Shown one piece after another: positions 1 to 64,000 of a stretch of DNA of 64,000 nucleotides. Both the position numbers and the translations under genes were made by a program. Below the pieces are notes generated by a model, which was given only the letters and a program-made list of their open reading frames with translations, was not told where the DNA came from and made no database searches. Position 1 is the first letter of the stretch, and every line of letters starts with the position of its first letter. The DNA is from an uncultured Bacteroidales bacterium (lineage in GTDB: Bacteria > Bacteroidota > Bacteroidia > Bacteroidales > UBA932): positions 1-64,000 of the forward strand of contig CALUTW010000001.1 of the NCBI GenBank assembly GCA_944323805.1, given 5' to 3'.

Positions 1-111
1 AACAGTACCGCGGCACAGTCGATGAAGAGGATGCACCAGTACGGGAGTGCCTTCTGTGAGAAATACCAGTCTGTGATCCGCTGTAGAATGTTCGGTCTCA
101 TCATTGAATAG
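1..111 (+). CDS. 3' end of an unidentified protein (partial)
   Basis: An open frame enters from the left edge and runs 36 codons to a TAG, ending one base before the tail of the epimerase gene on the other strand. The visible peptide is rich in polar and aromatic residues and ends in GLIIE. It shows no motif I recognise. The tight tail-to-tail packing is what one expects of a real gene end, but a frame of this length can also be open by chance. Sequence to the left is needed to decide. Confidence 0.35.
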   Translation, partial: NSTAAQSMKRMHQYGSAFCEKYQSVIRCRMFGLIIE

Positions 112-112
112 T

Positions 113-1213
113 TTATTTATTGGTAGTAAAGGAAGATGAATTGCAATATGTCACATACCATTGTGCGAATTTCCGGAGGCCATCTCTTAGTGATGTAGAT
201 GGCCTGAATCCGAAATCAGTCTCCAAAGGAGTTGTATCGGCATATGTCACTGGGACATCTCCTGGTTGCATCGGTACCAGTTCTCTATGGTCTTCAAAAT
301 TGTAGTTTTGCGGGAGCACACCAGCTGCAACCAGTTCTTCCTGAAGTATGGTTACAAAGTCAAGCAGGTTTTCCGGATGACTGTTTCCGATATTATACAC
401 TTTGTATGGCGGTACAGGAAGTCCGTCATCTCCGGTTTTTCTTTCAGGGGCATGTCTCATTACTCTGATGACACCTTCAACTATGTCATCAATATATGTG
501 AAGTCTCTCCTGCAGTTCCCGTAATTGAATATCTGGATTTTCTTTCCGGCTACCAGCTTGTTCGAAAATCCGAAATACGCCATGTCCGGTCTCCCTGCCG
601 GGCCGTATACAGTAAAGAATCGCAGGCCGGTACTTGGGATATCGTACAGTTTTGAATAGGCATGAGCCATCAGTTCATTGCTTTTTTTAGTAGCGGCATA
701 GAGACTTACAGGGTTATCGACTTTGTCATCAGTAGAGTAGGGGACTTTCTTGTTGCTTCCGTATACACTTGAGGAACTTGCGTATAAGAGATGTTGGACC
801 CCCTCTGAACCATCATCATATGAATGCCTGCATTCTTCCAGTATGTTGTAGAATCCGATGATATTGGATTCTATGTAGGCATCAGGATTGGTAATTGAAT
901 AGCGGACTCCGGCCTGTGCAGCAAGATTTACTACTATCTGCGGCCTGTATTTCCTGAATAGTTCCGATATGGTGGCTTTGTCTGCGATATTGCCTTTAAT
1001 GAATGTCCAGTCCTGCCCGATAGATTCCAGTTCTTTGAGTCTTTCATATTTGATGTTGACATCATAGTAGTCAGTGATACTGTCTATCCCGATTACCTTT
1101 ATGCTATCGTGGCCTTCTGCAAAAAGCCGCTTTACCAGATTGGCTCCGATAAATCCGGCAGCGCCAGTTACCAGTATAGTCTTTCCGGAAAGTGTCAGAT
1201 TATCTTTAAGCAT
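113..1213 (-). CDS. NAD-dependent epimerase, UDP-glucuronate 4-epimerase type
   Basis: Extended short-chain dehydrogenase, 366 residues, that would interconvert UDP-glucuronate and UDP-galacturonate in the cytoplasm to feed surface polysaccharide assembly. The NAD-binding loop TGAAGFIG is at residues 16-23. The catalytic YxxxK is Y162/K166 in YAATKK, after a run of serines and SVYG. The stretch RFFTVYGPAGRPDMA is characteristic of the CapI/LpsL group of UDP-glucuronate epimerases. The start was placed at the ATG 13 bases after the Wzc-like gene. The frame is open further upstream, but that part lies inside the kinase gene's tyrosine-rich tail and looks like low-complexity shadow. It is the last gene of a three-gene export operon. 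Substrate is inferred from family resemblance; another nucleotide sugar is possible. Confidence 0.9.
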   Translation of the reverse strand: MLKDNLTLSGKTILVTGAAGFIGANLVKRLFAEGHDSIKVIGIDSITDYYDVNIKYERLKELESIGQDWTFIKGNIADKATISELFRKYRPQIVVNLAAQAGVRYSITNPDAYIESNIIGFYNILEECRHSYDDGSEGVQHLLYASSSSVYGSNKKVPYSTDDKVDNPVSLYAATKKSNELMAHAYSKLYDIPSTGLRFFTVYGPAGRPDMAYFGFSNKLVAGKKIQIFNYGNCRRDFTYIDDIVEGVIRVMRHAPERKTGDDGLPVPPYKVYNIGNSHPENLLDFVTILQEELVAAGVLPQNYNFEDHRELVPMQPGDVPVTYADTTPLETDFGFRPSTSLRDGLRKFAQWYVTYCNSSSFTTNK

Positions 1214-1226
1214 CTGTATAGTAATT

Positions 1227-3650
1227 TTATTCGTCTTTCTCGTTTCCGTAACCGTAGGAGCCGTAGCCATAACCATATCCGTATCCATAGCCATAATGTC
1301 CGTATGAACCATAGCCGTATCGACCTGACCTTCTGGATACACCGTTGAGCACTACTGCCATCCTATTGTATTTCTTTTCATTGTATAGCTCTTCCACTGT
1401 AGGCAGTGCGCGCTTGTCCATGATGCCGCTTCTCATCACAAAGACAGAGACGTCGGCGGACTGGGCGATTATGGCCGTGTCGGCTACAATGTCTACCGGC
1501 GGACAGTCAAGGAATATGTAGCGGTATTTTGTCTTGAGTGCCTGCAGCATCTCTGTAAAGCGTTCAGACAGCAGGAGCTCTGCCGGGTTAGGAGGAAGTG
1601 TTCCTACAGACAGCAGGTCAAGGTTCTCATCGACATTCTGGATGAGCTTGTCGAGGTTGTCATGTTTGCCTATGAGGTAAGATACTACTCCTTCATGGTT
1701 CTTGTCCATGGATTTACTGAGTGTGGCCTTTCTCAGGTCAAGGTCAACCATCAGCACTTTCTGTCCCTTGAGTGCCATGCTGGCTGCAATATTCATCGTA
1801 ATGAATGTCTTTCCTGCATTTGGATTGAATGAAGTTACCATTATGGACTCGTTTTCGTGGCCTTTGCCGAGCATCATGTCGAGATTGGTCCTGAGTACGC
1901 GGAATGCTTCGTTGATGATGTTGCGGCTGCCTTTCTTGACCACGATACGGCAGTTCTGGTTGTCGAATCTGTGTCTGCCGATGTTTGCCAGGTTCCTCTT
2001 CAGGGTGGATTTCATCTGTGGAATCTCACTGAGGAACGGTATGCTGAGTATCGACAGGTCCTTCTTGTTGGATACCGTATTGTCCATTATCCTGCTGAGG
2101 AAGATGATTCCGAACGGGATGCCTGCTCCGAGTACGAGCGCTACGAGCATTATCATCATCTTGTTCGGGGAGACCGGGGCAGGTGCGCCTGTAGGGGACA
2201 TTATAAGTCGGGTATTCCCTACATTTACAAGACTTGCTATCTCGTTTTCCTCTCTCTTCTGAAGGAGATAGATATAAAGGGATTCCTTTACCTTCTGCTG
2301 TCTTTCTATCGACAGGAGCTCCATCTGTTGTCCCGAGCTTGATGCTATGCGGGCCATAATCTGGTCTTCCTGGCTCTTTATCTTGTCAGCCTGCAGCTGC
2401 AGGGTTGCAAGAAGGTTGTCAATAGAGCGTATGATAGCGCTCCTGATTGATATCATCGCCGCATTCATGTCTGCAATGAGAGGGTTCTTGTCACTGCTGC
2501 TCGAGATAAGCTTGTCTCTCTGGAGTACAATCTGGTTGTATTCCGATATCTGGCTTTCTATGTCGGTGCTTGTCAGTCCGGAATTGGCCGGGATGAGTGC
2601 ATTGGCGTTGGCAGGTTCCGTAAGGTAGTCCCTGATATACTGTGCGATGGAAAGCTGGTTGTGGACTTCAAAGGATTTGGAGGCGTATTCGGATGATTCC
2701 TCGAGATAGGACGCCGACAGCGCCTGCATATCTGTAAGTTTGTTTTCCTCCTTGTATTCCTTGAGGTCCGTCTCGATGCCTCCGAGCTCCTGCTCTATCA
2801 CGACCAGTCTCTCATTGATGAATTCAGTGGTATTCCTGGCCGAACGGTTCTTGTCATGAACCCATTCGTCATTGTATACGTCGATGAGTGTGCTGAGTAT
2901 GTTCTCGGCTCTGTTCGGGTATGTATCTTCAAGCGAGAGCACGACGACCGATGTCTGTTTGCCTGAGACAGTTGCACTGAGGTTGTTGGAATAGGCCTTG
3001 GCTTTTGCTGCGCTGTTTACCCAATTTACAGTGATTTCCTTTTCCCAGTTGGATGCATATAGTGTCGGGAGCAGGGCGATTGTGCCCACCGGGGTTGACA
3101 GTGTGTCTCCGACAGCTCCGGTAATTTCTGTCTTCTTGAGTTTCTCCGGTCCGACAGTGAAGTCCGTAAGTGTAAATGTGCTGTCATCGTCCTTTTTTAT
3201 CTTGAAGGAGAAAGAAGACATTACAAGGGGTTCTATTACGGACAGTTCGACAGGAGAGTTGTTGTAGAGCTCCCGGTCGCGCATGAACTGGTGCTCTACA
3301 TAGCTCGTCTCAAGATTGAGCCGTTTTACAACTTTTGTCATAAGGTCAGGGGATGCGAATGCCTCCACTTCGTTGTTGACGTTGACGCTGGAGCCTTGTC
3401 CTGCAAAGCCGGAAATGTTTGCGATGTCTCGGAGTGTCGCGTCCTGGGCATCTTCATTGATTATCACCTTTGCAGACCGGCTGAATGTCGCTGGGGTCTT
3501 GTACAGGTAGAAGGCTGCAAACACTATGCATATGCCGAGTGACAGCACATACCACCACTTGTATCCCCATATCATGCTCCATATATCCGAAAAGTTGAAG
3601 TCTGACTGCTCTTCCTGCTGGAAATTGTTCCTGTAAGTCTCTTCTGCCAT
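1227..3650 (-). CDS. Wzc-like polysaccharide co-polymerase / BY-kinase
   Basis: Inner-membrane protein of 807 residues that controls chain length and export of exopolysaccharide or capsule through cycles of tyrosine autophosphorylation. The N-terminal Wzz domain has a first membrane segment near residues 33-50. A long periplasmic coiled-coil region follows, then a second membrane segment near 500-525 just after a proline-rich stretch. The C-terminal kinase has Walker A FNPNAGKT (about 605), Walker A' VLMVDLDLRK and Walker B FLDCPP. The protein ends in a tyrosine/glycine tail with about fourteen tyrosines in 31 residues, the expected autophosphorylation cluster. It lies between the Wza-like gene and the epimerase, all on one strand. 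Confidence 0.95.
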   Translation of the reverse strand: MAEETYRNNFQQEEQSDFNFSDIWSMIWGYKWWYVLSLGICIVFAAFYLYKTPATFSRSAKVIINEDAQDATLRDIANISGFAGQGSSVNVNNEVEAFASPDLMTKVVKRLNLETSYVEHQFMRDRELYNNSPVELSVIEPLVMSSFSFKIKKDDDSTFTLTDFTVGPEKLKKTEITGAVGDTLSTPVGTIALLPTLYASNWEKEITVNWVNSAAKAKAYSNNLSATVSGKQTSVVVLSLEDTYPNRAENILSTLIDVYNDEWVHDKNRSARNTTEFINERLVVIEQELGGIETDLKEYKEENKLTDMQALSASYLEESSEYASKSFEVHNQLSIAQYIRDYLTEPANANALIPANSGLTSTDIESQISEYNQIVLQRDKLISSSSDKNPLIADMNAAMISIRSAIIRSIDNLLATLQLQADKIKSQEDQIMARIASSSGQQMELLSIERQQKVKESLYIYLLQKREENEIASLVNVGNTRLIMSPTGAPAPVSPNKMMIMLVALVLGAGIPFGIIFLSRIMDNTVSNKKDLSILSIPFLSEIPQMKSTLKRNLANIGRHRFDNQNCRIVVKKGSRNIINEAFRVLRTNLDMMLGKGHENESIMVTSFNPNAGKTFITMNIAASMALKGQKVLMVDLDLRKATLSKSMDKNHEGVVSYLIGKHDNLDKLIQNVDENLDLLSVGTLPPNPAELLLSERFTEMLQALKTKYRYIFLDCPPVDIVADTAIIAQSADVSVFVMRSGIMDKRALPTVEELYNEKKYNRMAVVLNGVSRRSGRYGYGSYGHYGYGYGYGYGYGSYGYGNEKDE
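1230..1322 (-). repeat. GY-dipeptide repeat encoding the kinase tyrosine tail
   Basis: The last 31 codons of the BY-kinase gene are built from near-repeated 6-base units coding Gly-Tyr, interrupted by Ser, His and Asn. Variation is mostly in the wobble bases. The repeat lies in frame, so loss or gain of units would change the number of phosphorylatable tyrosines without a frameshift. Confidence 0.8.
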
Positions 3651-3690
3651 AATCAGCTGAAATCTTGTATGTTTTTAGATATCTTTCGTG

Positions 3691-4509
3691 TTATTTTATC
3701 AAGGTTGCAAGCAGAGTCGCCACCGATACCAGCAGGGAGCCGGATGAAATCATTATGCTTGTCATCCTGAGTCCCTTGTCGTCAAGCGTTGACTGCCTTG
3801 CCTTGATTTCGCTCGGTTCAACGTATACTATGTCATTCTGCAGGAGGTTGTATGCAGGCGACTTGAACATGTCTACAGAGCAGAGGTCGATATTGTAGAA
3901 TACTCTTTCCCCATCCATTTCCCTGATGACAGTGACGTTATTCCTCTTGCCGAAGATTGTCAGGTCTCCGGCAAGGCTCAAGGCCTGGAGTACTGTTACC
4001 TTGTCTCCTTCAATGGTATATGTCCCTGGTTTATTGACCTCGCCAAGGACAGACACCTTGAAATTCATGAACTCGACGGTCACTACGGCATCGTTGAGAT
4101 ATCCTTCTTCAAGCAGGGTGTTTCTGATGGTCTCTGAAAGCTCCCATCTGGTCATTCCTGCCACCTGCATCCTGCCTAATACAGGGAAGTCGATGAAGCC
4201 GTCATTGTCGACAACATAGCCCAAAAGTCTCTGCTGGGCTGTACTTGTGACTATTTCAGACCCGGCCTGATAGCTGACAACCGGAAGATTGAACATCGTT
4301 GCAAGTTCCGGATTGCGGCAGGATACGACAATCGATATCATGTCCTTTGGCTGGATGACAATGCCGCCGTGCTTGTCTATCTGTTCTGGATTGTCTATGG
4401 CCTTGTCCTGGAAATATGCAATGTCCTTGACTGTTGCACAAGAGGCAAGCATGACGATAGCCATAGTACAGATTACGGCCGTCCTGATTCTTTCTATGGT
4501 TTTGTCCAT
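3691..4509 (-). CDS. Wza-like polysaccharide export lipoprotein
   Basis: Outer-membrane polysaccharide export protein of 272 residues. The start chosen gives a signal peptide ending in the lipobox LASC (cysteine about residue 25), so it should be a lipoprotein. The Poly_export domain follows, and then an SLBB domain containing a VLGEVNKPGTY motif. A hydrophobic segment close to the C-terminus could be a membrane anchor; this feature is common in Bacteroidota homologues, which lack the long barrel-forming end of E. coli Wza. The gene is followed by the Wzc-like kinase 40 bases later, forming the periplasm-spanning export pair. It is the first gene of the operon and has a good promoter and a leader of about 170 bases. 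Confidence 0.92.
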   Translation of the reverse strand: MDKTIERIRTAVICTMAIVMLASCATVKDIAYFQDKAIDNPEQIDKHGGIVIQPKDMISIVVSCRNPELATMFNLPVVSYQAGSEIVTSTAQQRLLGYVVDNDGFIDFPVLGRMQVAGMTRWELSETIRNTLLEEGYLNDAVVTVEFMNFKVSVLGEVNKPGTYTIEGDKVTVLQALSLAGDLTIFGKRNNVTVIREMDGERVFYNIDLCSVDMFKSPAYNLLQNDIVYVEPSEIKARQSTLDDKGLRMTSIMISSGSLLVSVATLLATLIK

Positions 4510-4684
4510 GGTAAGATTATTTGTTTGAAAATATTTGATGCAGGATGATAATCTTTTGGCGCCTAAGCATAACACCGGGGCTTTGAGATGCGTGTAAATA
4601 GCTGAATCTCAATCGGTTATTAGGTATTGCCCCTATATTGGATGCGCCTTGTAAGTTCATTGAATGACTAATGCATTCAGCGGA
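4510..4684 (-). other. Long 5' leader of the export operon
   Basis: About 170 bases separate the predicted transcription start from the wza-like start codon. No protein is coded here. A perfect 7-base inverted repeat (TTGAGAT/ATCTCAA, 4583-4589 and 4606-4612) could form a stem-loop. Long leaders before export operons often carry antitermination or translational control, but nothing here matches a known riboswitch that I recognise. Confidence 0.4.
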
Positions 4685-4715
4685 CAAAGGTATCAATATT
4701 TATAGATAGAAACAA
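4685..4715 (-). promoter_or_regulatory. Promoter of the polysaccharide export operon
   Basis: On the minus strand TTG (4713-4715) and TACCTTTG (4685-4692) are 20 bases apart, matching the Bacteroidota primary sigma factor pattern TTG / TAnnTTTG. The only sequence between here and the yebC terminator is AT-rich and without genes. Confidence 0.7.
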
Positions 4716-4844
4716 TATGTAAACAAGAAAAATATCCTCCCCCATCCGGAAATTTTTTATGACAATATCTTTAAAATGAGCGATTTGACCATTGAAAAGT
4801 GGCCCAGGGGCCAGTCTGGGCGGTGTTTTGCCTGAATAACAAAA

Positions 4845-4880
4845 AACGGGGACAGAACATTTTTTTGTTCCATCCCCGTT
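4845..4880 (-). terminator. Intrinsic terminator after yebC
   Basis: AACGGGG and CCCCGTT arms with an inner AGAAC/GTTCC extension flank an A/T loop. On the minus strand the stem is followed by TTTTTTG. It begins 18 bases after the yebC stop codon. Confidence 0.8.
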
Positions 4881-4897
4881 ATCCTGATATTGTCTTA

Positions 4898-5638
4898 TTA
4901 CTCAGATAAAGGCTTCATTGTATGGTAGACGTTCTGTACGTCATCGTCCTCTTCCAGCCTTTCGATGAGCTTGTCGAGCTCTGCCCTGTCTTCAGGGGCA
5001 ACATCCTTCAGGTCGACATTCGGAAGGCGAGTGAATTCTCCGGAGAGCATCTCGTATCCGTTGTCTTCAATATATTTCTGGATATTGTTGAATGCAGTGT
5101 ATTCTCCGTAGATTATGATTTCCCTGTTGTCGTCCTCGTCAACCTCCTCGAACACTTCCTCTGCCCCGTAGTCTATCAGCTCGAGTTCGAGCTCTTCAAT
5201 ATCTACAGGCTTGTCGCTCTTGATGCGGAACATGCACTTGCGGTCGAACATATAGTCCACGCTGCCGGATGTCCCGAGGGAGCCGCCGCTCTTTGTGAAG
5301 TATGAGCGGACATTGGCGACTGTACGGTTGTTGTTGTCTGTTGCAGCCTCTACGAGGAAAGCGATGCCGTGAGGACCGTAGCCTTCGAGTACAATTTCCT
5401 TGTAGTCGCTCTGGTCCTTGTCGCTGGCCCTCTTGATTGCACGCTCTATATTGTCCTTAGGCATGTTCTCGCTCCGGGCTGTCTGGAGGAGTGCGCGCAG
5501 TCTCGGGTTACCTGTGACATCTGGACCGCCCTGCTTTACGGCTATTGTTATCTCTTTTCCTATCTTTGTGAAGGTGCGGGCCATATGCCCCCATCTCTTG
5601 AACTTCCTTTCTTTCCTGAATTCAAATGCTCTTCCCAT
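4898..5638 (-). CDS. yebC: YebC/PmpR family protein
   Basis: Full-length YebC-family protein (246 residues) with the typical N-terminus (GRAFEFRKERK, then KIGKEIT), the PRLRALLQTARSENMPKDNIERAI core and the GYGPHGIAFLVE segment. YebC proteins were first described as DNA-binding regulators; more recent work on family members gives them a role in translation, relieving ribosome stalling at proline runs. Which role applies here is not visible. The C-terminal third is strongly acidic. The gene lies 8 bases after the TPR protein gene and shares its promoter. It ends at a clear terminator. Confidence 0.95.
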   Translation of the reverse strand: MGRAFEFRKERKFKRWGHMARTFTKIGKEITIAVKQGGPDVTGNPRLRALLQTARSENMPKDNIERAIKRASDKDQSDYKEIVLEGYGPHGIAFLVEAATDNNNRTVANVRSYFTKSGGSLGTSGSVDYMFDRKCMFRIKSDKPVDIEELELELIDYGAEEVFEEVDEDDNREIIIYGEYTAFNNIQKYIEDNGYEMLSGEFTRLPNVDLKDVAPEDRAELDKLIERLEEDDDVQNVYHTMKPLSE

Positions 5639-5646
5639 AAGTTCTG

Positions 5647-6333
5647 TTATCTAGCTTCAATCCTGGATATGTATTTGTCGATGTCGTAGCCTTCCATGGA
5701 CTGCGGGTACTTGTCCTTGATTGTCCTGTATACAGCAAGTGCCTTGTCGTACTGTCCGAGCTCCTCGTAAGTGACTCCGGCCTTAAGCAGATAGCCTGCG
5801 GCGAACATGTTGTCCGCAATGGATGCGGCCTCCTCGAAATAGGCTGCTGCCTTTTCGTATTCGCTGAGTCCGGCATATGCATCCCCGATGCATGCTGTGG
5901 CACGGGCACGGAGTATGCTGTCCTTGCCTTTGTATGAGGTAAGGTAGCTGATGGCTTCATTGTAATTGCCGAGCTGCAGCTCACAGATGCCTGCATACAT
6001 GTACACTGCCTTGCCTGCCTTCTTGCCGTAGTCCTCTATAATCTGGGCAAAACCGAGCACATTGCCGTCCCCGTTGAGCGCAAGGTCGTATTCCTCTGCT
6101 CGGAAATTGGCCTCGGCCGGGTACATCTGCTCCTGGGCTTCAGCCACCATAGGCAGATAGCTGTATTTATGCCAGAAGAAGAAACCGAGCCCCGCAATTA
6201 TGAGCACTGCAATTATGACGATGATGGCCACCTTGTTGCTGTTGAAGAAAAGCTCTGTCTTCGATACCGCCTCCACGACTGCTGCGGTGTTCTCCTTTGC
6301 TCTCTCTTTCTCTTTGTTTTCGTTTGACACCAT
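5647..6333 (-). CDS. TPR-repeat membrane protein
   Basis: A 228-residue protein with a charged cytoplasmic N-terminus, one membrane segment (about residues 34-54) and a periplasmic domain of tetratricopeptide repeats, seen as NYNEAISYL, EYEKAAAYFEEA and QYDKALAVYR. The topology resembles YfgM, which works with the SecYEG translocon and periplasmic chaperones, but that assignment rests on architecture only. It is the first gene of a two-gene unit with yebC, and its promoter abuts the divergent recF promoter. Confidence 0.8.
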   Translation of the reverse strand: MVSNENKEKERAKENTAAVVEAVSKTELFFNSNKVAIIVIIAVLIIAGLGFFFWHKYSYLPMVAEAQEQMYPAEANFRAEEYDLALNGDGNVLGFAQIIEDYGKKAGKAVYMYAGICELQLGNYNEAISYLTSYKGKDSILRARATACIGDAYAGLSEYEKAAAYFEEAASIADNMFAAGYLLKAGVTYEELGQYDKALAVYRTIKDKYPQSMEGYDIDKYISRIEAR

Positions 6334-6361
6334 GATGAGTTTGCTTTTGTTAAACAGGGCG

Positions 6362-6391
6362 CAAATTTATAAAAAAATTATAAACTGACAA
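6362..6391 (-). promoter_or_regulatory. Promoter for TPR gene and yebC
   Basis: Minus strand TTG (6389-6391), 19 bases, then TAAATTTG (6362-6369). Its upstream element lies only three bases from that of the divergent recF promoter, so the two may compete for polymerase. Confidence 0.7.
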
Positions 6392-6394
6392 ATA

Positions 6395-6424
6395 TTGTAT
6401 TCTCGTCCGTTCTAAGTATCTTTG
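6395..6424 (+). promoter_or_regulatory. Promoter of recF
   Basis: TTG (6395-6397), 19 bases, then TATCTTTG (6417-6424), a full match to the TAnnTTTG element. Confidence 0.75.
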
Positions 6425-6480
6425 CAAGGCCTGCCGCACGGCACGATGCCGTTGTGAAAAGGCGGATTTATAGCAGCAGT

Positions 6481-7578
6481 ATGCCGGTTTTAGAGAAAAT
6501 GATGGTGTCCGGTTTCCGCAACATAGAGTTTCAGGAGCTGGAGTTTTCGCCTAATGTCAATTGCATATCGGGTAATAACGGGGAAGGCAAGACCAATCTC
6601 CTCGATGCGGTGTGGTATCTGTCGATGACCAAGAGCGCGTTTTCATCCTCGGACAGGTTCAATTTCAGGTATGGCTCCGATGAGTTCTCGCTCTCGGGCA
6701 CTTACAGGATGGAAAACGGACTGGAGAGCCGCTTTGCCGTCAGGGTAACCTCCGGCGGGGAGAAGCGCCTTCTGAGGGATGACAAGCCTTACGGGCGCAT
6801 ATCCGAGCATATAGGAGTCCTCCCGATTGTGATGGTGTCCCCCGCAGATACCTCTCTTGTGAGCGAGTCGGGGGAGGAGCGCAGGAAATTCGTCAATTCT
6901 GTGCTTTCTCAGATGGACAGGGAGTACCTGTCCGCCGTACAGCAGTATAACCGGCTTCTCCTGCAGCGCAACAGGATTCTCAAGGGTGTTGCCCCTGACC
7001 GGGAGCTTCTTTCCGTCTTTGACCTGAGGATGGCCCCGTATGCGGATTATATCTTCACGGCAAGGAAACGGTTTGCAGCCGACATATCGCCGATAGTGTC
7101 GCATTATTACAAGGAGGTCTCCGGCGGCAGGGAGGAGGTGTCCATTACCTACACTTCTGACCTTGACAATGGCGGGCTTGACGAGGTCCTGGCCCGGTCA
7201 AGGGAGAAGGATATGGCGCTCAGGTATACTTCGGCCGGCGTACACAGGGATGACCTTGTCTTCACGATGGACGGCTATCCCATAAGGAGATGCGGGTCGC
7301 AGGGGCAGCAGAAGTCCTTCCTGGTGTCACTGAAGTTTGCCCAGTATGACATAATGAAGAAGTCGTACGGCTTTGCTCCTACGCTCCTTCTGGACGATGT
7401 CTTCGACAAGCTGGACATGAAGCGTATCGCCAACCTGCTTTCGATGGTTGCGGGGAACGAGTTCGGGCAGATATTCATCACGGACAGCAATAAGGTAAGG
7501 ATGGCGTCGCTGGTGGATTCGCTGACCGATGACAGGGCATATTTTGAATGTTCGGCAGGCTGTTTTACCAGGCAGTGA
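6481..7578 (+). CDS. recF: DNA replication and repair protein RecF
   Basis: SMC-like ATPase of 365 residues that helps load RecA at single-stranded gaps. Walker A is GNNGEGKT (residues 31-38). A signature-type CGSQGQQKS lies near residue 270 and the Walker B/D-loop LLLDDVFDKLD follows near 310. The start at 6481 gives the usual RecF opening, with GFRN near residue 11. An in-frame GTG at 6454, only about 30 bases from the -7 element, would add nine basic residues and is less likely. A DUF721 gene follows after 19 bases, a pairing common in this phylum. Confidence 0.95.
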   Translation: MPVLEKMMVSGFRNIEFQELEFSPNVNCISGNNGEGKTNLLDAVWYLSMTKSAFSSSDRFNFRYGSDEFSLSGTYRMENGLESRFAVRVTSGGEKRLLRDDKPYGRISEHIGVLPIVMVSPADTSLVSESGEERRKFVNSVLSQMDREYLSAVQQYNRLLLQRNRILKGVAPDRELLSVFDLRMAPYADYIFTARKRFAADISPIVSHYYKEVSGGREEVSITYTSDLDNGGLDEVLARSREKDMALRYTSAGVHRDDLVFTMDGYPIRRCGSQGQQKSFLVSLKFAQYDIMKKSYGFAPTLLLDDVFDKLDMKRIANLLSMVAGNEFGQIFITDSNKVRMASLVDSLTDDRAYFECSAGCFTRQ

Positions 7579-7597
7579 TACAGTTTTGATTACGAAT

Positions 7598-7942
7598 ATG
7601 GGGAAGACAGGGGATTTCATAGTGCTGAAAAGGCGCGAGCCCGAGACAATGGACCGGCTCATAGAGGAATGCATCAGGGACATGAAGCTTCAGGTGGGGC
7701 TTGACGATGTGAGAATCTTCTCTGCCTGGGACGAGGTATCGGGGGCATCGGCCTATACGATGGACAGGTATTTCCGCAACGGGACGTTGTGCTGCAGCAT
7801 CAGTTCATCTGTAGTGAGAAGTATGCTCCTTGCCAGGAAGAGCCAGCTTGTCAGGCAGATGAATGAGGTGCTCAGGAATGCTTCCGGCCCCGGGATGTCA
7901 CAGGGAAGGACGATTGAGATAAAGAATCTGATTCTCAGATGA
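7598..7942 (+). CDS. DUF721 family protein (DciA-like)
   Basis: Small protein of 114 residues of the DUF721 family, with the conserved core of an amphipathic helix followed by W(D/E)EVxG and a short beta segment ending SSVVRSMLLARKSQLVRQMNE. In other bacteria the DUF721 domain is found in DciA, the ancestral loader of the DnaB replicative helicase. Whether this short form loads helicase is not shown by sequence alone. The start at 7598 was chosen because upstream codons overlap the end of recF. It probably shares the recF transcript. Confidence 0.85.
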   Translation: MGKTGDFIVLKRREPETMDRLIEECIRDMKLQVGLDDVRIFSAWDEVSGASAYTMDRYFRNGTLCCSISSSVVRSMLLARKSQLVRQMNEVLRNASGPGMSQGRTIEIKNLILR

Positions 7943-7979
7943 TTCGACAGTTTGATAATATATAGAACCAGAAGCGGAC

Positions 7980-9026
7980 ATGGACAGGATAAAGATTGTG
8001 GCCGACAGGAATATCCCTTTCCTCAAAGGGGTGTTCGAGCCGTATGCCGATGTGGATTATGTTGACGGAAGGGAGATTTCAAGCAAGGATATCAAGGATG
8101 CGGATGCACTGGTCATAAGGACCAGGACAAAGTGCAATGCTTCCCTGCTCGATGGGACGTCGGTATCGATGATAGCGACAGCTACAATCGGCACCGACCA
8201 TATCGATTTCGGCTATTGCGCCGCACATGGCATAGAGGTCCATAATGCCCAGGGCTGCAATGCAGGAGGTGTGATGCAATATGTGTTTTCGGCGCTTTAT
8301 GGTACGGCTTCCCGGAAGTCGCTCAAGCTTTCGCATGATGACGTGATTGGCATTGTCGGTGTCGGGAATGTCGGGAGACGGGTAGAGCAGATGGCCCGGC
8401 ATATCGGGTTCAAGGTGCTCCGGTGCGACCCTCCACGTGCGGAGAGGGAAGGGCAGGAGGGTTTCTGCTCTCTCGAGTATCTGCTCATGAATTCCAGGGT
8501 TGTCACTCTCCATACCCCTCTGGATGAGACGACAAGAGGAATGGCTGATGAGAATTTCTTCAATATGATACGTCCGGGGGCATTTTTCATCAATACTTCA
8601 AGAGGGGAGGTTGTGGTCGAGGACGCTCTGATGGATGCAATCCCGAAGCTCGGGCCTGTAATAATTGACACATGGAATAATGAGCCTGATATCAATACTG
8701 AGCTTGTCGATATGGTTGATATCGCTACTCCGCATATTGCCGGGTATTCATATCAGGGCAAGCTTAACGGGACCGCCTCATCAGTGCAGGCTGTCGCGAG
8801 ACATTTCGGGATAGAGCCTCTTTACGGGTTCGTCCCGGCAGGCGACGGTCCAGACATGCAGCCTGTACATCTGGACCTGAAAGGGATGAATCAGGGGGAG
8901 ATAACGTCCGTGCTGCAGTATAATTACCCTATATTCACTGATGACTTCATGCTCAGGATGGACCCTTCGTCTTTTGAGAGGCTCAGGTCCGAGTACCGCT
9001 ATCGCAGGGAAATCTGCATAGGATGA
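7980..9026 (+). CDS. pdxB: Erythronate-4-phosphate dehydrogenase
   Basis: D-isomer-specific 2-hydroxyacid dehydrogenase of 348 residues for the second step of DXP-independent pyridoxal phosphate synthesis. The Rossmann loop GIVGVGNVGRRVE is near residue 122. The catalytic triad is visible as Arg in NTSRGE, Glu in NNEPD and His in ATPHIAGYS. The spacing of these motifs and the C-terminal dimerisation extension after residue 280 fit PdxB rather than SerA. It starts 37 bases after the DUF721 gene on the same strand. Confidence 0.93.
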   Translation: MDRIKIVADRNIPFLKGVFEPYADVDYVDGREISSKDIKDADALVIRTRTKCNASLLDGTSVSMIATATIGTDHIDFGYCAAHGIEVHNAQGCNAGGVMQYVFSALYGTASRKSLKLSHDDVIGIVGVGNVGRRVEQMARHIGFKVLRCDPPRAEREGQEGFCSLEYLLMNSRVVTLHTPLDETTRGMADENFFNMIRPGAFFINTSRGEVVVEDALMDAIPKLGPVIIDTWNNEPDINTELVDMVDIATPHIAGYSYQGKLNGTASSVQAVARHFGIEPLYGFVPAGDGPDMQPVHLDLKGMNQGEITSVLQYNYPIFTDDFMLRMDPSSFERLRSEYRYRREICIG

Positions 9027-9090
9027 TTCTGTATGTGCCGGATGGTGGCCCTGGAGAAATTGATAGAATCTGGAAGAAAAAAGTGAAATA

Positions 9091-9124
9091 TTTTGCCGTT
9101 TTTGCACATATTTTATTAAATTTG
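9091..9124 (+). promoter_or_regulatory. Promoter of the DUF4301 gene
   Basis: TTTTG (9091-9095), 21 bases, then TAAATTTG (9117-9124). It leaves a leader of about 75 bases before the start codon. Confidence 0.65.
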
Positions 9125-9204
9125 TAAGTTGTCCGGTCGAAAATTCCAGATGAATGTCTTCCGGAGAACGAAACCTCGGATTATAACACTAAACTTAATA
9201 GGAA

Positions 9205-10713
9205 ATGTTTCAGGAAAAAGACATCAGACAGATAGAAGAAAGAGGCTCGTCTGTCAAGACTGTGGAAGAACAGGTGGAAAGATTCAGGAAAGGGTTCCCG
9301 TGGATGAAGATTGTTGCTCCGGCAACTCCCGCAAGGGGGATTATGGTGCTTGATGCTGCACAGGAAGAGGCGGCCGTAAAGTATTATGAAGGTGCGCAGA
9401 TGGACGGGAAATGCAAGTTCGTCCCTGCATCCGGTGCTGCTTCAAGAATGTTCAAGGATCTGTTCAGCGGTCTTGATACGCTGCGCTCAGGTTCGGATGT
9501 CAAGCCGGATTCTCCGGCAGCAAGGTTTGCATCCCATATCCGTGAGTTTGCATTCTATGACAGTAATCTGTTCGGGGAGCCGGAGGATACGGCAGAGTAC
9601 AGGAAGACTGTCCTGTCGAGGACATTGACTGACGAGGGGTTGAATTATGGCGCCAAGCCGAAAGGCGTGATAAAGTTCCACAGATATCCTGACGGCGAGG
9701 TGCGGACTGCATTTGCGGAGCATCTTGTCGAAGCACAGGATTATATGCGTAATCCGGATGGCTCGGCCAATATCGTTGTCACAATCTCTCCGGAGCATCA
9801 GCATCTCTTTGAAGAGGTCTATGAGGGCGTAAAGGCTGAGTTTGAGAAACGTTATGGTGTAAAGTACAATATCACTTTCACTTTCCAGGACAAGGCGACT
9901 GATACTGTAGCGGTGGATGTCGAGAACAGGCCGTTCCGCACGGAGACGGATTCTCTTCTTTTCAGGCCTGCGGGTCATGGTGCGCTCATCTATAATCTCA
10001 ACAATCTCAAGGAGGAGGTCGTCTCCATAAAGAACATAGACAATGTGGCAAATGAACGCCTCCTTCCTGTTACGGCCAGATACAAGAAGGTGCTTCTTGG
10101 CAAGTGTCTTGAGCTCCGCGACACCCTGTTCGGCTTCCTTCGTGAACTGGATGCATGTCCGGATCCGGATTCATCGGAATGCAAGGCTCTGTGTGACAGG
10201 ATTGAAGCTTTCCTTGACAAGGAACTGTGCACGAAGCTGCCTTCATTGTCCGGCATTGAGCGGGTAGAAATGCTCCGCAGAAAGCTCAACCGTCCTGTCC
10301 GCGTGTGCGGAATGGTCAAGAATCAGGGAGAACCGGGCGGCGGACCTTTCATCATCGCTGAAAAGGACGGCTCAACCTCACTTCAGATACTGGAGAGCGT
10401 CCAGATCAATATGGAGGACGAGAGTGCAAAGGCGGCCCTTGCATCTGCAACTCATTTCAATCCAGTGGATATCGTCTGCTGTCTGCATGATTATAAGGGG
10501 CAGTCATTCAATCTTCTGGAACATGTCGACCATGATGCCGGCTTTATCAGCTCAAAGAGCTATCAGGGACGTGAACTCAAGGCTCTCGAGCTTCCGGGAC
10601 TGTGGAACGGGTCGATGAGCGACTGGAATACTCTCTTTGTGGAAGTACCTCTCGATACGTTCAATCCGGTCAAGGTTGTCCTCGACCTCCTTCGTCCGGC
10701 TCATCAGAACTGA
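9205..10713 (+). CDS. DUF4301 family protein
   Basis: A cytoplasmic protein of 502 residues with no signal peptide or membrane segment. It matches DUF4301, a family almost confined to Bacteroidota, with the features FVPASGAASRMFKDLF near residue 73 and KPKGVIKFHRYPDGEVRTAFAEHL near 150. The family is distantly reminiscent of nucleotidyltransferase folds (a GxxSR-like loop in SGAASRMFK), but its reaction has not been established to my knowledge. It is transcribed alone from its own promoter and ends at an inverted-repeat region shared with the converging gene. Confidence 0.85.
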   Translation: MFQEKDIRQIEERGSSVKTVEEQVERFRKGFPWMKIVAPATPARGIMVLDAAQEEAAVKYYEGAQMDGKCKFVPASGAASRMFKDLFSGLDTLRSGSDVKPDSPAARFASHIREFAFYDSNLFGEPEDTAEYRKTVLSRTLTDEGLNYGAKPKGVIKFHRYPDGEVRTAFAEHLVEAQDYMRNPDGSANIVVTISPEHQHLFEEVYEGVKAEFEKRYGVKYNITFTFQDKATDTVAVDVENRPFRTETDSLLFRPAGHGALIYNLNNLKEEVVSIKNIDNVANERLLPVTARYKKVLLGKCLELRDTLFGFLRELDACPDPDSSECKALCDRIEAFLDKELCTKLPSLSGIERVEMLRRKLNRPVRVCGMVKNQGEPGGGPFIIAEKDGSTSLQILESVQINMEDESAKAALASATHFNPVDIVCCLHDYKGQSFNLLEHVDHDAGFISSKSYQGRELKALELPGLWNGSMSDWNTLFVEVPLDTFNPVKVVLDLLRPAHQN

Positions 10714-10742
10714 CGGTTTTATTTTTGAGACGTGTGTAATAT

Positions 10743-10761
10743 CGGCGGACTGAGTCCGCCG
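10743..10761. terminator. Hairpin between converging genes
   Basis: Perfect 8-base stem CGGCGGAC/GTCCGCCG with a 3-base loop, 30 bases after the DUF4301 stop. There is no long T-run on either strand, so its role as a terminator is probable rather than clear. Confidence 0.5.
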
Positions 10762-10770
10762 GATAAAGCC

Positions 10771-10824
10771 TGACCCGAAAACGGGACTTTCTGCGTAAGC
10801 ATTGAAATTCCTCCTTTCGGGTCA
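10771..10824. repeat. 10-base inverted repeat with 34-base loop
   Basis: TGACCCGAAA (10771-10780) and TTTCGGGTCA (10815-10824) are exact reverse complements, and the left arm can also fold as CCCGAAAACGGG. The element lies between two converging genes and may form a bidirectional transcription barrier. Confidence 0.6.
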
Positions 10825-10876
10825 ATTATTTACTCGGGACTTGTGTCCGGCGATGCAGGATGATGGCCTGAGAGCT

Positions 10877-12046
10877 TTACATTATCAGCTCTGGATGTCC
10901 TGCAGTATCTCTCCATTTCTTTGGCGAGCACCCTACCAGCTTTGTGAACTGCCTGTGGAAATTGGACCTGTCGCTGAAGCCGGCCATTTCTCCTATCAGG
11001 TTGATGGATGTGTCTTTCTGGTCCAGAAGCATCTGTTTGGCGTCCTTTATCCTCAAGTCAGTACGCCAGCTCCTGAAGTCCAGCCCGACTTTCTCCGTGA
11101 AATACAGCTGGAGCATTTCTTTTGTCGTGCCGAGGGCGCGGGCGACTTCTTCACGGCTCTTGTCGTATTCCCTGTATTTCTTTTCATTTACCCATCTTTT
11201 CAGGGCCGTCTCTATTGCTGCAAATTCTCCTGTAACGTCATCTGTATTGTCTGCCCCGGCGTCTGTTCCGGTGCCTTTGCGGCGGGACTTCTGTCTCCTC
11301 CTTGTTCTGGCAGGCTCTGTAAATGCACTGTGTCCGAATGCATCCAGCAGAAGCTTGTGGCTGCCGAGAAATGATATGAAGTTGCTTGCGAAATATATCA
11401 TGTACAGGATGTAGAAGGATGTGTATATCTTGATAAGGCCTTTCGGCAGGAACATGTATATCAGGATGAACATGGTTGTGAGCATGGTCAGGATATAGCA
11501 GAACCTTATCCATTTGACCTTGTGCTCCTCATCCTCGTCGTAATATTTTTCCAGCAGGTCCAGCGATTTCCTGTAGGCCTTGTCGAAGATGATTATCAGC
11601 CATGAGTTCTGGAACACGTACAGGACAATGGCTGCAATGGTAGTGATTCTGAACAGCTTCCTGCTTTCGCCAAAAAACGATTCGGTAAGTATTGCGCTTA
11701 CGAAGAACAGTATGAATACGCTAATCAGCAGTCTGCTTGAATCTATGTATCTCGGCTGCATGAGGTTGATGAGCGAATACGACATCGTGATTGACGAGAA
11801 TGCCGTAATGATCAGCATGGTGATTGCCGAGAAATCCTCATAGTCCGGAATCTCATGATGGTACAGGGTATAGCCGAAAATGAATGCCCCGATCATGAAA
11901 TTTGTGGCTATCGTTGTCTTTGACCTTGTCAGCTTCTTGGCATATTCTGTACGCGGGACATTTATAAGGAGCAGTACAATGGCCAGTGTCAGTGATACCG
12001 TCATTGCGGTCCACTGGATGAATTGTATATCCAGAATCCGAGACAT
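10877..12046 (-). CDS. Membrane-anchored AraC-type regulator
   Basis: Protein of 389 residues. The N-terminal 230 residues form about seven hydrophobic segments; a basic linker RTRRRQKSRRK follows, and then a C-terminal AraC/XylS double helix-turn-helix (about 300-380). The second helix-turn-helix reads IGEMAGFSDRSNFHRQFTKLVGCSPKKWR, close to the family signature. Such membrane-bound AraC regulators are common in Bacteroidota and probably sense an envelope or small-molecule signal, but the ligand cannot be read from sequence. No target gene is obvious beside it. It is separated from the upstream gene by a terminator. Confidence 0.85.
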   Translation of the reverse strand: MSRILDIQFIQWTAMTVSLTLAIVLLLINVPRTEYAKKLTRSKTTIATNFMIGAFIFGYTLYHHEIPDYEDFSAITMLIITAFSSITMSYSLINLMQPRYIDSSRLLISVFILFFVSAILTESFFGESRKLFRITTIAAIVLYVFQNSWLIIIFDKAYRKSLDLLEKYYDEDEEHKVKWIRFCYILTMLTTMFILIYMFLPKGLIKIYTSFYILYMIYFASNFISFLGSHKLLLDAFGHSAFTEPARTRRRQKSRRKGTGTDAGADNTDDVTGEFAAIETALKRWVNEKKYREYDKSREEVARALGTTKEMLQLYFTEKVGLDFRSWRTDLRIKDAKQMLLDQKDTSINLIGEMAGFSDRSNFHRQFTKLVGCSPKKWRDTAGHPELIM

Positions 12047-12081
12047 TTTGTGTGCGGTTAAGAATTGTCTCCTTTAAAACA

Positions 12082-12121
12082 GATTATCCGTCAGCATCTT
12101 CCCCGGTGCCGGCGGATAATC
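12082..12121 (-). terminator. Terminator after the deoxyhypusine synthase-like gene
   Basis: Perfect 9-base stem GATTATCCG/CGGATAATC around a GC-rich loop, followed on the minus strand by TGTTTTAAA. Confidence 0.65.
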
Positions 12122-12172
12122 ATGATTATGTGTGTCTGCCTGCGTCGTCCTCGTGTGCAGGCGGGCTGTTAC

Positions 12173-13147
12173 TTACCAGCCGAGGATATAGGCGAACATG
12201 AGAGGCGCCACTATTGTAGCGTCGGACTCGACGATGAAGCGTGGTGTGTCTACGTCGAGCTTGCCCCATGTGATCTTCTCGTTAGGTACTGCGCCTGAAT
12301 ATGAACCGTATGATGTAGTGCTGTCGGATATCTGGCAGAAATATTTCCAGAGCGGAGTGCCTGTCCATCCGAGATCCTGCTCCATCATAGGTACTACACA
12401 GATAGGGAAGTCTCCTGCCGTGCCGCCGCCGATCTGGAAGAAGCCGACGCCTTCCCCGTCAGAATTCTTCTTGTACCAGTCGGTAAGGAACATCATTGTC
12501 TCGATTCCGTTCTTGATGATGTGCGGGTCGAGCTCTCCCTTGATGCAGTGTGCTGCAAAGATATTTCCTGTGGTGCAGTCTTCCCATGCAGGGACTACGA
12601 TAGGGATGTTCTTCTCGCATGCTGCAAGCACCCAGCTGTCCTTCGGGTCGATCTCATAGTACTGCTCGAGTACTCCGCTACGGAGCAGCCTGTACATGAC
12701 TTCATACGGGAGAAGCCTTTCCCCTTTGGCCTGCATGTCTTTCCATACGTCGAGGAGATGGTGCTCGAGACGGCGGAAAGCCTCCTCTTCAGGGATGCAG
12801 GTATCGGTGACACGGTTCATATGGTTGTCGAGGAGCTCTTTTTCCTGTGCAGGAGTAAGGTCCCTGTAGCCTGGCACCCTGTAATAATGGGAGTGCGCCA
12901 CCAGATTCATGATGTCTTCCTCAAGATTGTTGGCTGAGCATGATACAATCTGGAACTTGTCCTGGCGTATCATCTCGGCGAGGGAGATTCCCAATTCGGC
13001 CGTACTCATGGCTCCGGCCATTGCCAACATCATTTTCCCGCCCTTCTTCATGTGTTCGTCATAAGCCTTTGCGGCATCTAAAAGCGACGCAGAGTTGAAA
13101 TGACGGAAATGGTGCGTAATGAACTGTGAAATAGGTCCTTTTTCCAT
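12173..13147 (-). CDS. Deoxyhypusine synthase-like protein
   Basis: Protein of 324 residues of the deoxyhypusine synthase family, NAD-dependent enzymes that move the aminobutyl group of spermidine. In eukaryotes and archaea the acceptor is a lysine of eIF5A, which bacteria lack. Bacterial homologues have been linked to polyamine synthesis such as homospermidine. The active-site lysine is retained in WGKL near residue 300 after GAVPNEKI, as are the NAD-binding SANNLEEDI and GGGTAGDF segments. It lies head-to-head with lysA with overlapping promoters. Product and acceptor here are inferred only from the family. Confidence 0.88.
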   Translation of the reverse strand: MEKGPISQFITHHFRHFNSASLLDAAKAYDEHMKKGGKMMLAMAGAMSTAELGISLAEMIRQDKFQIVSCSANNLEEDIMNLVAHSHYYRVPGYRDLTPAQEKELLDNHMNRVTDTCIPEEEAFRRLEHHLLDVWKDMQAKGERLLPYEVMYRLLRSGVLEQYYEIDPKDSWVLAACEKNIPIVVPAWEDCTTGNIFAAHCIKGELDPHIIKNGIETMMFLTDWYKKNSDGEGVGFFQIGGGTAGDFPICVVPMMEQDLGWTGTPLWKYFCQISDSTTSYGSYSGAVPNEKITWGKLDVDTPRFIVESDATIVAPLMFAYILGW

Positions 13148-13173
13148 TTTTAGCTTTTGTTAAATACAAGCTG

Positions 13174-13205
13174 CGAAGTTAGCGATTTTTTCCATATTTT
13201 TGCAA
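13174..13205 (-). promoter_or_regulatory. Promoter of the deoxyhypusine synthase-like gene
   Basis: Minus strand TTG (13203-13205), 21 bases, then TAACTTCG (13174-13181), one mismatch from TAnnTTTG. It overlaps the divergent lysA promoter. Confidence 0.5.
13195..13202 (+). promoter_or_regulatory. -7 element of lysA
   Basis: TATTTTTG matches TAnnTTTG; no good TTG lies at the usual distance upstream, so the promoter may be weak or helped by a regulator. Confidence 0.45.
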
Positions 13206-13273
13206 TCGTTTTGACTTTTAATTTTTACGGCAGGAAGGCATGTCCTGCATTAATTACGATATCACAGTGCTTT

Positions 13274-14488
13274 ATGGCTATAGACCGCAGACATATCCTG
13301 GCATTCGGGAAGATTGATACTCCGTTCTATTTCTACGACATGGACCTTTTCCGCCGGACAGTGTCCGGGCTTGCGTCACTTTCATCGAGGAATGGAATCA
13401 AGGTGCATTATGCCGTTAAGGCGAATACGGAGGAACGCCTTCTGCGTCATATCAGTTCATATGGTTTCGGTGCGGACTGCGTGAGCGGTAATGAGGTGGA
13501 ATATGCGGTCTCATGCGGATTCCGTCCGGAGAATACCGTCTTCGCCGGAGTCGGCAAGAGTGACAGGGAGATACTTTCGTCCCTGAAGCTCGGTATCGGG
13601 ACCTTCAACTGCGAGTCCCTGCAGGAGATTGAAGTCGTGGACAGTCTTGCCGCGTCTCTCGGTCTGACAGCGAATGTCTCGGTCAGGATTAATCCGGATA
13701 TCGATGCCCATACGCATAAATATGTCACTACAGGGCTTTATGAGAATAAGTTCGGTATATCAAGGCACGAGTTCGAGCCTCTTGTGGAGCTGCTCGGAAG
13801 ATGCGGCTCCATCCGTCTGCATGGGCTGCATTTCCATATAGGCTCACAGATTACAGATGTGGCCGAGGTGTATGGCCTTGAATGCAGGAGGGCCTCGGAG
13901 ATTGTCAGGTGGTTTGAGGATAAGGGCCTTGTAATCGCTAATATCGACCTCGGGGGAGGTCTTGGTGTCGACTATGATGACCCTGATGGCAATCCTGTGG
14001 CTGATTTCAGTACATGGTTCAGGACCATATCGTCGGAATTGCCGCTGCGCCCGGGACAGACGGTGCATGTGGAGCCGGGCCGTTCGGTTGTCGCCCAGTG
14101 CGGGACCCTTGTATCGCGGGTACTTTTCGTGAAAAGCGGGGAGACCAAGACGTTCCTGATTCTGGATGCAGGGATGAATGACCTTATCAGGCCGGCTCTT
14201 TATGGCGCATATCATAAGATAGAGAATCTGTCGGCCATGCTTTCATCGGAAAGTCCGGCTGATGCGGATGCTTCAGGCAGCCAGATCTATGATGTGGTCG
14301 GTCCAGTGTGTGAGTCGAGCGATGTATGGGGTGCAGGACGTCTGCTGCCACGTAGCTCGCGAGGGGATATCATTGCCATCAGGAGTGCCGGGGCATACGG
14401 GCAGGTAATGGCCAGCCGGTACAATCTCCGGGACCTCGCTCCCGCCGTGTATTCGGATGACCTTGCCGCTGCAGGCGGTGACCTGTGA
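13274..14488 (+). CDS. lysA: Diaminopimelate decarboxylase
   Basis: Fold-type III PLP enzyme of 404 residues for the last step of lysine synthesis, from meso-diaminopimelate. PLP lysine is K49 in HYAVKAN. The glycine-rich phosphate loop IDLGGGLGVDY, the HTHKYVTTGLYENKFGI segment and the C-terminal VVGPVCESSDVW motif all fit LysA rather than ornithine or carboxynorspermidine decarboxylase. The start at 13274 was preferred because upstream in-frame codons cross the promoter and the divergent gene's leader. Confidence 0.95.
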   Translation: MAIDRRHILAFGKIDTPFYFYDMDLFRRTVSGLASLSSRNGIKVHYAVKANTEERLLRHISSYGFGADCVSGNEVEYAVSCGFRPENTVFAGVGKSDREILSSLKLGIGTFNCESLQEIEVVDSLAASLGLTANVSVRINPDIDAHTHKYVTTGLYENKFGISRHEFEPLVELLGRCGSIRLHGLHFHIGSQITDVAEVYGLECRRASEIVRWFEDKGLVIANIDLGGGLGVDYDDPDGNPVADFSTWFRTISSELPLRPGQTVHVEPGRSVVAQCGTLVSRVLFVKSGETKTFLILDAGMNDLIRPALYGAYHKIENLSAMLSSESPADADASGSQIYDVVGPVCESSDVWGAGRLLPRSSRGDIIAIRSAGAYGQVMASRYNLRDLAPAVYSDDLAAAGGDL

Positions 14489-14497
14489 ATTTTAAGG

Positions 14498-14535
14498 TTT
14501 TTTGCTGAAAAATAGATGACAAAACACTACCTTTG
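14498..14535 (+). promoter_or_regulatory. Promoter of ffh
   Basis: TTTTTTG ending at 14504, 23 bases, then TACCTTTG (14528-14535), just 20 bases before the ffh start codon. Confidence 0.6.
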
Positions 14536-14555
14536 CAACGCTTAAAAGATCAGAT

Positions 14556-15887
14556 ATGTTTGAAAATCTCGTTGAAAGACTTGAACGCTCATTCAAGATA
14601 TTGAAGGGTGAGGGGAAAATTACCGAAATAAATGTTGCCGAGACACTGAAGGACATCCGCCGTGCCCTGCTCGATGCCGATGTCAGCTACAAGATAGCCA
14701 AGCAGTTCTGCGACGATGTCAAGCAGAAGGCTCTTGGCATGAATGTGCTCACTGCCGTCAAGCCGGAGCAGATGATGGTAAAGATTGTCCACGATGAGCT
14801 TGCGGCCCTGATGGGGAGCGAATCGAGCGACATCAATGTGAAGGGACATCCGGGTATCGTCCTTGTGGCGGGTCTTCAGGGTTCGGGAAAGACCACCTTT
14901 TCAGGTAAGCTTGCTCTCAACTGCAAGAGCAAGAGGGGAATGAAGACCATGCTTGTTGCATGTGACGTATACCGTCCTGCCGCCATCGACCAGCTCAAGG
15001 TGCTCGGGGAGCAGATTGGAGTACCGGTATATTCGGAGGATGGAGTTAAGGATCCTGTAGGTATTGCGAAGAGGGCTGTGGCAAAGGCACGTCAGGAAGG
15101 CGTCTCGCTGGTCATCATCGATACTGCCGGCCGTCTGGCGGTTGACCAGGAGATGATGGACGAGATTTCCGCGCTCAAGCAGGCGGTATCTCCGACCGAG
15201 ACACTGTTTGTCGTTGATGCCATGACCGGCCAGGATGCTGTGGAGACTGCGAAGGCTTTCAATGACAGGCTTGACTTCGACGGTGTCGTCCTGACAAAGA
15301 TGGATGGAGATACCAGAGGTGGTGCTGCCCTGTCAATCAAGGCTGTTGTCGGCAAGCCTATAAAGTTCGTAAGCTCAGGAGAGAAGATGGAGGCGCTTGA
15401 TGTCTTCCATCCGAAGAGGATTGCGGACCGTATTCTCGGCATGGGCGATGTCGTAACCCTTGTCGAGAAGGCCCAGGAGCAGTTTGATGAGGAGCAGGCC
15501 CGGAAACTCAAGAAGAAGCTGGCCAAGAACCAGTTCACTCTCATGGATTTCTATGACCAGATACAGCAGGTAAAGAAGATGGGGAACATAAAGGACCTCG
15601 CTTCCATGATTCCGGGTATGGGAAAGGCTCTTAAGGATGTGGATATAGATAACAATTCCTTCAAGGGAATCGAGGCAATCATAATGTCCATGACCCCGCT
15701 GGAAAGGGAGAAGCCGGAGATAATCAACGGTAGCCGCCGTAAACGTATCGCTGACGGCAGCGGTACCTCTCTCCAGGAAGTCAACCGCCTCCTGAAACAG
15801 TTTGAGGATACCCGCAGGATGATGAAGACCGTCATGGGCGGAGGGATGGCCAATGCCATGCGCAACATGCGCCGTCCTCGCAGATAG
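14556..15887 (+). CDS. ffh: Signal recognition particle GTPase Ffh
   Basis: Cytoplasmic SRP54 homologue of 443 residues that binds signal peptides and SRP RNA and delivers ribosomes to FtsY. It has the N-terminal four-helix bundle, then the GTPase domain with P-loop GLQGSGKTT (106-114), DTAGRL near 190 and TKMDGDTRGG near 247. The C-terminal M domain contains the RNA-binding IINGSRRKRIADGSG stretch, and the protein ends in a methionine-rich tail. It is transcribed alone, and the 4.5S RNA gene is not in this window. Confidence 0.97.
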   Translation: MFENLVERLERSFKILKGEGKITEINVAETLKDIRRALLDADVSYKIAKQFCDDVKQKALGMNVLTAVKPEQMMVKIVHDELAALMGSESSDINVKGHPGIVLVAGLQGSGKTTFSGKLALNCKSKRGMKTMLVACDVYRPAAIDQLKVLGEQIGVPVYSEDGVKDPVGIAKRAVAKARQEGVSLVIIDTAGRLAVDQEMMDEISALKQAVSPTETLFVVDAMTGQDAVETAKAFNDRLDFDGVVLTKMDGDTRGGAALSIKAVVGKPIKFVSSGEKMEALDVFHPKRIADRILGMGDVVTLVEKAQEQFDEEQARKLKKKLAKNQFTLMDFYDQIQQVKKMGNIKDLASMIPGMGKALKDVDIDNNSFKGIEAIIMSMTPLEREKPEIINGSRRKRIADGSGTSLQEVNRLLKQFEDTRRMMKTVMGGGMANAMRNMRRPRR

Positions 15888-15899
15888 TCTGAAAATGCT

Positions 15900-15931
15900 T
15901 GTACCGGCCTGCATCTCTGCAGACCGGTACA
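15900..15931. terminator. Bidirectional terminator between ffh and the GntR operon
   Basis: TGTACCGG/CCGGTACA arms extended by an inner CTGCA/TGCAG pair make a long stem with a 4-base loop, lying between two converging genes. Confidence 0.7.
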
Positions 15932-15954
15932 TCCTTCAATATTTATGTTTTGAG

Positions 15955-15972
15955 GAGAGTACAGGTACTCTC
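15955..15972 (-). terminator. Hairpin at the end of the GntR gene
   Basis: Perfect 8-base stem GAGAGTAC/GTACTCTC with a 2-base loop, touching the stop codon of the regulator gene. The T-run is poor. Confidence 0.45.
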
Positions 15973-16307
15973 TAGAAGATGTCTTCCGGGCTAAGACCCA
16001 GCAGGGACATCTTTTTAAGTATCTGAGGCACTTCATTCCTGATGAAGGCTTCACGTTGCTTTTCAAGGACGATTTCCCTGGCATTGTCGGCGATAAAGTA
16101 GCCGATTCCCCGCTTGTTGAAGATAATGCCGGCATCAGTGAGTTTCTCGTAGCTGCGCATGACTGTGTTCGGGTTGACACCTATTTCCCCTCCGTAGTCT
16201 CTCACTGAAGGAATACGCCCTCCAGGCTGCAGTTCTCCGCCAAGTATCCTGTCGCATACGGAATCGCAGATCTGCAGATATATCGGTCTGTTTGAGTCAA
16301 ATTCCAT
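15972..16307 (-). CDS. GntR-family regulator, YtrA type
   Basis: Short GntR regulator of 111 residues with the N-terminal winged helix (PIYLQICDSVCDRIL, then IPSVRDYGGEIGVNPNTVMRSYEKL) and only a short helical tail, typical of the YtrA subfamily. Such proteins usually repress an ABC transporter operon of which they are part. Here it is the last gene of exactly such an operon: ATPase, two membrane proteins, regulator. A matching inverted repeat lies at the operon promoter. The start at 16307 gives the usual MEFDSNRPIYLQI opening. Confidence 0.93.
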   Translation of the reverse strand: MEFDSNRPIYLQICDSVCDRILGGELQPGGRIPSVRDYGGEIGVNPNTVMRSYEKLTDAGIIFNKRGIGYFIADNAREIVLEKQREAFIRNEVPQILKKMSLLGLSPEDIF

Positions 16308-16345
16308 AGTATCGCTTTGTAAAGATAGCAACTTCTGCCGAATAA

Positions 16346-17140
16346 TTAATATTGTATCTTTTTTATCCTGAAGTAAATCAGTATATACAGTACCACCGTG
16401 CCCACTGCAGCCTCGGTATTTGCAAAGACAATAAGCATCCTGAGGAATTCCTCATCACTGCCAGGGCTGCTGAAGAAGTTATCGTCAATGAAGTTTTCAA
16501 GGCCGATGAAGAACAGGAACAGTGCAATGATTGACAGTCCCGAAAGAACCAGGACGGTCTTGGCGATTTTCCCTTTCCTGAAAAAGATGGCACCGAGCAG
16601 GAAAGTAAGGAGCGAAACGTGCATGCTCCAGACCATATTCCATCTGTAGTCGACTGTTATGCCGGTTATCCTTGCTTTCCCGATTTTCCCTGCGGAGGCA
16701 ATCAGGGTTTCCCCGATGCCTGCCCCGGCAATGACTGTCGCCACGAAGTCACAGGCGAGATAGGTTGCAAGGAACATCAGTGGAACCGCTACCGCTGTAC
16801 AGAGAATAATGGCGGCAGTCTTCTCCAGGGCCGATACCGGAATCAGTGTCCAGTTGCTTCCCCTGCGTTTTCCTGTGACATGCCCATACAACAGGGACGG
16901 AATCCACATTGAAAATATACCTATTGTGAACAGTATGCATATCTGCCTGGATTCCAGAGATATGTATTCATAGTCGCCATGATTGAATATCAGGCTTGAA
17001 AGGAAGGAAACTGCAAATGCTATTACAGGAATCAGCCCGAATGCCAGGATCTGAATCCCGTTGTCTGCGGTTATGCGTTTGAGTTCGCTGACAAGGTATC
17101 GTGCGAATCTCATTGGTTTGAAGATATCGTTGTTTGTCAT
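16346..17140 (-). CDS. ABC transporter membrane protein (second)
   Basis: Integral membrane protein of 264 residues with about six hydrophobic segments and no domain I can name. Its N-terminus (MRFARYLVSELKRITADNGIQILAFGLIPV) is clearly similar in pattern to that of the preceding gene (a cytoplasmic helix, then a Q-x-LA/ILIxGLxPV segment), so the two are probably paralogous permease subunits from a duplication. With the ATPase gene they make a small exporter-type ABC system. The substrate is unknown; in Gram-positive relatives such systems respond to cell-wall-active compounds. Confidence 0.75.
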   Translation of the reverse strand: MTNNDIFKPMRFARYLVSELKRITADNGIQILAFGLIPVIAFAVSFLSSLIFNHGDYEYISLESRQICILFTIGIFSMWIPSLLYGHVTGKRRGSNWTLIPVSALEKTAAIILCTAVAVPLMFLATYLACDFVATVIAGAGIGETLIASAGKIGKARITGITVDYRWNMVWSMHVSLLTFLLGAIFFRKGKIAKTVLVLSGLSIIALFLFFIGLENFIDDNFFSSPGSDEEFLRMLIVFANTEAAVGTVVLYILIYFRIKKIQY

Positions 17141-17162
17141 TTCAATTGTTTTTTGAGGCCGG

Positions 17163-18005
17163 TTATAGCTGTATCCGGCTGATGCGCCAGTAGAAATATG
17201 TGCAGCAGATGATTGTGAACACTGTCTGTATTCCTGTCCAGCTCCATCCTAGGCCGTTGTTGCTGATGAAGTCAGTCCAGGCCGCTTCGTCCACTCCGTC
17301 GAGCAATCCTATAGTTATCCACATGAATATCGCCAGTATGGCAAGACTTGTCATGATGGTCAGGAATATCTTGTTCCTTTTGAACATTACCGCTCCGGCA
17401 AGTCCGGCCGCAGCCAGGGTAAAAGGCAGGAAGAGCATTGTCGGATTGTTGGCGGAGACAGCCTGGTATCCATCGATTTCCACGATTTCGAACAGCCTGT
17501 GTCCTGTCGTAATGTCTATGAAGGATGTCCTGATTCTGTCCGGAAATACCATATGTATTATCCAGTCGCTTCCGAAGTACAGTACAATGAAGATTGCCGG
17601 GACAATGAGCAGGGAAATCAGAACAGCACTGAGAAGTTTCTCTGCCTCTGATGCGGGCATCTGCAGATATGCCGCTCCTTTTCTCCACCCGGTAATCATG
17701 CCGTAACGGACAATCGGAAAAATCATATAGAACGGCAGGGTAATGCAGATTGAGGCTGCATACGTATGGATATCGCTGACGTTCTCCCAGTACATGGATT
17801 CGTACCCTTGATTGACCGTCAATGAGAACAGACAGTATAATGAGAACAGGATGACAGGGGCGAGGCCTGTAATGAGAATTGCCAGACCCTGCGATGAAAC
17901 GGTATCCGTGACTTCAAAGGACAGGTACCGCAGGAATCTTTTCAGGCAGAACCGGTCTTTTCGGGCCATGGTTGTGCCGTTGCCGGATATGCTGTTATTG
18001 TTCAT
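17163..18005 (-). CDS. ABC transporter membrane protein (first)
   Basis: Integral membrane protein of 280 residues with about six membrane segments, paralogous to the next gene. The start is uncertain. In-frame ATG codons lie at 18035, 18011 and 18005. I chose 18005 because the bases before it (AAAAACCAATGGAAATGAAC) resemble those before the paralogue's start (AAAAACAATTGAAATGACAA). The longer forms would add 2 or 10 residues. It begins about 36 bases after the ATPase gene. Confidence 0.75.
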   Translation of the reverse strand: MNNNSISGNGTTMARKDRFCLKRFLRYLSFEVTDTVSSQGLAILITGLAPVILFSLYCLFSLTVNQGYESMYWENVSDIHTYAASICITLPFYMIFPIVRYGMITGWRKGAAYLQMPASEAEKLLSAVLISLLIVPAIFIVLYFGSDWIIHMVFPDRIRTSFIDITTGHRLFEIVEIDGYQAVSANNPTMLFLPFTLAAAGLAGAVMFKRNKIFLTIMTSLAILAIFMWITIGLLDGVDEAAWTDFISNNGLGWSWTGIQTVFTIICCTYFYWRISRIQL

Positions 18006-18041
18006 TTCCATTGGTTTTTGTTCGGGAGTCCGCATTGTACC

Positions 18042-18878
18042 TTATTGTTCCTTCCGGCTGAAAAGCCCCTTTATCAGCTCCTTGTGCCGGTGGACAGTAT
18101 TGAATAGGGCTTCGATATTGACCTTGCTTTCCTCCCCGGAAGTATTGACATATACCTGGATGCTGCCTCCCGGGATAAGTTCGCTGTAAAGGGCGTCTGC
18201 ATGTCTCTCCCCGGAGTAATCGAATGTCAGCTTTTCAGCAATCTCTGAGACACCGGCATTCAGGAGTACGTCCTGTCTGTCGAGTATTATGATAGGGTCT
18301 ATGATATTCTCAAGGTCCCGGACCTGATGGGTGGATATCAGTAGGGTAGTGTCATCGGCAGTATATCTGCTGACCGCTTTCCTGAACTGTGATTTTGACG
18401 GGATGTCGAGCCCGTTGGTAGGTTCGTCCATGAACAGGTACCTGCAGTTGCATGCAAGCGCGAAGGAAATGTAAGTCTTTTTCAGCTGCCCGAAAGACAT
18501 CCTGTTCATCTTCTGGCTGCAGTCCGTCTCGAAGATGTCCATCAGTTCCGCAAACTTGCCGGAATCGAATTTTTCCCAGAAGCGCCCGTAGTTCCTTGCG
18601 TAGTCGGATGCCTTCATCGGGATTGCTGCAACCTCGTCGCCAAGGAAATATTCCATTGACAGGAATGACGGCTTCCTTTCGAACGGGTCATAGCCGTCTA
18701 TATCTATCTTTCCTGCCTTGACTTTCTTAAGACCGCACAACAGTGTGAGCAGTGTGGTCTTACCGACACCGTTCTCGCCGAGGAGGCCGTATATCCTGCC
18801 TTCCTCCAGTTGCATTGTAATGTCTTTCAGGACGGTGTTCTTACCGTAGCTGAATGAAATGTTCTCGATTGAAATCAT
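18042..18878 (-). CDS. ABC transporter ATP-binding protein
   Basis: Nucleotide-binding subunit of 278 residues. Walker A GENGVGKTT is at 34-42, a somewhat divergent signature MSFGQLKK is near 130, Walker B YLFMDEPTNGLD is near 150 and the switch histidine is in ISTHQ. The C-terminal 60 residues form an extra small domain. First gene of the four-gene operon; its start is 50 bases from the -7 promoter element. Organisation is like the Bacillus ytr operon in which the regulator is co-transcribed with the transporter. Confidence 0.92.
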   Translation of the reverse strand: MISIENISFSYGKNTVLKDITMQLEEGRIYGLLGENGVGKTTLLTLLCGLKKVKAGKIDIDGYDPFERKPSFLSMEYFLGDEVAAIPMKASDYARNYGRFWEKFDSGKFAELMDIFETDCSQKMNRMSFGQLKKTYISFALACNCRYLFMDEPTNGLDIPSKSQFRKAVSRYTADDTTLLISTHQVRDLENIIDPIIILDRQDVLLNAGVSEIAEKLTFDYSGERHADALYSELIPGGSIQVYVNTSGEESKVNIEALFNTVHRHKELIKGLFSRKEQ

Positions 18879-18901
18879 TGCAGTCGAATTTTATCAGTAC
18901 A

Positions 18902-18925
18902 TGTGTAATAGTGAAGTAGTACACT
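18902..18925. promoter_or_regulatory. Candidate YtrA-type operator
   Basis: TGTGTA, 12 bases, TACACT: an inverted repeat starting two bases after the -7 element of the ABC operon and so covering the expected transcription start. The known operator of Bacillus YtrA is AGTGTA, 13 bases, TACACT. The position suggests repression by the GntR protein coded at the end of the same operon. Confidence 0.6.
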
Positions 18926-18926
18926 G

Positions 18927-18956
18927 CAAATGTATGAATAAAATTCGTAAATGCAA
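18927..18956 (-). promoter_or_regulatory. Promoter of the ABC-GntR operon
   Basis: Minus strand TTG (18954-18956), 19 bases, TACATTTG (18927-18934), full match to the phylum consensus. Confidence 0.75.
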
Positions 18957-18971
18957 TTTTTTTCTGCAGAA

Positions 18972-19865
18972 TCAATGCATTTTGCGGTGTTGTGACTGCC
19001 GGAAGAGTTTTTCGTTGGCTGCAAGCACCGGTCTTTCTTCTTCCGGAAGGGCAAATTCGCAGAACCGCTCCCAAATATGGTTTACAGCCTGTGCGGACGG
19101 ATGGACCATGTCTTCGGAATAGAAGCGGTAGTCCCGGAGTTCGTCCATCATGATCTCGTATGAAGGGAAGTACTCACAGATACCGGGGAAGCTGCTGCAT
19201 GTCATGTCTGCGGCAAGAAGCAGGGAGGACTTGCTTATCTGGTTCCCGTGCGCTCCGTCTTTCATATGTCTGATGGGGCTGACAGTCAGGATGAATCTTC
19301 TGCATCCGGAATTGCTGTGCTCTCCGCCGGATATGTTCCCGGAAGAGATGATCTCGGACAGAAGCCTGGCCGTCTCATCTGACGGGAGCCTTTCTCTCAG
19401 GAATTCGTCAGCATTCCTTTTGAGGCAGTTGGAGACGATGATGTCTCTCCCGATATGACGGTAGCACCAGCTTGTACCGAGGGTAATGATGACCCGGTTG
19501 CATGTCCGGTAGAATTCCGATGCGCTTTTCAGCCCGGAATTGGCATTTTCCAGGAATTCTTCCATTGACTGACGGGCAAAGGATGTATGGTGGCTGAATG
19601 AGCATATCAGCCCGGCCCCGCTTCCCATTGGCACGCAGTCTTCCGGTGTGAATTCACGGCCATCCTCAAGTCTCCGGATGGAATTGTATATTGAGACAGG
19701 GTTGTACAATGTCCCGAAGGGGTTGACGCAGACATTGAAACCGAGGTCAGCCATCTTCTGTCCGATGTTGTCGGCGAAGCAGCTTCCGATTATCATTATC
19801 TTGTCCTTGTATGAGATCTGTATGCGGCTTTTACCGCATTCGACAGGTGTCAGCAGTTTCAGCAT
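18972..19865 (-). CDS. GSCFA domain protein
   Basis: Protein of 297 residues carrying the GSCFADNIG motif at 27-35 that names the GSCFA family, a group related to SGNH/GDSL hydrolases. The family block II-like LGTSW and a late D-x-x-H (DMVHPSAQAVNHIW) complete the hydrolase pattern. It has no signal peptide. The start at 19865 (MLKLLTPVECG) was chosen since a longer form would begin on the promoter. Its substrate is unknown; members often occur near surface-glycan genes, but not here. Confidence 0.88.
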   Translation of the reverse strand: MLKLLTPVECGKSRIQISYKDKIMIIGSCFADNIGQKMADLGFNVCVNPFGTLYNPVSIYNSIRRLEDGREFTPEDCVPMGSGAGLICSFSHHTSFARQSMEEFLENANSGLKSASEFYRTCNRVIITLGTSWCYRHIGRDIIVSNCLKRNADEFLRERLPSDETARLLSEIISSGNISGGEHSNSGCRRFILTVSPIRHMKDGAHGNQISKSSLLLAADMTCSSFPGICEYFPSYEIMMDELRDYRFYSEDMVHPSAQAVNHIWERFCEFALPEEERPVLAANEKLFRQSQHRKMH

Positions 19866-19889
19866 TGCGCGTATCTTTTTATCTGACGT

Positions 19890-19918
19890 CAAATTTAGCT
19901 GTAACTTCCCGGATTCAA
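19890..19918 (-). promoter_or_regulatory. Promoter of the GSCFA gene
   Basis: Minus strand TTG (19916-19918), 18 bases, TAAATTTG (19890-19897). Confidence 0.65.
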
Positions 19919-19942
19919 AAGCTGCAGCAGCGGAATTTTCTG

Positions 19943-19971
19943 TTGCAATCGGGCTAAATTTATTAACTTTG
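19943..19971 (+). promoter_or_regulatory. Promoter of the outer-membrane-like protein gene
   Basis: TTG (19943-19945), 18 bases, TAACTTTG (19964-19971). Confidence 0.65.
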
Positions 19972-20041
19972 ACCCCATATAGTGCTGTCCGGACCGGATT
20001 GCGGGCAGAGTGATGAAAAGAAAATTATATCGGGTATCCAT

Positions 20042-21277
20042 ATGAAGCGGTTGCTGTTCCTGTTTGTTGTGCATATGTCACTGATGCTGTCCTGTCATGC
20101 GGCTGAGGTCAGTCCCCGGGATTTGCCTGAGGAGCATTCCGGCGGTGTAAGGTTCGCATATGACGTGGATTTCTCCATGAATTTCGATAACAGGGAGTTT
20201 GACCGGAGCCGTCTTTTCCCTTCATATACCATATTCGGGGCGAGACTGACTCCGTCTGTCGGCCTCGCGTTCCTGCAGGATAGCGGGGCATGCCACAGGC
20301 TGATGCTCGGGGTGGATATCATGAAGGATTTCGGCAGGTCTCCTGTCGGGAGCCAGGCTTCGGCAGGGCAGGGAAATGCCTCCGTGTTTCATGATGCAGC
20401 AGAAGCTGATGCCGGATGGCGCAATCTGAAGCTGTTCAATGAGATTATATTCTATTATGACCTTGATGCCACGCTCGGGAGGACGGATTTTTCCCTTACG
20501 GCCGGTATTTTCCCGAGAAGATTCATGGAAGGGGAATATTCCCGGGCTTTCTTCTCGGATTCACTTGTGTGGTATGACAATAATATTGAAGGGCTGCTGA
20601 TGAAGTTCAGGCGTCCTTCCTCATATTTTGAAATCGGCTGCGACTGGATGGGAAAAGCCGGTGTGGACAGGCGCGAAAGGTTCATGATATTCAGTTCAGG
20701 ACACGGGCATGTATCCGATATGCTTTCGCTGGGCTATTCTGCCTATATGTATCATTTCGCGGGGTCGGAAAATGCTCCCGGAGTCGTGGACAATATCCTT
20801 TTGAATCCGTATGTGCTTCTTGATTTTTCCGGGCTGGTCCCGTTGCAGCATCTGAGCATTTCTGCCGGCTGGCTGCAGTCTCTTCAGAATGACAGGAAAC
20901 TTGTTGACAGGTATGTCGTACCGGGGGGGGCTGAGATTACGGCATGTGCCGGCAAGTGGAATATCAGCATTGAAAACAGGCTCTTTATCGGACAGAACAT
21001 GATGCCGTATTATAATTCCATAGGGACGGGAGGGCAGAAATATGCGTCGGACCTTTATTTCGGGGATCCTTTTTTCCGGATGCGCGATGCTTCGGCCGGC
21101 TCATGGAATGTGTATGACAGGCTGAAGGTATCGTATGAACCGGGCTTGTCCGATTTTGTGGACCTTAAGATTGCTGCGGTCTTCCATTTCAGCGGAGGAT
21201 TTGCCGGATGGCAGCAGATGGTAGGGGTACATTTCAATCTCCGGAATCTCATGCTGAAGCTGAAAGGGAAACGATAG
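20042..21277 (+). CDS. Exported, probably outer-membrane beta-barrel protein
   Basis: Protein of 411 residues beginning with a clear signal peptide (MKRLLFLFVVHMSLMLSCHA). The mature part is rich in alternating hydrophobic and polar residues, aromatic girdle-like residues and Gly/Asp turns, as in outer-membrane barrels. I do not recognise a named family. The start at 20042 was chosen because it opens directly with the signal peptide. The nitrilase gene starts 23 bases after its stop and the 5'-nucleotidase gene follows, so the three probably share a transcript. Confidence 0.7.
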   Translation: MKRLLFLFVVHMSLMLSCHAAEVSPRDLPEEHSGGVRFAYDVDFSMNFDNREFDRSRLFPSYTIFGARLTPSVGLAFLQDSGACHRLMLGVDIMKDFGRSPVGSQASAGQGNASVFHDAAEADAGWRNLKLFNEIIFYYDLDATLGRTDFSLTAGIFPRRFMEGEYSRAFFSDSLVWYDNNIEGLLMKFRRPSSYFEIGCDWMGKAGVDRRERFMIFSSGHGHVSDMLSLGYSAYMYHFAGSENAPGVVDNILLNPYVLLDFSGLVPLQHLSISAGWLQSLQNDRKLVDRYVVPGGAEITACAGKWNISIENRLFIGQNMMPYYNSIGTGGQKYASDLYFGDPFFRMRDASAGSWNVYDRLKVSYEPGLSDFVDLKIAAVFHFSGGFAGWQQMVGVHFNLRNLMLKLKGKR

Positions 21278-21300
21278 ATAATGAATTAATTCTGAGCATT

Positions 21301-22158
21301 ATGCTGATATCTGGAAAACGGAATGACATTGTCATTGACAAGACAGCAGGACTGTTGAATATCGCCTTGTGTGAGTTTGTCCCCGAGTGGGAGAATGTCC
21401 CGGCGAATCTTTCACGGCTCGATGCTGTCATGGATGAGGTCTTCAATGGCAGTGTCCGCGACGGCATGCCTGCTCCGGATATTGTCGTTCTGCCTGAATG
21501 TTTCAGTACTGGCTTCTCGATGAATCCCGGAATCGCGGAGATTCCCGGGCATTCAAGGACAGTCGGCTGGATGCAGCGTGCCGCAGGACTTTATGATTGC
21601 GCCATTGCCGGCTCAGTCCCTGTATGGGGCCGGGATGCCAGGAGATATAACAGGCTGTTCTTTGTGACACCTGGCGGCATTTCAGGCGGATACAGCAAAA
21701 GGCATCTTTTCTTTGGCGGGGAAACTGAGGCGTTTACACCTGGAAATTCCCGTACAACCGTGGAATACAAGGGATGGCGGATAATGCTTGGGATATGCTT
21801 CGACCTGCGTTTCCCGGCGTGGTGCCGCAATGACATGAATAATCCTTACGACCTGTACATCAATGTGGCGAACTGGCCGGCTGCGAGGAAGCGTGCCGCG
21901 CAATCACTGATAGAGGCAAGGGCAATCGAGAATGCCGCGTATGTGGCTTTCTGCAACCGTGCTGGAGCGGATGCCCTCCAGAATTATGCCGGAGGCTCTG
22001 CGGTAATGGATTTCCGCGGCAGGCCAAGGTTTTCATCAATGAGGGCTTCCGGGACAGATGTCATCCATGCTTCGCTTGACATGGCGGAGATGCTCAGGTT
22101 CCGCTCTGCATTCCCTGTCCTTGACCGTATGGATGAATTTTCAATCAAGCTGTGCTAA
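21301..22158 (+). CDS. Nitrilase-superfamily amidohydrolase (omega-amidase-like)
   Basis: Carbon-nitrogen hydrolase of 285 residues with the full catalytic triad: E66 in LPECFSTG, K133 in YSKRHLF and C166 in GICFDLRFP. The DLRFP context and the short length fit the YafV/Nit2 omega-amidase branch, which removes ammonia from alpha-ketoglutaramate and similar side products, rather than true nitrilases. No signal peptide at the chosen start. It follows the outer-membrane-like gene and precedes the nucleotidase by 48 bases. Confidence 0.88.
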   Translation: MLISGKRNDIVIDKTAGLLNIALCEFVPEWENVPANLSRLDAVMDEVFNGSVRDGMPAPDIVVLPECFSTGFSMNPGIAEIPGHSRTVGWMQRAAGLYDCAIAGSVPVWGRDARRYNRLFFVTPGGISGGYSKRHLFFGGETEAFTPGNSRTTVEYKGWRIMLGICFDLRFPAWCRNDMNNPYDLYINVANWPAARKRAAQSLIEARAIENAAYVAFCNRAGADALQNYAGGSAVMDFRGRPRFSSMRASGTDVIHASLDMAEMLRFRSAFPVLDRMDEFSIKLC

Positions 22159-22206
22159 TCGCTGAAGCCGGGATATGATACCGGATAAGATTAATATTAA
22201 GGTACG

Positions 22207-23940
22207 ATGAAGAACTTTTTCACACTGTCGGCAGTCATTGCCTTGTCTGTCCTGGCCGGATGCGGGCCGAAGGACGGGCAGTATACATTCCATCTGCTTA
22301 CTACGAACGATGTACACGGATGCTATTTCGATTCGCTCTATACCGGTGGAGGGACACGGAATTCACTGATGTCAGTATCATGGTATGCGGACAGTGTACG
22401 TAATGCTGCCGGAAAGGGGAATGTGATACTTGTGGATGCCGGGGATTGTCTCCAGGGAGACAATGCGGCCTACTATTTCAATTATGTCGATACGGTCTCT
22501 CGGCATGTCTATGCAAGGATGGCGGATTATATGCGGTATGATGCCGTTGTCGTCGGGAATCACGATATAGAGACGGGGCATCCGGTATATGACAGGATTG
22601 TCCGTCAGATGAAGACGCCGTTTCTTGCGGCAAATGCCATATCTGAGCCTGACGGCAGCCCTTATTTCCGCGACTGTGTGATTCTCCGGCGCCACGGGGT
22701 AAAGATTGCCGTGCTGGGCTTTACCAACCCAAATATCAGGAACTGGCTTGCGTATGACTTGTGGAGCGGAATGAGATTCGAGTCCCTGATACCTCTCGTC
22801 CAGCAGGATGTCGACAGGGTAATAGCTAAGGAACATCCCCACGCGGTAATTGTAGCCGTACATTCGGGAACCGGGACCGGAGATGGCTCAGCCATTGAAA
22901 ACCAGGGACTCGACCTTTTCAGGAGTCTTAAAGGAGTAGATTTTCTGGTGTGCGCACACGACCACAGACCATATGTTGCAGAGTCTGACAGCATATGCAT
23001 CATAAATTCCGGCAGTCATTGCCGTTATCTGGGGCATGGGGTACTGAGCCTTGATTTCAAGGACGGGAAGTGTGTGTCGCGGAATCTTTCAGCCGGCCTT
23101 ATTCCTGTGGACCGTTCAAGGATTGACAGCGAAATGCAGAAATCTTTCAGGAAGGATTTCGAGGCTGTACGCGAATTTACATTACGTCCTGTCGGAAGTC
23201 TGCAGGCCGAACTCCGTACAAGAGATGCCTATACCGGCATGTGCGACTATGTCAACCTTTTGCATACAATATCTCTTGGCGTCCCTGAGGCTGACATTTC
23301 ATTTGCGGCCCCGCTGACCTTTGACGGCACAGTAAAGCCGGGGATACTTGCCTATAACGATCTGTTTACCATATATCCGTTTGAGAACCAGCTGTATGTG
23401 GTCAGAATGAGCGGTCAGGAGATCAAAGATTATCTCGAGTATTCCTATCGCTACTGGATCAATACCGTATCCGGAACTGACGGTCATGTCCTTATGATAA
23501 GGAATGAGCCCGATCCGCGTACAGGTCAGAAGAAATGGTCATTTGTCGGGAGGGCATACAATTTTGACTCTGCCGGAGGCCTTGTCTACGATGTAGATAT
23601 CACGCGGCCGGCAGGGGACCGTATAATAATCCGTTCTTTGGCTGACGGGTCTGCATTCTGCATGGATTCGACCTACAACGTGGCCATGACATCCTACAGG
23701 GCCAGCGGCGGAGGCGGGATAATGCGGCTGGGGGCAGGAATAGACACGGATTCCATAGATGACCGGGTGGTTGCCCGGTATCCTGAAATCCGTGAACTGC
23801 TGTATGATTATCTTCAGGGATGCGGGACTATCGCCCCGGATTCCATCAGCCGTAGAGAGGTCATAGGAGAATGGCATTTTGTACCATCTGAGCTTGCCTC
23901 AAGGCTGATGGAGCATGATATGGCACTAATGTTTGAGTGA
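22207..23940 (+). CDS. 5'-nucleotidase / metallophosphatase lipoprotein
   Basis: UshA-type enzyme of 577 residues. A lipoprotein signal ends in LAGC (cysteine 19), placing it on the periplasmic side of a membrane. Metal-binding motifs of the calcineurin-like domain are TTNDVHG, DAGDCLQG, GNHDIETG and AHDHRPY. The C-terminal substrate-binding 5_nucleotid_C domain follows from about residue 330 (LAYNDLFTIYPFENQLYVV). It would free phosphate and nucleosides from external nucleotides. Its 3' end overlaps the converging dsbD gene by 15 bases. Confidence 0.92.
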   Translation: MKNFFTLSAVIALSVLAGCGPKDGQYTFHLLTTNDVHGCYFDSLYTGGGTRNSLMSVSWYADSVRNAAGKGNVILVDAGDCLQGDNAAYYFNYVDTVSRHVYARMADYMRYDAVVVGNHDIETGHPVYDRIVRQMKTPFLAANAISEPDGSPYFRDCVILRRHGVKIAVLGFTNPNIRNWLAYDLWSGMRFESLIPLVQQDVDRVIAKEHPHAVIVAVHSGTGTGDGSAIENQGLDLFRSLKGVDFLVCAHDHRPYVAESDSICIINSGSHCRYLGHGVLSLDFKDGKCVSRNLSAGLIPVDRSRIDSEMQKSFRKDFEAVREFTLRPVGSLQAELRTRDAYTGMCDYVNLLHTISLGVPEADISFAAPLTFDGTVKPGILAYNDLFTIYPFENQLYVVRMSGQEIKDYLEYSYRYWINTVSGTDGHVLMIRNEPDPRTGQKKWSFVGRAYNFDSAGGLVYDVDITRPAGDRIIIRSLADGSAFCMDSTYNVAMTSYRASGGGGIMRLGAGIDTDSIDDRVVARYPEIRELLYDYLQGCGTIAPDSISRREVIGEWHFVPSELASRLMEHDMALMFE

Positions 23941-25899
23941 TTCCTCCCATCTGTCGAGCCCGGACTTGAGGAATTCCGTAAATCCGGGTATGCTGAGGTC
24001 GTATCCTCTGACAGGGGCAAGCAGTTCCCCGTCAGGGGATAGAAGCACATAATTAGGCTGCGCGTTGACACCGAAACGTGTGCGGGCGATATATGAGTTG
24101 ACCCTGCCGAGGTCCTTGAGCATGTCCCCGTTTTCTGTTTCAACCCATTCCTCCTCAGGGAGACGGGTCTTGTCATCTGTGTACAGGGCAACAATTATGT
24201 AGTCGTTCCTGAGAATCTCAAGTACTTCCGGGGCGCTCCATACGCGGGATTCCATTTCCCTGCAATTGACACATCCGTGACCTGTAATGTCGACGAATAC
24301 CGGTTTTCCGGCCTCTTTTGCAGCAGCAAGGCCTTCTTCAAGTGTGAAATATCCGTCAAGACCGAGCGGCAGATGCAGGTCGAACCTGGCCGTATTTCCT
24401 TCATTGCGGTCAGCATTTGCGGATGCATTGCCTGTATTTGCCCCGAGCACGAAATCCTGCGAAGTCAAAGGCGGCAGATAGCCGGAAAGCGCCTTCAGCG
24501 GGGCACCGAACATTCCCGGAATCATGTAGACGACAAATGAGAATACGGCGATAGCAAGGGCGAGCCTCTTTACCGACACATGGTCTGTCTTGTCGTCATG
24601 TGCAAACCTGATCTTCCCGAGAAGATAGAACCCGAGCAGAGTGAAGACAGTAATCCATATCGCAAGGTAGACTTCCCTGTCGAGCAGTCCCCAGTGGTAG
24701 GTCTGGTCTGCTACACTGAGGAACTTGAAGCCGAGCGCCACTTCTATGAATCCCAGTACCACTTTCACTGAATTGAGCCAGCCGCCGCTCTTCGGGAGAT
24801 TCTTCAGAAGCGAAGGGAAGAGCGCCAGTACGGTAAACGGTATTGCAAAGGCGAGAGAGAATGCGAGCATGGCAATCATCGGCTCCCAGAATTCGCCCTG
24901 TGTGGCCTTGATAAGCACCGAGCCTACAATCGGTCCCGTGCATGAGAATGATACAAGCACAAGTGTAAGTGCCATGAAGAAGATGCCGAGGAGTCCTCCC
25001 TTGTCGGCCCCTTTGTCGCTCTTGTTGACAATGGATGAAGGGAGTGTAATCTCAAATGCACCGAAGAACGATGCGGCGAAGATCATGAACACTATGAAGA
25101 ACACGATATTAGGAAGCCAGTGCGTTGCAAGCCAGTTGAATATGTCTGCAGTGACTGCATCTCCTCCGACCACTCTTGTTATGACTATGATAAGTGATAT
25201 AGGGACAGTATAGAGCAGGACTATGAAGAGCCCGTACATCGCAGCCTTGAATCTGCCTGCAGCGGGAGTCGTCGAGCCTTTGAGGAAGAATGACACTGTC
25301 ATAGGCACCATCGGGAATACGCATGGCGTAAGCAATGCAGCGAATCCCCACAGTATGGCCTCGATTACGATAGCCCAGTTGAACTTCCCGTTCCCTGTAC
25401 CCGATGCTCCTGTTCCTGCGGCGGAGATTTCCCCCTGTCCGGCAGCCGTGTTCCTGATGCTGATGCTGAATTTCTCATATTCCGGGGAAGCGCAGGCTGT
25501 CTCAGTGCATGACATCCAGGTAATCTCTCCGGATACTTCGGCCCTGGCTTCCGATACTGTGACGTTCCGGGCGATGACAATACTGTCGAAGAATACCGGG
25601 TCGCCCTCATAATCTACGGACCGGGTAATTTCATATAGCTCCCCGTCGAAAGTACAGCCTGACGGCTCGTCAAATATGACGTCAGTCGGGTACAGTTCGC
25701 TGTCGAGAGTGTATGTATGCCATCCCTCTCCGATTGTCCCTGAGAATACTATCCTGTAGGTATTGCCTTCAACATGTTCGGAAGACACTTTCCATGTGAT
25801 TGTCTCGAGCGGGTCCTGTCCGAAGCCCTGCCCATATGCCGCAAAGGCGGCACATATTGCCGCCAATGCAGATATTGTTCTGATAATCAGATTTTTCAC
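23926..25899 (-). CDS. dsbD: Thiol:disulfide interchange protein DsbD
   Basis: Three-domain electron transporter across the inner membrane, 657 residues. It has a signal peptide (KNLIIRTISALAAICAAFA), an N-terminal DsbD-alpha domain with the WMSCTETAC cysteine pair (about 125-135), a central block of about eight membrane segments, and a C-terminal thioredoxin domain with CVNC at 543-546. It passes cytosolic reducing power to periplasmic thiols. The start is a GTG at 25899: the signal peptide begins exactly there, and it is 34 bases after the rny stop. The alternative ATG at 25965 lies inside rny and would put polar residues ahead of the signal. Confidence 0.93.
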   Translation of the reverse strand: MKNLIIRTISALAAICAAFAAYGQGFGQDPLETITWKVSSEHVEGNTYRIVFSGTIGEGWHTYTLDSELYPTDVIFDEPSGCTFDGELYEITRSVDYEGDPVFFDSIVIARNVTVSEARAEVSGEITWMSCTETACASPEYEKFSISIRNTAAGQGEISAAGTGASGTGNGKFNWAIVIEAILWGFAALLTPCVFPMVPMTVSFFLKGSTTPAAGRFKAAMYGLFIVLLYTVPISLIIVITRVVGGDAVTADIFNWLATHWLPNIVFFIVFMIFAASFFGAFEITLPSSIVNKSDKGADKGGLLGIFFMALTLVLVSFSCTGPIVGSVLIKATQGEFWEPMIAMLAFSLAFAIPFTVLALFPSLLKNLPKSGGWLNSVKVVLGFIEVALGFKFLSVADQTYHWGLLDREVYLAIWITVFTLLGFYLLGKIRFAHDDKTDHVSVKRLALAIAVFSFVVYMIPGMFGAPLKALSGYLPPLTSQDFVLGANTGNASANADRNEGNTARFDLHLPLGLDGYFTLEEGLAAAKEAGKPVFVDITGHGCVNCREMESRVWSAPEVLEILRNDYIIVALYTDDKTRLPEEEWVETENGDMLKDLGRVNSYIARTRFGVNAQPNYVLLSPDGELLAPVRGYDLSIPGFTEFLKSGLDRWEESLKH

Positions 25900-25933
25900 T
25901 GTTAGTTCGTTTTGATTATTGCTGTATGCGTCA

Positions 25934-27475
25934 TTATTTTGCGAATGCAACTGACCTGGTCTCACGTATGACAGTGATCTTTACCTGGCCCGGATATACC
26001 ATCTCTTCCTGGATTTTCTTTGCAATCTCTCCGGACAGTGTCTCTGCATCCTTGTCGGTAACCTGGTCGGCACCGACTATTACCCTCAGTTCGCGTCCTG
26101 CCTGGATGGCATAGGTCTTTGTTACGCCCTGATATGACTTGGCAATGTCCTCCATATCCTTGAGTCTCTTTATGTAGGACTCTATGACTTCACGGCGAGC
26201 ACCCGGCCTCGCCCCGGAGATGGCGTCCCCGACCATGACAAGCGGAGAAATGATGGATGTCATCTCTATTTCCTCGTGGTGGGCACCGATGGCGTTGCAT
26301 ACCTCAGGCTTTTCCTTGTATTTTTCAGCAAGCCTCATACCGAGTATTGCATGAGGAAGCTCAGGGTCTTCATCTGACACTTTACCGATGTCGTGCAGGA
26401 GTCCGGCCCTTTTGGCGATTTTAGGGTTCAGGCCAAGCTCCGATGCCATTGTCGCGCAGATGTTGGCTACTTCACGGGAGTGCTGGAGAAGGTTCTGCCC
26501 GTATGACGAGCGGTATTTCATCCTTCCGATGAGCTTGACGAGCTCGATGTGCATGCCGTGTATGCCGAGGTCGATGCATGTGCGTTTCCCGGTCTCCATG
26601 ATTTCGTCTTCAAGCTGCTTCTGGACTTTGGCTACCACTTCCTCGATTCTTGCAGGGTGTATTCGTCCGTCGACAACGAGCTGGTGTAGTGCAAGTCTTG
26701 CGACTTCCCTTCTTACAGGGTCGAATGCTGACAGCAGGATGGCCTCTGGAGTGTCATCGACAACTATCTCTACTCCGGTTGCGGCTTCGAGAGCCCTGAT
26801 ATTCCTTCCTTCGCGTCCGATGATGCGCCCCTTTATCTCATCGCTTTCTATATTGAAGACTGTAACGGCATTCTCGATGGCAGTCTCGGAGGCTGTCCTT
26901 TGTATTGTATTGATTACAATCCTTTTGGCTTCCTTACTGGCGTTCAGCCTTGCCTCGTCCATTACATCGTTGATATATGACTGTGCCTGTGACCTTGCTT
27001 CAGCCTTCATGTTCTCCATGAGCTGGTTCTTTGCCTCGGCTGCCGTCATCCCTGCAATGCTCTCTATCTGTTTGATGGCTTCGTTCCGCAGTTTCTCGTA
27101 TTCATCTGATTTCTTTGCGGCAAGCTCTACCTGTGCCTTAAGGTTGTCGCGTATTGCTTCTGCCTCGCGGTTTTTCCTGTTAAGTTCGGCGTTCTGCTGG
27201 TTCAGGCTGTTCTCCTTCTGCTTGAGCCTGTTCTCGGCATCATGAAGCTGGTTGTTCTTCTCGTTGATGTACTGCTCATGCTCGCTTTTAAGCTGGAGGA
27301 ATTTCTCCTTTGCCTGGAAAATCTTCTCTTTCTTGATGTTTTCCGCCTCGAGCTCGGCTTTCTGGATAATCTCGTCTTTCTGTCCTTTCAGCAGGAGTTT
27401 ATGAACATATATATATGTCCCGACGGCAATGATTGCACCGATGGCCGCCGCTAAAAAATAAAATAAAATTTCCAT
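25934..27475 (-). CDS. rny: Ribonuclease Y
   Basis: Membrane-anchored endoribonuclease of 513 residues that starts mRNA decay. An N-terminal membrane helix (residues 4-24) is followed by a long charged coiled coil to about 190, a KH RNA-binding domain ([19 protein letters not shown] near 215) and the HD domain with LLHDIGKV near 350, holding the catalytic HD pair. It is full length. It follows a candidate 6S RNA and a terminator, so it probably has its own transcript as well as read-through from zapA. Confidence 0.96.
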
Positions 27476-27534
27476 GACACTTTATTGTAATTTATTTTGT
27501 TGCTTTTAGTTAACAGCCTTTCCCATGTACATGG

Positions 27535-27570
27535 AAAAAGCCGGTACAGCTCGTTGAAAGCTGACCGGCC
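27535..27570 (-). terminator. Terminator between the 6S-like RNA and rny
   Basis: Minus strand stem of about 11 pairs (GCCGGT-AGCT against AGCT-ACCGGC) followed by five T residues. It is the second terminator-like hairpin downstream of zapA. Confidence 0.65.
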
Positions 27571-27590
27571 GGAAAAGTTATTCTGCAATA

Positions 27591-27780
27591 AAAAAGCCGT
27601 TAGCCCGATTGTCTGGAAATCTTATGAAAAATAAGATTTGAGCTCCGAAATATGGTTCTGACTTCCTCCGTCCCGCATGCGGAATCCCCAAAAGGGTCAC
27701 ATAGGCCTGTCATTGCCATTCGAGTAAACTCGGTTACTTAGTGTAATTTGATGATTTCAGCAAAATAAGTAACTAACGGC
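27591..27780 (-). ncRNA. ssrS: Candidate 6S RNA
   Basis: About 190 bases between zapA and rny fold convincingly on the minus strand. A closing stem GCCGTTAG/CTAACGGC (27773-27780 with 27596-27603) is followed by a six-T tail. A long interrupted central hairpin pairs CGAATGG with CCATATTTCG and TGAC with GTCA across symmetric internal loops, topped by CCGCATGCGG. Two side hairpins (GTTACTTA/TAAGTAAC and AAATCTTA/TAAGATTT) complete it. Length, long bulged rod and position beside zapA fit 6S RNA, which sequesters sigma-A-type polymerase holoenzyme. The 5' arm overlaps the zapA stop codon. I cannot run a covariance model, so identity is inferred. Confidence 0.68.
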
Positions 27781-28072
27781 TATATTTATCAATGTTGTCA
27801 AGATAACCTTCAATATCTCTCCTAAGCTGCTCCTCCTCACGCTCCATTTCCTCTATCTTCCTTTTGTGCAGCACGTATCCGAGACTGATTGTAAGGGCTG
27901 CCATTGTCAGCACTTCCTCCCTGTCCTGCCATGTGACATTCTTCCTTTCCTGCTTGACAATCTGTGCATCAAGAAGCTTTGCCGCGTCCCTCAGGTTCTC
28001 TTCTTCGTAAGGGGACTCTACCGGAATCCGGTATTCATGCCCTGCAATCCTGATTGTAATGTCTCGCTTCAT
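27773..28072 (-). CDS. zapA: Cell division protein ZapA
   Basis: Short protein of 99 residues that bundles FtsZ at the division ring. The N-terminal globular part (ITIRIAGHEYRIPVE) is followed by helices containing LRDAAKLLDAQI and a C-terminal coiled coil of strongly charged heptads. The start at 28072 was chosen, 11 bases after the preceding coiled-coil gene. Its stop codon lies in the closing stem of the downstream 6S-like RNA. Confidence 0.9.
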   Translation of the reverse strand: MKRDITIRIAGHEYRIPVESPYEEENLRDAAKLLDAQIVKQERKNVTWQDREEVLTMAALTISLGYVLHKRKIEEMEREEEQLRRDIEGYLDNIDKYSR

Positions 28073-28083
28073 CTCTGTCCGCC

Positions 28084-28356
28084 TCAAATCTCAACCAGTG
28101 AGATGCACTTGTCGATTGTCTGTATCATCCTGTCAATCCTTTCCCTCGCCTCTTTCCTCCCTGCAGATGTTGTCACAACGGCATCAGCCAGCTTCAGGCT
28201 ATCAATTTTCTTCTCCAGCTCCGAAATCCGCTTTCTGCTGTCTTCATTAGTGCGCCTGCATTCCTCAAGTTCCGTCCTGAGCCTTTCATTCTCCGCCCTT
28301 TCGGTTTCGTATGCCTGGATCAGTCTTGTGACGGCATCTCTGATGTCTTCAACCAT
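28084..28356 (-). CDS. Small coiled-coil protein
   Basis: A 90-residue protein dominated by a heptad-rich helix (about residues 15-62), reading RLIQAYETERAENERLRTEL and on. I recognise no named domain. It is the first gene of a unit with zapA, with its own strong promoter, so a role with ZapA at the division site is a fair guess by context: it recalls ZapB-like short coiled coils, but no specific similarity can be claimed. Confidence 0.75.
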   Translation of the reverse strand: MVEDIRDAVTRLIQAYETERAENERLRTELEECRRTNEDSRKRISELEKKIDSLKLADAVVTTSAGRKEARERIDRMIQTIDKCISLVEI

Positions 28357-28383
28357 TGCAGGTGCATTTAATGAACACTGTTG

Positions 28384-28413
28384 CAAAAATACATTTTTTT
28401 ATCGGAATTTCAA
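28384..28413 (-). promoter_or_regulatory. Promoter of the zapA unit
   Basis: Minus strand TTG (28411-28413), 19 bases, TATTTTTG (28384-28391). Confidence 0.75.
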
Positions 28414-28442
28414 ATTAAATCTCAACGCTGCAAGCTGTGCTG

Positions 28443-28994
28443 TCAGGCCCGGTTGATTATTTCGGCATGTTCCATGCCGTCCTCAATGGCTGCCTTGTTC
28501 AGCGGGATGAGACTGCTGTATCTGGCCGGAATGCATTTGCCGAGGCCTTTCTCGACATTCTCGAGTGTGACGAGTGGATTGACCTTGAGCAATGCCCCGA
28601 GGACGACCATATTGTATACTTTCGAATTGCCTGTCCTTGCCGCTCCTTCTATGGCGTTGATGCTGCATATGTTTATGTCCTTCCTTTCAGGATGTCTGGT
28701 TATGCCGCTCGGGTCATAGATCAGCCAGCCTCCCGGCTTGACAGTCTTCTCGAACTTGTCAAGGGACTGCTGGTTGAGGATTACCGCAGTATCGTATTTC
28801 GTGACGATAGGGGAGCCTATCTTCTTGTCGCTGAGGATGACGCATACATTGGCAGTACCTCCTCTCATCTCTGGTCCGTATGATGGCATCCAGGTCACTT
28901 CCAGATCCTGCATTATGCCGGAATATGCAAGAATCTTTCCCATGGAGAGCACTCCCTGGCCTCCGAATCCGGCTATTATTATTTCTTCTTTCAT
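28443..28994 (-). CDS. 2-oxoacid:ferredoxin oxidoreductase, gamma subunit
   Basis: Gamma domain subunit of 183 residues with the opening IIIAGFGGQGVLSMGKIL and the PSYGPEMRGGTANV motif that define this family. It completes a four-subunit enzyme that oxidises a 2-oxoacid (branched-chain or 2-oxoglutarate) with CoA to acyl-CoA, reducing ferredoxin; the reverse reaction fixes CO2. The start at 28994 removes a long upstream extension that overlaps the beta gene. Last gene of the operon. Confidence 0.93.
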   Translation of the reverse strand: MKEEIIIAGFGGQGVLSMGKILAYSGIMQDLEVTWMPSYGPEMRGGTANVCVILSDKKIGSPIVTKYDTAVILNQQSLDKFEKTVKPGGWLIYDPSGITRHPERKDINICSINAIEGAARTGNSKVYNMVVLGALLKVNPLVTLENVEKGLGKCIPARYSSLIPLNKAAIEDGMEHAEIINRA

Positions 28995-29017
28995 TGTTTC
29001 TGCTGATTTCGTTGGAA

Positions 29018-29791
29018 CTATTTCAAGACATCCTTTATGTCGCCGATAGGGTATTTGGCAAACATGTTCTCCACCATCCATTTGTTTGCCTCTACCGGGG
29101 TCATCTTCCAACCGGAGTTGCAGGTGGAGACAATCTCGACGAATGAGAGGCCGATTCCCTTGGCGCTGTATTCGAAGGCTTTTCTTATCGCACTCTTGGC
29201 TTTCCGTGCAGCCACCGCAGTGTGTACCGACTGGCGTGTGATATATGCGGTGCCGTCAAGGTGCGATATCATGTCGGCGATCACGAGAGGGAAACCGTTC
29301 AGTTTCGGGTCGCGTCCGTACGGGGTAGTGGAGGTCTTCATGCCTATCAGTGTAGTAGGGGCCATCTGTCCGCCTGTCATTCCGTAGATGCCGTTGTTGA
29401 TGAAAATTACCACGATGTTCTCCCCTCTGCTGCATGCATGGATGATTTCGGCAGTGCCTATCGATGCAAGGTCTCCGTCCCCCTGGTAAGTGAAGACATA
29501 TTTGTCCGGGCAAAGCCTCTTGGTGGCGGTGGCGAGGGCAGGTGCGCGACCATGCGCCGCCTCTTCCCAGTCTATGTCGATGTAGTTGTAGGCAAATACG
29601 GAGCATCCTACCGGAGATATGCCGATTGTCCTGTCCTGTATGCCCATTTCTTCGATGACTTCAGCCACGAGCTTGTGTACTGTGCCGTGGGAACATCCGG
29701 GGCAATAGTGCATCACATTGTCTGTGAGCAGGGCCGGTCTTCTGTAGACGATGTTTTCCGGCTTCTTTATTTCTTCTATGCTGATACTCAT
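29018..29791 (-). CDS. 2-oxoacid:ferredoxin oxidoreductase, beta (TPP) subunit
   Basis: Thiamine diphosphate-binding subunit of 257 residues. CPGCSHGT near residue 30 and the TPP motif GDGDLASIG then FINNGIYGMTGGQ fit the beta subunits of 2-oxoglutarate and 2-oxoisovalerate ferredoxin oxidoreductases. It lies between alpha and gamma genes with short gaps, in the order ferredoxin, alpha, beta, gamma, which is common in anaerobic Bacteroidales. Confidence 0.95.
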   Translation of the reverse strand: MSISIEEIKKPENIVYRRPALLTDNVMHYCPGCSHGTVHKLVAEVIEEMGIQDRTIGISPVGCSVFAYNYIDIDWEEAAHGRAPALATATKRLCPDKYVFTYQGDGDLASIGTAEIIHACSRGENIVVIFINNGIYGMTGGQMAPTTLIGMKTSTTPYGRDPKLNGFPLVIADMISHLDGTAYITRQSVHTAVAARKAKSAIRKAFEYSAKGIGLSFVEIVSTCNSGWKMTPVEANKWMVENMFAKYPIGDIKDVLK

Positions 29792-29815
29792 TTTATGCTT
29801 TTCTTATGCCCGCCG

Positions 29816-30898
29816 CTAAGCCAGGCCGTTGAACTTCTTGAATTCCGCCACAATCTCTTCAGGCGTATAGATGTTTCCTCCCTGTCTTCCGTAGAAGCCT
29901 ACAGGGCATGCCCCGTTGACTGCGAGCCTGACATCATGTACCATCTGCCCGAGGTTGAGCTCGATGCTCATCATGCTCTTTGCCTGGGCGGCAAGCCTTG
30001 CGATTTCGCCGGACGGGAAAGGATAGAGGGTAATCGGCCTGAGCAGTCCCGCTTTTATTCCCTCGGCCCTCAGTTCGTCGACAACTGCCTCGCAGATTCT
30101 TGAGGAGCATCCGAATGCCACGAATATATATTCGGCATCTCCGGTCATGTACTCGCTGAACCTGACCTCATTGGCCTCTATCATTGCGTATTTTTCCTTG
30201 AGCTTGATGTTGAACTGCTCCTGTATGTCCGCATCAAGGGACAGTGAAGTGATTATGTGCCTTTCGCGGCTTGCAGGCTTGCCTGTAACAGCCCATGGGG
30301 CATCCCTGAGTATCTCCTCGGCTGTCCGGCGCGGCTTCATCGGGTGCATCTCGACCTTTTCCATCATCTGCCCGATGATACCGTCCGCAAGCACGACGAC
30401 AGGGTTGCGGTACTTGAATGCAAGCTCGAAACCCCAGTCTACGAAATCATACATATCCTGGGCCGAAGCCGGGGCGATGACTATATTATGGTAGTCTCCG
30501 TGCCCGCCGCCTTTCACTATCTGGTTGTAGTCGCTCTGGCTCGGCTGTATCGTGCCGAGTCCCGGGCCGCCGCGCATTACGTCGACTACCACGCATGGCA
30601 GCTCGGCACCCGCTATATAGCTGATTCCCTCGCACATGAGGCTGACTCCCGGACTGCTGGACGATGTCATGACCTTCTTCCCGCAGCTGGCACCTCCATA
30701 CAGCATGTTGATGGAGGATGTCTCGCTTTCCGCCTGGAGTACGACCATTCCGGTTGTCTCCCATGGCTTCTCTTTCATGAGAGTCTCCATGACTTCGGAC
30801 TGTGGAGTGATAGGATATCCGAAATATCCGTCCACCCCGTTGCGTATTGCCGATATGGCAATAGCCTCATTACCTTTCATCAATATCTTTTCTGCCAT
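29816..30898 (-). CDS. vorB: 2-oxoacid:ferredoxin oxidoreductase, alpha subunit (VorB type)
   Basis: Alpha subunit of 360 residues joining the pyrimidine-binding domain (GYPITPQSE, then QAESETSSINMLYGGA near residue 55) to a C-terminal transketolase-like domain. Length and sequence style match proteins annotated as 3-methyl-2-oxobutanoate dehydrogenase subunit VorB in Bacteroides. The substrate may thus be the oxoacids of valine, leucine and isoleucine, though a 2-oxoglutarate enzyme cannot be excluded from sequence. Confidence 0.9.
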   Translation of the reverse strand: MAEKILMKGNEAIAISAIRNGVDGYFGYPITPQSEVMETLMKEKPWETTGMVVLQAESETSSINMLYGGASCGKKVMTSSSSPGVSLMCEGISYIAGAELPCVVVDVMRGGPGLGTIQPSQSDYNQIVKGGGHGDYHNIVIAPASAQDMYDFVDWGFELAFKYRNPVVVLADGIIGQMMEKVEMHPMKPRRTAEEILRDAPWAVTGKPASRERHIITSLSLDADIQEQFNIKLKEKYAMIEANEVRFSEYMTGDAEYIFVAFGCSSRICEAVVDELRAEGIKAGLLRPITLYPFPSGEIARLAAQAKSMMSIELNLGQMVHDVRLAVNGACPVGFYGRQGGNIYTPEEIVAEFKKFNGLA

Positions 30899-30902
30899 AT
30901 CC

Positions 30903-31121
30903 TTAAATTTTGACTCTATAGACTGTGATTACCGAATCCGGGCAGACCGTCGCGCAGTTGGAGCAGCCTATGCATGCGTCTCCTGTCATTTCTGCGTAAT
31001 GGTAGCCCTTGCTGTTGACCTTGTCCGACAGTCTGATGCTGTCTGTCGGGCAGTTGGCGATACAAACAGAACAGCCCTTGCATTTCTGGGTATCGACTTC
31101 TATTGCTCCTTTGAATGCCAT
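30903..31121 (-). CDS. Ferredoxin-like delta subunit, 2x[4Fe-4S]
   Basis: A 72-residue protein with two complete cluster motifs, CKGCSVCIANCP and CIGCSNCATVCP. It is the electron-transfer subunit of the 2-oxoacid oxidoreductase coded by the next three genes, with the alpha gene starting 4 bases later. First gene of the operon. Confidence 0.95.
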   Translation of the reverse strand: MAFKGAIEVDTQKCKGCSVCIANCPTDSIRLSDKVNSKGYHYAEMTGDACIGCSNCATVCPDSVITVYRVKI

Positions 31122-31150
31122 CTGTTAAAAAAGTTTTATCAAATCGGTTT

Positions 31151-31177
31151 CAAATTTACTAAAAAACGGGAATTCAA
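31151..31177 (-). promoter_or_regulatory. Promoter of the oxoacid oxidoreductase operon
   Basis: Minus strand TTG (31175-31177), 16 bases, TAAATTTG (31151-31158); spacing is slightly short. Confidence 0.6.
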
Positions 31178-31183
31178 AAAATC

Positions 31184-31213
31184 TTTGTCCATGGAAAAAT
31201 TTAGTTATATTTG
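31184..31213 (+). promoter_or_regulatory. Promoter of the amidohydrolase operon
   Basis: TTTG (31184-31187), 18 bases, TATATTTG (31206-31213). It decides the start of the downstream gene: an ATG at 31211 would overlap this element. Confidence 0.7.
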
Positions 31214-31279
31214 AAAATATTTCAAGGCTGCCTGCAGGCGGCCGGCGATGTTCAGATTGATGAATCAGTCTATACTGAT

Positions 31280-32548
31280 ATGGGAAGTATTGTGTTGAAG
31301 AATATTATGCTCCAGGACTCGTCGTCTGCGGATATCGTTGTCGCAGACGGGGTCATCAGGGAGATACGTCCTGCCGGTGCGGGCCTTGATGACGCATTCC
31401 GGGACGGTGCGGAGGTCCTGGACTGTACGGGGAAGCTTGCCTTGCCCGGTTTTGTGAATATGCATACCCATGCAGCCATGTCGCTTATGCGCGGACTGGA
31501 GGAGGATGTCCTTTTCCACAGGTGGCTGGACAGGATATGGGAGGTGGAGTCTAGGATTGATCCGGAGTTTGTCTATTGGGGGACAAAGGTGGCATGCATC
31601 GAGATGCTCAGGACGGGTACGACTACATGCAACAATCATTACTGGTTCGCAGGGACGGCATATGAGGCCGCTTCCGGGACGGGCATCAGGCCGGTGGAGT
31701 CATATGTGTTTCTGGACAAGTTCGACAGTTACGAGGCCGAGCGCCAGAAGGAGCAGTGCATCAGGATGTATGAGAAGTCCCTGTCATGGGATGAACCGGG
31801 AAGATTTACAATAGGGATACATTCAATCTATTCGGTCGGAAGCGGGACCATGCAGTGGGCTGCGGATTTCGCAAGAAGACACGGGCTGAAGATCCACATA
31901 CATCTCAGCGAGACGCGAAAGGAGGTGGAGGACTGCCTTGCCGGACACGGCCTTACACCGGTGGAATACCTTGACAGGCTGGGTATTCTCGGTCCGGACC
32001 TTATCGCCGCCCATACTCTGTGGGTGTCTGACCGGGATGTCGAACTGCTCGGGCAGCATCATGTCAATTGCGTGCATAACATAAATTCCAATCTCAAGCT
32101 TTCTTCCGGCTACAGGTTCAGATATAATGAACTGAGGGATGCCGGTGCGAATATCTGCATAGGCACTGACGGCTGCGCATCGTCCAACAATCTCGACATC
32201 CTTGAGGCTCTCAAGACAGCTGCAATGGTGCAGAAGGCATGGCGGGAGGACCCTTCCGCAATGCCTCTCGATGAACTGATGTCAATCGCGACAGAGAACG
32301 GTGCCAGGGCCCTTGGCTTCAATACGGGTGTAATCGCCGAGGGAAAGGATGCAGATATACTGATTGTCGATACTGACAATACGTTCTTCCTGTCCGGGGG
32401 CTCTCTGCTGGCCAATTTTATCTATTCCGCACACAGTGACTGCATCAGAACCGTCCTGTGCAAGGGACGTATTGTAATGCGTGACAGGGAGGTGCCTGGA
32501 GAGAAGGAGATACTTGAGGAAGGTCGCAGGGTGCTCGCGAAAATATGA
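31280..32548 (+). CDS. Amidohydrolase, MTA/SAH deaminase-like
   Basis: Metal-dependent amidohydrolase of 422 residues, of the group that deaminates S-adenosylhomocysteine, methylthioadenosine or adenosine. Metal ligands are visible in NMHTHAAMS, the histidine of HIHLSE, AAHTLW and the aspartate of GTDGCASSN; the glutamate next to HLSE is the usual general acid. The start at 31280 was chosen because the earlier ATG lies on the promoter. A purine nucleoside phosphorylase gene follows after 16 bases, so the pair could turn adenosine-type nucleosides into inosine-type ones and then free bases. Confidence 0.9.
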   Translation: MGSIVLKNIMLQDSSSADIVVADGVIREIRPAGAGLDDAFRDGAEVLDCTGKLALPGFVNMHTHAAMSLMRGLEEDVLFHRWLDRIWEVESRIDPEFVYWGTKVACIEMLRTGTTTCNNHYWFAGTAYEAASGTGIRPVESYVFLDKFDSYEAERQKEQCIRMYEKSLSWDEPGRFTIGIHSIYSVGSGTMQWAADFARRHGLKIHIHLSETRKEVEDCLAGHGLTPVEYLDRLGILGPDLIAAHTLWVSDRDVELLGQHHVNCVHNINSNLKLSSGYRFRYNELRDAGANICIGTDGCASSNNLDILEALKTAAMVQKAWREDPSAMPLDELMSIATENGARALGFNTGVIAEGKDADILIVDTDNTFFLSGGSLLANFIYSAHSDCIRTVLCKGRIVMRDREVPGEKEILEEGRRVLAKI

Positions 32549-32564
32549 ACTTTAACTTCAAGAT

Positions 32565-33401
32565 ATGATATCTATGGACGAGAGAACAGAAAGAATCCAT
32601 AAGGCTGCGGAGTACCTGCAGCAGAGGCTGGAAGGGCGCAGGCCTGTAGCCGGGATAGTCCTTGGCAGCGGACTGGGGAAGCTGGCCGACCGTATAGAGG
32701 ACCCGATAACGGTCCCGTACAGGGAGATTCCGGGATTTCCTGTCTCGACGGCAATAGGCCATAAGGGCAATTTCATATCCGGCAGGCTCGGAGGAAAGGA
32801 GGTGCTTGCCATGCAGGGACGTTTCCATTATTATGAAGGATATCCGATGGACCTTGTTACCCTGCCTGTAAGGGTAATGAAAGTGCTCGGTATCGGTTTC
32901 CTCTTCGTCTCCAATGCGGCCGGAGGCGTCAATTTTGACTTCAGGGTGGGAGACCTGATGATAATAAGGGACCATATCAATCTCCTGCCTAATCCTCTTG
33001 TAGGAAAGAATCTGGATGAATTCGGCCCGAGATTCCCCGACATGACGAGGCCGTATGACCCGGCCCTGATTGCAAAGGCTGAGGGCGTGGCGGCTGAATG
33101 CGGTATCCCCGTAAAGAAGGGTGTATATCTTGCCGGCACCGGACCGTCGTATGAGACGCCTGCGGAGTACAGGTATTTCAGGATGATCGGAGCCGATGCT
33201 GTCGGCATGTCCACCATCCCTGAGGTAATCGTTGCCAGGCATTCGTCGATTCCAGTATTCGGGATGTCAGTGATAACCAATGAGGCGCATGATGACTATG
33301 CCGAGGATTTCGAGAACAACGGCGATGATGTCGTAGCGGCTGCCGACGCCGCTGCTGACAGGATGACAACGCTGTTTACCAGGATGATAGAAACACTTTA
33401 A
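32565..33401 (+). CDS. Purine nucleoside phosphorylase (trimeric type)
   Basis: Protein of 278 residues splitting purine nucleosides with phosphate. The phosphate loop GSGLG is near residue 34. [34 protein letters not shown] and the base-binding ITNEAHDD region (Asn/Glu of 6-oxopurine enzymes) follow. These fit the inosine/guanosine-specific trimeric class rather than the hexameric DeoD. It is flanked by the deaminase-like gene and a GH43 gene, each with gaps of about 16 bases. Confidence 0.94.
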
Positions 33402-33416
33402 CCGGAACTGGCTACG

Positions 33417-35198
33417 ATGAATTCTTTTTGTATAGCAGCCTTTATTCAGGCTGCAATGCTGTTGTGTATCCATCCGGAGAACATGTCGGCACATCCGGAT
33501 GGCATGTCGGCAGGAGACAGGTCTGTGCAGGCCGTCTGGAATCCGGACAGGGGAAGCCATTATGTGAATCCCATATTGAATGCGGACTATTCCGATCCGG
33601 ATGTGTGCCGGGTGGGAGATGATTTCTATATGACTGCATCATCCTTTAACTGTATGCCCGGACTTCAGATACTGCATTCGACGGACCTTGTCAACTGGGA
33701 GATTGTAGGGGCGGCGTTACATGACTATCCTGTAGAAGGCTGGGATGATTCCGTGCAGCACGGCAACGGGATCTGGGCTCCTGCCATAAGATATCATGAC
33801 GGGGAGTTCTACATCTATTGCGGTGACCCTGACCGGGGGATATTCATGATCAAGACTGATGACCCGAGAGGAAGGTGGAGTGACCCGGTATGGGTCGTGA
33901 AGGCGAAAGGCTACATTGACCCGTGTCCGCTCTGGGACGATGACGGCAAGGCTTATCTTTCACATGGTTGTGCAGGAAGCCGTGCGCAGTTCAAGAGTAT
34001 CCTCTTTGTCGCACCCATGTCTCCTGACGGGACATCTCTGCTGGGGGACAGCATGATTGTGTATGACGGGCATGAGACGCAGCCGACAATCGAGGGGACG
34101 AAGCTGTACAGGAGAAACGGATGGTATTATATCTTCTCTCCTGCCGGAGGTGTGCCTACCGGATGGCAGGTTGTCCTCCGCAGCCGCAGTCCTTTCGGCC
34201 CGTATGAGGAAAGGGTAGTGATGGCCCAGGGCGACAGTCCTGTAAACGGACCTCATCAGGGAGCATGGGTGGATACTCCGTCAGGCGAGGACTGGTTCCT
34301 GCACTTCCAGGACAAGGGGGCATATGGACGTGTGGTCCATCTGCAGCCTATGGAGTGGCATGATGACTGGCCTGTGATAGGTGTGGACGATGACAGGGAT
34401 GGTGTCGGAGAGCCTGTGATGCAATACAGGAAGCCACAGCTGACTTCATCCGGGGTCTTCCAGCCTGCCGGAAGTGACGAATTCGCCGGTTTCGGGCTCG
34501 GTCTGCAGTGGCAATGGCAGGGAGTACCTTCCCCGTACTGGTATTATACTGATGCGGCAAGGGAGCAGCTCAGGCTATATTCCGTGCCTGTTCCGGAGGA
34601 TTTCTCCAATCTTTCCGACTGTCCCAACCTTCTCCTTCAGAAATTCCCTGCGGATGATTTCACAGTGACGGCAAAGGTTACATTCATACCTAATCCGGCT
34701 CTCGGCCGGAAGGGAGAGACTGCCGGTCTTGTGGTTTTCGGGCTGGATTATGCCGCATTGGTCCTTGAAGATACTCCGGACGGTATTGTCCTGTCATACA
34801 GGACATGCCATGATGCCCTTGAAGGTGGACAGGAGCAGGTCTTGCCTGCCGGCAGCCATGGAGACCCGGCAATAATCCCGTCGCGTCCCCTTCCTGTGCC
34901 GTATTCCGACAAGTACATGTCTGTGACAGTCCCTCCCGTGCCGCCTCTTGAATATGTTGCAGCCGATGTATGGCTCAGGGTTGAGGTGGAGTCTGTTCCT
35001 CATGAAGGCAACGTCGATGATGCCGTATGTACTTTTTCATACAGTACAGACGGAAAGAGATATGTCCGTATCCGTGATAAGTTTACGGCAGCTCCGGGCA
35101 AATGGATAGGTGCCAAGGTGGGGCTTTTCTGCAACCGTCCGGTATCCACCAATGATGCAGGATGGCTTGATGTTGACTGGTTCAGGATACATCAATAG
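33417..35198 (+). CDS. Glycoside hydrolase family 43 protein
   Basis: Exported enzyme of 593 residues for release of arabinose or xylose from plant polysaccharides. The five-bladed propeller has the three catalytic acids in the usual contexts: Asp in YSDPDV (base, about residue 60), Asp in YIDPCPLW (about 165) and Glu in TIEGTKLY (about 225). A C-terminal beta-sandwich (about 350-593) matches the GH43 C2-type accessory domain. The N-terminus is only weakly signal-like. It follows the nucleoside phosphorylase by 15 bases, although the functions do not obviously link. No SusC/SusD pair is nearby. Confidence 0.9.
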   Translation: MNSFCIAAFIQAAMLLCIHPENMSAHPDGMSAGDRSVQAVWNPDRGSHYVNPILNADYSDPDVCRVGDDFYMTASSFNCMPGLQILHSTDLVNWEIVGAALHDYPVEGWDDSVQHGNGIWAPAIRYHDGEFYIYCGDPDRGIFMIKTDDPRGRWSDPVWVVKAKGYIDPCPLWDDDGKAYLSHGCAGSRAQFKSILFVAPMSPDGTSLLGDSMIVYDGHETQPTIEGTKLYRRNGWYYIFSPAGGVPTGWQVVLRSRSPFGPYEERVVMAQGDSPVNGPHQGAWVDTPSGEDWFLHFQDKGAYGRVVHLQPMEWHDDWPVIGVDDDRDGVGEPVMQYRKPQLTSSGVFQPAGSDEFAGFGLGLQWQWQGVPSPYWYYTDAAREQLRLYSVPVPEDFSNLSDCPNLLLQKFPADDFTVTAKVTFIPNPALGRKGETAGLVVFGLDYAALVLEDTPDGIVLSYRTCHDALEGGQEQVLPAGSHGDPAIIPSRPLPVPYSDKYMSVTVPPVPPLEYVAADVWLRVEVESVPHEGNVDDAVCTFSYSTDGKRYVRIRDKFTAAPGKWIGAKVGLFCNRPVSTNDAGWLDVDWFRIHQ

Positions 35199-35206
35199 CG
35201 CTGTAG

Positions 35207-37318
35207 TCAGTCCAGCCTGTCCAGATTGTCGAGGAACAGGCTGGCAGATGCATCGGAAGGCATCCTCCAGTCTCCTCTCGGGGAGAGTGTCACAGATCCG
35301 ACTTTAGGCCCGTCCGGAAGGCATGACCGCTTGAACTGCTGGCTGAAGAATCTCCTGAAGAAGATCTTCAGCCATTTCTTTACAGTATCCCTGTCGTATC
35401 TGTCCCATGGCTGTCCCTGTTCAGCATCCTGATGTGTCTGCGGACTGCAGAACGCCTTTTCGGCAAGGAAAAGTATCTTTTCAGGCGTGTATCCGAAACG
35501 GAAGAAATTGTACAGGAAGAAGTCATGCAGTTCATAAGGGCCTACAAGGTCTTCTGTCTTCTGCAGGATATTCCCGTTATTGTCGGCAGGAAGCAGTTCC
35601 GGGCTTATCGGGGTATCTATGATGTCCAGCAGTATATCGCGGACTGTCCTGGTGCCGGATGCTCCTTCCATGTAGCCGGCGCCGGTCGCTCCGGAGGCGA
35701 AGTGGTTGTCGGCAATCCATCTTACAAGGTGCCTGACAAGTGTCTTCGGTATGCTTGCGTTGACAGCATACATAGACATGTGGTCACCGTTGTATGTCGC
35801 CCAGCCAAGTGCAAGCTCGGACAGGTCTCCCGTGCCTATGACGATGCCCCCGTTCTGATTGGCCACATCCATGAGTATCTGTGTCCGTTCGCGGGCCTGG
35901 GAGTTCTCGTAAGTGATATCATGGACATCCTTGTCATGTCCTATGTCCATGAAATGCCTGTCACAGGCCGCTGTGATTGATATCTCTTTTGAAGTGATGC
36001 CCAAGGCATGCATAAGGTCCCAGGCATTGCCGTGTGTGCGGCCTGTAGTCCCGTATCCTGGCATGGTAATGCCTATGATGCGGCTTCTTTCCCATCCGAG
36101 CCTGTCGAAAGCCATTGCCGTGACCAGCAGCGCGAGTGTGCTGTCAAGCCCTCCGGAGATGCCTATCACTGCAGTCCTGCATCTGATATGGTCCAGCCTG
36201 GTCATAAGCCCTGAAACCTGCATCGAGAATATCTCCCTGCACCGGTCCTTCATTTCTTGCCCGTATCCTCCCGGTACAAACGGATGCGGCTCGACATATC
36301 TGTACAGCATGCTGTTGAAATCGGTGTCTGCCGGTTTTCCGACCGGCACCCTTGAATACAGCCTGCCGTATCCGGATGCTTCGGTTCCGTCAGGGGAATA
36401 TGCCTTGAATGTGTTCATCTTCTGTCTCAGTACTGCAAGCTTGCCGCAGTCGATATCTGCTATGAGCAGTTGAGGTCCGGTAACGAATCTTTCGTTTTCG
36501 GCAAGTATGCTGCCGTTCTCGCATATCAGGGCTGCCCCGGCATAGGTCATATCCTGGGTGGATTCTCCGTAGCCGGCTGAAGAGTAGATATATCCCGATA
36601 CCGTACGGGCCGACTGCTGGCATACCAGGGTGCGTCTGTACTCATGTTTCATCAGGACCTCGTTGCTTGCCGACAGGTTGACTATGACCCGCGCTCCTGC
36701 GATGGCAAGCCATGATGACGGCGGGACAGGTGTCCACAGGTCTTCGCAGATTTCAATCCCGAACGGGATATTGCCTATTTCGAAGATCATGTTAGGGGAT
36801 ATGTTGCATCTGAAGCCGGCGTATTCGGTTTCGGCCGTGAACCCTTCCCGTACCGAATCCTTGCCGTTAAAGATGAAATGCCCATCTCCTGCTGTAGCCG
36901 GAGTCATGAAATCCGTTCCCGGGCTGAACCATCGCGATTCATAAAACTCATTGTAGGTGGGGATATGGATTTTCGGGACAAGTCCCTTAATGTTGCCGTT
37001 CCTTATGACTGCTGCACAATTGTACAGTCGGTCCCTGCTCCTGACTGGAGTGCCTGCGACTATAGTGATGTCCTTGCCGCGGCTGTGCTCCATGATTCTT
37101 GCCGTGCCTTGTTCTGCGGCGTCCAGCAGGATGTCCTGTCCGAAAAGGTCTCCGCACGTATATCCTGTCAGGCACAGTTCCGGGAAGACAATCAGCGAAA
37201 CCTCTTTCCCGGCGGCCTCGTCAATCAGGCTGCATATGCATTCAACATTGCGGGTCACGTCTCCCGGCTTTACAGAGGGTTTTGCAGCGGCAACCCTCAG
37301 GAATCCGTAGTCTTTCAT
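35207..37318 (-). CDS. nadE: Glutamine-dependent NAD+ synthetase
   Basis: Two-domain enzyme of 703 residues for the last step of NAD synthesis. The N-terminal nitrilase-like glutaminase has its triad in VFPELCLTGY (Glu), VPKIHIPTYNEFYE (Lys) and GIEICEDLW (Cys). The C-terminal synthetase has the ATP-pyrophosphatase loop GISGGLDST near residue 385. The long fused form is the type that takes ammonia from glutamine through an internal tunnel. The start at 37318 (MKDYGFLRVAAA) matches the usual opening of Bacteroidales homologues; an ATG four codons earlier is possible. It converges with the GH43 gene. Confidence 0.96.
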   Translation of the reverse strand: MKDYGFLRVAAAKPSVKPGDVTRNVECICSLIDEAAGKEVSLIVFPELCLTGYTCGDLFGQDILLDAAEQGTARIMEHSRGKDITIVAGTPVRSRDRLYNCAAVIRNGNIKGLVPKIHIPTYNEFYESRWFSPGTDFMTPATAGDGHFIFNGKDSVREGFTAETEYAGFRCNISPNMIFEIGNIPFGIEICEDLWTPVPPSSWLAIAGARVIVNLSASNEVLMKHEYRRTLVCQQSARTVSGYIYSSAGYGESTQDMTYAGAALICENGSILAENERFVTGPQLLIADIDCGKLAVLRQKMNTFKAYSPDGTEASGYGRLYSRVPVGKPADTDFNSMLYRYVEPHPFVPGGYGQEMKDRCREIFSMQVSGLMTRLDHIRCRTAVIGISGGLDSTLALLVTAMAFDRLGWERSRIIGITMPGYGTTGRTHGNAWDLMHALGITSKEISITAACDRHFMDIGHDKDVHDITYENSQARERTQILMDVANQNGGIVIGTGDLSELALGWATYNGDHMSMYAVNASIPKTLVRHLVRWIADNHFASGATGAGYMEGASGTRTVRDILLDIIDTPISPELLPADNNGNILQKTEDLVGPYELHDFFLYNFFRFGYTPEKILFLAEKAFCSPQTHQDAEQGQPWDRYDRDTVKKWLKIFFRRFFSQQFKRSCLPDGPKVGSVTLSPRGDWRMPSDASASLFLDNLDRLD

Positions 37319-37362
37319 CCTTGTACCCATATCTTCAGTTATTGCTGGACTGTTTCCGCGGC

Positions 37363-37863
37363 TTACTGCATGTCAGAAGCCATATTCTCCATCTCGGAGA
37401 CAGGTATCCTGCCACCGATATATATCAATGCATATTCCGAACCGGAGAACATTATCATCTCGAGTATGGTTGAATCCCCTTCCATCTTGACCCATACCGA
37501 CATGTCATCGTCGTCATTGTTCATTTCAGCGGCCTTTTCATAACCGGAAAGGATGCTGGTCAGCTCGGCCGACATTGAATCCCTGACATCTTCCTCCGCC
37601 TGTTCGGCCGACACGACGGTTATCCGGTCTACGTATTTGAGCCATGCGCTGTCTCCGTCATCATCATTCCCGGCGGCCATCTTTGCCAGTCCGAGCAGGA
37701 ATCTGCCCATATTGACTGACTCGACACCTTCTTTGTCGCCGTATTTCTCTATAATGCCGATGACAGCGGATTCCCGGTCATTTGCTTTCTTTGCATGCAT
37801 GACTGTGCCGGATACGGCCATGACTATTGCCGCGAGTATGGCGGCCATTATTCTCTTTTTCAT
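37363..37863 (-). CDS. DUF4252 family exported protein
   Basis: Protein of 166 residues with a signal peptide (MKKRIMAAILAAIVMAVSGTVMHA). The mature domain contains the GFLLGLAKMA-like helix and an acidic middle, and ends in a segment resembling EIMIFSG, as in the small DUF4252 family of Bacteroidota, whose role is unknown. The start at 37863 was chosen to place the signal peptide first; the longer frame would run into the hairpin downstream of the DUF3276 gene. It lies 44 bases upstream of nadE on the same strand. Confidence 0.8.
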   Translation of the reverse strand: MKKRIMAAILAAIVMAVSGTVMHAKKANDRESAVIGIIEKYGDKEGVESVNMGRFLLGLAKMAAGNDDDGDSAWLKYVDRITVVSAEQAEEDVRDSMSAELTSILSGYEKAAEMNNDDDDMSVWVKMEGDSTILEMIMFSGSEYALIYIGGRIPVSEMENMASDMQ

Positions 37864-37922
37864 TTCAGGTCCTTTAAATTTTGTGTCAGCTGATTGATAT
37901 GATTCCGTTAAAACATGAAAAT

Positions 37923-37951
37923 ACCCTTGCCGCCGGACCGGTGGCAAGGGT
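37923..37951 (-). terminator. Terminator after the DUF3276 gene
   Basis: ACCCTTGCC/GGCAAGGGT stem of 9 pairs with an 11-base GC-rich loop, followed on the minus strand by ATTTTCATGTTTT. Confidence 0.75.
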
Positions 37952-37984
37952 TATTGCTGAAGCAGAAAACCGGCGGCACTGCTG

Positions 37985-38335
37985 CTATAGTTCCTCGAAA
38001 TCGACATCCGAGAAACTGTTCTCCTCATCCTTGTGTTCCGGTATGTCCTCGCCCTTGAGGCAGTTCTGCTTGATGTATTCTATTACTTCCTGGAGTCCTT
38101 CTGCGAATTTGTCAAAATCCTCCTTGTAAAGGAAAATCTTATGCTTGTCATAGGCAAAATGCCCGTCCTTGTCCACCCTGCGTTTGCTTTCAGTGATAGT
38201 CAGATAATAGTCATTGCCTTTAGTGGCCTTGACATCAAAGAAGTATGTGCGTTTTCCCGCCCTGATCGGCTTGGAGTAGACATCCTCGCTTGAACGCTCG
38301 ATTGAGCCGGCTCCTTCAATATCCTCACTGTACAT
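37985..38335 (-). CDS. DUF3276 / PUR-alpha-like protein
   Basis: A 116-residue cytoplasmic protein with one PUR-type repeat (AGKRTYFFDVKATKGNDYYLTITESKR). PUR domains bind single-stranded nucleic acid; bacterial members such as the Borrelia one form dimers that resemble eukaryotic Pur-alpha. The C-terminal 25 residues are acidic and probably disordered. It is a single-gene unit divergent from nusB. Confidence 0.9.
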   Translation of the reverse strand: MYSEDIEGAGSIERSSEDVYSKPIRAGKRTYFFDVKATKGNDYYLTITESKRRVDKDGHFAYDKHKIFLYKEDFDKFAEGLQEVIEYIKQNCLKGEDIPEHKDEENSFSDVDFEEL

Positions 38336-38365
38336 TACGATGTAATTTTTTTATGTAAAACCTTG

Positions 38366-38373
38366 CAAATATA
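38366..38373 (-). promoter_or_regulatory. -7 element of the DUF3276 gene
   Basis: TATATTTG on the minus strand, 31 bases before the start codon; no clear TTG partner is seen. Confidence 0.5.
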
Positions 38374-38395
38374 AGGATTTTTCTGAAATAGAGTA

Positions 38396-38403
38396 TATCT
38401 TTG
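38396..38403 (+). promoter_or_regulatory. -7 element of nusB
   Basis: TATCTTTG, 21 bases before the nusB start; the upstream element is only a T-rich run. Confidence 0.5.
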
Positions 38404-38424
38404 CAGAAATTTTTGAGTTCACAT

Positions 38425-39384
38425 ATGCTTAACAGACGTATTCTAAGGATAAAGGCTTTCAAGGTGTTGTACAGCAGTATGGCGGCAGGGAACATGTCGC
38501 TGGCGGAGGCGGAGTCTGTACTCGAGGAATCCTGCGAGGCTACCAGAGACCTCTACATCTTCATGCTGGGCATCGTGTCTCCTCTTACCGCAGTGGCAAG
38601 GGAGCGGATAGAAGCCGCAAAGGCGAAATTCAATCCGTCCGAGGAGGAACGCAACCCCAATATGAAATTTGCCGGCAACCGTCTTGCTGCTCTGCTTGAT
38701 GCTGATCCGGATTTCACAAAGATATTCAGGAAGAAGAAATTCTCGTGGGAACAGTACGACCTCTTTCTTAAGAAGATATATGCTTCAGTTTCAGGCAAGA
38801 AGTACTTCGCGGACTATATGGCTTCCCCGGAGTCGTCCTTGAAGGAAGACTGCCGGCTGTTCGTGAAGATTTTCGAAAAGGAGTTCGTGGACAGTCCCGA
38901 GCTGGAGAAGATTCTGGAGGACATGTCAATATACTGGAATGACGACCTCGCATATTCCCTTACGTTCGTCTGCCGCAGCCTGGATTCCATTGCAAAAGGG
39001 GAGAGATGGAGTCTTCCTGCCCTGTACATGAGCGATCTTGTACCTGGACCTGACAAGGAGAGCGACAAGCTTTTTGTGAAAAAGCTGCTCAGGAGCGCGT
39101 TTACCGGTTATCAGAAGTATTCCGAGATGGTGTCCGCATCGGTGTCCAACTGGGACAGGGAAAGGATTGTGTCTACCGATATGGCGCTGATCGTGCTCGG
39201 CCTTGCCGAGGCCGTGACATTCCCGGCAATACCTGTCAAGGTCACTATCAATGAATATGTCGAGATCTCCAAGTTCTACGGAACGCCAAAGAGCCGCATA
39301 TTCGTGAACGGACTTCTCGACCGGCTGATACAGAAAATGGTCAATGACGGCCAGATTGAAAAGAGCGGGAAAGGGCTTATATAG
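38425..39384 (+). CDS. nusB: Transcription antitermination factor NusB (long form)
   Basis: Protein of 319 residues. It opens with the NusB start NRRILRIKAFKVLYS, and the C-terminal part (about 190-310) is the canonical helical domain, with STDMALIVLGLAEAVTFPAIPVKVTINEYVEISKFY. NusB binds boxA RNA with NusE to prevent termination in rRNA operons. E. coli NusB has about 140 residues, so this form carries about 160 extra residues in the middle. This long form is usual in Bacteroidota. The start at 38425 gives the standard opening and lies after the -7 element. Confidence 0.93.
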   Translation: MLNRRILRIKAFKVLYSSMAAGNMSLAEAESVLEESCEATRDLYIFMLGIVSPLTAVARERIEAAKAKFNPSEEERNPNMKFAGNRLAALLDADPDFTKIFRKKKFSWEQYDLFLKKIYASVSGKKYFADYMASPESSLKEDCRLFVKIFEKEFVDSPELEKILEDMSIYWNDDLAYSLTFVCRSLDSIAKGERWSLPALYMSDLVPGPDKESDKLFVKKLLRSAFTGYQKYSEMVSASVSNWDRERIVSTDMALIVLGLAEAVTFPAIPVKVTINEYVEISKFYGTPKSRIFVNGLLDRLIQKMVNDGQIEKSGKGLI

Positions 39385-39397
39385 GATAACAAATAAA

Positions 39398-39429
39398 TTT
39401 GCTCTGCTCTCGGCTTCTGCGTATATTTG
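39398..39429 (+). promoter_or_regulatory. Promoter of yajC
   Basis: TTTG (39398-39401), 20 bases, TATATTTG (39422-39429). Confidence 0.7.
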
Positions 39430-39500
39430 CATCCGAAGTTTCTGCCGGGAATCCGGCTATTTATAAATGTGCGTCCTTTGACGCAAAACCAGATCTGAAA

Positions 39501-39827
39501 ATGAATATCTTGACATTATTACAGGCAGCACCTGGTGCTGCACAGCAGCCTGCAGGCGGAGGCTGGTCCATGTGGATTATGCTTATCCTCATCTTCGTGG
39601 TCATGTGGCTTTTCATGATCCGTCCACAGAGGAAGCAGCAGAAGGAACTCCAGAAATTCCGTGAAGGTCTCCAGAAAGGGGATAAGATTGTCACTATCGG
39701 GGGCATTTACGGCACCGTCGCAGAAGTGAAGGAGAAGACCCTTATCATCGAGGTTGACAGCAATGTCAAGATCAAGGTTGACAAGAACTCGGTGGTAAAG
39801 GATTTTTCCGCTGCCCAGCAGCAGTAG
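39501..39827 (+). CDS. yajC: Preprotein translocase subunit YajC
   Basis: A 108-residue single-pass inner-membrane protein of the SecDF-YajC complex. The membrane segment is at about 22-42, followed at once by the family signature MIRPQRKQQKE and the small soluble domain GDKIVTIGGIYGTV. It starts a cluster with the YbbR-like gene and coaE. Confidence 0.95.
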   Translation: MNILTLLQAAPGAAQQPAGGGWSMWIMLILIFVVMWLFMIRPQRKQQKELQKFREGLQKGDKIVTIGGIYGTVAEVKEKTLIIEVDSNVKIKVDKNSVVKDFSAAQQQ

Positions 39828-39879
39828 GGAAGTACATTTGATGCAGGAGGCTGTGCCTCGCTGATGTACGGTACTGCAT

Positions 39880-40854
39880 ATGAAAAGGATAATCGGCAAA
39901 ATATTGCAGTTGATTGATTTCAACGGGAGAGATTGGACAGTATTCCTGCTTTCTCTCCTGTTGGCTTTTAGCATATGGCTAATACATAATCTTTCCCTCA
40001 GGTATTCTGAATTCATCCAGGTGCCGGTAAGGGTCCAGTGCGAGCTCGAAGGGCATGCCGATCTTTCTTCCAATGTGGGGGATATTGTGGCCCGCTGCCA
40101 GACAAGCGGATACAATGTCCTCAGGGCCGACAGGCAGCTGAAAGGCAAGCCTATGGTACTGAAGGTTGATCCGTCCGTGCTCCATAATCGCGACGGGGAG
40201 ACTTTCTATCTGACTTCAGACGGCCTTCAGGAATATGCCCACCTGATTTTCGGGGAGAATGTGACAATCGAATATTTCCTGAGCGATACCGTTTTTTTTC
40301 GCTTCCCGTACGAGACTCACAAGAAAGTGCCTGTATTTCCTGTCCATATCCTGAGATATGACCCTCAGTTTATCGGTCAGGGAGAGCTTGCGGTCGAGCC
40401 TGACTCAGTCGTGCTGTACGGGGAACCGTCACATCTTGACAATATCGACAGGGTAATGACCGAGGCTATAAGGATTGACGGGATTTCCTCCAATGTGCAT
40501 GGTACAGCCAGGCTTGAACGTGTCAAGGGCATCCGTATGTCTACGGGGACTGTAAGGTATTCCCAGAACGTGACGAGATATGTGGAGGTCAAGTCTGTCG
40601 TCTCCATCCAGGGGCGAAATGTGCCTCCGGATAAGGAACTGAGAATATATCCGTCGACGGCGGAGGTGTCGTTCCGCTGTATCTTTCCGATGCCGGTCAA
40701 TATTACAGGGTCTGTCCGCTTCTATGTAGACTACAATGATTTCATGGATTCCCTGGACGGGAAATGCACTGTCGTGACTGACCCGCTTCCGCCTGAGATA
40801 ATCGGGTATGAGGTGCGGCCTATCGTGTTTGACTGTGTTGTCAATGAACGCTGA
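39880..40854 (+). CDS. YbbR-like (CdaR-like) domain protein
   Basis: Protein of 324 residues with one N-terminal membrane helix (about 20-36, FLLSLLLAFSIWLIHNLS) and a periplasmic part of YbbR-type repeats such as VPVRVQCEL and VPVFPVHI, with the recurring pattern PDSVVLYGEPSHLDNIDRV. In Firmicutes YbbR (CdaR) regulates the diadenylate cyclase CdaA; no cdaA gene is present here. The stop overlaps the coaE start (TGATG), so the two are translationally coupled. Confidence 0.85.
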   Translation: MKRIIGKILQLIDFNGRDWTVFLLSLLLAFSIWLIHNLSLRYSEFIQVPVRVQCELEGHADLSSNVGDIVARCQTSGYNVLRADRQLKGKPMVLKVDPSVLHNRDGETFYLTSDGLQEYAHLIFGENVTIEYFLSDTVFFRFPYETHKKVPVFPVHILRYDPQFIGQGELAVEPDSVVLYGEPSHLDNIDRVMTEAIRIDGISSNVHGTARLERVKGIRMSTGTVRYSQNVTRYVEVKSVVSIQGRNVPPDKELRIYPSTAEVSFRCIFPMPVNITGSVRFYVDYNDFMDSLDGKCTVVTDPLPPEIIGYEVRPIVFDCVVNER

Positions 40855-41492
40855 TGAAGACTCTTGCCGTAACAGGGGGAATCGGCAGCGGTAAGTCTCT
40901 CGTATGTTCAGAGTTCGCTGCATTAGGGGTGCCGGTATATGATTCCGACAGCCGGACCAAGCGGCTGTATGATACCGACAGGTCCCTTGTCGACAGCCTC
41001 GAATCCGCTTTCGGATGCCGTCTGCTCGATGACAGCGGGACATTTGACAGGGCCCGTCTTGCATTACTTGTATTTCCAGACGAGGAAAATATGAAAAAGC
41101 TGGAATCGCTTGTACATCCGCGTGTGCTTGATGATTTCGTGCGGTGGAGAGAAGGGGTGGCGGACAGCCTTCCGTGCTGGAATCCGGCTGCAGGCAATGT
41201 CCCGTTTGTCATAATCGAATCTGCCATAATCCTTGAAAAGCCCCTTTTCCACAGTGTAGCCGACCGGGTACTTCTGGTGGATGCGCCGGTTGCGACAAGG
41301 CTGCAGCGGGCCTGTGCAAGGGATGGGGCATCGGAGGCTGCAGTAATGGAAAGGATGGCCCGGCAGCCGATGTTCAATGCCTTTTCTGACGGATTGTCTG
41401 TCCCTGGAGTCGATTTCGTAATCCGGAATGACGGTACTCCGGAGGAACTCAGGGATATGGTAAGGCAGCTCTGCGGGGAACTGTGGAAATGA
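40854..41492 (+). CDS. coaE: Dephospho-CoA kinase
   Basis: P-loop kinase of 212 residues for the last step of coenzyme A synthesis. P-loop GGIGSGKS is at 8-15; the conserved LVHPRV follows near 85, then IIESAIILEK and a lid segment with QRMARQP-like residues near 165. Overlaps the YbbR-like gene by one base. Confidence 0.95.
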   Translation: MKTLAVTGGIGSGKSLVCSEFAALGVPVYDSDSRTKRLYDTDRSLVDSLESAFGCRLLDDSGTFDRARLALLVFPDEENMKKLESLVHPRVLDDFVRWREGVADSLPCWNPAAGNVPFVIIESAIILEKPLFHSVADRVLLVDAPVATRLQRACARDGASEAAVMERMARQPMFNAFSDGLSVPGVDFVIRNDGTPEELRDMVRQLCGELWK

Positions 41493-41513
41493 GCATGAAA
41501 TGTCCGTGCGCAT

Positions 41514-41548
41514 TTTGTGGAGCCGTAATTGAAAAATGTATATATTTG
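41514..41548 (+). promoter_or_regulatory. Promoter of the DUF5606-rimO unit
   Basis: TTTTG near 41513-41517, 23 bases, TATATTTG (41541-41548). Confidence 0.6.
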
Positions 41549-41594
41549 CCGTTGCAAATGAATTTGTGTTGTTTCAGAATAAAAGTGTAAAACC

Positions 41595-42035
41595 ATGAAG
41601 ACAGATCTATCAAAGATTCTTTCAGTATCAGGCCAGAGCGGTCTTTTCCAGTATGTTGCACAGGCAAGGTCAGGCGCAATCGTCGAGGCTCTTGCAGACA
41701 GGAAGAGAGCCTGTTTCGGAATGAACAGCAGGATGACTACGCTGGCTGATATCTCTATCTATACCGATGAAGGCGAAGTCAAGCTCAAGGATGTGCTCCT
41801 CAAAATGAAGGAAGTGCTGGGGGATAATGACGCCCCTTCTTCAAAGTCGTCTCCTGACCAGCTCAAATCCTTGTTCGCCGAGGCGTTGCCGGATTACGAC
41901 AGGGACAGGTTCTATGTATCGCACATGAAGAAGGTTGTGGAATGGTACAATGCCCTTAAGCATTATGCGTCCCTTGATTTTGTCGAGGAGGGCGATGCTG
42001 CAGCTGAGACGGAGCCGGAGGAAGTAAAGGAATAA
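41595..42035 (+). CDS. DUF5606 family protein
   Basis: A 146-residue cytoplasmic protein of a family restricted to Bacteroidota, recognisable from its opening LSKILSVSGQSGLFQYVAQA and the FYVSHMKKVVEWYNAL block. The acidic tail (about 125-146) is probably disordered. Its function is not known to me. Its stop codon overlaps the rimO start (TAATG), so the two are coupled; a link to translation or to RimO is a contextual guess only. Confidence 0.88.
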   Translation: MKTDLSKILSVSGQSGLFQYVAQARSGAIVEALADRKRACFGMNSRMTTLADISIYTDEGEVKLKDVLLKMKEVLGDNDAPSSKSSPDQLKSLFAEALPDYDRDRFYVSHMKKVVEWYNALKHYASLDFVEEGDAAAETEPEEVKE

Positions 42036-43375
42036 TGATGGACCGTCTCAGGAGACTTCAGATACAGACACTCGGATGTTCCAAGAACAGGGTCGATTCG
42101 GAGCATATACTTTCCCAGCTGGAGGGATATTATGAAATTATCCCCGAATCAGAGGAAGATGCTCCTGTCGATGTGCTGTTGCTGAATACCTGCGGATTCA
42201 TAGGGGATGCCAAGGAAGAGTCCGTAGACGCCATCCTTCATGCGGCAGGACGGAAAAAACAGGGGACAGTCGGACAGATAATTGTGTTCGGCTGTCTTTC
42301 CCAGCGGTATCAGGATGAACTGCCGGAGCTGATTCCGGAGGTGGATGCATGGTTCGGGGCAAGGGACAATGACCCTCTGATCAGGGCTCTCGGGGTGGAG
42401 CCGTCCGGGGACAGGAGGATTGCGAGGCATCTTACCTCTCCGTCGCATTATGCATTTCTGAAGATCTCGGAAGGTTGCGACAGGAGATGTTCATACTGTG
42501 CAATACCTGCAATCAGGGGCAGATACCGGTCTGTACCGATGGAGGAACTGGAGGCCGAGGCCGGACTTCTTGCGGCCAAGGGTGTCAGGGAACTGATACT
42601 GATAGCCCAGGATACCACATATTATGGTCTGGACATATACAGGCGCAGGGCTCTGGCGGAATTGATGGAGAGGTTGTCCCGCATTGAAGGAATCGAGTGG
42701 ATAAGGATACATTATTCATATCCGGATGATTTTCCTGAGGATGTCCTTGACCAGATGGCTGTAAATCCGAAAGTGTGCAGGTATATGGATATTCCTCTGC
42801 AGCATATATCCGACAAGGTGCTTTCAAATATGCGCAGGAATGTGGACGGAGCCTGGACCAGGAGTCTTATCAGGAAGATGAGGGAACGTGTGCCTGGAGT
42901 CGTACTGCGTACCACAATGATAACCGGGCATCCGGGAGAAGGGGAGGAGGAATTCCAGGAACTGCTGGATTTTGTCGGGGAGGCGAGATTCGAGCGTCTT
43001 GGTGCTTTCAGATATTCTGAGGAAGATGGCACATACGGTGCCATGCATTTCAAGGATGAGGTTCCGGAGGATGTGAAGCAGGACAGATGGAACAGGCTGA
43101 TGGAGAAGCAGAGCCTTATTTCCCTTGCATTCAACCAGTCCAGGATAGATTCCGAGATAAAGGTCATTGCGGATGAATATTCTGATGGCGTATTTGTATG
43201 CCGCAGTGAATTCGAGAGTCCGGAGGTTGACGGGGAAATCCTTGTCAGATACGATCCTGTAGTGATGAAGGGGGCTGACCCGTATTCTCTGGTCGGGGAA
43301 TTCATGCTTGTCCGCATTACAGGGGCCGATGAATATGACCTTATTGCCGAACCACTTTCCATAGATGAATTTTGA
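42035..43375 (+). CDS. rimO: Ribosomal protein S12 methylthiotransferase RimO
   Basis: Radical SAM enzyme of 446 residues that adds a methylthio group to an aspartate of ribosomal protein S12. Three N-terminal cysteines for the auxiliary cluster (C15, C53, C87) and the radical SAM triad C148/C152/C155 in CDRRCSYC are all present. A C-terminal TRAM domain (about 375-440) follows. The sequence fits RimO rather than MiaB. The downstream lipoprotein starts 5 bases after its stop. Confidence 0.95.
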   Translation: MMDRLRRLQIQTLGCSKNRVDSEHILSQLEGYYEIIPESEEDAPVDVLLLNTCGFIGDAKEESVDAILHAAGRKKQGTVGQIIVFGCLSQRYQDELPELIPEVDAWFGARDNDPLIRALGVEPSGDRRIARHLTSPSHYAFLKISEGCDRRCSYCAIPAIRGRYRSVPMEELEAEAGLLAAKGVRELILIAQDTTYYGLDIYRRRALAELMERLSRIEGIEWIRIHYSYPDDFPEDVLDQMAVNPKVCRYMDIPLQHISDKVLSNMRRNVDGAWTRSLIRKMRERVPGVVLRTTMITGHPGEGEEEFQELLDFVGEARFERLGAFRYSEEDGTYGAMHFKDEVPEDVKQDRWNRLMEKQSLISLAFNQSRIDSEIKVIADEYSDGVFVCRSEFESPEVDGEILVRYDPVVMKGADPYSLVGEFMLVRITGADEYDLIAEPLSIDEF

Positions 43376-43379
43376 TATT

Positions 43380-44321
43380 ATGAAGAAGCCGAACATTGCT
43401 GTCATAGTGCTGCTGCCGTTTCTGCTGGCATCTTGCGGCCCGTTGTCATATACTGTAGGCGTGGAGCTGAGGCAGCCCTCGCGCTCGGGGCTTGAACTTT
43501 CGGGCAAGACATTATCGGTGGCTTACCTCGACGATGGCAATCCGCTTGATTCAACATTTATTGCATCTGTGTCGGAAGGTTTTGCACAGAGGCTTGAAAG
43601 CGAGTATTTCGGAGGCGAACCGCTAATACAGATATTCAATATCGATAAGGTGCCGGGGGCAGACTATTCTTCCAGGGATTCCGTCATCAATGTCCTTATG
43701 GATACAGGGACCGATGTCGTGTTTGTCTTTGATTCGCCTGTACTTGGGGATGTGTCGCTTTCCGCTCCGCAGAAAGTGGAGACCCCTGTTGTCCGGGATT
43801 CCTCATATCTCGTAGAGGCTTCCATACCGTATTCGCTGAGACTTTATGTCTATGACTCGATGAACAGTGCGGACAAGGTATTCACATATTCAGGAAGCGC
43901 CGTTGCAAATCCTGTGGCCTATACAGGAGGCAATGAGACTGATGACGAAATTGAACGGAAGGCTCTTGATGCGGTCGCATCTCCGGCCAATGATGCCGGC
44001 AGAGTCTCAGGCGGCCCTTTCCTGCCTGTATGGAACGAGGAAAAGCTGACATTCCTGTATTATGATGCCGGCAATATGTCATGGCTCCAGGCACTCGCTG
44101 CCGCACATGAATACAGGTGGCAGGAAGCCATAGGCATCTGGATGAAGCTTACTGATACAGGTAACCTTATGAAGCGTTCCTGTGCGGCATATAATCTTGC
44201 TGTCGCCTTCTATATCCTCGGCCAGTACGATATCGCCGGGGAATGGCTGGATATCTCGGACAGCGACTATCCTGTCCATATGTCATATTCCCTGAGGGAG
44301 AAGATAAAGGAGAGAAAGTAG
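43380..44321 (+). CDS. Lipoprotein, DUF6340-like
   Basis: Protein of 313 residues with a lipoprotein signal ending LLASC (C19). The middle resembles the DUF6340 family, with a segment containing IPYSLRLYVYD and a late pair of TPR-like helices (YRWQEAIGIWMKL, then CAAYNLAVAFYILGQYDIA). It should be tethered to the outer membrane. The start at 43380 was preferred, 5 bases after rimO. Role unknown. The gene ends where rnpB begins on the other strand. Confidence 0.8.
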   Translation: MKKPNIAVIVLLPFLLASCGPLSYTVGVELRQPSRSGLELSGKTLSVAYLDDGNPLDSTFIASVSEGFAQRLESEYFGGEPLIQIFNIDKVPGADYSSRDSVINVLMDTGTDVVFVFDSPVLGDVSLSAPQKVETPVVRDSSYLVEASIPYSLRLYVYDSMNSADKVFTYSGSAVANPVAYTGGNETDDEIERKALDAVASPANDAGRVSGGPFLPVWNEEKLTFLYYDAGNMSWLQALAAAHEYRWQEAIGIWMKLTDTGNLMKRSCAAYNLAVAFYILGQYDIAGEWLDISDSDYPVHMSYSLREKIKERK

Positions 44322-44360
44322 CTCCTCTATAGTCCGCGAATAAATCTTTTTTTTAAAAAA

Positions 44361-44672
44361 AGGAGGAACCGTAAGCCGGTTTCTGTTCTGTTCTGCCATT
44401 TATCTTCGCAACCTACCCCCTGGCATCGGACGGGCAGCCCTTGATTGCCAGTATATTTGGTCTTGCAGGTTTCAGGACCGTACCCGGAGCATGTCGCCAT
44501 ACTCCGTCGTGAGCTCTTGCCTCACGTTTTCACCCTTGCATCCGGAGATGCGGTTGTTTTCTGTTACGGCTTCCACGAGATTGCTCCCGTCTGCGCTTTC
44601 CGCAGTGAAGCGCCCTTTCCTGTCCGGACTTTCCTCACCGGTCAATTGCCGGCGCGGCAGATCGTCCCTCCT
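44361..44672 (-). ncRNA. rnpB: RNase P RNA (class A)
   Basis: The catalytic RNA of RNase P is recognised by its conserved ends. The minus strand begins AAGGAGGGACGATCTGCCGC, runs through the near-universal GAGGAAAGTCCGGAC segment, and ends ACAGAACCGGCTTACGGTTCCTCC, which pairs with the 5' end. An oligo-T run follows (44351-44360 region), acting as terminator. Its 5' end is about 27 bases after the stop of the reductase gene. Confidence 0.96.
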
Positions 44673-44698
44673 TTTTATCTGTATATATGATTCCTTTA

Positions 44699-45955
44699 CT
44701 ATTTATAGCCAAGCTTCCGTTCCATCCTGTCGTTCTGCCGGATGGTCTTCTGCACATCCCTTTCGAGAGCCGGTGTAATATCCTTGCATGTCTTGTGGCA
44801 TGCCATTTCGAGTGAATACATCCTGCCTATGCAGAAGTTGGTATGTTCGCATCCGCTGCAGCAGTCGGCATCTGCCTTCATCTTGTTGACGAAGTCAGTA
44901 TCCTCAAGCACTGCCCGTCCCATCTGGAGCATCTGGAATCCGCTGTCAATTACCTTGTCGGCATCCTTGCGGGTAGTGACGCCTCCGACATATACAAGCG
45001 GCATGTCGGGAAGTTCCTTTCTGAACTTGAGTGCATCTTCAAGGAAGTACAGTCTCTTGAAAGGCACTGTAGGCGATACAATCTTTCCGCCTATCATCAC
45101 GCCGATTTTCAGCCACCACTGGCTCAGAGGCATGTAATGGGCTATGGCTTTCTTCGGGAACTGTCCTCTCATCACATACATCGGGGCGCGGCTGACAAAT
45201 CCTCCTGACAGCACGAGGGCATCAGCCCCGCATCTCTGAAGTTCCTTTGCCACCTCTATGCTTTCGTCAATCTCCATTCCTCCCTTGAAGCCGTCCCGAG
45301 TGTTCATCTTGACGAAAATCGCCACTTTCCCCTTGCCGGCTTCAGTGACAGCTTTCATGCACCTTCTCATGAAGCGCATCCTGTTGTCAAGCGAGCCTCC
45401 GTATTCGTCTTTCCTGTGGTTGGTGTACGGGGAGAGGAATTGGGATATGAGATACCCGTGCCCGGCATGAATCTCCACTGCATCGAACCCTGCCTTGATG
45501 GCCAGACGCACCGCATTGCCGTATGCTTCAACCACCTCGTCTATTTCTTGCCGTGTCATCCTGTGGACGAAAGTAGGGGAGTAGAGGTTGAATCCCCTGC
45601 TTGCCCCGTATGGAGTACACCCGCAGATCCTCTTGTGCGACATGTTCCCGCAGTGCCCGAGCTGGATGGATGCCTTTGCGCCTTCTGCATGGATGGCATC
45701 GGTAAGTCTTTTGAGCTCCGGGACAATCTCTTCCCTCATCCATAGCTGCCGCTCGAACGACAGCCCGCTTTTGCACACGGCTGCATATGCGATTGTGGTC
45801 ATTCCTATGCCGCCTCTTGCTACGGCAGTATGGTAGTCGAAAAGTGATTTTGACGGCGAATTATGCTCGCACATGCCTTCAAATGCAGCAGAACGTATCG
45901 TTCTGTTCCGTAATTCAAGAGGCCCTATCCTATAAGGGGTAAAAAGTTCACTCAT
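44699..45955 (-). CDS. Old-yellow-enzyme-type NADH:flavin oxidoreductase
   Basis: FMN-binding TIM barrel of 418 residues. AVEIHAGHGYLISQFLSPYTNHRKDEYGGSLDNR is the classic substrate and flavin segment (about 170-205). The C-terminus has a cysteine cluster CCSGCEHTNFC (about 363) that could hold an iron-sulfur cluster. The FAD/NAD domain of BaiCD/BaiH-type enzymes is absent, so this is a short form. Family members reduce activated C=C bonds, including the 4-ene of 3-oxosteroids. The steroid 5-alpha-reductase gene lies directly upstream on the same strand, so a joint role in steroid or bile-acid reduction is likely but inferred. Confidence 0.88.
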   Translation of the reverse strand: MSELFTPYRIGPLELRNRTIRSAAFEGMCEHNSPSKSLFDYHTAVARGGIGMTTIAYAAVCKSGLSFERQLWMREEIVPELKRLTDAIHAEGAKASIQLGHCGNMSHKRICGCTPYGASRGFNLYSPTFVHRMTRQEIDEVVEAYGNAVRLAIKAGFDAVEIHAGHGYLISQFLSPYTNHRKDEYGGSLDNRMRFMRRCMKAVTEAGKGKVAIFVKMNTRDGFKGGMEIDESIEVAKELQRCGADALVLSGGFVSRAPMYVMRGQFPKKAIAHYMPLSQWWLKIGVMIGGKIVSPTVPFKRLYFLEDALKFRKELPDMPLVYVGGVTTRKDADKVIDSGFQMLQMGRAVLEDTDFVNKMKADADCCSGCEHTNFCIGRMYSLEMACHKTCKDITPALERDVQKTIRQNDRMERKLGYK

Positions 45956-45972
45956 CGTGTCTGTATCGTTTC

Positions 45973-45989
45973 TGTCCGTGTCACGGACA
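45973..45989. promoter_or_regulatory. 17-base perfect palindrome before the flavin reductase gene
   Basis: TGTCCGTG and CACGGACA flank a single base. The site lies 18 bases before the reductase start, between two co-directional genes. With no T-run and a one-base centre it looks more like a binding site for a dimeric protein than a terminator. Confidence 0.45.
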
Positions 45990-46031
45990 CAGTTGAATCT
46001 TATTCTGTAATATCCTTGAAGTGGCTTTTTT

Positions 46032-46811
46032 TTACCATATGAACGGAATCAGGTGCTTCTTGTGGAGTTCCCTGTATTCGTCCCCGAATTCCTCTTCGTA
46101 TCGTGCCGTCAGGGCCTTTGCTCTCGGAGCAAGGTTGGCGAATGTCCATACCGCGAAAAGGATGCCGGCAGGAGACCAGGTAAGGATTGCATATCCTACC
46201 CATTCCGTAAGCTCCCCGAAATAGTTTGCGGAGGTCACATATTTGTACAGTCCTTTCCTCGGGATGTAGTGCCGTGTGTCTCCAGGCTTGCGCAGATGCC
46301 TTATCACGTAGTCCGAGTCAAGGTTTATCAGCATGCCGGCAAGGAAAAGGAGGGTGCCGATGATGAATTGTGGAGACGCGAGCCAATCTATGGCATATTT
46401 GCCTGCCGGAGCATACCTGAAGAGCCATTCCCCTATGAAGTATGAGTTCATGGAATTGAATATGAAGCCCATGGCGATTATGGCTACAGGCATTGTCCCC
46501 TTTCCTCTTATAAGCATCGGGAATATGAAAGACCTCTGGAAATAATGTACAAGGAACAGTCCAGCCATTATATATAGCACCAGGCTGCTGTTGCCTGTGT
46601 CGCTGCCGGAGACAGCATAGCGGACCGTGTACAGCAGCATGAACAGGAATGCTGGACACTCCATTATTATCCAGCCTGTCCTGTTGCTTATTTTGGGTCC
46701 CCATTTCCCGTTGCCGAGGTATCCGTACCCTGCCTTGAAGAAGAACAGGGCGATGAATACTATCACGGCCAGCACTGTCATTGCACCCATCAACAGAAAA
46801 TATGTTTCCAT
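46032..46811 (-). CDS. Steroid 5-alpha-reductase family protein
   Basis: Polytopic membrane enzyme of 259 residues with about seven hydrophobic segments. It strongly resembles animal SRD5A1, also 259 residues. LVHYFQRSFIFP (near 88) and E51 correspond to the catalytic Tyr/Glu pair. INLDSDYVIRHLRKPGDT, then IPRKGLYKYVTSANYFGE and LTEWVGYAI form the NADPH-binding C-terminus, and the last residues read HLIPFIW. It would reduce the 4-ene of a 3-oxosteroid to the 5-alpha product. It heads a two-gene unit with the flavin reductase. Lipid enoyl reduction is the main alternative. Confidence 0.9.
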   Translation of the reverse strand: METYFLLMGAMTVLAVIVFIALFFFKAGYGYLGNGKWGPKISNRTGWIIMECPAFLFMLLYTVRYAVSGSDTGNSSLVLYIMAGLFLVHYFQRSFIFPMLIRGKGTMPVAIIAMGFIFNSMNSYFIGEWLFRYAPAGKYAIDWLASPQFIIGTLLFLAGMLINLDSDYVIRHLRKPGDTRHYIPRKGLYKYVTSANYFGELTEWVGYAILTWSPAGILFAVWTFANLAPRAKALTARYEEEFGDEYRELHKKHLIPFIW

Positions 46812-46846
46812 AACGGTTCCTTCACGTTTAAATTAAATACAAACTG

Positions 46847-46875
46847 CAAATTTACTAAACGATTTGGATAATCAA
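46847..46875 (-). promoter_or_regulatory. Promoter of the steroid reductase pair
   Basis: Minus strand TTG (46873-46875), 18 bases, TAAATTTG (46847-46854). Confidence 0.7.
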
Positions 46876-46949
46876 TGAATTTTCTTCCTATAAGATACCA
46901 CACATGCATTCTATGCGGATAAAGATTTTTTCAAATCAGTTTTTTTGCC

Positions 46950-46957
46950 TACTTTTG
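46950..46957 (+). promoter_or_regulatory. -7 element of pyrG
   Basis: TACTTTTG, 24 bases before the pyrG start. The -33 region is a T-rich run rather than a clear TTG. Confidence 0.5.
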
Positions 46958-46980
46958 TGCCCCTGAAAAACCATAGAATC

Positions 46981-48642
46981 ATGAATACAAAATATGTCTT
47001 CGTTTCAGGCGGCGTAGCTTCTTCGCTGGGTAAAGGTATCATATCTGCATCATTGGCAAAGCTTCTTCAGGCAAGGGGATTGCGTGTGACTATCCAGAAG
47101 TTTGACCCATATATAAATATCGACCCCGGGACCCTGAACCCGTATGAGCACGGCGAGTGCTATGTGACCGAAGACGGGGCGGAGACAGACCTTGACCTCG
47201 GGCATTACGAGAGGTTTCTCGGAGTCCATACGTCAAGGGCCAATAATGTGACTACTGGCCGTATATACAATTCGGTCATCAAGAGGGAAAGGGAAGGTGC
47301 CTACCTCGGAAAGACCGTCCAGATAGTCCCTCATATCACTGACGAGATCAAGAGGAGGATGCTTCTGCTCGGGAAGTCCGGAAAATATGACATAATTATC
47401 ACAGAGATAGGCGGTACTGTCGGAGATATGGAGTCGGAGCCGTTCATCGAGGCTGTCCGCCAGCTCCAGTGGGAGCTTCCCGAGGAGGATTGCGTGACAA
47501 TACATTTGACCCTTGTGCCGTATCTCAGTGCGGCAAAGGAGCTCAAGACCAAGCCGACACAGCATTCAGTACAGATGCTGCAGCAGAACGGTGTTCAGCC
47601 GGATATCATTGTATGCCGTACTGAGCACAAGCTTACACCTGAGATAAGGAGGAAAGTGGCGCTTTTCTGCAATGTCAAGCCAGGTCATGTGATAGAGTCG
47701 ATGGATGCCGAGTCAATCTATGCGGTGCCTCTTAACATGAAGGCCGAGAAGCTCGACCAGCTCGTCATCGACCATTTCGGAATCAAGAACCTGCCGGACC
47801 CGGACCTGACAGAATGGAACAAGTTCCTCAACAAGCTTTTCCATCCGAAGTCGGAGGTAGATATCGCCCTTGTCGGCAAATATGTCGAGCTCCAGGATGC
47901 CTATAAGTCAATCCTTGAGTCATTTGTCCATGCCGGGGCCGCCAATGAATGCAAGGTAAATGTCCACAGCATCCACAGTGAATTCCTTGATGCCGGCAAT
48001 GTGGAAGAGAATCTCGGGTCAATGGACGGCATACTTGTCGCCCCGGGATTCGGGGAGCGAGGGCTGGAAGGCAAGGTGCTTGCAATAAGGTATGCCCGTG
48101 AGCATAATGTGCCGTTCTTCGGCATATGCCTCGGAATGCAGATGGCTGTGGTGGAATTTGCCCGTGACGTGCTCGGACTTAAGGATGCCGTGTCGACAGA
48201 AGTCAATCCTTCGACTCCGGTGCCGATTATTGACCTTATGGAGGACCAGAAGAGTACCACTATCAAAGGTGGCACCATGAGGCTTGGAGCATATGACTGC
48301 AAGGTGGAGAAAGGCTCTCTTGCATATAAGATATACGGATCTGAAATGATTTCCGAACGCCACCGTCACAGATACGAGTTCAATAACGAGTACCTGCCTA
48401 TGGTGGAGGCCGCCGGGATGAAGGCGACAGGAAAGAATCCGGAGACCGGGCTTGTCGAGATAGTCGAGATTCCTGATCATCCGTTCTTCATCGGAGTCCA
48501 GTTCCATCCTGAGCTCAAGAGCACTCCGGAGCATCCTCAGCCGATTTTCGTAGCTTTTGTAAAGGCTTCGATGAAGTATCGTGCCGGGCATCATGCTGCA
48601 AAGGATGCTGCCGTACCGCAGAAGACGGACAGTCAGGAATAG
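46981..48642 (+). CDS. pyrG: CTP synthase
   Basis: Glutamine-dependent enzyme of 553 residues making CTP from UTP. The N-terminal synthetase opens KYVFVSGGVASSLGKGI with the P-loop, followed by KFDPYINIDPGTLNPYEHGE. The C-terminal class I glutaminase has its nucleophile in FGICLGMQ (near 382) and its His-Glu pair in QFHPELKS. The start at 46981 is the conserved opening. The glutaminyl cyclase gene follows 7 bases later. Confidence 0.97.
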   Translation: MNTKYVFVSGGVASSLGKGIISASLAKLLQARGLRVTIQKFDPYINIDPGTLNPYEHGECYVTEDGAETDLDLGHYERFLGVHTSRANNVTTGRIYNSVIKREREGAYLGKTVQIVPHITDEIKRRMLLLGKSGKYDIIITEIGGTVGDMESEPFIEAVRQLQWELPEEDCVTIHLTLVPYLSAAKELKTKPTQHSVQMLQQNGVQPDIIVCRTEHKLTPEIRRKVALFCNVKPGHVIESMDAESIYAVPLNMKAEKLDQLVIDHFGIKNLPDPDLTEWNKFLNKLFHPKSEVDIALVGKYVELQDAYKSILESFVHAGAANECKVNVHSIHSEFLDAGNVEENLGSMDGILVAPGFGERGLEGKVLAIRYAREHNVPFFGICLGMQMAVVEFARDVLGLKDAVSTEVNPSTPVPIIDLMEDQKSTTIKGGTMRLGAYDCKVEKGSLAYKIYGSEMISERHRHRYEFNNEYLPMVEAAGMKATGKNPETGLVEIVEIPDHPFFIGVQFHPELKSTPEHPQPIFVAFVKASMKYRAGHHAAKDAAVPQKTDSQE

Positions 48643-48648
48643 AAATCT

Positions 48649-49428
48649 ATGGGGAATCATACGGGAAAATACCTGTCACTTGTCGTCGCCATGGTAATGG
48701 CGACGGCCCTCTTTTCCATGCCTGCCTCGGCTGCAGTGAAAAGCTACAGGGTCAGAATCGTGAAGGAATATCCGCATGATACATCATCCTATACTCAGGG
48801 ATTGTTTTTCTGCGACGGCCAGCTGTATGAAAGTACCGGCCAGTATGGACTTTCCACTTTCCGGAAGGTGGATATCGGAACAGGCAAGCCTCTCAGGAGG
48901 CTGGACTTCAACAGGAAATATTTCATCGAGGGGTCTGTCGTGCTGGACAATGACCTGTATGTTCTGACGTGGAGTAACCGTGTGGTCTTCATCTATGATT
49001 TCCCTTCTCTCGAATACAAGGCTACCAGGTCCTATCCTCGTGAGGGATGGGGACTTACAACAGACGGTACTCAGCTTATAGCCAGCGACGGCTCTGCTTC
49101 CCTGTATTTCATGACTCCGGACCTGCAGGTGCGTAGACGCGTTACCGTCAGGCTTGCCGGCCGTCCCATGCGCTTTCTCAACGAACTTGAGTACATCGAC
49201 GGCAGGATATGGGCGAATGTATACACCAGCGATCTCATTCTGGTCATCGATCCTGACAGCGGCAATGTGGAGGCAACCATAGATTGCAGCGGTCTCCTTC
49301 CGGATTCTCTCCGGACCACGTCTACGGATGTCCTGAACGGTATCGCTTACGACAAGTCCACCGGCAAGATATACCTTACGGGCAAGAACTGGCCCCGTCT
49401 TTATGAAGTGCGGCTGGAGGAGAAATGA
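48649..49428 (+). CDS. Glutaminyl-peptide cyclotransferase (plant-type)
   Basis: Exported enzyme of 259 residues with a signal peptide ending near residue 28 (MPASAA). The mature part is a five-bladed beta-propeller of the plant/bacterial glutaminyl cyclase family, with YTQGLFF, YESTGQYG and the LNELEYIDGRIWANVY block. It turns N-terminal glutamine into pyroglutamate. In this phylum many secreted proteins start with glutamine after signal cleavage, which would supply substrate. It is co-directional with pyrG. Confidence 0.9.
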   Translation: MGNHTGKYLSLVVAMVMATALFSMPASAAVKSYRVRIVKEYPHDTSSYTQGLFFCDGQLYESTGQYGLSTFRKVDIGTGKPLRRLDFNRKYFIEGSVVLDNDLYVLTWSNRVVFIYDFPSLEYKATRSYPREGWGLTTDGTQLIASDGSASLYFMTPDLQVRRRVTVRLAGRPMRFLNELEYIDGRIWANVYTSDLILVIDPDSGNVEATIDCSGLLPDSLRTTSTDVLNGIAYDKSTGKIYLTGKNWPRLYEVRLEEK

Positions 49429-49574
49429 TTAATGTCCCTGTGCTTTTCAGAAAGCAGCAAAAAAAAGAAATTTTCACAAAAAAGAGAAAATTTTTGAAAA
49501 GATTCAGAAAAATCTCTTCCCCATACCTTGTTTAAAGGCATGAGTCAATGTATTTTAGTCGAAAAAAGAGATAT

Positions 49575-50681
49575 ATGGCTAATTGTATTGACCATCTGGA
49601 GAGACAGAAAAGGTATGTGGATATTCTTACGGATGCCGGCTTCAAGGCTGTATTCGGGGAAGAGAGGAACAGCGATGTGCTGATGGATCTCCTTAATATT
49701 ATTCTTCCACGGGAAAGGCGGGTGAAAGCCATTTCCTACATGACGACAGAGATGCCGCAGTTTTCCCCATCCAGAAAGAATGTGCGTCTGGATTTGAGGT
49801 GCAAGGGCGAGGACGGGACAGTCTTCATCGTGGAAGTGCAGTGCTACAGGCAGTCCAATTTCTTCAAGAGATGCGTCCTGTATGCGGCGAAGTCATATGA
49901 TTCCGGTTCTCTTTCGGGAGACTTGCAGAAGTATGATTTGCCTCCTGTATATTTTATCGGCCTGTTGTCAGGAGACATGCAGAGATTTCAGAATGCCCCG
50001 GACAATGAATCCGGAGAAGGTCCTGTGCTCGAATACACATTCAGGGAAAAAATCACGCATAAGGTTCCTGACGAGACAATAATGATTATCTTTGTAGAGC
50101 TGAACAGATTCCGGAAAAGACTGGATGAATGTACAACTTTGTTTGACAAGTGGTGTTATTCGCTCAAACATGTCGGCACTCTGGATAGTTTGCCTGAAGA
50201 TTTGCGACTGAAGGCATTTGAACGGTTTTTCTCCGCCTGTGAAATAGCAAGGTTAAGTCCGGAAGTAAAACTCACATACGAAAAGGATATGATTACAGAG
50301 CAGGACTATTACAACATTATTGAGACAGCCAGGGAGGAAGGATTGGCCTTGGGTCGCTCCGAGGGTCGTAAAGAAGGCAGAGAGGAAGGCAGAGAAGAGG
50401 GTCGTAAAGAAGGCAGAGAAGAAGGCAGAGAAGAAGGCAGAGAAGAGGGTCGTAAAGAAGGCAGAGAAGAAGGCAGAGAAGAAGGCAGAGAAGAGGGTCG
50501 TAAAGAAGGCAGAGAGGAAGGTCGTGCAGAAGGACATAAAGAGGGCAGGGAGGAAGGTTTGAAGGCCGGCCGCAGGGAGGCAATCATTGATTTGGCGGAA
50601 AAGATGAAAAGGCAAGGCCTGGATATGGATATTATCTGTGAGACTACCGGGCTTACGAAAGAGGAAATAGCTTTATTGTAG
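49575..50681 (+). CDS. Rpn/PD-(D/E)XK nuclease family protein with EGR repeats
   Basis: Protein of 368 residues of the PD-(D/E)XK family often labelled 'transposase' or Rpn. The N-terminal nuclease fold (about 1-200) has FKAVFGEE, then the catalytic run VRLDLRCKGED and FIVEVQCY, giving the D-(x)n-ExQ pattern. From about residue 255 it becomes a run of four-residue units of type GREE or GRKE up to about 325, then a short helical end (LAEKMKRQGLDMDIICETTGLTKEEI). It is flanked by AT-rich, gene-poor sequence, unlike the rest of the window. No inverted repeats of an insertion sequence are visible. Confidence 0.85.
   Translation: MANCIDHLERQKRYVDILTDAGFKAVFGEERNSDVLMDLLNIILPRERRVKAISYMTTEMPQFSPSRKNVRLDLRCKGEDGTVFIVEVQCYRQSNFFKRCVLYAAKSYDSGSLSGDLQKYDLPPVYFIGLLSGDMQRFQNAPDNESGEGPVLEYTFREKITHKVPDETIMIIFVELNRFRKRLDECTTLFDKWCYSLKHVGTLDSLPEDLRLKAFERFFSACEIARLSPEVKLTYEKDMITEQDYYNIIETAREEGLALGRSEGRKEGREEGREEGRKEGREEGREEGREEGRKEGREEGREEGREEGRKEGREEGRAEGHKEGREEGLKAGRREAIIDLAEKMKRQGLDMDIICETTGLTKEEIALL
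50364..50555 (+). repeat. In-frame 12/48-base tandem repeats
   Basis: The base unit is 12 bases (GGCAGAGAAGAA), coding Gly-Arg-Glu-Glu. A 48-base super-unit, opening with GGTCGTAAAGAA, is repeated exactly at 50400-50447 and 50448-50495. A shorter 36-base copy precedes it at 50364 and a decayed copy begins at 50496. The exact identity of the two long copies, including wobble bases, points to a recent duplication. Confidence 0.9.
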
Positions 50682-50784
50682 TGACCTGATCATTTTTTTA
50701 CAATCTCTTTCCCTTTTCCCTCCTATGCCATGTACAGTTCATCCCATGGAAAATCCGTAAGCAGTTTCTGCACGCCTCCGTGAG

Positions 50785-50792
50785 TATCTTTG
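50785..50792 (+). promoter_or_regulatory. -7 element of the glycine-rich protein gene
   Basis: TATCTTTG, 34 bases before the start codon; the upstream element is weak. Confidence 0.5.
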
Positions 50793-50826
50793 CAATGGTT
50801 CAGTATAATTTAGATGTGTTCATATT

Positions 50827-51405
50827 ATGAGGTACTGCATTTTGATTCTTGTTTCAGCTGTGTCGTTGCTTGCAGCAGGTATTTCTGCTCATGCACAATA
50901 CAACGATGTGTACCGGCATGGTGCCGATTTCTATTCAGACGGGGAGAAACTCTCATTGGAGCAGGTCTGTGCCTTGATGGATGATACTGATGCCTTGACG
51001 GTATCCGATATAGAGAGATACCAGAGAGGGTTCAGGACCGGTAAGGGACTTCTTATCGGCTTCGGTTCACTGACAGGCGCCGGACTGCTGACATTGGGTG
51101 TCGGAGCGGTCGGTGTCATGGTCGAGGCCATTGCTGCCGGGGTCGGGACCGTAATGATAGGACCGCTGTTCGCCATCGGCGGACAAAGTCCTGAAATTTC
51201 TTTTGACAGCAAGTTTTCAGGTGTGGCAATCGGAGGCCTGTGCGCCACGTGCGCAGGAATTGTCGGGCTTGCGGCAGGGACAGGCGTGCTCTGCGTGAAT
51301 AAGAAACATCTGAATAATGTGGCCGATTCATGCAACCGTACGCAGGACGTCCGGCTGTCTCTGGGTGTCCAGCAATATGGGTTCGGGATTTCAGTCGGTT
51401 TCTGA
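50827..51405 (+). CDS. Hypothetical exported glycine-rich protein
   Basis: Protein of 192 residues with a signal peptide (MRYCILILVSAVSLLAAGISAHA). A short polar domain is followed by two glycine- and alanine-rich hydrophobic segments (about 73-100 and 133-160), each able to span a membrane, and a C-terminal beta-like tail ending VGF. I do not recognise the family. It is transcribed alone and closed by a very strong hairpin. Confidence 0.7.
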   Translation: MRYCILILVSAVSLLAAGISAHAQYNDVYRHGADFYSDGEKLSLEQVCALMDDTDALTVSDIERYQRGFRTGKGLLIGFGSLTGAGLLTLGVGAVGVMVEAIAAGVGTVMIGPLFAIGGQSPEISFDSKFSGVAIGGLCATCAGIVGLAAGTGVLCVNKKHLNNVADSCNRTQDVRLSLGVQQYGFGISVGF

Positions 51406-51699
51406 GGGACAGACAAAGGTAATCTGTCGAGATTTAATGAAGCCTGCAGTCACTGCAGGCTTCATTCTGGTTAGTTAGCAGTATTTCCCTTTGGAAATTC
51501 GTGTTATTGAAATAGGTCAGTGGTTAGTATTTTGACCGCTGTTTCCGGCTGATGCCGGATTATGGTTTATGTAATTATATTACCTTAACCATTACAATCT
51601 TCAAATTTAGATATAGTTTTTATAAATGCAAAATTATTTTAAATAATTTGAAGAATTTCTTTATAAAGTATTACTTCAGGATGCGAAACAGATTAATGT
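51406..51699. other. Gene-free AT-rich interval
   Basis: After the terminator hairpin, about 230 bases of AT-rich sequence lead to the end of trmD on the other strand. Open frames here are short and without coding character. No RNA gene is recognised. Confidence 0.6.
51436..51466. terminator. Perfect 14-pair hairpin
   Basis: AATGAAGCCTGCAG and CTGCAGGCTTCATT flank a 3-base loop, 31 bases after the hypothetical gene. The stem is flanked by A on one side and T on the other, so it can work in both directions. Confidence 0.8.
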
Positions 51700-52377
51700 T
51701 TATTCGCCCAGAAGGTCCGGTCTCAGCCTGCGGGTCCTTTCTATGGACTGTTCGTCCTGCCATTCGCGTATCAGGCGGGGATTGCCGCTGAGCAGGACTT
51801 CAGGCACTTTCCATCCGTTGAATTCTGCCGGCCGCGTATATACCGGGGCGGACAGAAGCCCGTCCTGGAAGCTGTCACTGAGCGCGGATGTCTCGTCCGT
51901 GATGGCGCCTGGCAGAAGACGGACAATGGCATCGGCAACAATTGCAGCAGGTATTTCCCCTCCGCTGAGGACGTAGTCCCCGACAGATATCTCCCTTGTG
52001 ATGAGATGCTCGCGTATCCGGTGGTCAATCCCTTTATAGTGACCGCATAAAATGATGATATTCTCTTTCAGGGACAGTTCATTGGCCATTCCCTGGCTGA
52101 ATACGGCCCCGTCCGGAGACATGTATATGACCTCGTCATAGTCACGTTCCGCTTTTAGCTTCATGATCATATTGTAGACCGGCTCGACCATCAGGACCAT
52201 ACCTGCATCTCCCCCGTAGCTGTAGTCATCCACCTGAAGCCTCGGGCCTTTGCCGAATTCCCTCAGATTGTGGACATGGATTTCCACCAGTCCCTTGTTT
52301 ATTGCCCTGCCGACTATCGAATGGCTGAGCGGACTTTCAAGAAGCTCAGGTACTACAGAAATGATATCAATCCTCAT
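51700..52377 (-). CDS. trmD: tRNA (guanine-N1)-methyltransferase
   Basis: SPOUT methyltransferase of 225 residues that makes m1G37 in tRNA and so prevents +1 frameshifting. The knot motifs are [12 protein letters not shown] and [24 protein letters not shown] and the catalytic Asp in ALSDSFQDG are present. It is complete and transcribed alone, away from the DUF349 gene; the usual rimM-trmD-rplS cluster is not seen here. Confidence 0.96.
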
Positions 52378-52420
52378 AATATCTTATCCAATATCTTATA
52401 ATGAACTGCAAAAATAGTGT

Positions 52421-52456
52421 TTTGATGAGAGTTTTACTAAAAAAATGGTATATTTG
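52421..52456 (+). promoter_or_regulatory. Promoter of the DUF349 gene
   Basis: TTTG (52421-52424), 24 bases, TATATTTG (52449-52456); spacing is at the long end. Confidence 0.55.
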
Positions 52457-52499
52457 CAGGCTGTAACTTTTTTAGAAACTAATTAGACGCCAATTAACC

Positions 52500-54362
52500 A
52501 TGAGTGAAGAGATGATTCCTGAGATTCCGGTGACATCAAATGTACCTGAAGAGAATGAAGATACACCGGTCCTGACAGCCGCAGAAGACGAGAAGGCCGA
52601 GGTGCTCCCTGATTTTTCAGGCAAGAGCCTTGCGGAGCTTGCCGGACTTTTCGAGGAACTTGCGGGGAAGGAAGACAGGATGAAGAGATACAAGGAGGCA
52701 GAGGCTATAAAATCGGCTTTCTATAAGCGCCTGCTTAAGGAAAAGGCAGATGCCGGTCTTGCCGCCGATGTGAGGGAGCCTGACGGCAGGCTTCCGGAGG
52801 AAGACACTCAGGAGGCTGATGGGGCGGCAGAGACTGCTGTTGTGGAGCCTGCCGGTGCGGAGGTGTCCGAGAATCCGTTCAATGAGATTGAACGCGGCTT
52901 TAAGGAGCTGTATAACAGATATAAGAAGGAACGGGCAGAGTACAACAGGCATCTGGAGAAGGAGAGGGAGAATAATCTGGTCCTCAAGGAGGCTGTCATT
53001 GAAGACCTGAAGGCTCTCCTGGAGAAACAGGAGGATGTCAATGCCACTTTCCCGGCTTTCAGGGAGATACAGAACAGATGGCGTGCGATAGGCCCGGTGC
53101 CGGTGCAGAGTTACCGCAATCTCAACGAGACTTATCAGCTCTATGTCGAGCAGTTCTATGACATGGTCAAGATAAACCGTGAGCTCAGGGACCTGGATTT
53201 CAAGAAGAATCTTGAGGTAAAGGAGAAATTCTGCGAGATGGCCGAGAAGCTTGCAGAAAACGACAATATCGTCGAGGCATTCAAGGAACTGCAGAAGCTC
53301 CATGAGCAGTGGAAGGAGTATGGCCCTGTCGCGAAGCAGTACAGGGAGGATATCTGGAACCGCTTCAAGGCAGCCACTGCCGTAATCAACAGGAAATATC
53401 AGACATTCTTCGAGGGGCTCAAGGAACAGCAGGCAGAGAATCTTGTGGAGAAGACGAAGCTTTGCGAACAGGTTGAGGCGATTGCTGAAAAGGAAATTAC
53501 CTCTTCCAACGAATGGAATTCCCTCTCGAAGGAGATAGAGGATATCCAGAAGCAGTGGAGGCAGATAGGCTTTGCTACCAAGAAGGAGAACCAGAGGATC
53601 TATGACAGGTTCCGCGCTGCATGCGACAAATTCTTCAACCGCAAGAGAGACTTCTACAATACCTACAAGGAGAGCATGAATGAGAATCTCAAGAAGAAGA
53701 TCTCTCTCTGTGAGGCAGCGGAAGCTCTCAAGACAAGCACAGAATGGAAGAAGGCCACTGACCAGTTTATCAGTCTCCAGAAGCAGTGGAAAGAGATAGG
53801 GGCAGTGCCTCGCAAGAAGTCCGAGCAGCTGTGGAAGCGTTTCCGTGCGGCATGTGACGAATTCTTCAACGAAAGGGACAGGAATGTCAAGCCGGAAAAT
53901 GACTTTTATGGCAATCTCAAGGCTAAGCAGCGTCTCATAGACGAGATCAATGCATACGAGCCATCTTCGGACGAGGATGAGAATATGGAGGCAATGACTT
54001 CATTCATGGAGAGATGGCAGGGAATCGGCTTTGTCCCGTTCAAGGAGAAGGATAATATCGCCAGACTCTATAAGGACGCGATGAAGGCCAAGTTCCCGGA
54101 TGTATCCCCGGCCAGGGCCAGAAGGGCAAAATATGCCTCTTCCCCTAAGTCTGAAAGGGAACGTCTCGTCCAGAAATACATGAAGAAGGAGCAGGATATC
54201 GTCACATACGAGAACAATATCGGATTTTTCGCCATGTCCAAGAACTCGGAGCCGCTTATAAGGCAGATGCAGGAGCGGATTGATGCCGCAAAGAAGGAAC
54301 TCATGGAGATCGGGGAACAGATCAAGGCTCTGGATGCTTCAGTAAGCAAAGAAGAGGAATAG
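52500..54362 (+). CDS. DUF349 repeat protein
   Basis: Cytoplasmic, highly charged helical protein of 620 residues. After a disordered acidic N-terminus (1-130) come five copies of the DUF349 helical repeat, each marked by a W-x-x-(I/Y)-G-x-(V/A) motif: NRWRAIGPV, EQWKEYGPV, KQWRQIGFA, KQWKEIGAV and ERWQGIGFV, about 75 residues apart. Function of this family is not established. It stands upstream of yidC with a gap of 75 bases, and the two may be co-transcribed. Confidence 0.93.
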   Translation: MSEEMIPEIPVTSNVPEENEDTPVLTAAEDEKAEVLPDFSGKSLAELAGLFEELAGKEDRMKRYKEAEAIKSAFYKRLLKEKADAGLAADVREPDGRLPEEDTQEADGAAETAVVEPAGAEVSENPFNEIERGFKELYNRYKKERAEYNRHLEKERENNLVLKEAVIEDLKALLEKQEDVNATFPAFREIQNRWRAIGPVPVQSYRNLNETYQLYVEQFYDMVKINRELRDLDFKKNLEVKEKFCEMAEKLAENDNIVEAFKELQKLHEQWKEYGPVAKQYREDIWNRFKAATAVINRKYQTFFEGLKEQQAENLVEKTKLCEQVEAIAEKEITSSNEWNSLSKEIEDIQKQWRQIGFATKKENQRIYDRFRAACDKFFNRKRDFYNTYKESMNENLKKKISLCEAAEALKTSTEWKKATDQFISLQKQWKEIGAVPRKKSEQLWKRFRAACDEFFNERDRNVKPENDFYGNLKAKQRLIDEINAYEPSSDEDENMEAMTSFMERWQGIGFVPFKEKDNIARLYKDAMKAKFPDVSPARARRAKYASSPKSERERLVQKYMKKEQDIVTYENNIGFFAMSKNSEPLIRQMQERIDAAKKELMEIGEQIKALDASVSKEEE

Positions 54363-54437
54363 CGGATATCGGTCTGCAGGTCAGGATACGGGAGGATTGT
54401 GCCCGGATGTCAATAAAGGGAAACGGATAAGATAGAT

Positions 54438-56312
54438 ATGAATAAAAATTCTGTAATAGGATTCATACTGATCTTTGTGATTTTCTTCGGTTTCACATGG
54501 TATCAGTCAAGACAATATGAAAAACAGGTCGAATATCAGGCACAGCAGGATTCGATAGCCAGGGCGCAGCAGGCATATGCCGATTCGCTGTGGCTGGCTG
54601 AACATCCGGAAGACACGCTCTCTTCCGCTACTGCCGACAGGCAGAGGCCGTCAACTCCATTGCGCCAGCGGATCTATAAGGACAGCCTGCTCGATGTGGC
54701 CCATGAGGATTCTGCTGCATTTGTCACGCTTGAGAATGATAAGGTAAGCATCGTCTTCAATACCAAGGGTGCCCAGCCGTATTCCGTGATGATAAAGGAC
54801 TACATGACATACGACAGCACCGACCTTTATCTGATAAAGCCAGGCATGAGCCAGTACGGACTTACAATATATGCAGGCGAGAACATCAGCACTTCCGATT
54901 TCGTATTCAAGGTTGCGGAAAGTACCGACAGCACTCTCGTCATGCGTCTTCCTTTTGCGAAAGGGGGCTATATTGAGCAGAAGTACACTCTCGAACCGGG
55001 AAGCTACATGGTCAGGAACGACCTTTCGTTCGTTGGCATGGAGGATGTCATCCCGCGGAATGTCTCGATGTTCGACATTGACTGGAATGTTGTCATCCCT
55101 CGTCTTGAAAAGGGATACAGGAACGAGATGCAGTACTCCAAGCTCGACTATTTCTTCCCTGGGGAGAAGAAGCCTGAGCAGATAGGCCGCGGCGGACGGA
55201 GTGATGAGGAGCGTGTTGACGCGAGAGTCAGCTGGTTCGCTTTCCAGCAGCAGTTCTTCTCGGCCATAATGAGGGCTGAGGATGACTTTTCTTCAGCATC
55301 TTTCGGCATCAGGTTCTTTGAGGAGGATGACCCAGACAAGAATCTCATGATGTGCTATGCCGACATGCGTTCTGAATTCGACATTTCAAGAGGGGATGTT
55401 ACCGTGCCTTTCGAGTTCTATTTCGGACCGAACCATTACCGGACACTGAAAGGCTATGACCAGCATTATGAGCGGATAATCCCTCTCGGAGGATCTGTAA
55501 TCGGCCTTGTGAGCCGGTGGGTAATAATACCTACGTTCAATTTCCTCGGCCGTTTTATCAGCAATTTCGGTATAATCATACTTCTGCTTACCATTTTCAT
55601 CAAGCTGATTGTCTCGCCGCTTACAATCAAGTCGTATATCTCATCGGCGAAGATGTCTGTGCTCAAGCCTGAGATGGACAAGCTCAACCAGAAATATCCT
55701 AAGCAGGAGGATGCGCTCAAGAAGCAGCAGGCGATGATGAATCTCTACAAGAGGGCGGGCGTCAGCCCTATGGGAGGATGTCTTCCTATGCTTCTTCAGA
55801 TACCTATATTGTATGCGATGTTCCGTTTCTTCCCGGCATCCATAGAGTTGAGGCAGCAGCCGTTCCTGTGGGCGGACGACCTGAGCGCATACGATTCAAT
55901 ACTCGATCTGCCTTTCAATATACCGTTGTACGGCGACCATGTCTCGCTTTTCGCCCTTCTGATGGCCATTTCGATGTTCGTGTACTCGAAGATGACCTCG
56001 AGCCAGATGTCAGATGACCCGAATATGGCGGGCATGAAGTTCATGAGCGTATGGATGATGCCTATCATGATGCTCTTCATCTGTAATAACCTGTCGAGCG
56101 GTCTGAGCTATTACTACCTCCTGTCAAATCTTATCACGATGTTCCAGACGTGGTTCGTGAGAAGATATGTTGTAAAGCCGGAGAAGATACATGCCCAGCT
56201 TGCAGCCACTGAAGGCAAGCCGTTGCCTAAGTCCAAATGGCAGCAGCGCCTCGAAGAGGCCCAGAGGATGCAGCAGCAGATGGCGAAGGAACAGGCCAGG
56301 AAGCGGAGATAG
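54438..56312 (+). CDS. yidC: Membrane protein insertase YidC
   Basis: Inner-membrane insertase of 624 residues. It has the Gram-negative form: an N-terminal signal-anchor (about 6-22), a large periplasmic beta domain (about 60-350), and the core of five membrane helices from about 375. The core contains MGGCLPMLLQIPILYAMFRFF, with the typical GGCLPMLLQ-P motif. A basic C-terminal tail rich in Gln, Arg and Lys probably contacts the ribosome. Confidence 0.97.
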   Translation: MNKNSVIGFILIFVIFFGFTWYQSRQYEKQVEYQAQQDSIARAQQAYADSLWLAEHPEDTLSSATADRQRPSTPLRQRIYKDSLLDVAHEDSAAFVTLENDKVSIVFNTKGAQPYSVMIKDYMTYDSTDLYLIKPGMSQYGLTIYAGENISTSDFVFKVAESTDSTLVMRLPFAKGGYIEQKYTLEPGSYMVRNDLSFVGMEDVIPRNVSMFDIDWNVVIPRLEKGYRNEMQYSKLDYFFPGEKKPEQIGRGGRSDEERVDARVSWFAFQQQFFSAIMRAEDDFSSASFGIRFFEEDDPDKNLMMCYADMRSEFDISRGDVTVPFEFYFGPNHYRTLKGYDQHYERIIPLGGSVIGLVSRWVIIPTFNFLGRFISNFGIIILLLTIFIKLIVSPLTIKSYISSAKMSVLKPEMDKLNQKYPKQEDALKKQQAMMNLYKRAGVSPMGGCLPMLLQIPILYAMFRFFPASIELRQQPFLWADDLSAYDSILDLPFNIPLYGDHVSLFALLMAISMFVYSKMTSSQMSDDPNMAGMKFMSVWMMPIMMLFICNNLSSGLSYYYLLSNLITMFQTWFVRRYVVKPEKIHAQLAATEGKPLPKSKWQQRLEEAQRMQQQMAKEQARKRR

Positions 56313-56348
56313 GGAAGTTGTCTGCATTGGATAAGAGCTGTATCAGTC

Positions 56349-57113
56349 ATGTCCGCTATATCAGATACAATCCTCAGGCTGAAAGATGAGCTGCCTTCGG
56401 ATGTCGAGCTTGTCGCTGTGTCCAAATTCCATCCTGTGGATGCGATAGTCGAGGCATATGATGCGGGGCAGCGGGTTTTCGGCGAAAGCCGTCCTCAGGA
56501 GCTCCATGCGAAGATTCTGTCGCTGCAGGAGATGGCGTCAGGAAACCCGGGCAGGTTCTCTGATATAGAATGGCATTTTATCGGGCATCTGCAGACCAAC
56601 AAACTGAAACTTGTCCTTCCTTATGTGTCATTGGTCGAGTCTGTCGACTCTCTCCATCTGTTGCAGGCCATAGACCGCTGGGGAGAGGCGAATGACAGGA
56701 TCAAGGATGTACTTCTGGAGTACCATATAGCCTCGGAATCATCCAAGCAGGGGTTCAGCCGCGAGGAAATCCTCTCTCTTCTGTGTCCGGACCTGCAGGA
56801 TACCATTTGCAGCGGAAGTACTGTCGCTGCAAGCGGACAGTATGAAGGCAGATGCTATCCCCATGTGCGTATACGCGGCCTTATGGGCATGGCCACCTTT
56901 ACCGGAGACGAGGCTGTAGTAAGGGCGGATTTCGCCCGCCTCATGTCCCTGTATGACGAGATTATTGCCCTCAGGGATGCCGGACACTGTCATGAAGTCG
57001 GTGAAGACTTCAATATCAGGTCGTTCGGAATGACGCATGACTACCGTATTGCTGTCTCGATGGGAGCTGACATGGTCCGTATCGGCACATTGATTTTCGG
57101 GGAAAGGTCATGA
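56349..57113 (+). CDS. yggS: PLP homeostasis protein YggS/PLPBP
   Basis: Pyridoxal phosphate-binding barrel of 254 residues that buffers PLP. The PLP lysine is in VAVSKFHP (residue about 26). GESRPQEL and EWHFIGHLQTNKLK follow, then the GLMGMA and LSMG-like SMGADMVRIGT phosphate sites. It carries an extra segment of about 25 residues before VRIRGLMGM (LQDTICSGSTVAASGQYEG), which makes it longer than the usual 230. It lies 36 bases after yidC. Confidence 0.92.
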   Translation: MSAISDTILRLKDELPSDVELVAVSKFHPVDAIVEAYDAGQRVFGESRPQELHAKILSLQEMASGNPGRFSDIEWHFIGHLQTNKLKLVLPYVSLVESVDSLHLLQAIDRWGEANDRIKDVLLEYHIASESSKQGFSREEILSLLCPDLQDTICSGSTVAASGQYEGRCYPHVRIRGLMGMATFTGDEAVVRADFARLMSLYDEIIALRDAGHCHEVGEDFNIRSFGMTHDYRIAVSMGADMVRIGTLIFGERS

Positions 57114-57136
57114 CGCCGTTGCACAGGCCGGAGGAA

Positions 57137-57175
57137 TGTTAAGATTCTGTTAAGGTTTCCTGTATCTTCTGTTAA
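57137..57175 (+). promoter_or_regulatory. Phased Pho-box array upstream of pstS
   Basis: TGTTAA occurs at 57137, 57148 and 57170, all in 11-base phase, with a decayed unit at 57159. Two of the copies are preceded by C, giving CTGTTAA. The 11-base direct repeat is the known layout of PhoB/PhoP sites. It ends 15 bases before the TTG of the pst promoter, the expected place for an activator. Confidence 0.75.
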
Positions 57176-57190
57176 AAATAAATACATGCC

Positions 57191-57221
57191 TTGTAAAGTC
57201 TTCTCCGGTACTTTATATTTG
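57191..57221 (+). promoter_or_regulatory. Promoter of the pst-phoU operon
   Basis: TTG (57191-57193), 20 bases, TATATTTG (57214-57221), just downstream of the Pho-box array. Confidence 0.75.
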
Positions 57222-57259
57222 CGCCCTGACCGTAATAAGGCCGGTCCGGGAATATAAAG

Positions 57260-58126
57260 ATGAACAGAAGACACCTTTTTATTTCTTTCTTTGCCGCAAT
57301 ATGCCTGTATCCTCAGGCTGAAGCGCAGCGTATCAAGGGAAGTGATACTTTATTGCCACTTACACAGGAACTTGCAGAAGAGTATCTCGACAGTCATCCG
57401 GATGAGGAAATCATTGTGACAGGTGGCGGCTCCGGTGTCGGTATTGCCGCCCTTCCTGAAAACACCACGGATATAGCGATGGCTTCGCGCCGCATCAGGT
57501 TCAGCGAAAAGATGAAGTTCGCAGATCTCGGGCTTGATGTACGGGAAGTCATTGTGGCATATGATGCCCTTGCCGTGGTGGTAAATCCGTCCAACCCGGT
57601 GGACAGCCTGACAAGGGAACAGCTCGAAGCCATATTCAGGGGAAAGGTCACGAACTGGAAGGAAGTCGGAGGCGATGACTGCAGGATTGTCGTGTATTCC
57701 AGGGAGACATCATCCGGTACATATGAATTTTTCAAGGAGAGTGTACTGGAGAACAAGAATTACATGAGCAGTATACTTTCAATGCCCGCCACCGGTGCGA
57801 TAATCCAGTCTGTAAGGCAGACAAGGGGAGCAATCGGGTATATCGGTCTGGCATATCTCAACAGGTATGTCAAGCCGCTGGCAGTCTCGTATGACGGTGG
57901 CAGTCATTATGCATATCCGTCTGTCGGGACAGCGGCATCAGGGCAGTATCCGATTGTCCGTCCGCTCTATTATTATTACGATCCGAGGAAAGAGGCGGAA
58001 GTATCCTCTTTTATCTCATTCGCATTATCCCCGGAAGGTCAGGAGTCGGTGCTTGAGCAGGGATTTATCCCGGTCAGGATGGAAAGTCCCGCCGAAGCCC
58101 GGCAGATGGACGCCTCTGAGGAATGA
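57260..58126 (+). CDS. pstS: Phosphate-binding protein PstS
   Basis: Periplasmic phosphate receptor of 288 residues with a signal peptide cut after AEA (residue 22); there is no lipobox. Phosphate-binding loops are GSDT (27-30), GGGSGVGIAAL and RETSSGTYEFF (148-158). The hinge and second lobe contain the VNPSNPV, LEAIFRGKVTNWKEVG and ATGAIIQSV segments. First gene of pstSCAB-phoU. Confidence 0.95.
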   Translation: MNRRHLFISFFAAICLYPQAEAQRIKGSDTLLPLTQELAEEYLDSHPDEEIIVTGGGSGVGIAALPENTTDIAMASRRIRFSEKMKFADLGLDVREVIVAYDALAVVVNPSNPVDSLTREQLEAIFRGKVTNWKEVGGDDCRIVVYSRETSSGTYEFFKESVLENKNYMSSILSMPATGAIIQSVRQTRGAIGYIGLAYLNRYVKPLAVSYDGGSHYAYPSVGTAASGQYPIVRPLYYYYDPRKEAEVSSFISFALSPEGQESVLEQGFIPVRMESPAEARQMDASEE

Positions 58127-58163
58127 CATCTGCATAATTGCATAAGAATCTGACATACAGTAT

Positions 58164-59360
58164 ATGAAACGTGTTTTGGAACATGCGGTCAGGTGGCTGC
58201 TCACGGCAAGCGGATTTGTGACGAGTGCCGTCATACTCCTGATAATAGGCTTCCTGTTTACTGAAGGTGCAGGGCTTTTCCGCGAGCATGTCATCGAAGA
58301 AGGCTATGTACTTGCCCTGAACAGGGATAATCCGGTAAAGGAAATGTCTGCAGCCGAGATAAAGGCTGTCTTTGACGAGGATATTGTCAGCTGGAAAGAC
58401 CTGGGATGGAAGGATATACCCGTAGAGACATTCCGCCTTGAGGACATCGGCAGGTATTTTACGGAAGCGGAACTCGGCCCGCAATATGAGCATGCCGGGT
58501 CGGCGATTGCCGGCCTTGTTTCAAGCCATCCTGGAATGATTGCATTTGTGCCCGAATCGATGATTCCGCAGGAAGCAGGACTCAACTTCATTGAAGACAG
58601 TACAATTTCGTTTTCAGAAGTAATTGCAGGCCCGGAATGGTTCCCTACGGCAACTCCTGCCCCTCTTTTTGGAATGTGGCCCTTGCTTGCGGGTACGCTC
58701 TGGGTAAGCCTGTTCGCAATATTGATAGCATTGCCTTTCGGCATCAGCATAGCAGTGTATATGGCGGAAGTGGCATCGGAGAAGGTGCGGAATTTCCTCA
58801 AGCCTGTAATTGAGCTGCTTAACGGCATCCCTTCTGTCGTCTACGGCTTTTTCGGCCTTATTGTTATAGTCCCGATGCTTCAGAGGGTGTTCGGACTGCC
58901 GGTAGGCGAAAGCGGTCTTGCCGGAAGCCTTGTCCTGGCAATCATGGCTCTTCCTACCATTGTCACAGTAGCTGAAGATGCGATGCGCAACTGCCCGAGG
59001 TCTTTAAGGGAGGCAAGTCTGGCACTCGGTGCAACAAAATGGCAGACCATATCAAAAGTGGTCATACCATCATCGATGTCCGGGATTGCATCGGGTGTCG
59101 TGCTCGGCATCGGCAGGGCAGTCGGCGAGACGATGGCGGTCCTGATGGTAACAGGTAATGCGGCAGTGGTCCCGACGACCATCCTGGAGCCGTTGCGTAC
59201 AATCCCGGCGACCATAGCGGCAGAACTTGGCGAGGCTCCTGCAGGAGGAGCGCATTATCAGTCGCTTTTCCTTCTCGGGGTTATCCTGTTCTTCATTACA
59301 TTCTTCATCAACCTTTGCGTAGAGTTCATATCTTCACGCGGCAAGGTAAGAAACAGTTGA
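58164..59360 (+). CDS. pstC: Phosphate ABC transporter permease PstC, with periplasmic insert
   Basis: Permease of 398 residues. The C-terminal half is standard PstC, with six helices and the EAA-type loop LREASLALGATKWQTISKVVIP. Between the first helix (about 11-33) and the second (about 170) lies an insert of about 130 residues that E. coli PstC largely lacks. Part of this insert (52-88 and 108-130) reads like the second lobe of PstS from the same operon, but without the RETSSGT phosphate loop. It ends 4 bases before pstA. Confidence 0.93.
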   Translation: MKRVLEHAVRWLLTASGFVTSAVILLIIGFLFTEGAGLFREHVIEEGYVLALNRDNPVKEMSAAEIKAVFDEDIVSWKDLGWKDIPVETFRLEDIGRYFTEAELGPQYEHAGSAIAGLVSSHPGMIAFVPESMIPQEAGLNFIEDSTISFSEVIAGPEWFPTATPAPLFGMWPLLAGTLWVSLFAILIALPFGISIAVYMAEVASEKVRNFLKPVIELLNGIPSVVYGFFGLIVIVPMLQRVFGLPVGESGLAGSLVLAIMALPTIVTVAEDAMRNCPRSLREASLALGATKWQTISKVVIPSSMSGIASGVVLGIGRAVGETMAVLMVTGNAAVVPTTILEPLRTIPATIAAELGEAPAGGAHYQSLFLLGVILFFITFFINLCVEFISSRGKVRNS

Positions 59361-59364
59361 CGAC

Positions 59365-60279
59365 ATGGACAGAAATTCAACAGGGGTAAAGGCCGGGTCC
59401 CCGTCATATCCGTCAGGATACAGCAGACGCAAAAGACGCTCGCAGAATGCAGCCTTTGCGGTCTTCAGGATATTGAGCATTTTTATAGCGGCCGTCCTTT
59501 TTGCCATACTCGGCTTCATAATATGGAAAGGGGCAGGTGTAATCAGCTGGGATTTCCTTACGCAGGCGCCGTCCGACGGCATGACTTCCGGGGGTATCTT
59601 CCCTGCGATAGCCGGCACGCTCCTCCTTATGCTCGGAAGCGCCATTGTGGCTTTCCCGATAGGCATAATGAGCGGAGTCTACATGAACGAATATGCCTCG
59701 AAAGGCTGGGTGGTCAGCTTTATCCGTCTCATGACCAACAATCTGAGCGGTGTGCCGTCAATCGTTTTCGGACTGTTCGGCATGGCTCTCTTTGTGAAAT
59801 ATCTCGGTTTCGGGGACAGTATAATAGCCGGTTCATTTACTCTGGGGCTTCTTTCCCTGCCTCTGGTTATCAGGACAACAGAGGAGGCATTGAAGGATAT
59901 CCCGGCCGGAATCCGTGAAGGCAGCCTGGCTCTCGGAGCCACAAAGCTCCAGACAATATGGAAGGTCGTCCTTCCTATGGGCATGCCGAGGATCATTACC
60001 GGGCTCATACTTTCACTCGGAAGGGTGTCTGGGGAGACTGCGCCGATACTTTTTACCTGTGCGGCATATTTCTTCCCTCAGTTGCCGTCTTCCGTTTTCG
60101 ACCAGTGCATGGCATTGCCTTATCACCTGTATGTGATTTCAACCAGCGGGACCGACCTGGAGGCACAGCAGCCTATCGCATACGGTACTGCCCTGGTGCT
60201 GATAGTAATAGTGCTTGCAATAAATCTCTTGGCCGGATTCTTCAGGAGCCTGTTCGAGAAAAGGCTGAAGATGAAATAA
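59365..60279 (+). CDS. pstA: Phosphate ABC transporter permease PstA
   Basis: Permease of 304 residues with a basic N-terminus and six membrane segments. Family marks are MSGVYMNEYA, NNLSGVPSIVFGLFG and the EAA loop IREGSLALGATKLQTIWKVVLP that docks on PstB. Normal length, unlike its PstC partner. Confidence 0.95.
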   Translation: MDRNSTGVKAGSPSYPSGYSRRKRRSQNAAFAVFRILSIFIAAVLFAILGFIIWKGAGVISWDFLTQAPSDGMTSGGIFPAIAGTLLLMLGSAIVAFPIGIMSGVYMNEYASKGWVVSFIRLMTNNLSGVPSIVFGLFGMALFVKYLGFGDSIIAGSFTLGLLSLPLVIRTTEEALKDIPAGIREGSLALGATKLQTIWKVVLPMGMPRIITGLILSLGRVSGETAPILFTCAAYFFPQLPSSVFDQCMALPYHLYVISTSGTDLEAQQPIAYGTALVLIVIVLAINLLAGFFRSLFEKRLKMK

Positions 60280-60328
60280 GCTCCCGCCTATTGACTGATA
60301 AAACGATAATGATAAAAAAGTTTATATA

Positions 60329-61081
60329 ATGGAAAAGATAGAAGCCAGGGACGTGAATTTCTATTACGGGAACTTCCATGCCCTTAAAGGCATATCGATG
60401 GATATCCCGAGGAATAATGTGGTCGCCTTCATAGGCCCGTCAGGATGCGGCAAGTCCACGTTCCTGAGACTGTTCAACAGGATGAACGACCTTATCCCTG
60501 AGGCACGCCTTGAAGGCAGCATAATGATAGACGGGCAGGACATATACGGCCCGGACGTCCAGGTCGATGAGCTGCGTAAGAATGTGGGGATGGTCTTCCA
60601 GCGTCCGAACCCGTTTCCGAAGAGTATCTTCGACAATATCGCATATGGATTGAGAGTTAACGGGATCAAGGACAGGGAATATATCCGGCACCGTGTGGAG
60701 GAATCCCTCAGAGGGGCCGCACTATGGGATGAGGTAAAGGACAAGCTCAATGCTTCGGCTTATGCTCTGTCCGGAGGCCAGCAGCAGCGTCTGTGCATTG
60801 CACGGGCCATGGCCGTATCCCCGTCTGTCCTCCTTATGGATGAGCCGGCATCTGCCCTTGACCCGATTTCCACCGCCAAGGTGGAGGAACTTATCTGCGA
60901 GCTCAGAAAAGAGGTCACTATTGTCATTGTGACGCATAATATGCAGCAGGCTTCACGTGTCAGCGACAAGACAGCATTCTTCTATATGGGGGAAATGGTT
61001 GAATATGACGATACAAAGGTTATCTTTACAAATCCCCGCAAAGAGGCTACGCAGAATTATATTACCGGACGGTTCGGATAG
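60329..61081 (+). CDS. pstB: Phosphate ABC transporter ATPase PstB
   Basis: ATPase of 250 residues. Walker [11 protein letters not shown]-loop [13 protein letters not shown], signature [16 protein letters not shown] and Walker [13 protein letters not shown] are complete. The PstB hallmark N-terminus ([14 protein letters not shown]) and the C-terminal [16 protein letters not shown] are both present. Confidence 0.97.
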
Positions 61082-61136
61082 CGGGCTCCGGCATGCAACG
61101 GTATCGCATTTGTCAAACTGAATTAAACTATATCCG

Positions 61137-61847
61137 ATGGTAAAATTTATAGAATCTGAACTGATGCAGCTCCGCAGCGAGGTCTACCAGATGTGGACAC
61201 TGGTCTACAACCAGATGGACCAGGCGCGTCTTGCCGTACTGGGGCTCGACAAGGACATCGCTCAACAGGTAATTGTCCGTGAACGCAGGGTTGATGCATA
61301 TGAGCTCAAGATAGACAGTGATGTGGAAGACTTCATTGCCTTGTACACCCCGGTGGCTGTGGACCTCCGTTTTGTCCTGGCAATGCTTAAGATAAACAAT
61401 GACCTCGAACGCATCGGGGACTATGCTGACGGGATTGCCAGGTTTGTAAGGGATTCCGAAGGCAGCGTGCTGGACAGAAGCCTTGTTGAAAGGCTTCAGC
61501 TCAACGAGATGTTCGAGGGCGTGCTGGATATGATGCGGGATCTTCAGCAGTCGCTGATTGACGAGAATCCGGTCAAGGCCACTTCTGTAATGGACAAGGA
61601 TGATACCCTGGACAGGATAAAGGCCGCTTCAACCGGGATCCTTGTGGATTATGCGTCGTCCCATACGGATGCAATCGCTCTCTGCATGGGGCTTGCCGGG
61701 GTATTCCGCAAGCTTGAACGTACGGGAGACCATCTGACAAATATCGCGGAAGAGATAGTGTTCTTCATAGATGCGAAGGTGCTCAAGCATACTTCCGCGG
61801 ATACGGGCCGGCAGTCTTCTGCAGACGGCCATGTCACCGGGAACTGA
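61137..61847 (+). CDS. phoU: Phosphate signalling protein PhoU
   Basis: Two-repeat helical bundle of 236 residues. Metal-binding-type acidic motifs appear in both halves: LERIGDYADGIARF and LERTGDHLTNIAEE. PhoU links the Pst transporter to the phosphate two-component kinase and shuts the Pho response in phosphate excess. The kinase and PhoB-type regulator genes are not in the window. Confidence 0.95.
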   Translation: MVKFIESELMQLRSEVYQMWTLVYNQMDQARLAVLGLDKDIAQQVIVRERRVDAYELKIDSDVEDFIALYTPVAVDLRFVLAMLKINNDLERIGDYADGIARFVRDSEGSVLDRSLVERLQLNEMFEGVLDMMRDLQQSLIDENPVKATSVMDKDDTLDRIKAASTGILVDYASSHTDAIALCMGLAGVFRKLERTGDHLTNIAEEIVFFIDAKVLKHTSADTGRQSSADGHVTGN

Positions 61848-61902
61848 CGGCATACGGGTCATTGTCTTTCCTGCCAAGGTTATATCGTATCCCAAAAATT
61901 CC

Positions 61903-61910
61903 TATCTTTG
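61903..61910 (+). promoter_or_regulatory. -7 element of fbp
   Basis: TATCTTTG, 25 bases before the start codon; no clear upstream TTG. Confidence 0.5.
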
Positions 61911-61935
61911 AAAGATAAAAAATTCATCCGGGATT

Positions 61936-63921
61936 ATGGAGAGGATACCTGAAGAAACCTTAAAGGAGGATTTGAGATATCTGGAGCTGCTGTCGCTGCG
62001 TTTTCCGAGCATAGCATCAGCGAGTACCGAAATAATCAACCTCGAAGCCATATTGAATCTGCCAAAGGGAACGGAGCATTTCCTGGCGGATCTGCATGGC
62101 GAGCACCAGGCTTTCCAGCATGTCCTCAGGAATGCATCCGGTGCGATAAAGCGGAAGGTCAATGAGATTTTCGGCAACTCCCTTTACGAGAAGGAGAAGA
62201 AGGACCTGTGTACGCTGATATATTACCCTGAGCAGAAACTGCAGCTGGTCAAGGAAGAGGTGCAGGACATAGAATCATGGTACAGCGTGACGCTTAACAG
62301 GCTTGTCCTTGTATGCCAGAATGTGTCTTCAAAATATACCAGGTCAAAGGTGCGCAAGGCCCTGCCGGAGGAATTCTCGTATATCATACAGGAACTTCTG
62401 CACGAGAGCAGCGCAGACCCGAACAAGCAGGCATATATCAATGTGATCATCAGCACGATAATAGATACATTGCGTGCGGATGACTTCATCATCACGATGT
62501 GCAATCTCATCCAGAGGCTGACAATCGATTCCCTGCATATTCTCGGGGATATCTTCGACAGGGGCCCGGGCCCCCATATCATAATGGATATCCTCTGCGG
62601 CTATCACAATTTCGACATACAGTGGGGCAACCACGACCTGCTCTGGATGGGGGCGGCTGCGGGCAATGATGCATGTATCGCCAATGTGCTCCGCCTTGCG
62701 ATGCGCTATGCCAACCATTCTGTACTTGAGGACGGCTATGGCATCAATCTTCTTCCTCTGGCGACATTTGCCATGGAGACATATGCCGATGACCCGTGCA
62801 CTTCTTTCGGCCCGAGAATCGAGGATGAGAATATCCATATAGATGACAAGACCTTGCGCCTGCTAGCCCAGATGCACAAGGCCATCAGTGTAATCCAGTT
62901 CAAGCTCGAGGCGGGGATAATCCGCCGCAGACCGGAATTCCGGATGGAGGACAGGCTGCTTCTTGAGCATATCGACCAGGAAAGGAAGCTTTTTGTGAAG
63001 GACGGGAAGGAATACGAGATGAGTTCATGCTATTTCCCGACTGTATGTCCGGATGACCCGTACAGGCTGACGCCTGAAGAGCGGGAGGTCGTGTCCAAGC
63101 TGCATGACTCGTTTACCAGGAGCGAGAAGCTCCGCAGGCATATAAAATGCATCTTCAGGTACGGATGCATGTATAACGTATGTAATTCGAACCTTCTGTT
63201 CCATGCCTCCATGCCTCTGAATGAGGACGGCAGCCTCAAGGAGGTGGAGATACTCGGCAGGAAATACAAGGGAAAGGAGCTGCTGTCAAGAATCGGGCAG
63301 CTGGTGCGGACCGCATATTTTGCCGACCGTTCCGACCCTGAAAAGTCCTTTGCCGTGGATTACATGTGGTATCTCTGGTGCGGCAAGGATTCCCCGGCCT
63401 TCGACAAGAGCAAGATGGCGACTTTTGAGCGGTATTTCCTGGTGGACAAGGAAATGCACAAGGAGGAAAAAGGCGCATACTATACGCTGAGAAATAATGA
63501 GGAGGTCTGTGACCGCATCCTGGACGAGTTCGGTGTAGAAGGGGAGCACCGGCATATCATCAACGGTCATGTGCCGGTAAAGGCAGCCAAGGGGGAGAAG
63601 CCTGTACGTGCGAACGGAAAGCTCATGGTCATCGATGGAGGATTCTCAAAGGCATACTATTCCGAGACAGGGATTGCCGGGTATACGCTTGTATATCATT
63701 CACGGGGTTTCCAGCTCGTGCAGCATGAACCGTTCTCATCAACCCAGAAGGCCATCGAGGAAGGTCAGGATATCAAGTCAACGACACAGCTGGTGGAGCT
63801 CAGCAGCCAGAGGATGCTGGTAAAGGATACCGATAAGGGCAAGGAGCTCATGGTCCAGATAGAGGATCTCAAGAAGCTGCTTATGGCTTACCGCACCGGT
63901 ATCATTAAGGAGCGGGTATAG
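61936..63921 (+). CDS. fbp: Fructose-1,6-bisphosphatase, class III
   Basis: Large gluconeogenic phosphatase of 661 residues of the Firmicutes/Bacteroidota class III, unrelated to E. coli Fbp or GlpX. Metallophosphatase motifs are FLADLHGEHQAF (near 50), GDIFDRGPGPHIIMD (near 200) and WGNHDLLWMG (near 230). Late histidines in IINGHVPVKA and VYHSRGFQL complete the site. It ends one base before the neighbouring gene on the other strand. Confidence 0.97.
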   Translation: MERIPEETLKEDLRYLELLSLRFPSIASASTEIINLEAILNLPKGTEHFLADLHGEHQAFQHVLRNASGAIKRKVNEIFGNSLYEKEKKDLCTLIYYPEQKLQLVKEEVQDIESWYSVTLNRLVLVCQNVSSKYTRSKVRKALPEEFSYIIQELLHESSADPNKQAYINVIISTIIDTLRADDFIITMCNLIQRLTIDSLHILGDIFDRGPGPHIIMDILCGYHNFDIQWGNHDLLWMGAAAGNDACIANVLRLAMRYANHSVLEDGYGINLLPLATFAMETYADDPCTSFGPRIEDENIHIDDKTLRLLAQMHKAISVIQFKLEAGIIRRRPEFRMEDRLLLEHIDQERKLFVKDGKEYEMSSCYFPTVCPDDPYRLTPEEREVVSKLHDSFTRSEKLRRHIKCIFRYGCMYNVCNSNLLFHASMPLNEDGSLKEVEILGRKYKGKELLSRIGQLVRTAYFADRSDPEKSFAVDYMWYLWCGKDSPAFDKSKMATFERYFLVDKEMHKEEKGAYYTLRNNEEVCDRILDEFGVEGEHRHIINGHVPVKAAKGEKPVRANGKLMVIDGGFSKAYYSETGIAGYTLVYHSRGFQLVQHEPFSSTQKAIEEGQDIKSTTQLVELSSQRMLVKDTDKGKELMVQIEDLKKLLMAYRTGIIKERV

Positions 63922-63922
63922 C

Positions 63923-64000
63923 TCACTGCCTCAGCAGCTCCGTCATTGCCTTGGCAGTTGCAGCCGAGGCCCCTCTGCCTCCGAGCAGGCTGCGGATTTC
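63923..64000 (-). CDS. C-terminal end of a glycosyltransferase, probably LpxB (partial)
   Basis: The last 25 codons of a gene enter from the right edge on the minus strand. The peptide (SLLGGRGASAATAKAMTELL) has the L-G-x-x-GAS-x-x-A-A end seen in lipid-A-disaccharide synthases, which join two acylated glucosamines in lipid A synthesis. The stop lies one base from that of fbp. A short tail is weak evidence; other GT-B transferases have similar ends. Confidence 0.5.
   Translation of the reverse strand, partial: EIRSLLGGRGASAATAKAMTELLRQ

Follow-up and report, generated by a model that had tools for sequence, protein, structure and literature searches.

In standard PstC permeases of phosphate ABC importers, a loop of ~20 residues lies between the first two transmembrane helices (TM1 and TM2). 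In the PstC encoded within the 64,000-nucleotide stretch of uncultured Bacteroidales DNA analysed here (the window), an extra domain of ~100 residues occupies this position, raising the question of what this domain is, how it arose and what it may contribute to the importer. The corresponding gene is part of a pstSCAB-phoU operon, being located in the cluster pstS-pstC-pstA-pstB-phoU on the + strand (positions 57260-61847 of the window; Table 1). The deduced protein scored above the TIGR02138 cut-off of 196.45 bits, with a profile match that starts only at residue 142. Escherichia coli PstC (PDB 9k3s_B, 9k3x_B and 9k3y_B) represented the top structural and sequence match to the membrane part of the window PstC, but consists of 319 aa and has a TM1-TM2 loop without the extra domain.

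Table 1. Features of the pst locus (window coordinates, 5' to 3') and the evidence on which each is based
Feature	Position	Strand	Evidence
pstS, complete two-lobe phosphate-binding protein, 288 aa, signal peptide	57260..58126	+	TIGR02136 241 bits; PF12849 E=4.8e-43
PstS lobe 2, aa 96-206, homologue of the PstC insert	57545..57877	+	hhalign
PstS phosphate loop SRETSSGT, aa 147-154, absent from PstC	57698..57721	+	sequence alignment
pstC, phosphate ABC importer permease bearing the lobe, 398 aa	58164..59360	+	TIGR02138 283.9 bits; PF00528 E=7.8e-22
PstC TM1 and periplasmic end GAGLF, aa about 12-39	58197..58280	+	helix 2-40 in AlphaFold2 model; GLF conserved
Inserted PstS lobe-2 domain, aa about 44-140	58293..58583	+	PF12849 positions 83-184; hhalign P=2e-15; PDB profile matches; Foldseek
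Insert block 1, LNRDNPV...IKAVFDEDIVSWKDLG, aa 52-81, equivalent to PstS 108-137	58317..58406	+	hhalign; W77 invariant 52/52
Insert-specific segment FRLEDIGRYFTEAELGPQYE, aa 90-109, replacing the SRETSSGT phosphate loop together with the following helix	58431..58490	+	SSGT in 0/52 non-redundant inserts; G105 98%
Insert block 2, HAGSAIAGLVSSHPGMIAFV, aa 110-129, equivalent to PstS 177-196	58491..58550	+	hhalign
PstC segment EWFPTATPAPLFG, aa 158-170, ordinary pre-TM2 stretch where the lobe rejoins the permease	58635..58673	+	aligns with [ED]W.P of standard PstCs
pstA, 304 aa, without insert	59365..60279	+	PF00528
pstB, ATPase	60329..61081	+	PF00005 E=2.2e-31
phoU	61137..61847	+	PF01895 E=1.2e-32

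Relationship of the PstC insert to PstS

The insert is homologous to lobe 2, the central and contiguous lobe of type II binding proteins, and this homology extends beyond two short motifs. The window PstC matched positions 83-184 of the Pfam PBP_like_2 family (E=3.1e-4 for the whole protein and 3.5e-5 for the insert alone). Its score of 21 bits compares with a curated PF12849 cut-off of 27 bits, which many relatives pass (e.g. 44.5 bits in genome G453), and the family was matched by all 21 aligned insert relatives (best E=1.6e-11). Profile-profile comparison of the insert with the neighbouring PstS proteins (hhalign) revealed a clear match (P=2.1e-15, 24% identity over 88 columns), and when the insert-alignment profile was compared with all PDB sequences, the strongest matches were phosphate-binding proteins (4q8r, 8e-14; 4gd5, 1e-13; 4exl, 8e-13; and others). 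Modelled with AlphaFold2, the insert showed strands and helices in lobe-2 order (core pLDDT about 87-94), and the first 34 Foldseek matches obtained with this model (E<=0.001, probability 1.00) were all PstS or phosphate-binding proteins. Chance resemblance or analogy is ruled out by these profile-profile, PDB profile and fold comparisons, while a sequencing or fusion artefact is ruled out by the presence of 84 insert-type PstC frames among the loci. The proposal of the initial annotation that the permease contains a degenerate binding-protein lobe was thus borne out by both sequence profile and predicted fold, with neither an unrelated fold nor a failure to match the PBP-like family being observed.

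Within the insert, LNRDNPV (L52-V58), SAAEIKAVFDEDIVSWKDLG (S62-G81) and the block H110-V129 were located, with counterparts in PstS at 108-114 (VNPSNPV), 118-137 and 177-196, respectively. The second block was found in both proteins exactly where the initial annotation had placed it. The same annotation had described residues 52-88 of PstC as parallel to PstS in order and spacing; the order was confirmed, with VNPSNPV beginning one residue later than originally given. Owing to a reduced phosphate-loop region, the two blocks lie ~11 residues closer together in PstC than in PstS. While the insert has the central-lobe profile and predicted fold in common with PstS (PF12849, TIGR02136), it differs from PstS in being a single lobe, without a phosphate loop and embedded in a permease. 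It covers only PF12849 positions 83-184 of 267 and, as lobe 1 is absent, does not exhibit a two-lobe hinge architecture. It does represent a folded domain (core pLDDT about 90), placed on the periplasmic side of the permease in the loop that runs from TM1 to the EWFPT segment preceding TM2.

Loss of the phosphate loop and sequence conservation

The phosphate loop ([ST]-x-[SG]-S-G-T with a preceding Arg) was absent from all 52 non-redundant inserts, so that its absence, originally reported for the window PstC, holds for all of these relatives. The segment replacing it is shorter and conserved among inserts (FR[LF]xDxxxYY[TS]EEELGxx[YF]E), and does not represent a PstS motif. Furthermore, the position aligned with the phosphate-binding Arg (L92 in the window PstC) is mostly Leu or Phe. 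Since the loop is missing and this position is mostly Leu or Phe, the lobe is presumably unable to bind phosphate in the manner known for PstS. Across the same 52 inserts, W77 was invariant and N56, F70, G82 and G105 were conserved in at least 96%. The window PstC itself carries a Trp (W82, 58407-58409) where 96% of non-redundant inserts have Gly (in the GG following the WKxx motif).

The insert is under purifying selection. Between close relatives, omega was about 0.10 for the insert, compared with 0.02 for the membrane part; as dS was saturated, these values demonstrate purifying selection without quantifying it exactly. Within the protein, the insert diverges most rapidly, with a mean identity of 52%, compared with 80% for the membrane part (i.e. 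the rest of PstC) and 81% for PstS lobe 2. Mirror-tree analysis revealed weak co-divergence of insert and PstS once the membrane part was taken into account (partial r of 0.21-0.24).

Distribution, origin and coexistence with PstS

Insert-type PstCs, defined as long frames of about 395-430 aa in which the profile match starts at position 28 or later, were identified in 43 of the 247 genomes sampled from the window's order (including G405, a contig-edge fragment). A PstC above the cut-off was present in 135 of these 247 genomes, the remaining PstCs being of standard length. In a phylum-wide sample of 395 genomes, seven strong insert matches (>150 bits) were obtained, all within the window's class, and no match above 51 bits was found in 100 genomes from the phylum of an Acidimicrobiia locus (L057). 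The named carriers are Bacteroides finegoldii, Phocaeicola massiliensis and Parabacteroides distasonis. Close to the window's genome, the Pst system seems to have been patchily lost, since no PstC match was found in G402 (same genus) or in G518 and G615 (same family). In a Muribaculaceae metagenome-assembled genome (L045, about 2500-3700), pstC is split into two frames of 159 and 238 residues, representing a frameshift or an assembly error. Two PLSDB records filed as Bacteroides and Parabacteroides plasmids (NZ_OY725936 and NZ_OY725757; L120 and L121) contain pst together with tRNA ligase or tRNA-modification genes and look chromosomal.

In a tree of the membrane part, from which the insert was left out, 51 insert-type rows were located on one side of a single branch (support 95/86), with none outside. 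The lobes themselves formed one clade apart from all PstS proteins (100/99), while the PstS proteins from insert-bearing loci also formed one clade (96/83). The window record and a copy of the same frame (L001, L002 and L059) were left out of the trees, and a truncated divergent insert (L102) was omitted from both. Because insert-type PstCs form one clade on the membrane-part tree, the simplest reading of these sequences is one ancient capture followed by vertical inheritance. A recent duplication of the neighbouring pstS was not supported, as the lobes constitute a separate, long-branched clade that does not fall within the local PstS clade.

A full-length PstS was encoded by 45 of 46 insert-bearing genomes, the exception being a genome of 68% completeness, and this coexistence rules out the lobe as a replacement of PstS. 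Insert-type PstCs co-occur with one PstS clade. The position of pstS is variable, being upstream on the same strand, head-to-head (B. finegoldii) or elsewhere, and in P. distasonis no pstS adjoins pstC. In B. fragilis, PhoB mediates the induction of the pstCAB-phoU operon at low phosphate, and pstS is oriented head-to-head to this operon (PMC3547664). Many genomes harbour two Pst systems (e.g. G521, G462, G457 and G453): the PstS accompanying the insert-type PstC has about 275-310 residues, and that of the standard PstC about 320-360. In the membrane-part tree, the insert type is widely separated from the standard PstCs that were sampled from the order. An association of the insert with soluble, rather than lipoprotein, PstS was considered and dropped: the partners are mostly soluble, but deep members are lipoproteins (L061, L063-L065 and L093).

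Possible role of the lobe in the importer

By analogy with the P2 domain of MalF, the lobe may act as a docking or gating domain for PstS, as the initial annotation had suggested; this is the reading that we favour and to which we assign a probability of about 0.5. As shown by the homology, its position and the single clade, a PstS-type lobe 2 was captured by an ancestral Bacteroidia PstC in its TM1-TM2 periplasmic loop; the lobe has lost the phosphate-binding loop, and its remainder is kept under the purifying selection described above. The lobe would be attached to the membrane through its hinge side and located adjacent to the site at which PstS docks. Since both ends of lobe 2 emerge on the hinge side and are membrane-anchored here, the lobe would be expected to be upright on the periplasmic surface of PstC, its tip pointing into the periplasm; this orientation was not read from the full-length AlphaFold2 model, as the confidence of the latter is only moderate (pTM 0.55). 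In this position, the lobe could keep PstS in place or in the right orientation on PstC/PstA and might link docking with opening of the gate, as MalF P2 does for maltose-binding protein. The missing site and the coexisting complete PstS suggest that the lobe carries no phosphate itself and leaves PstS in place. Counting against a docking role, the insert evolves faster than either the rest of PstC or PstS lobe 2, whereas a tight conserved interface would predict otherwise, and its co-divergence with PstS beyond shared ancestry is weak.

In the type I maltose importer MalFGK2, a loop of the permease likewise carries a folded periplasmic domain, MalF P2. This domain is located between other helices, however, and the different loop also counts against the comparison. 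To our knowledge, MalF P2 is not derived from a binding-protein lobe. In the literature it touches its binding protein: the title of Daus 2009 (cited in PMC3328499) reports interaction of the periplasmic domain with MalE throughout the cycle, and titles cited in PMC8134467 and PMC3328499 refer to contact with maltose-binding protein through the cycle and to communication of substrate availability. In GlnPQ and OpuA, a binding-protein domain is covalently joined to the permease, as is the PstC lobe. Their domains are, however, complete, two-lobed, ligand-binding and terminal, and make a free binding protein unnecessary, whereas PstC has half a domain within a loop alongside a free PstS. The PstC systems are thus not importers with fused substrate-binding domains.

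Several other roles were considered. As the lobe is homologous to one that itself docks on the permease, and is followed by a long linker (aa 131-157), it might serve as a plug or decoy, filling the docking site or periplasmic entrance in the absence of loaded PstS, thereby limiting futile ATP use or leak, until displaced by PstS. This seems unlikely, since the membrane-anchored, hinge-side ends would place the lobe upside down compared with a docked PstS lobe, and the lobe-2 surface is strongly diverged (24% identity). Its rapid evolution, together with the unrelated extensions borne by the same loop in other lineages, would also fit an inherited structural filler whose sole remaining function is to stabilise the periplasmic face, without a specific contribution to transport; we regard this as doubtful, given that the lobe is kept in every member of a broad clade with an omega of about 0.1, and that W77, G105, N56 and F70 are invariant or nearly so.

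The presence of phoU in the operon and the PhoB regulation of pstCAB-phoU in B. fragilis (PMC3547664) would be in line with a phosphate-status sensor or signalling module, with the lobe informing the PhoR/PhoU pathway of PstS occupancy. A sensor partner was not identified, and Pst/PhoU signalling is established to function in E. coli with an insert-free PstC (9k3s_B, 319 aa), rendering such a role quite improbable. A permease with half of its own receptor inside, in which the captured lobe is a competitor or partner of those of free PstS (by homotypic contact or lobe exchange) and, as a ligand-blind copy, sets docking and gating, is an equally long shot. Retained binding of an anion or another small ligand, either by the lobe on its own or in a cleft formed jointly with a PstS lobe, is very improbable: an Arg (R91) and acidic positions are conserved in the replaced loop, but no insert has the SGT loop, most have a hydrophobic residue at the Arg-equivalent position (L92), and a single lobe provides only half of the cleft.

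The TM1-TM2 loop of PstC appears able to accommodate extensions that vary from lineage to lineage. In other lineages within the phylum, PstCs (L070, L072-L074, L076, L079, L082 and L084) were observed to carry a low-complexity loop of 90-130 residues at this position, most with repeated [PE]xxYNP[DE] motifs and none with a lobe. A planctomycete PstC from Thermogutta (L058:719-3664, a 983-residue open frame) also contains an extra domain, but this is N-terminal to the membrane core, with weak WD40/beta-propeller matches and no PstS-like lobe; a second family match is present in a 661-residue frame downstream.

A search of the open-access literature on PstC periplasmic domains and on PstC in Bacteroides returned no description of the lobe. 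The architecture may already sit unremarked in databases, as Pfam detects the domain above its cut-off in some relatives. Although few ABC importers have been studied as much as those for phosphate, the lobe-bearing form of the Bacteroidia, present in gut species such as B. finegoldii and P. distasonis, is annotated only as PstC. Being a single domain that can be deleted, swapped or mutated, the lobe would offer a handle on the coupling of receptor docking to gate opening, and its capture shows that binding-protein lobes can be reused as permease domains.
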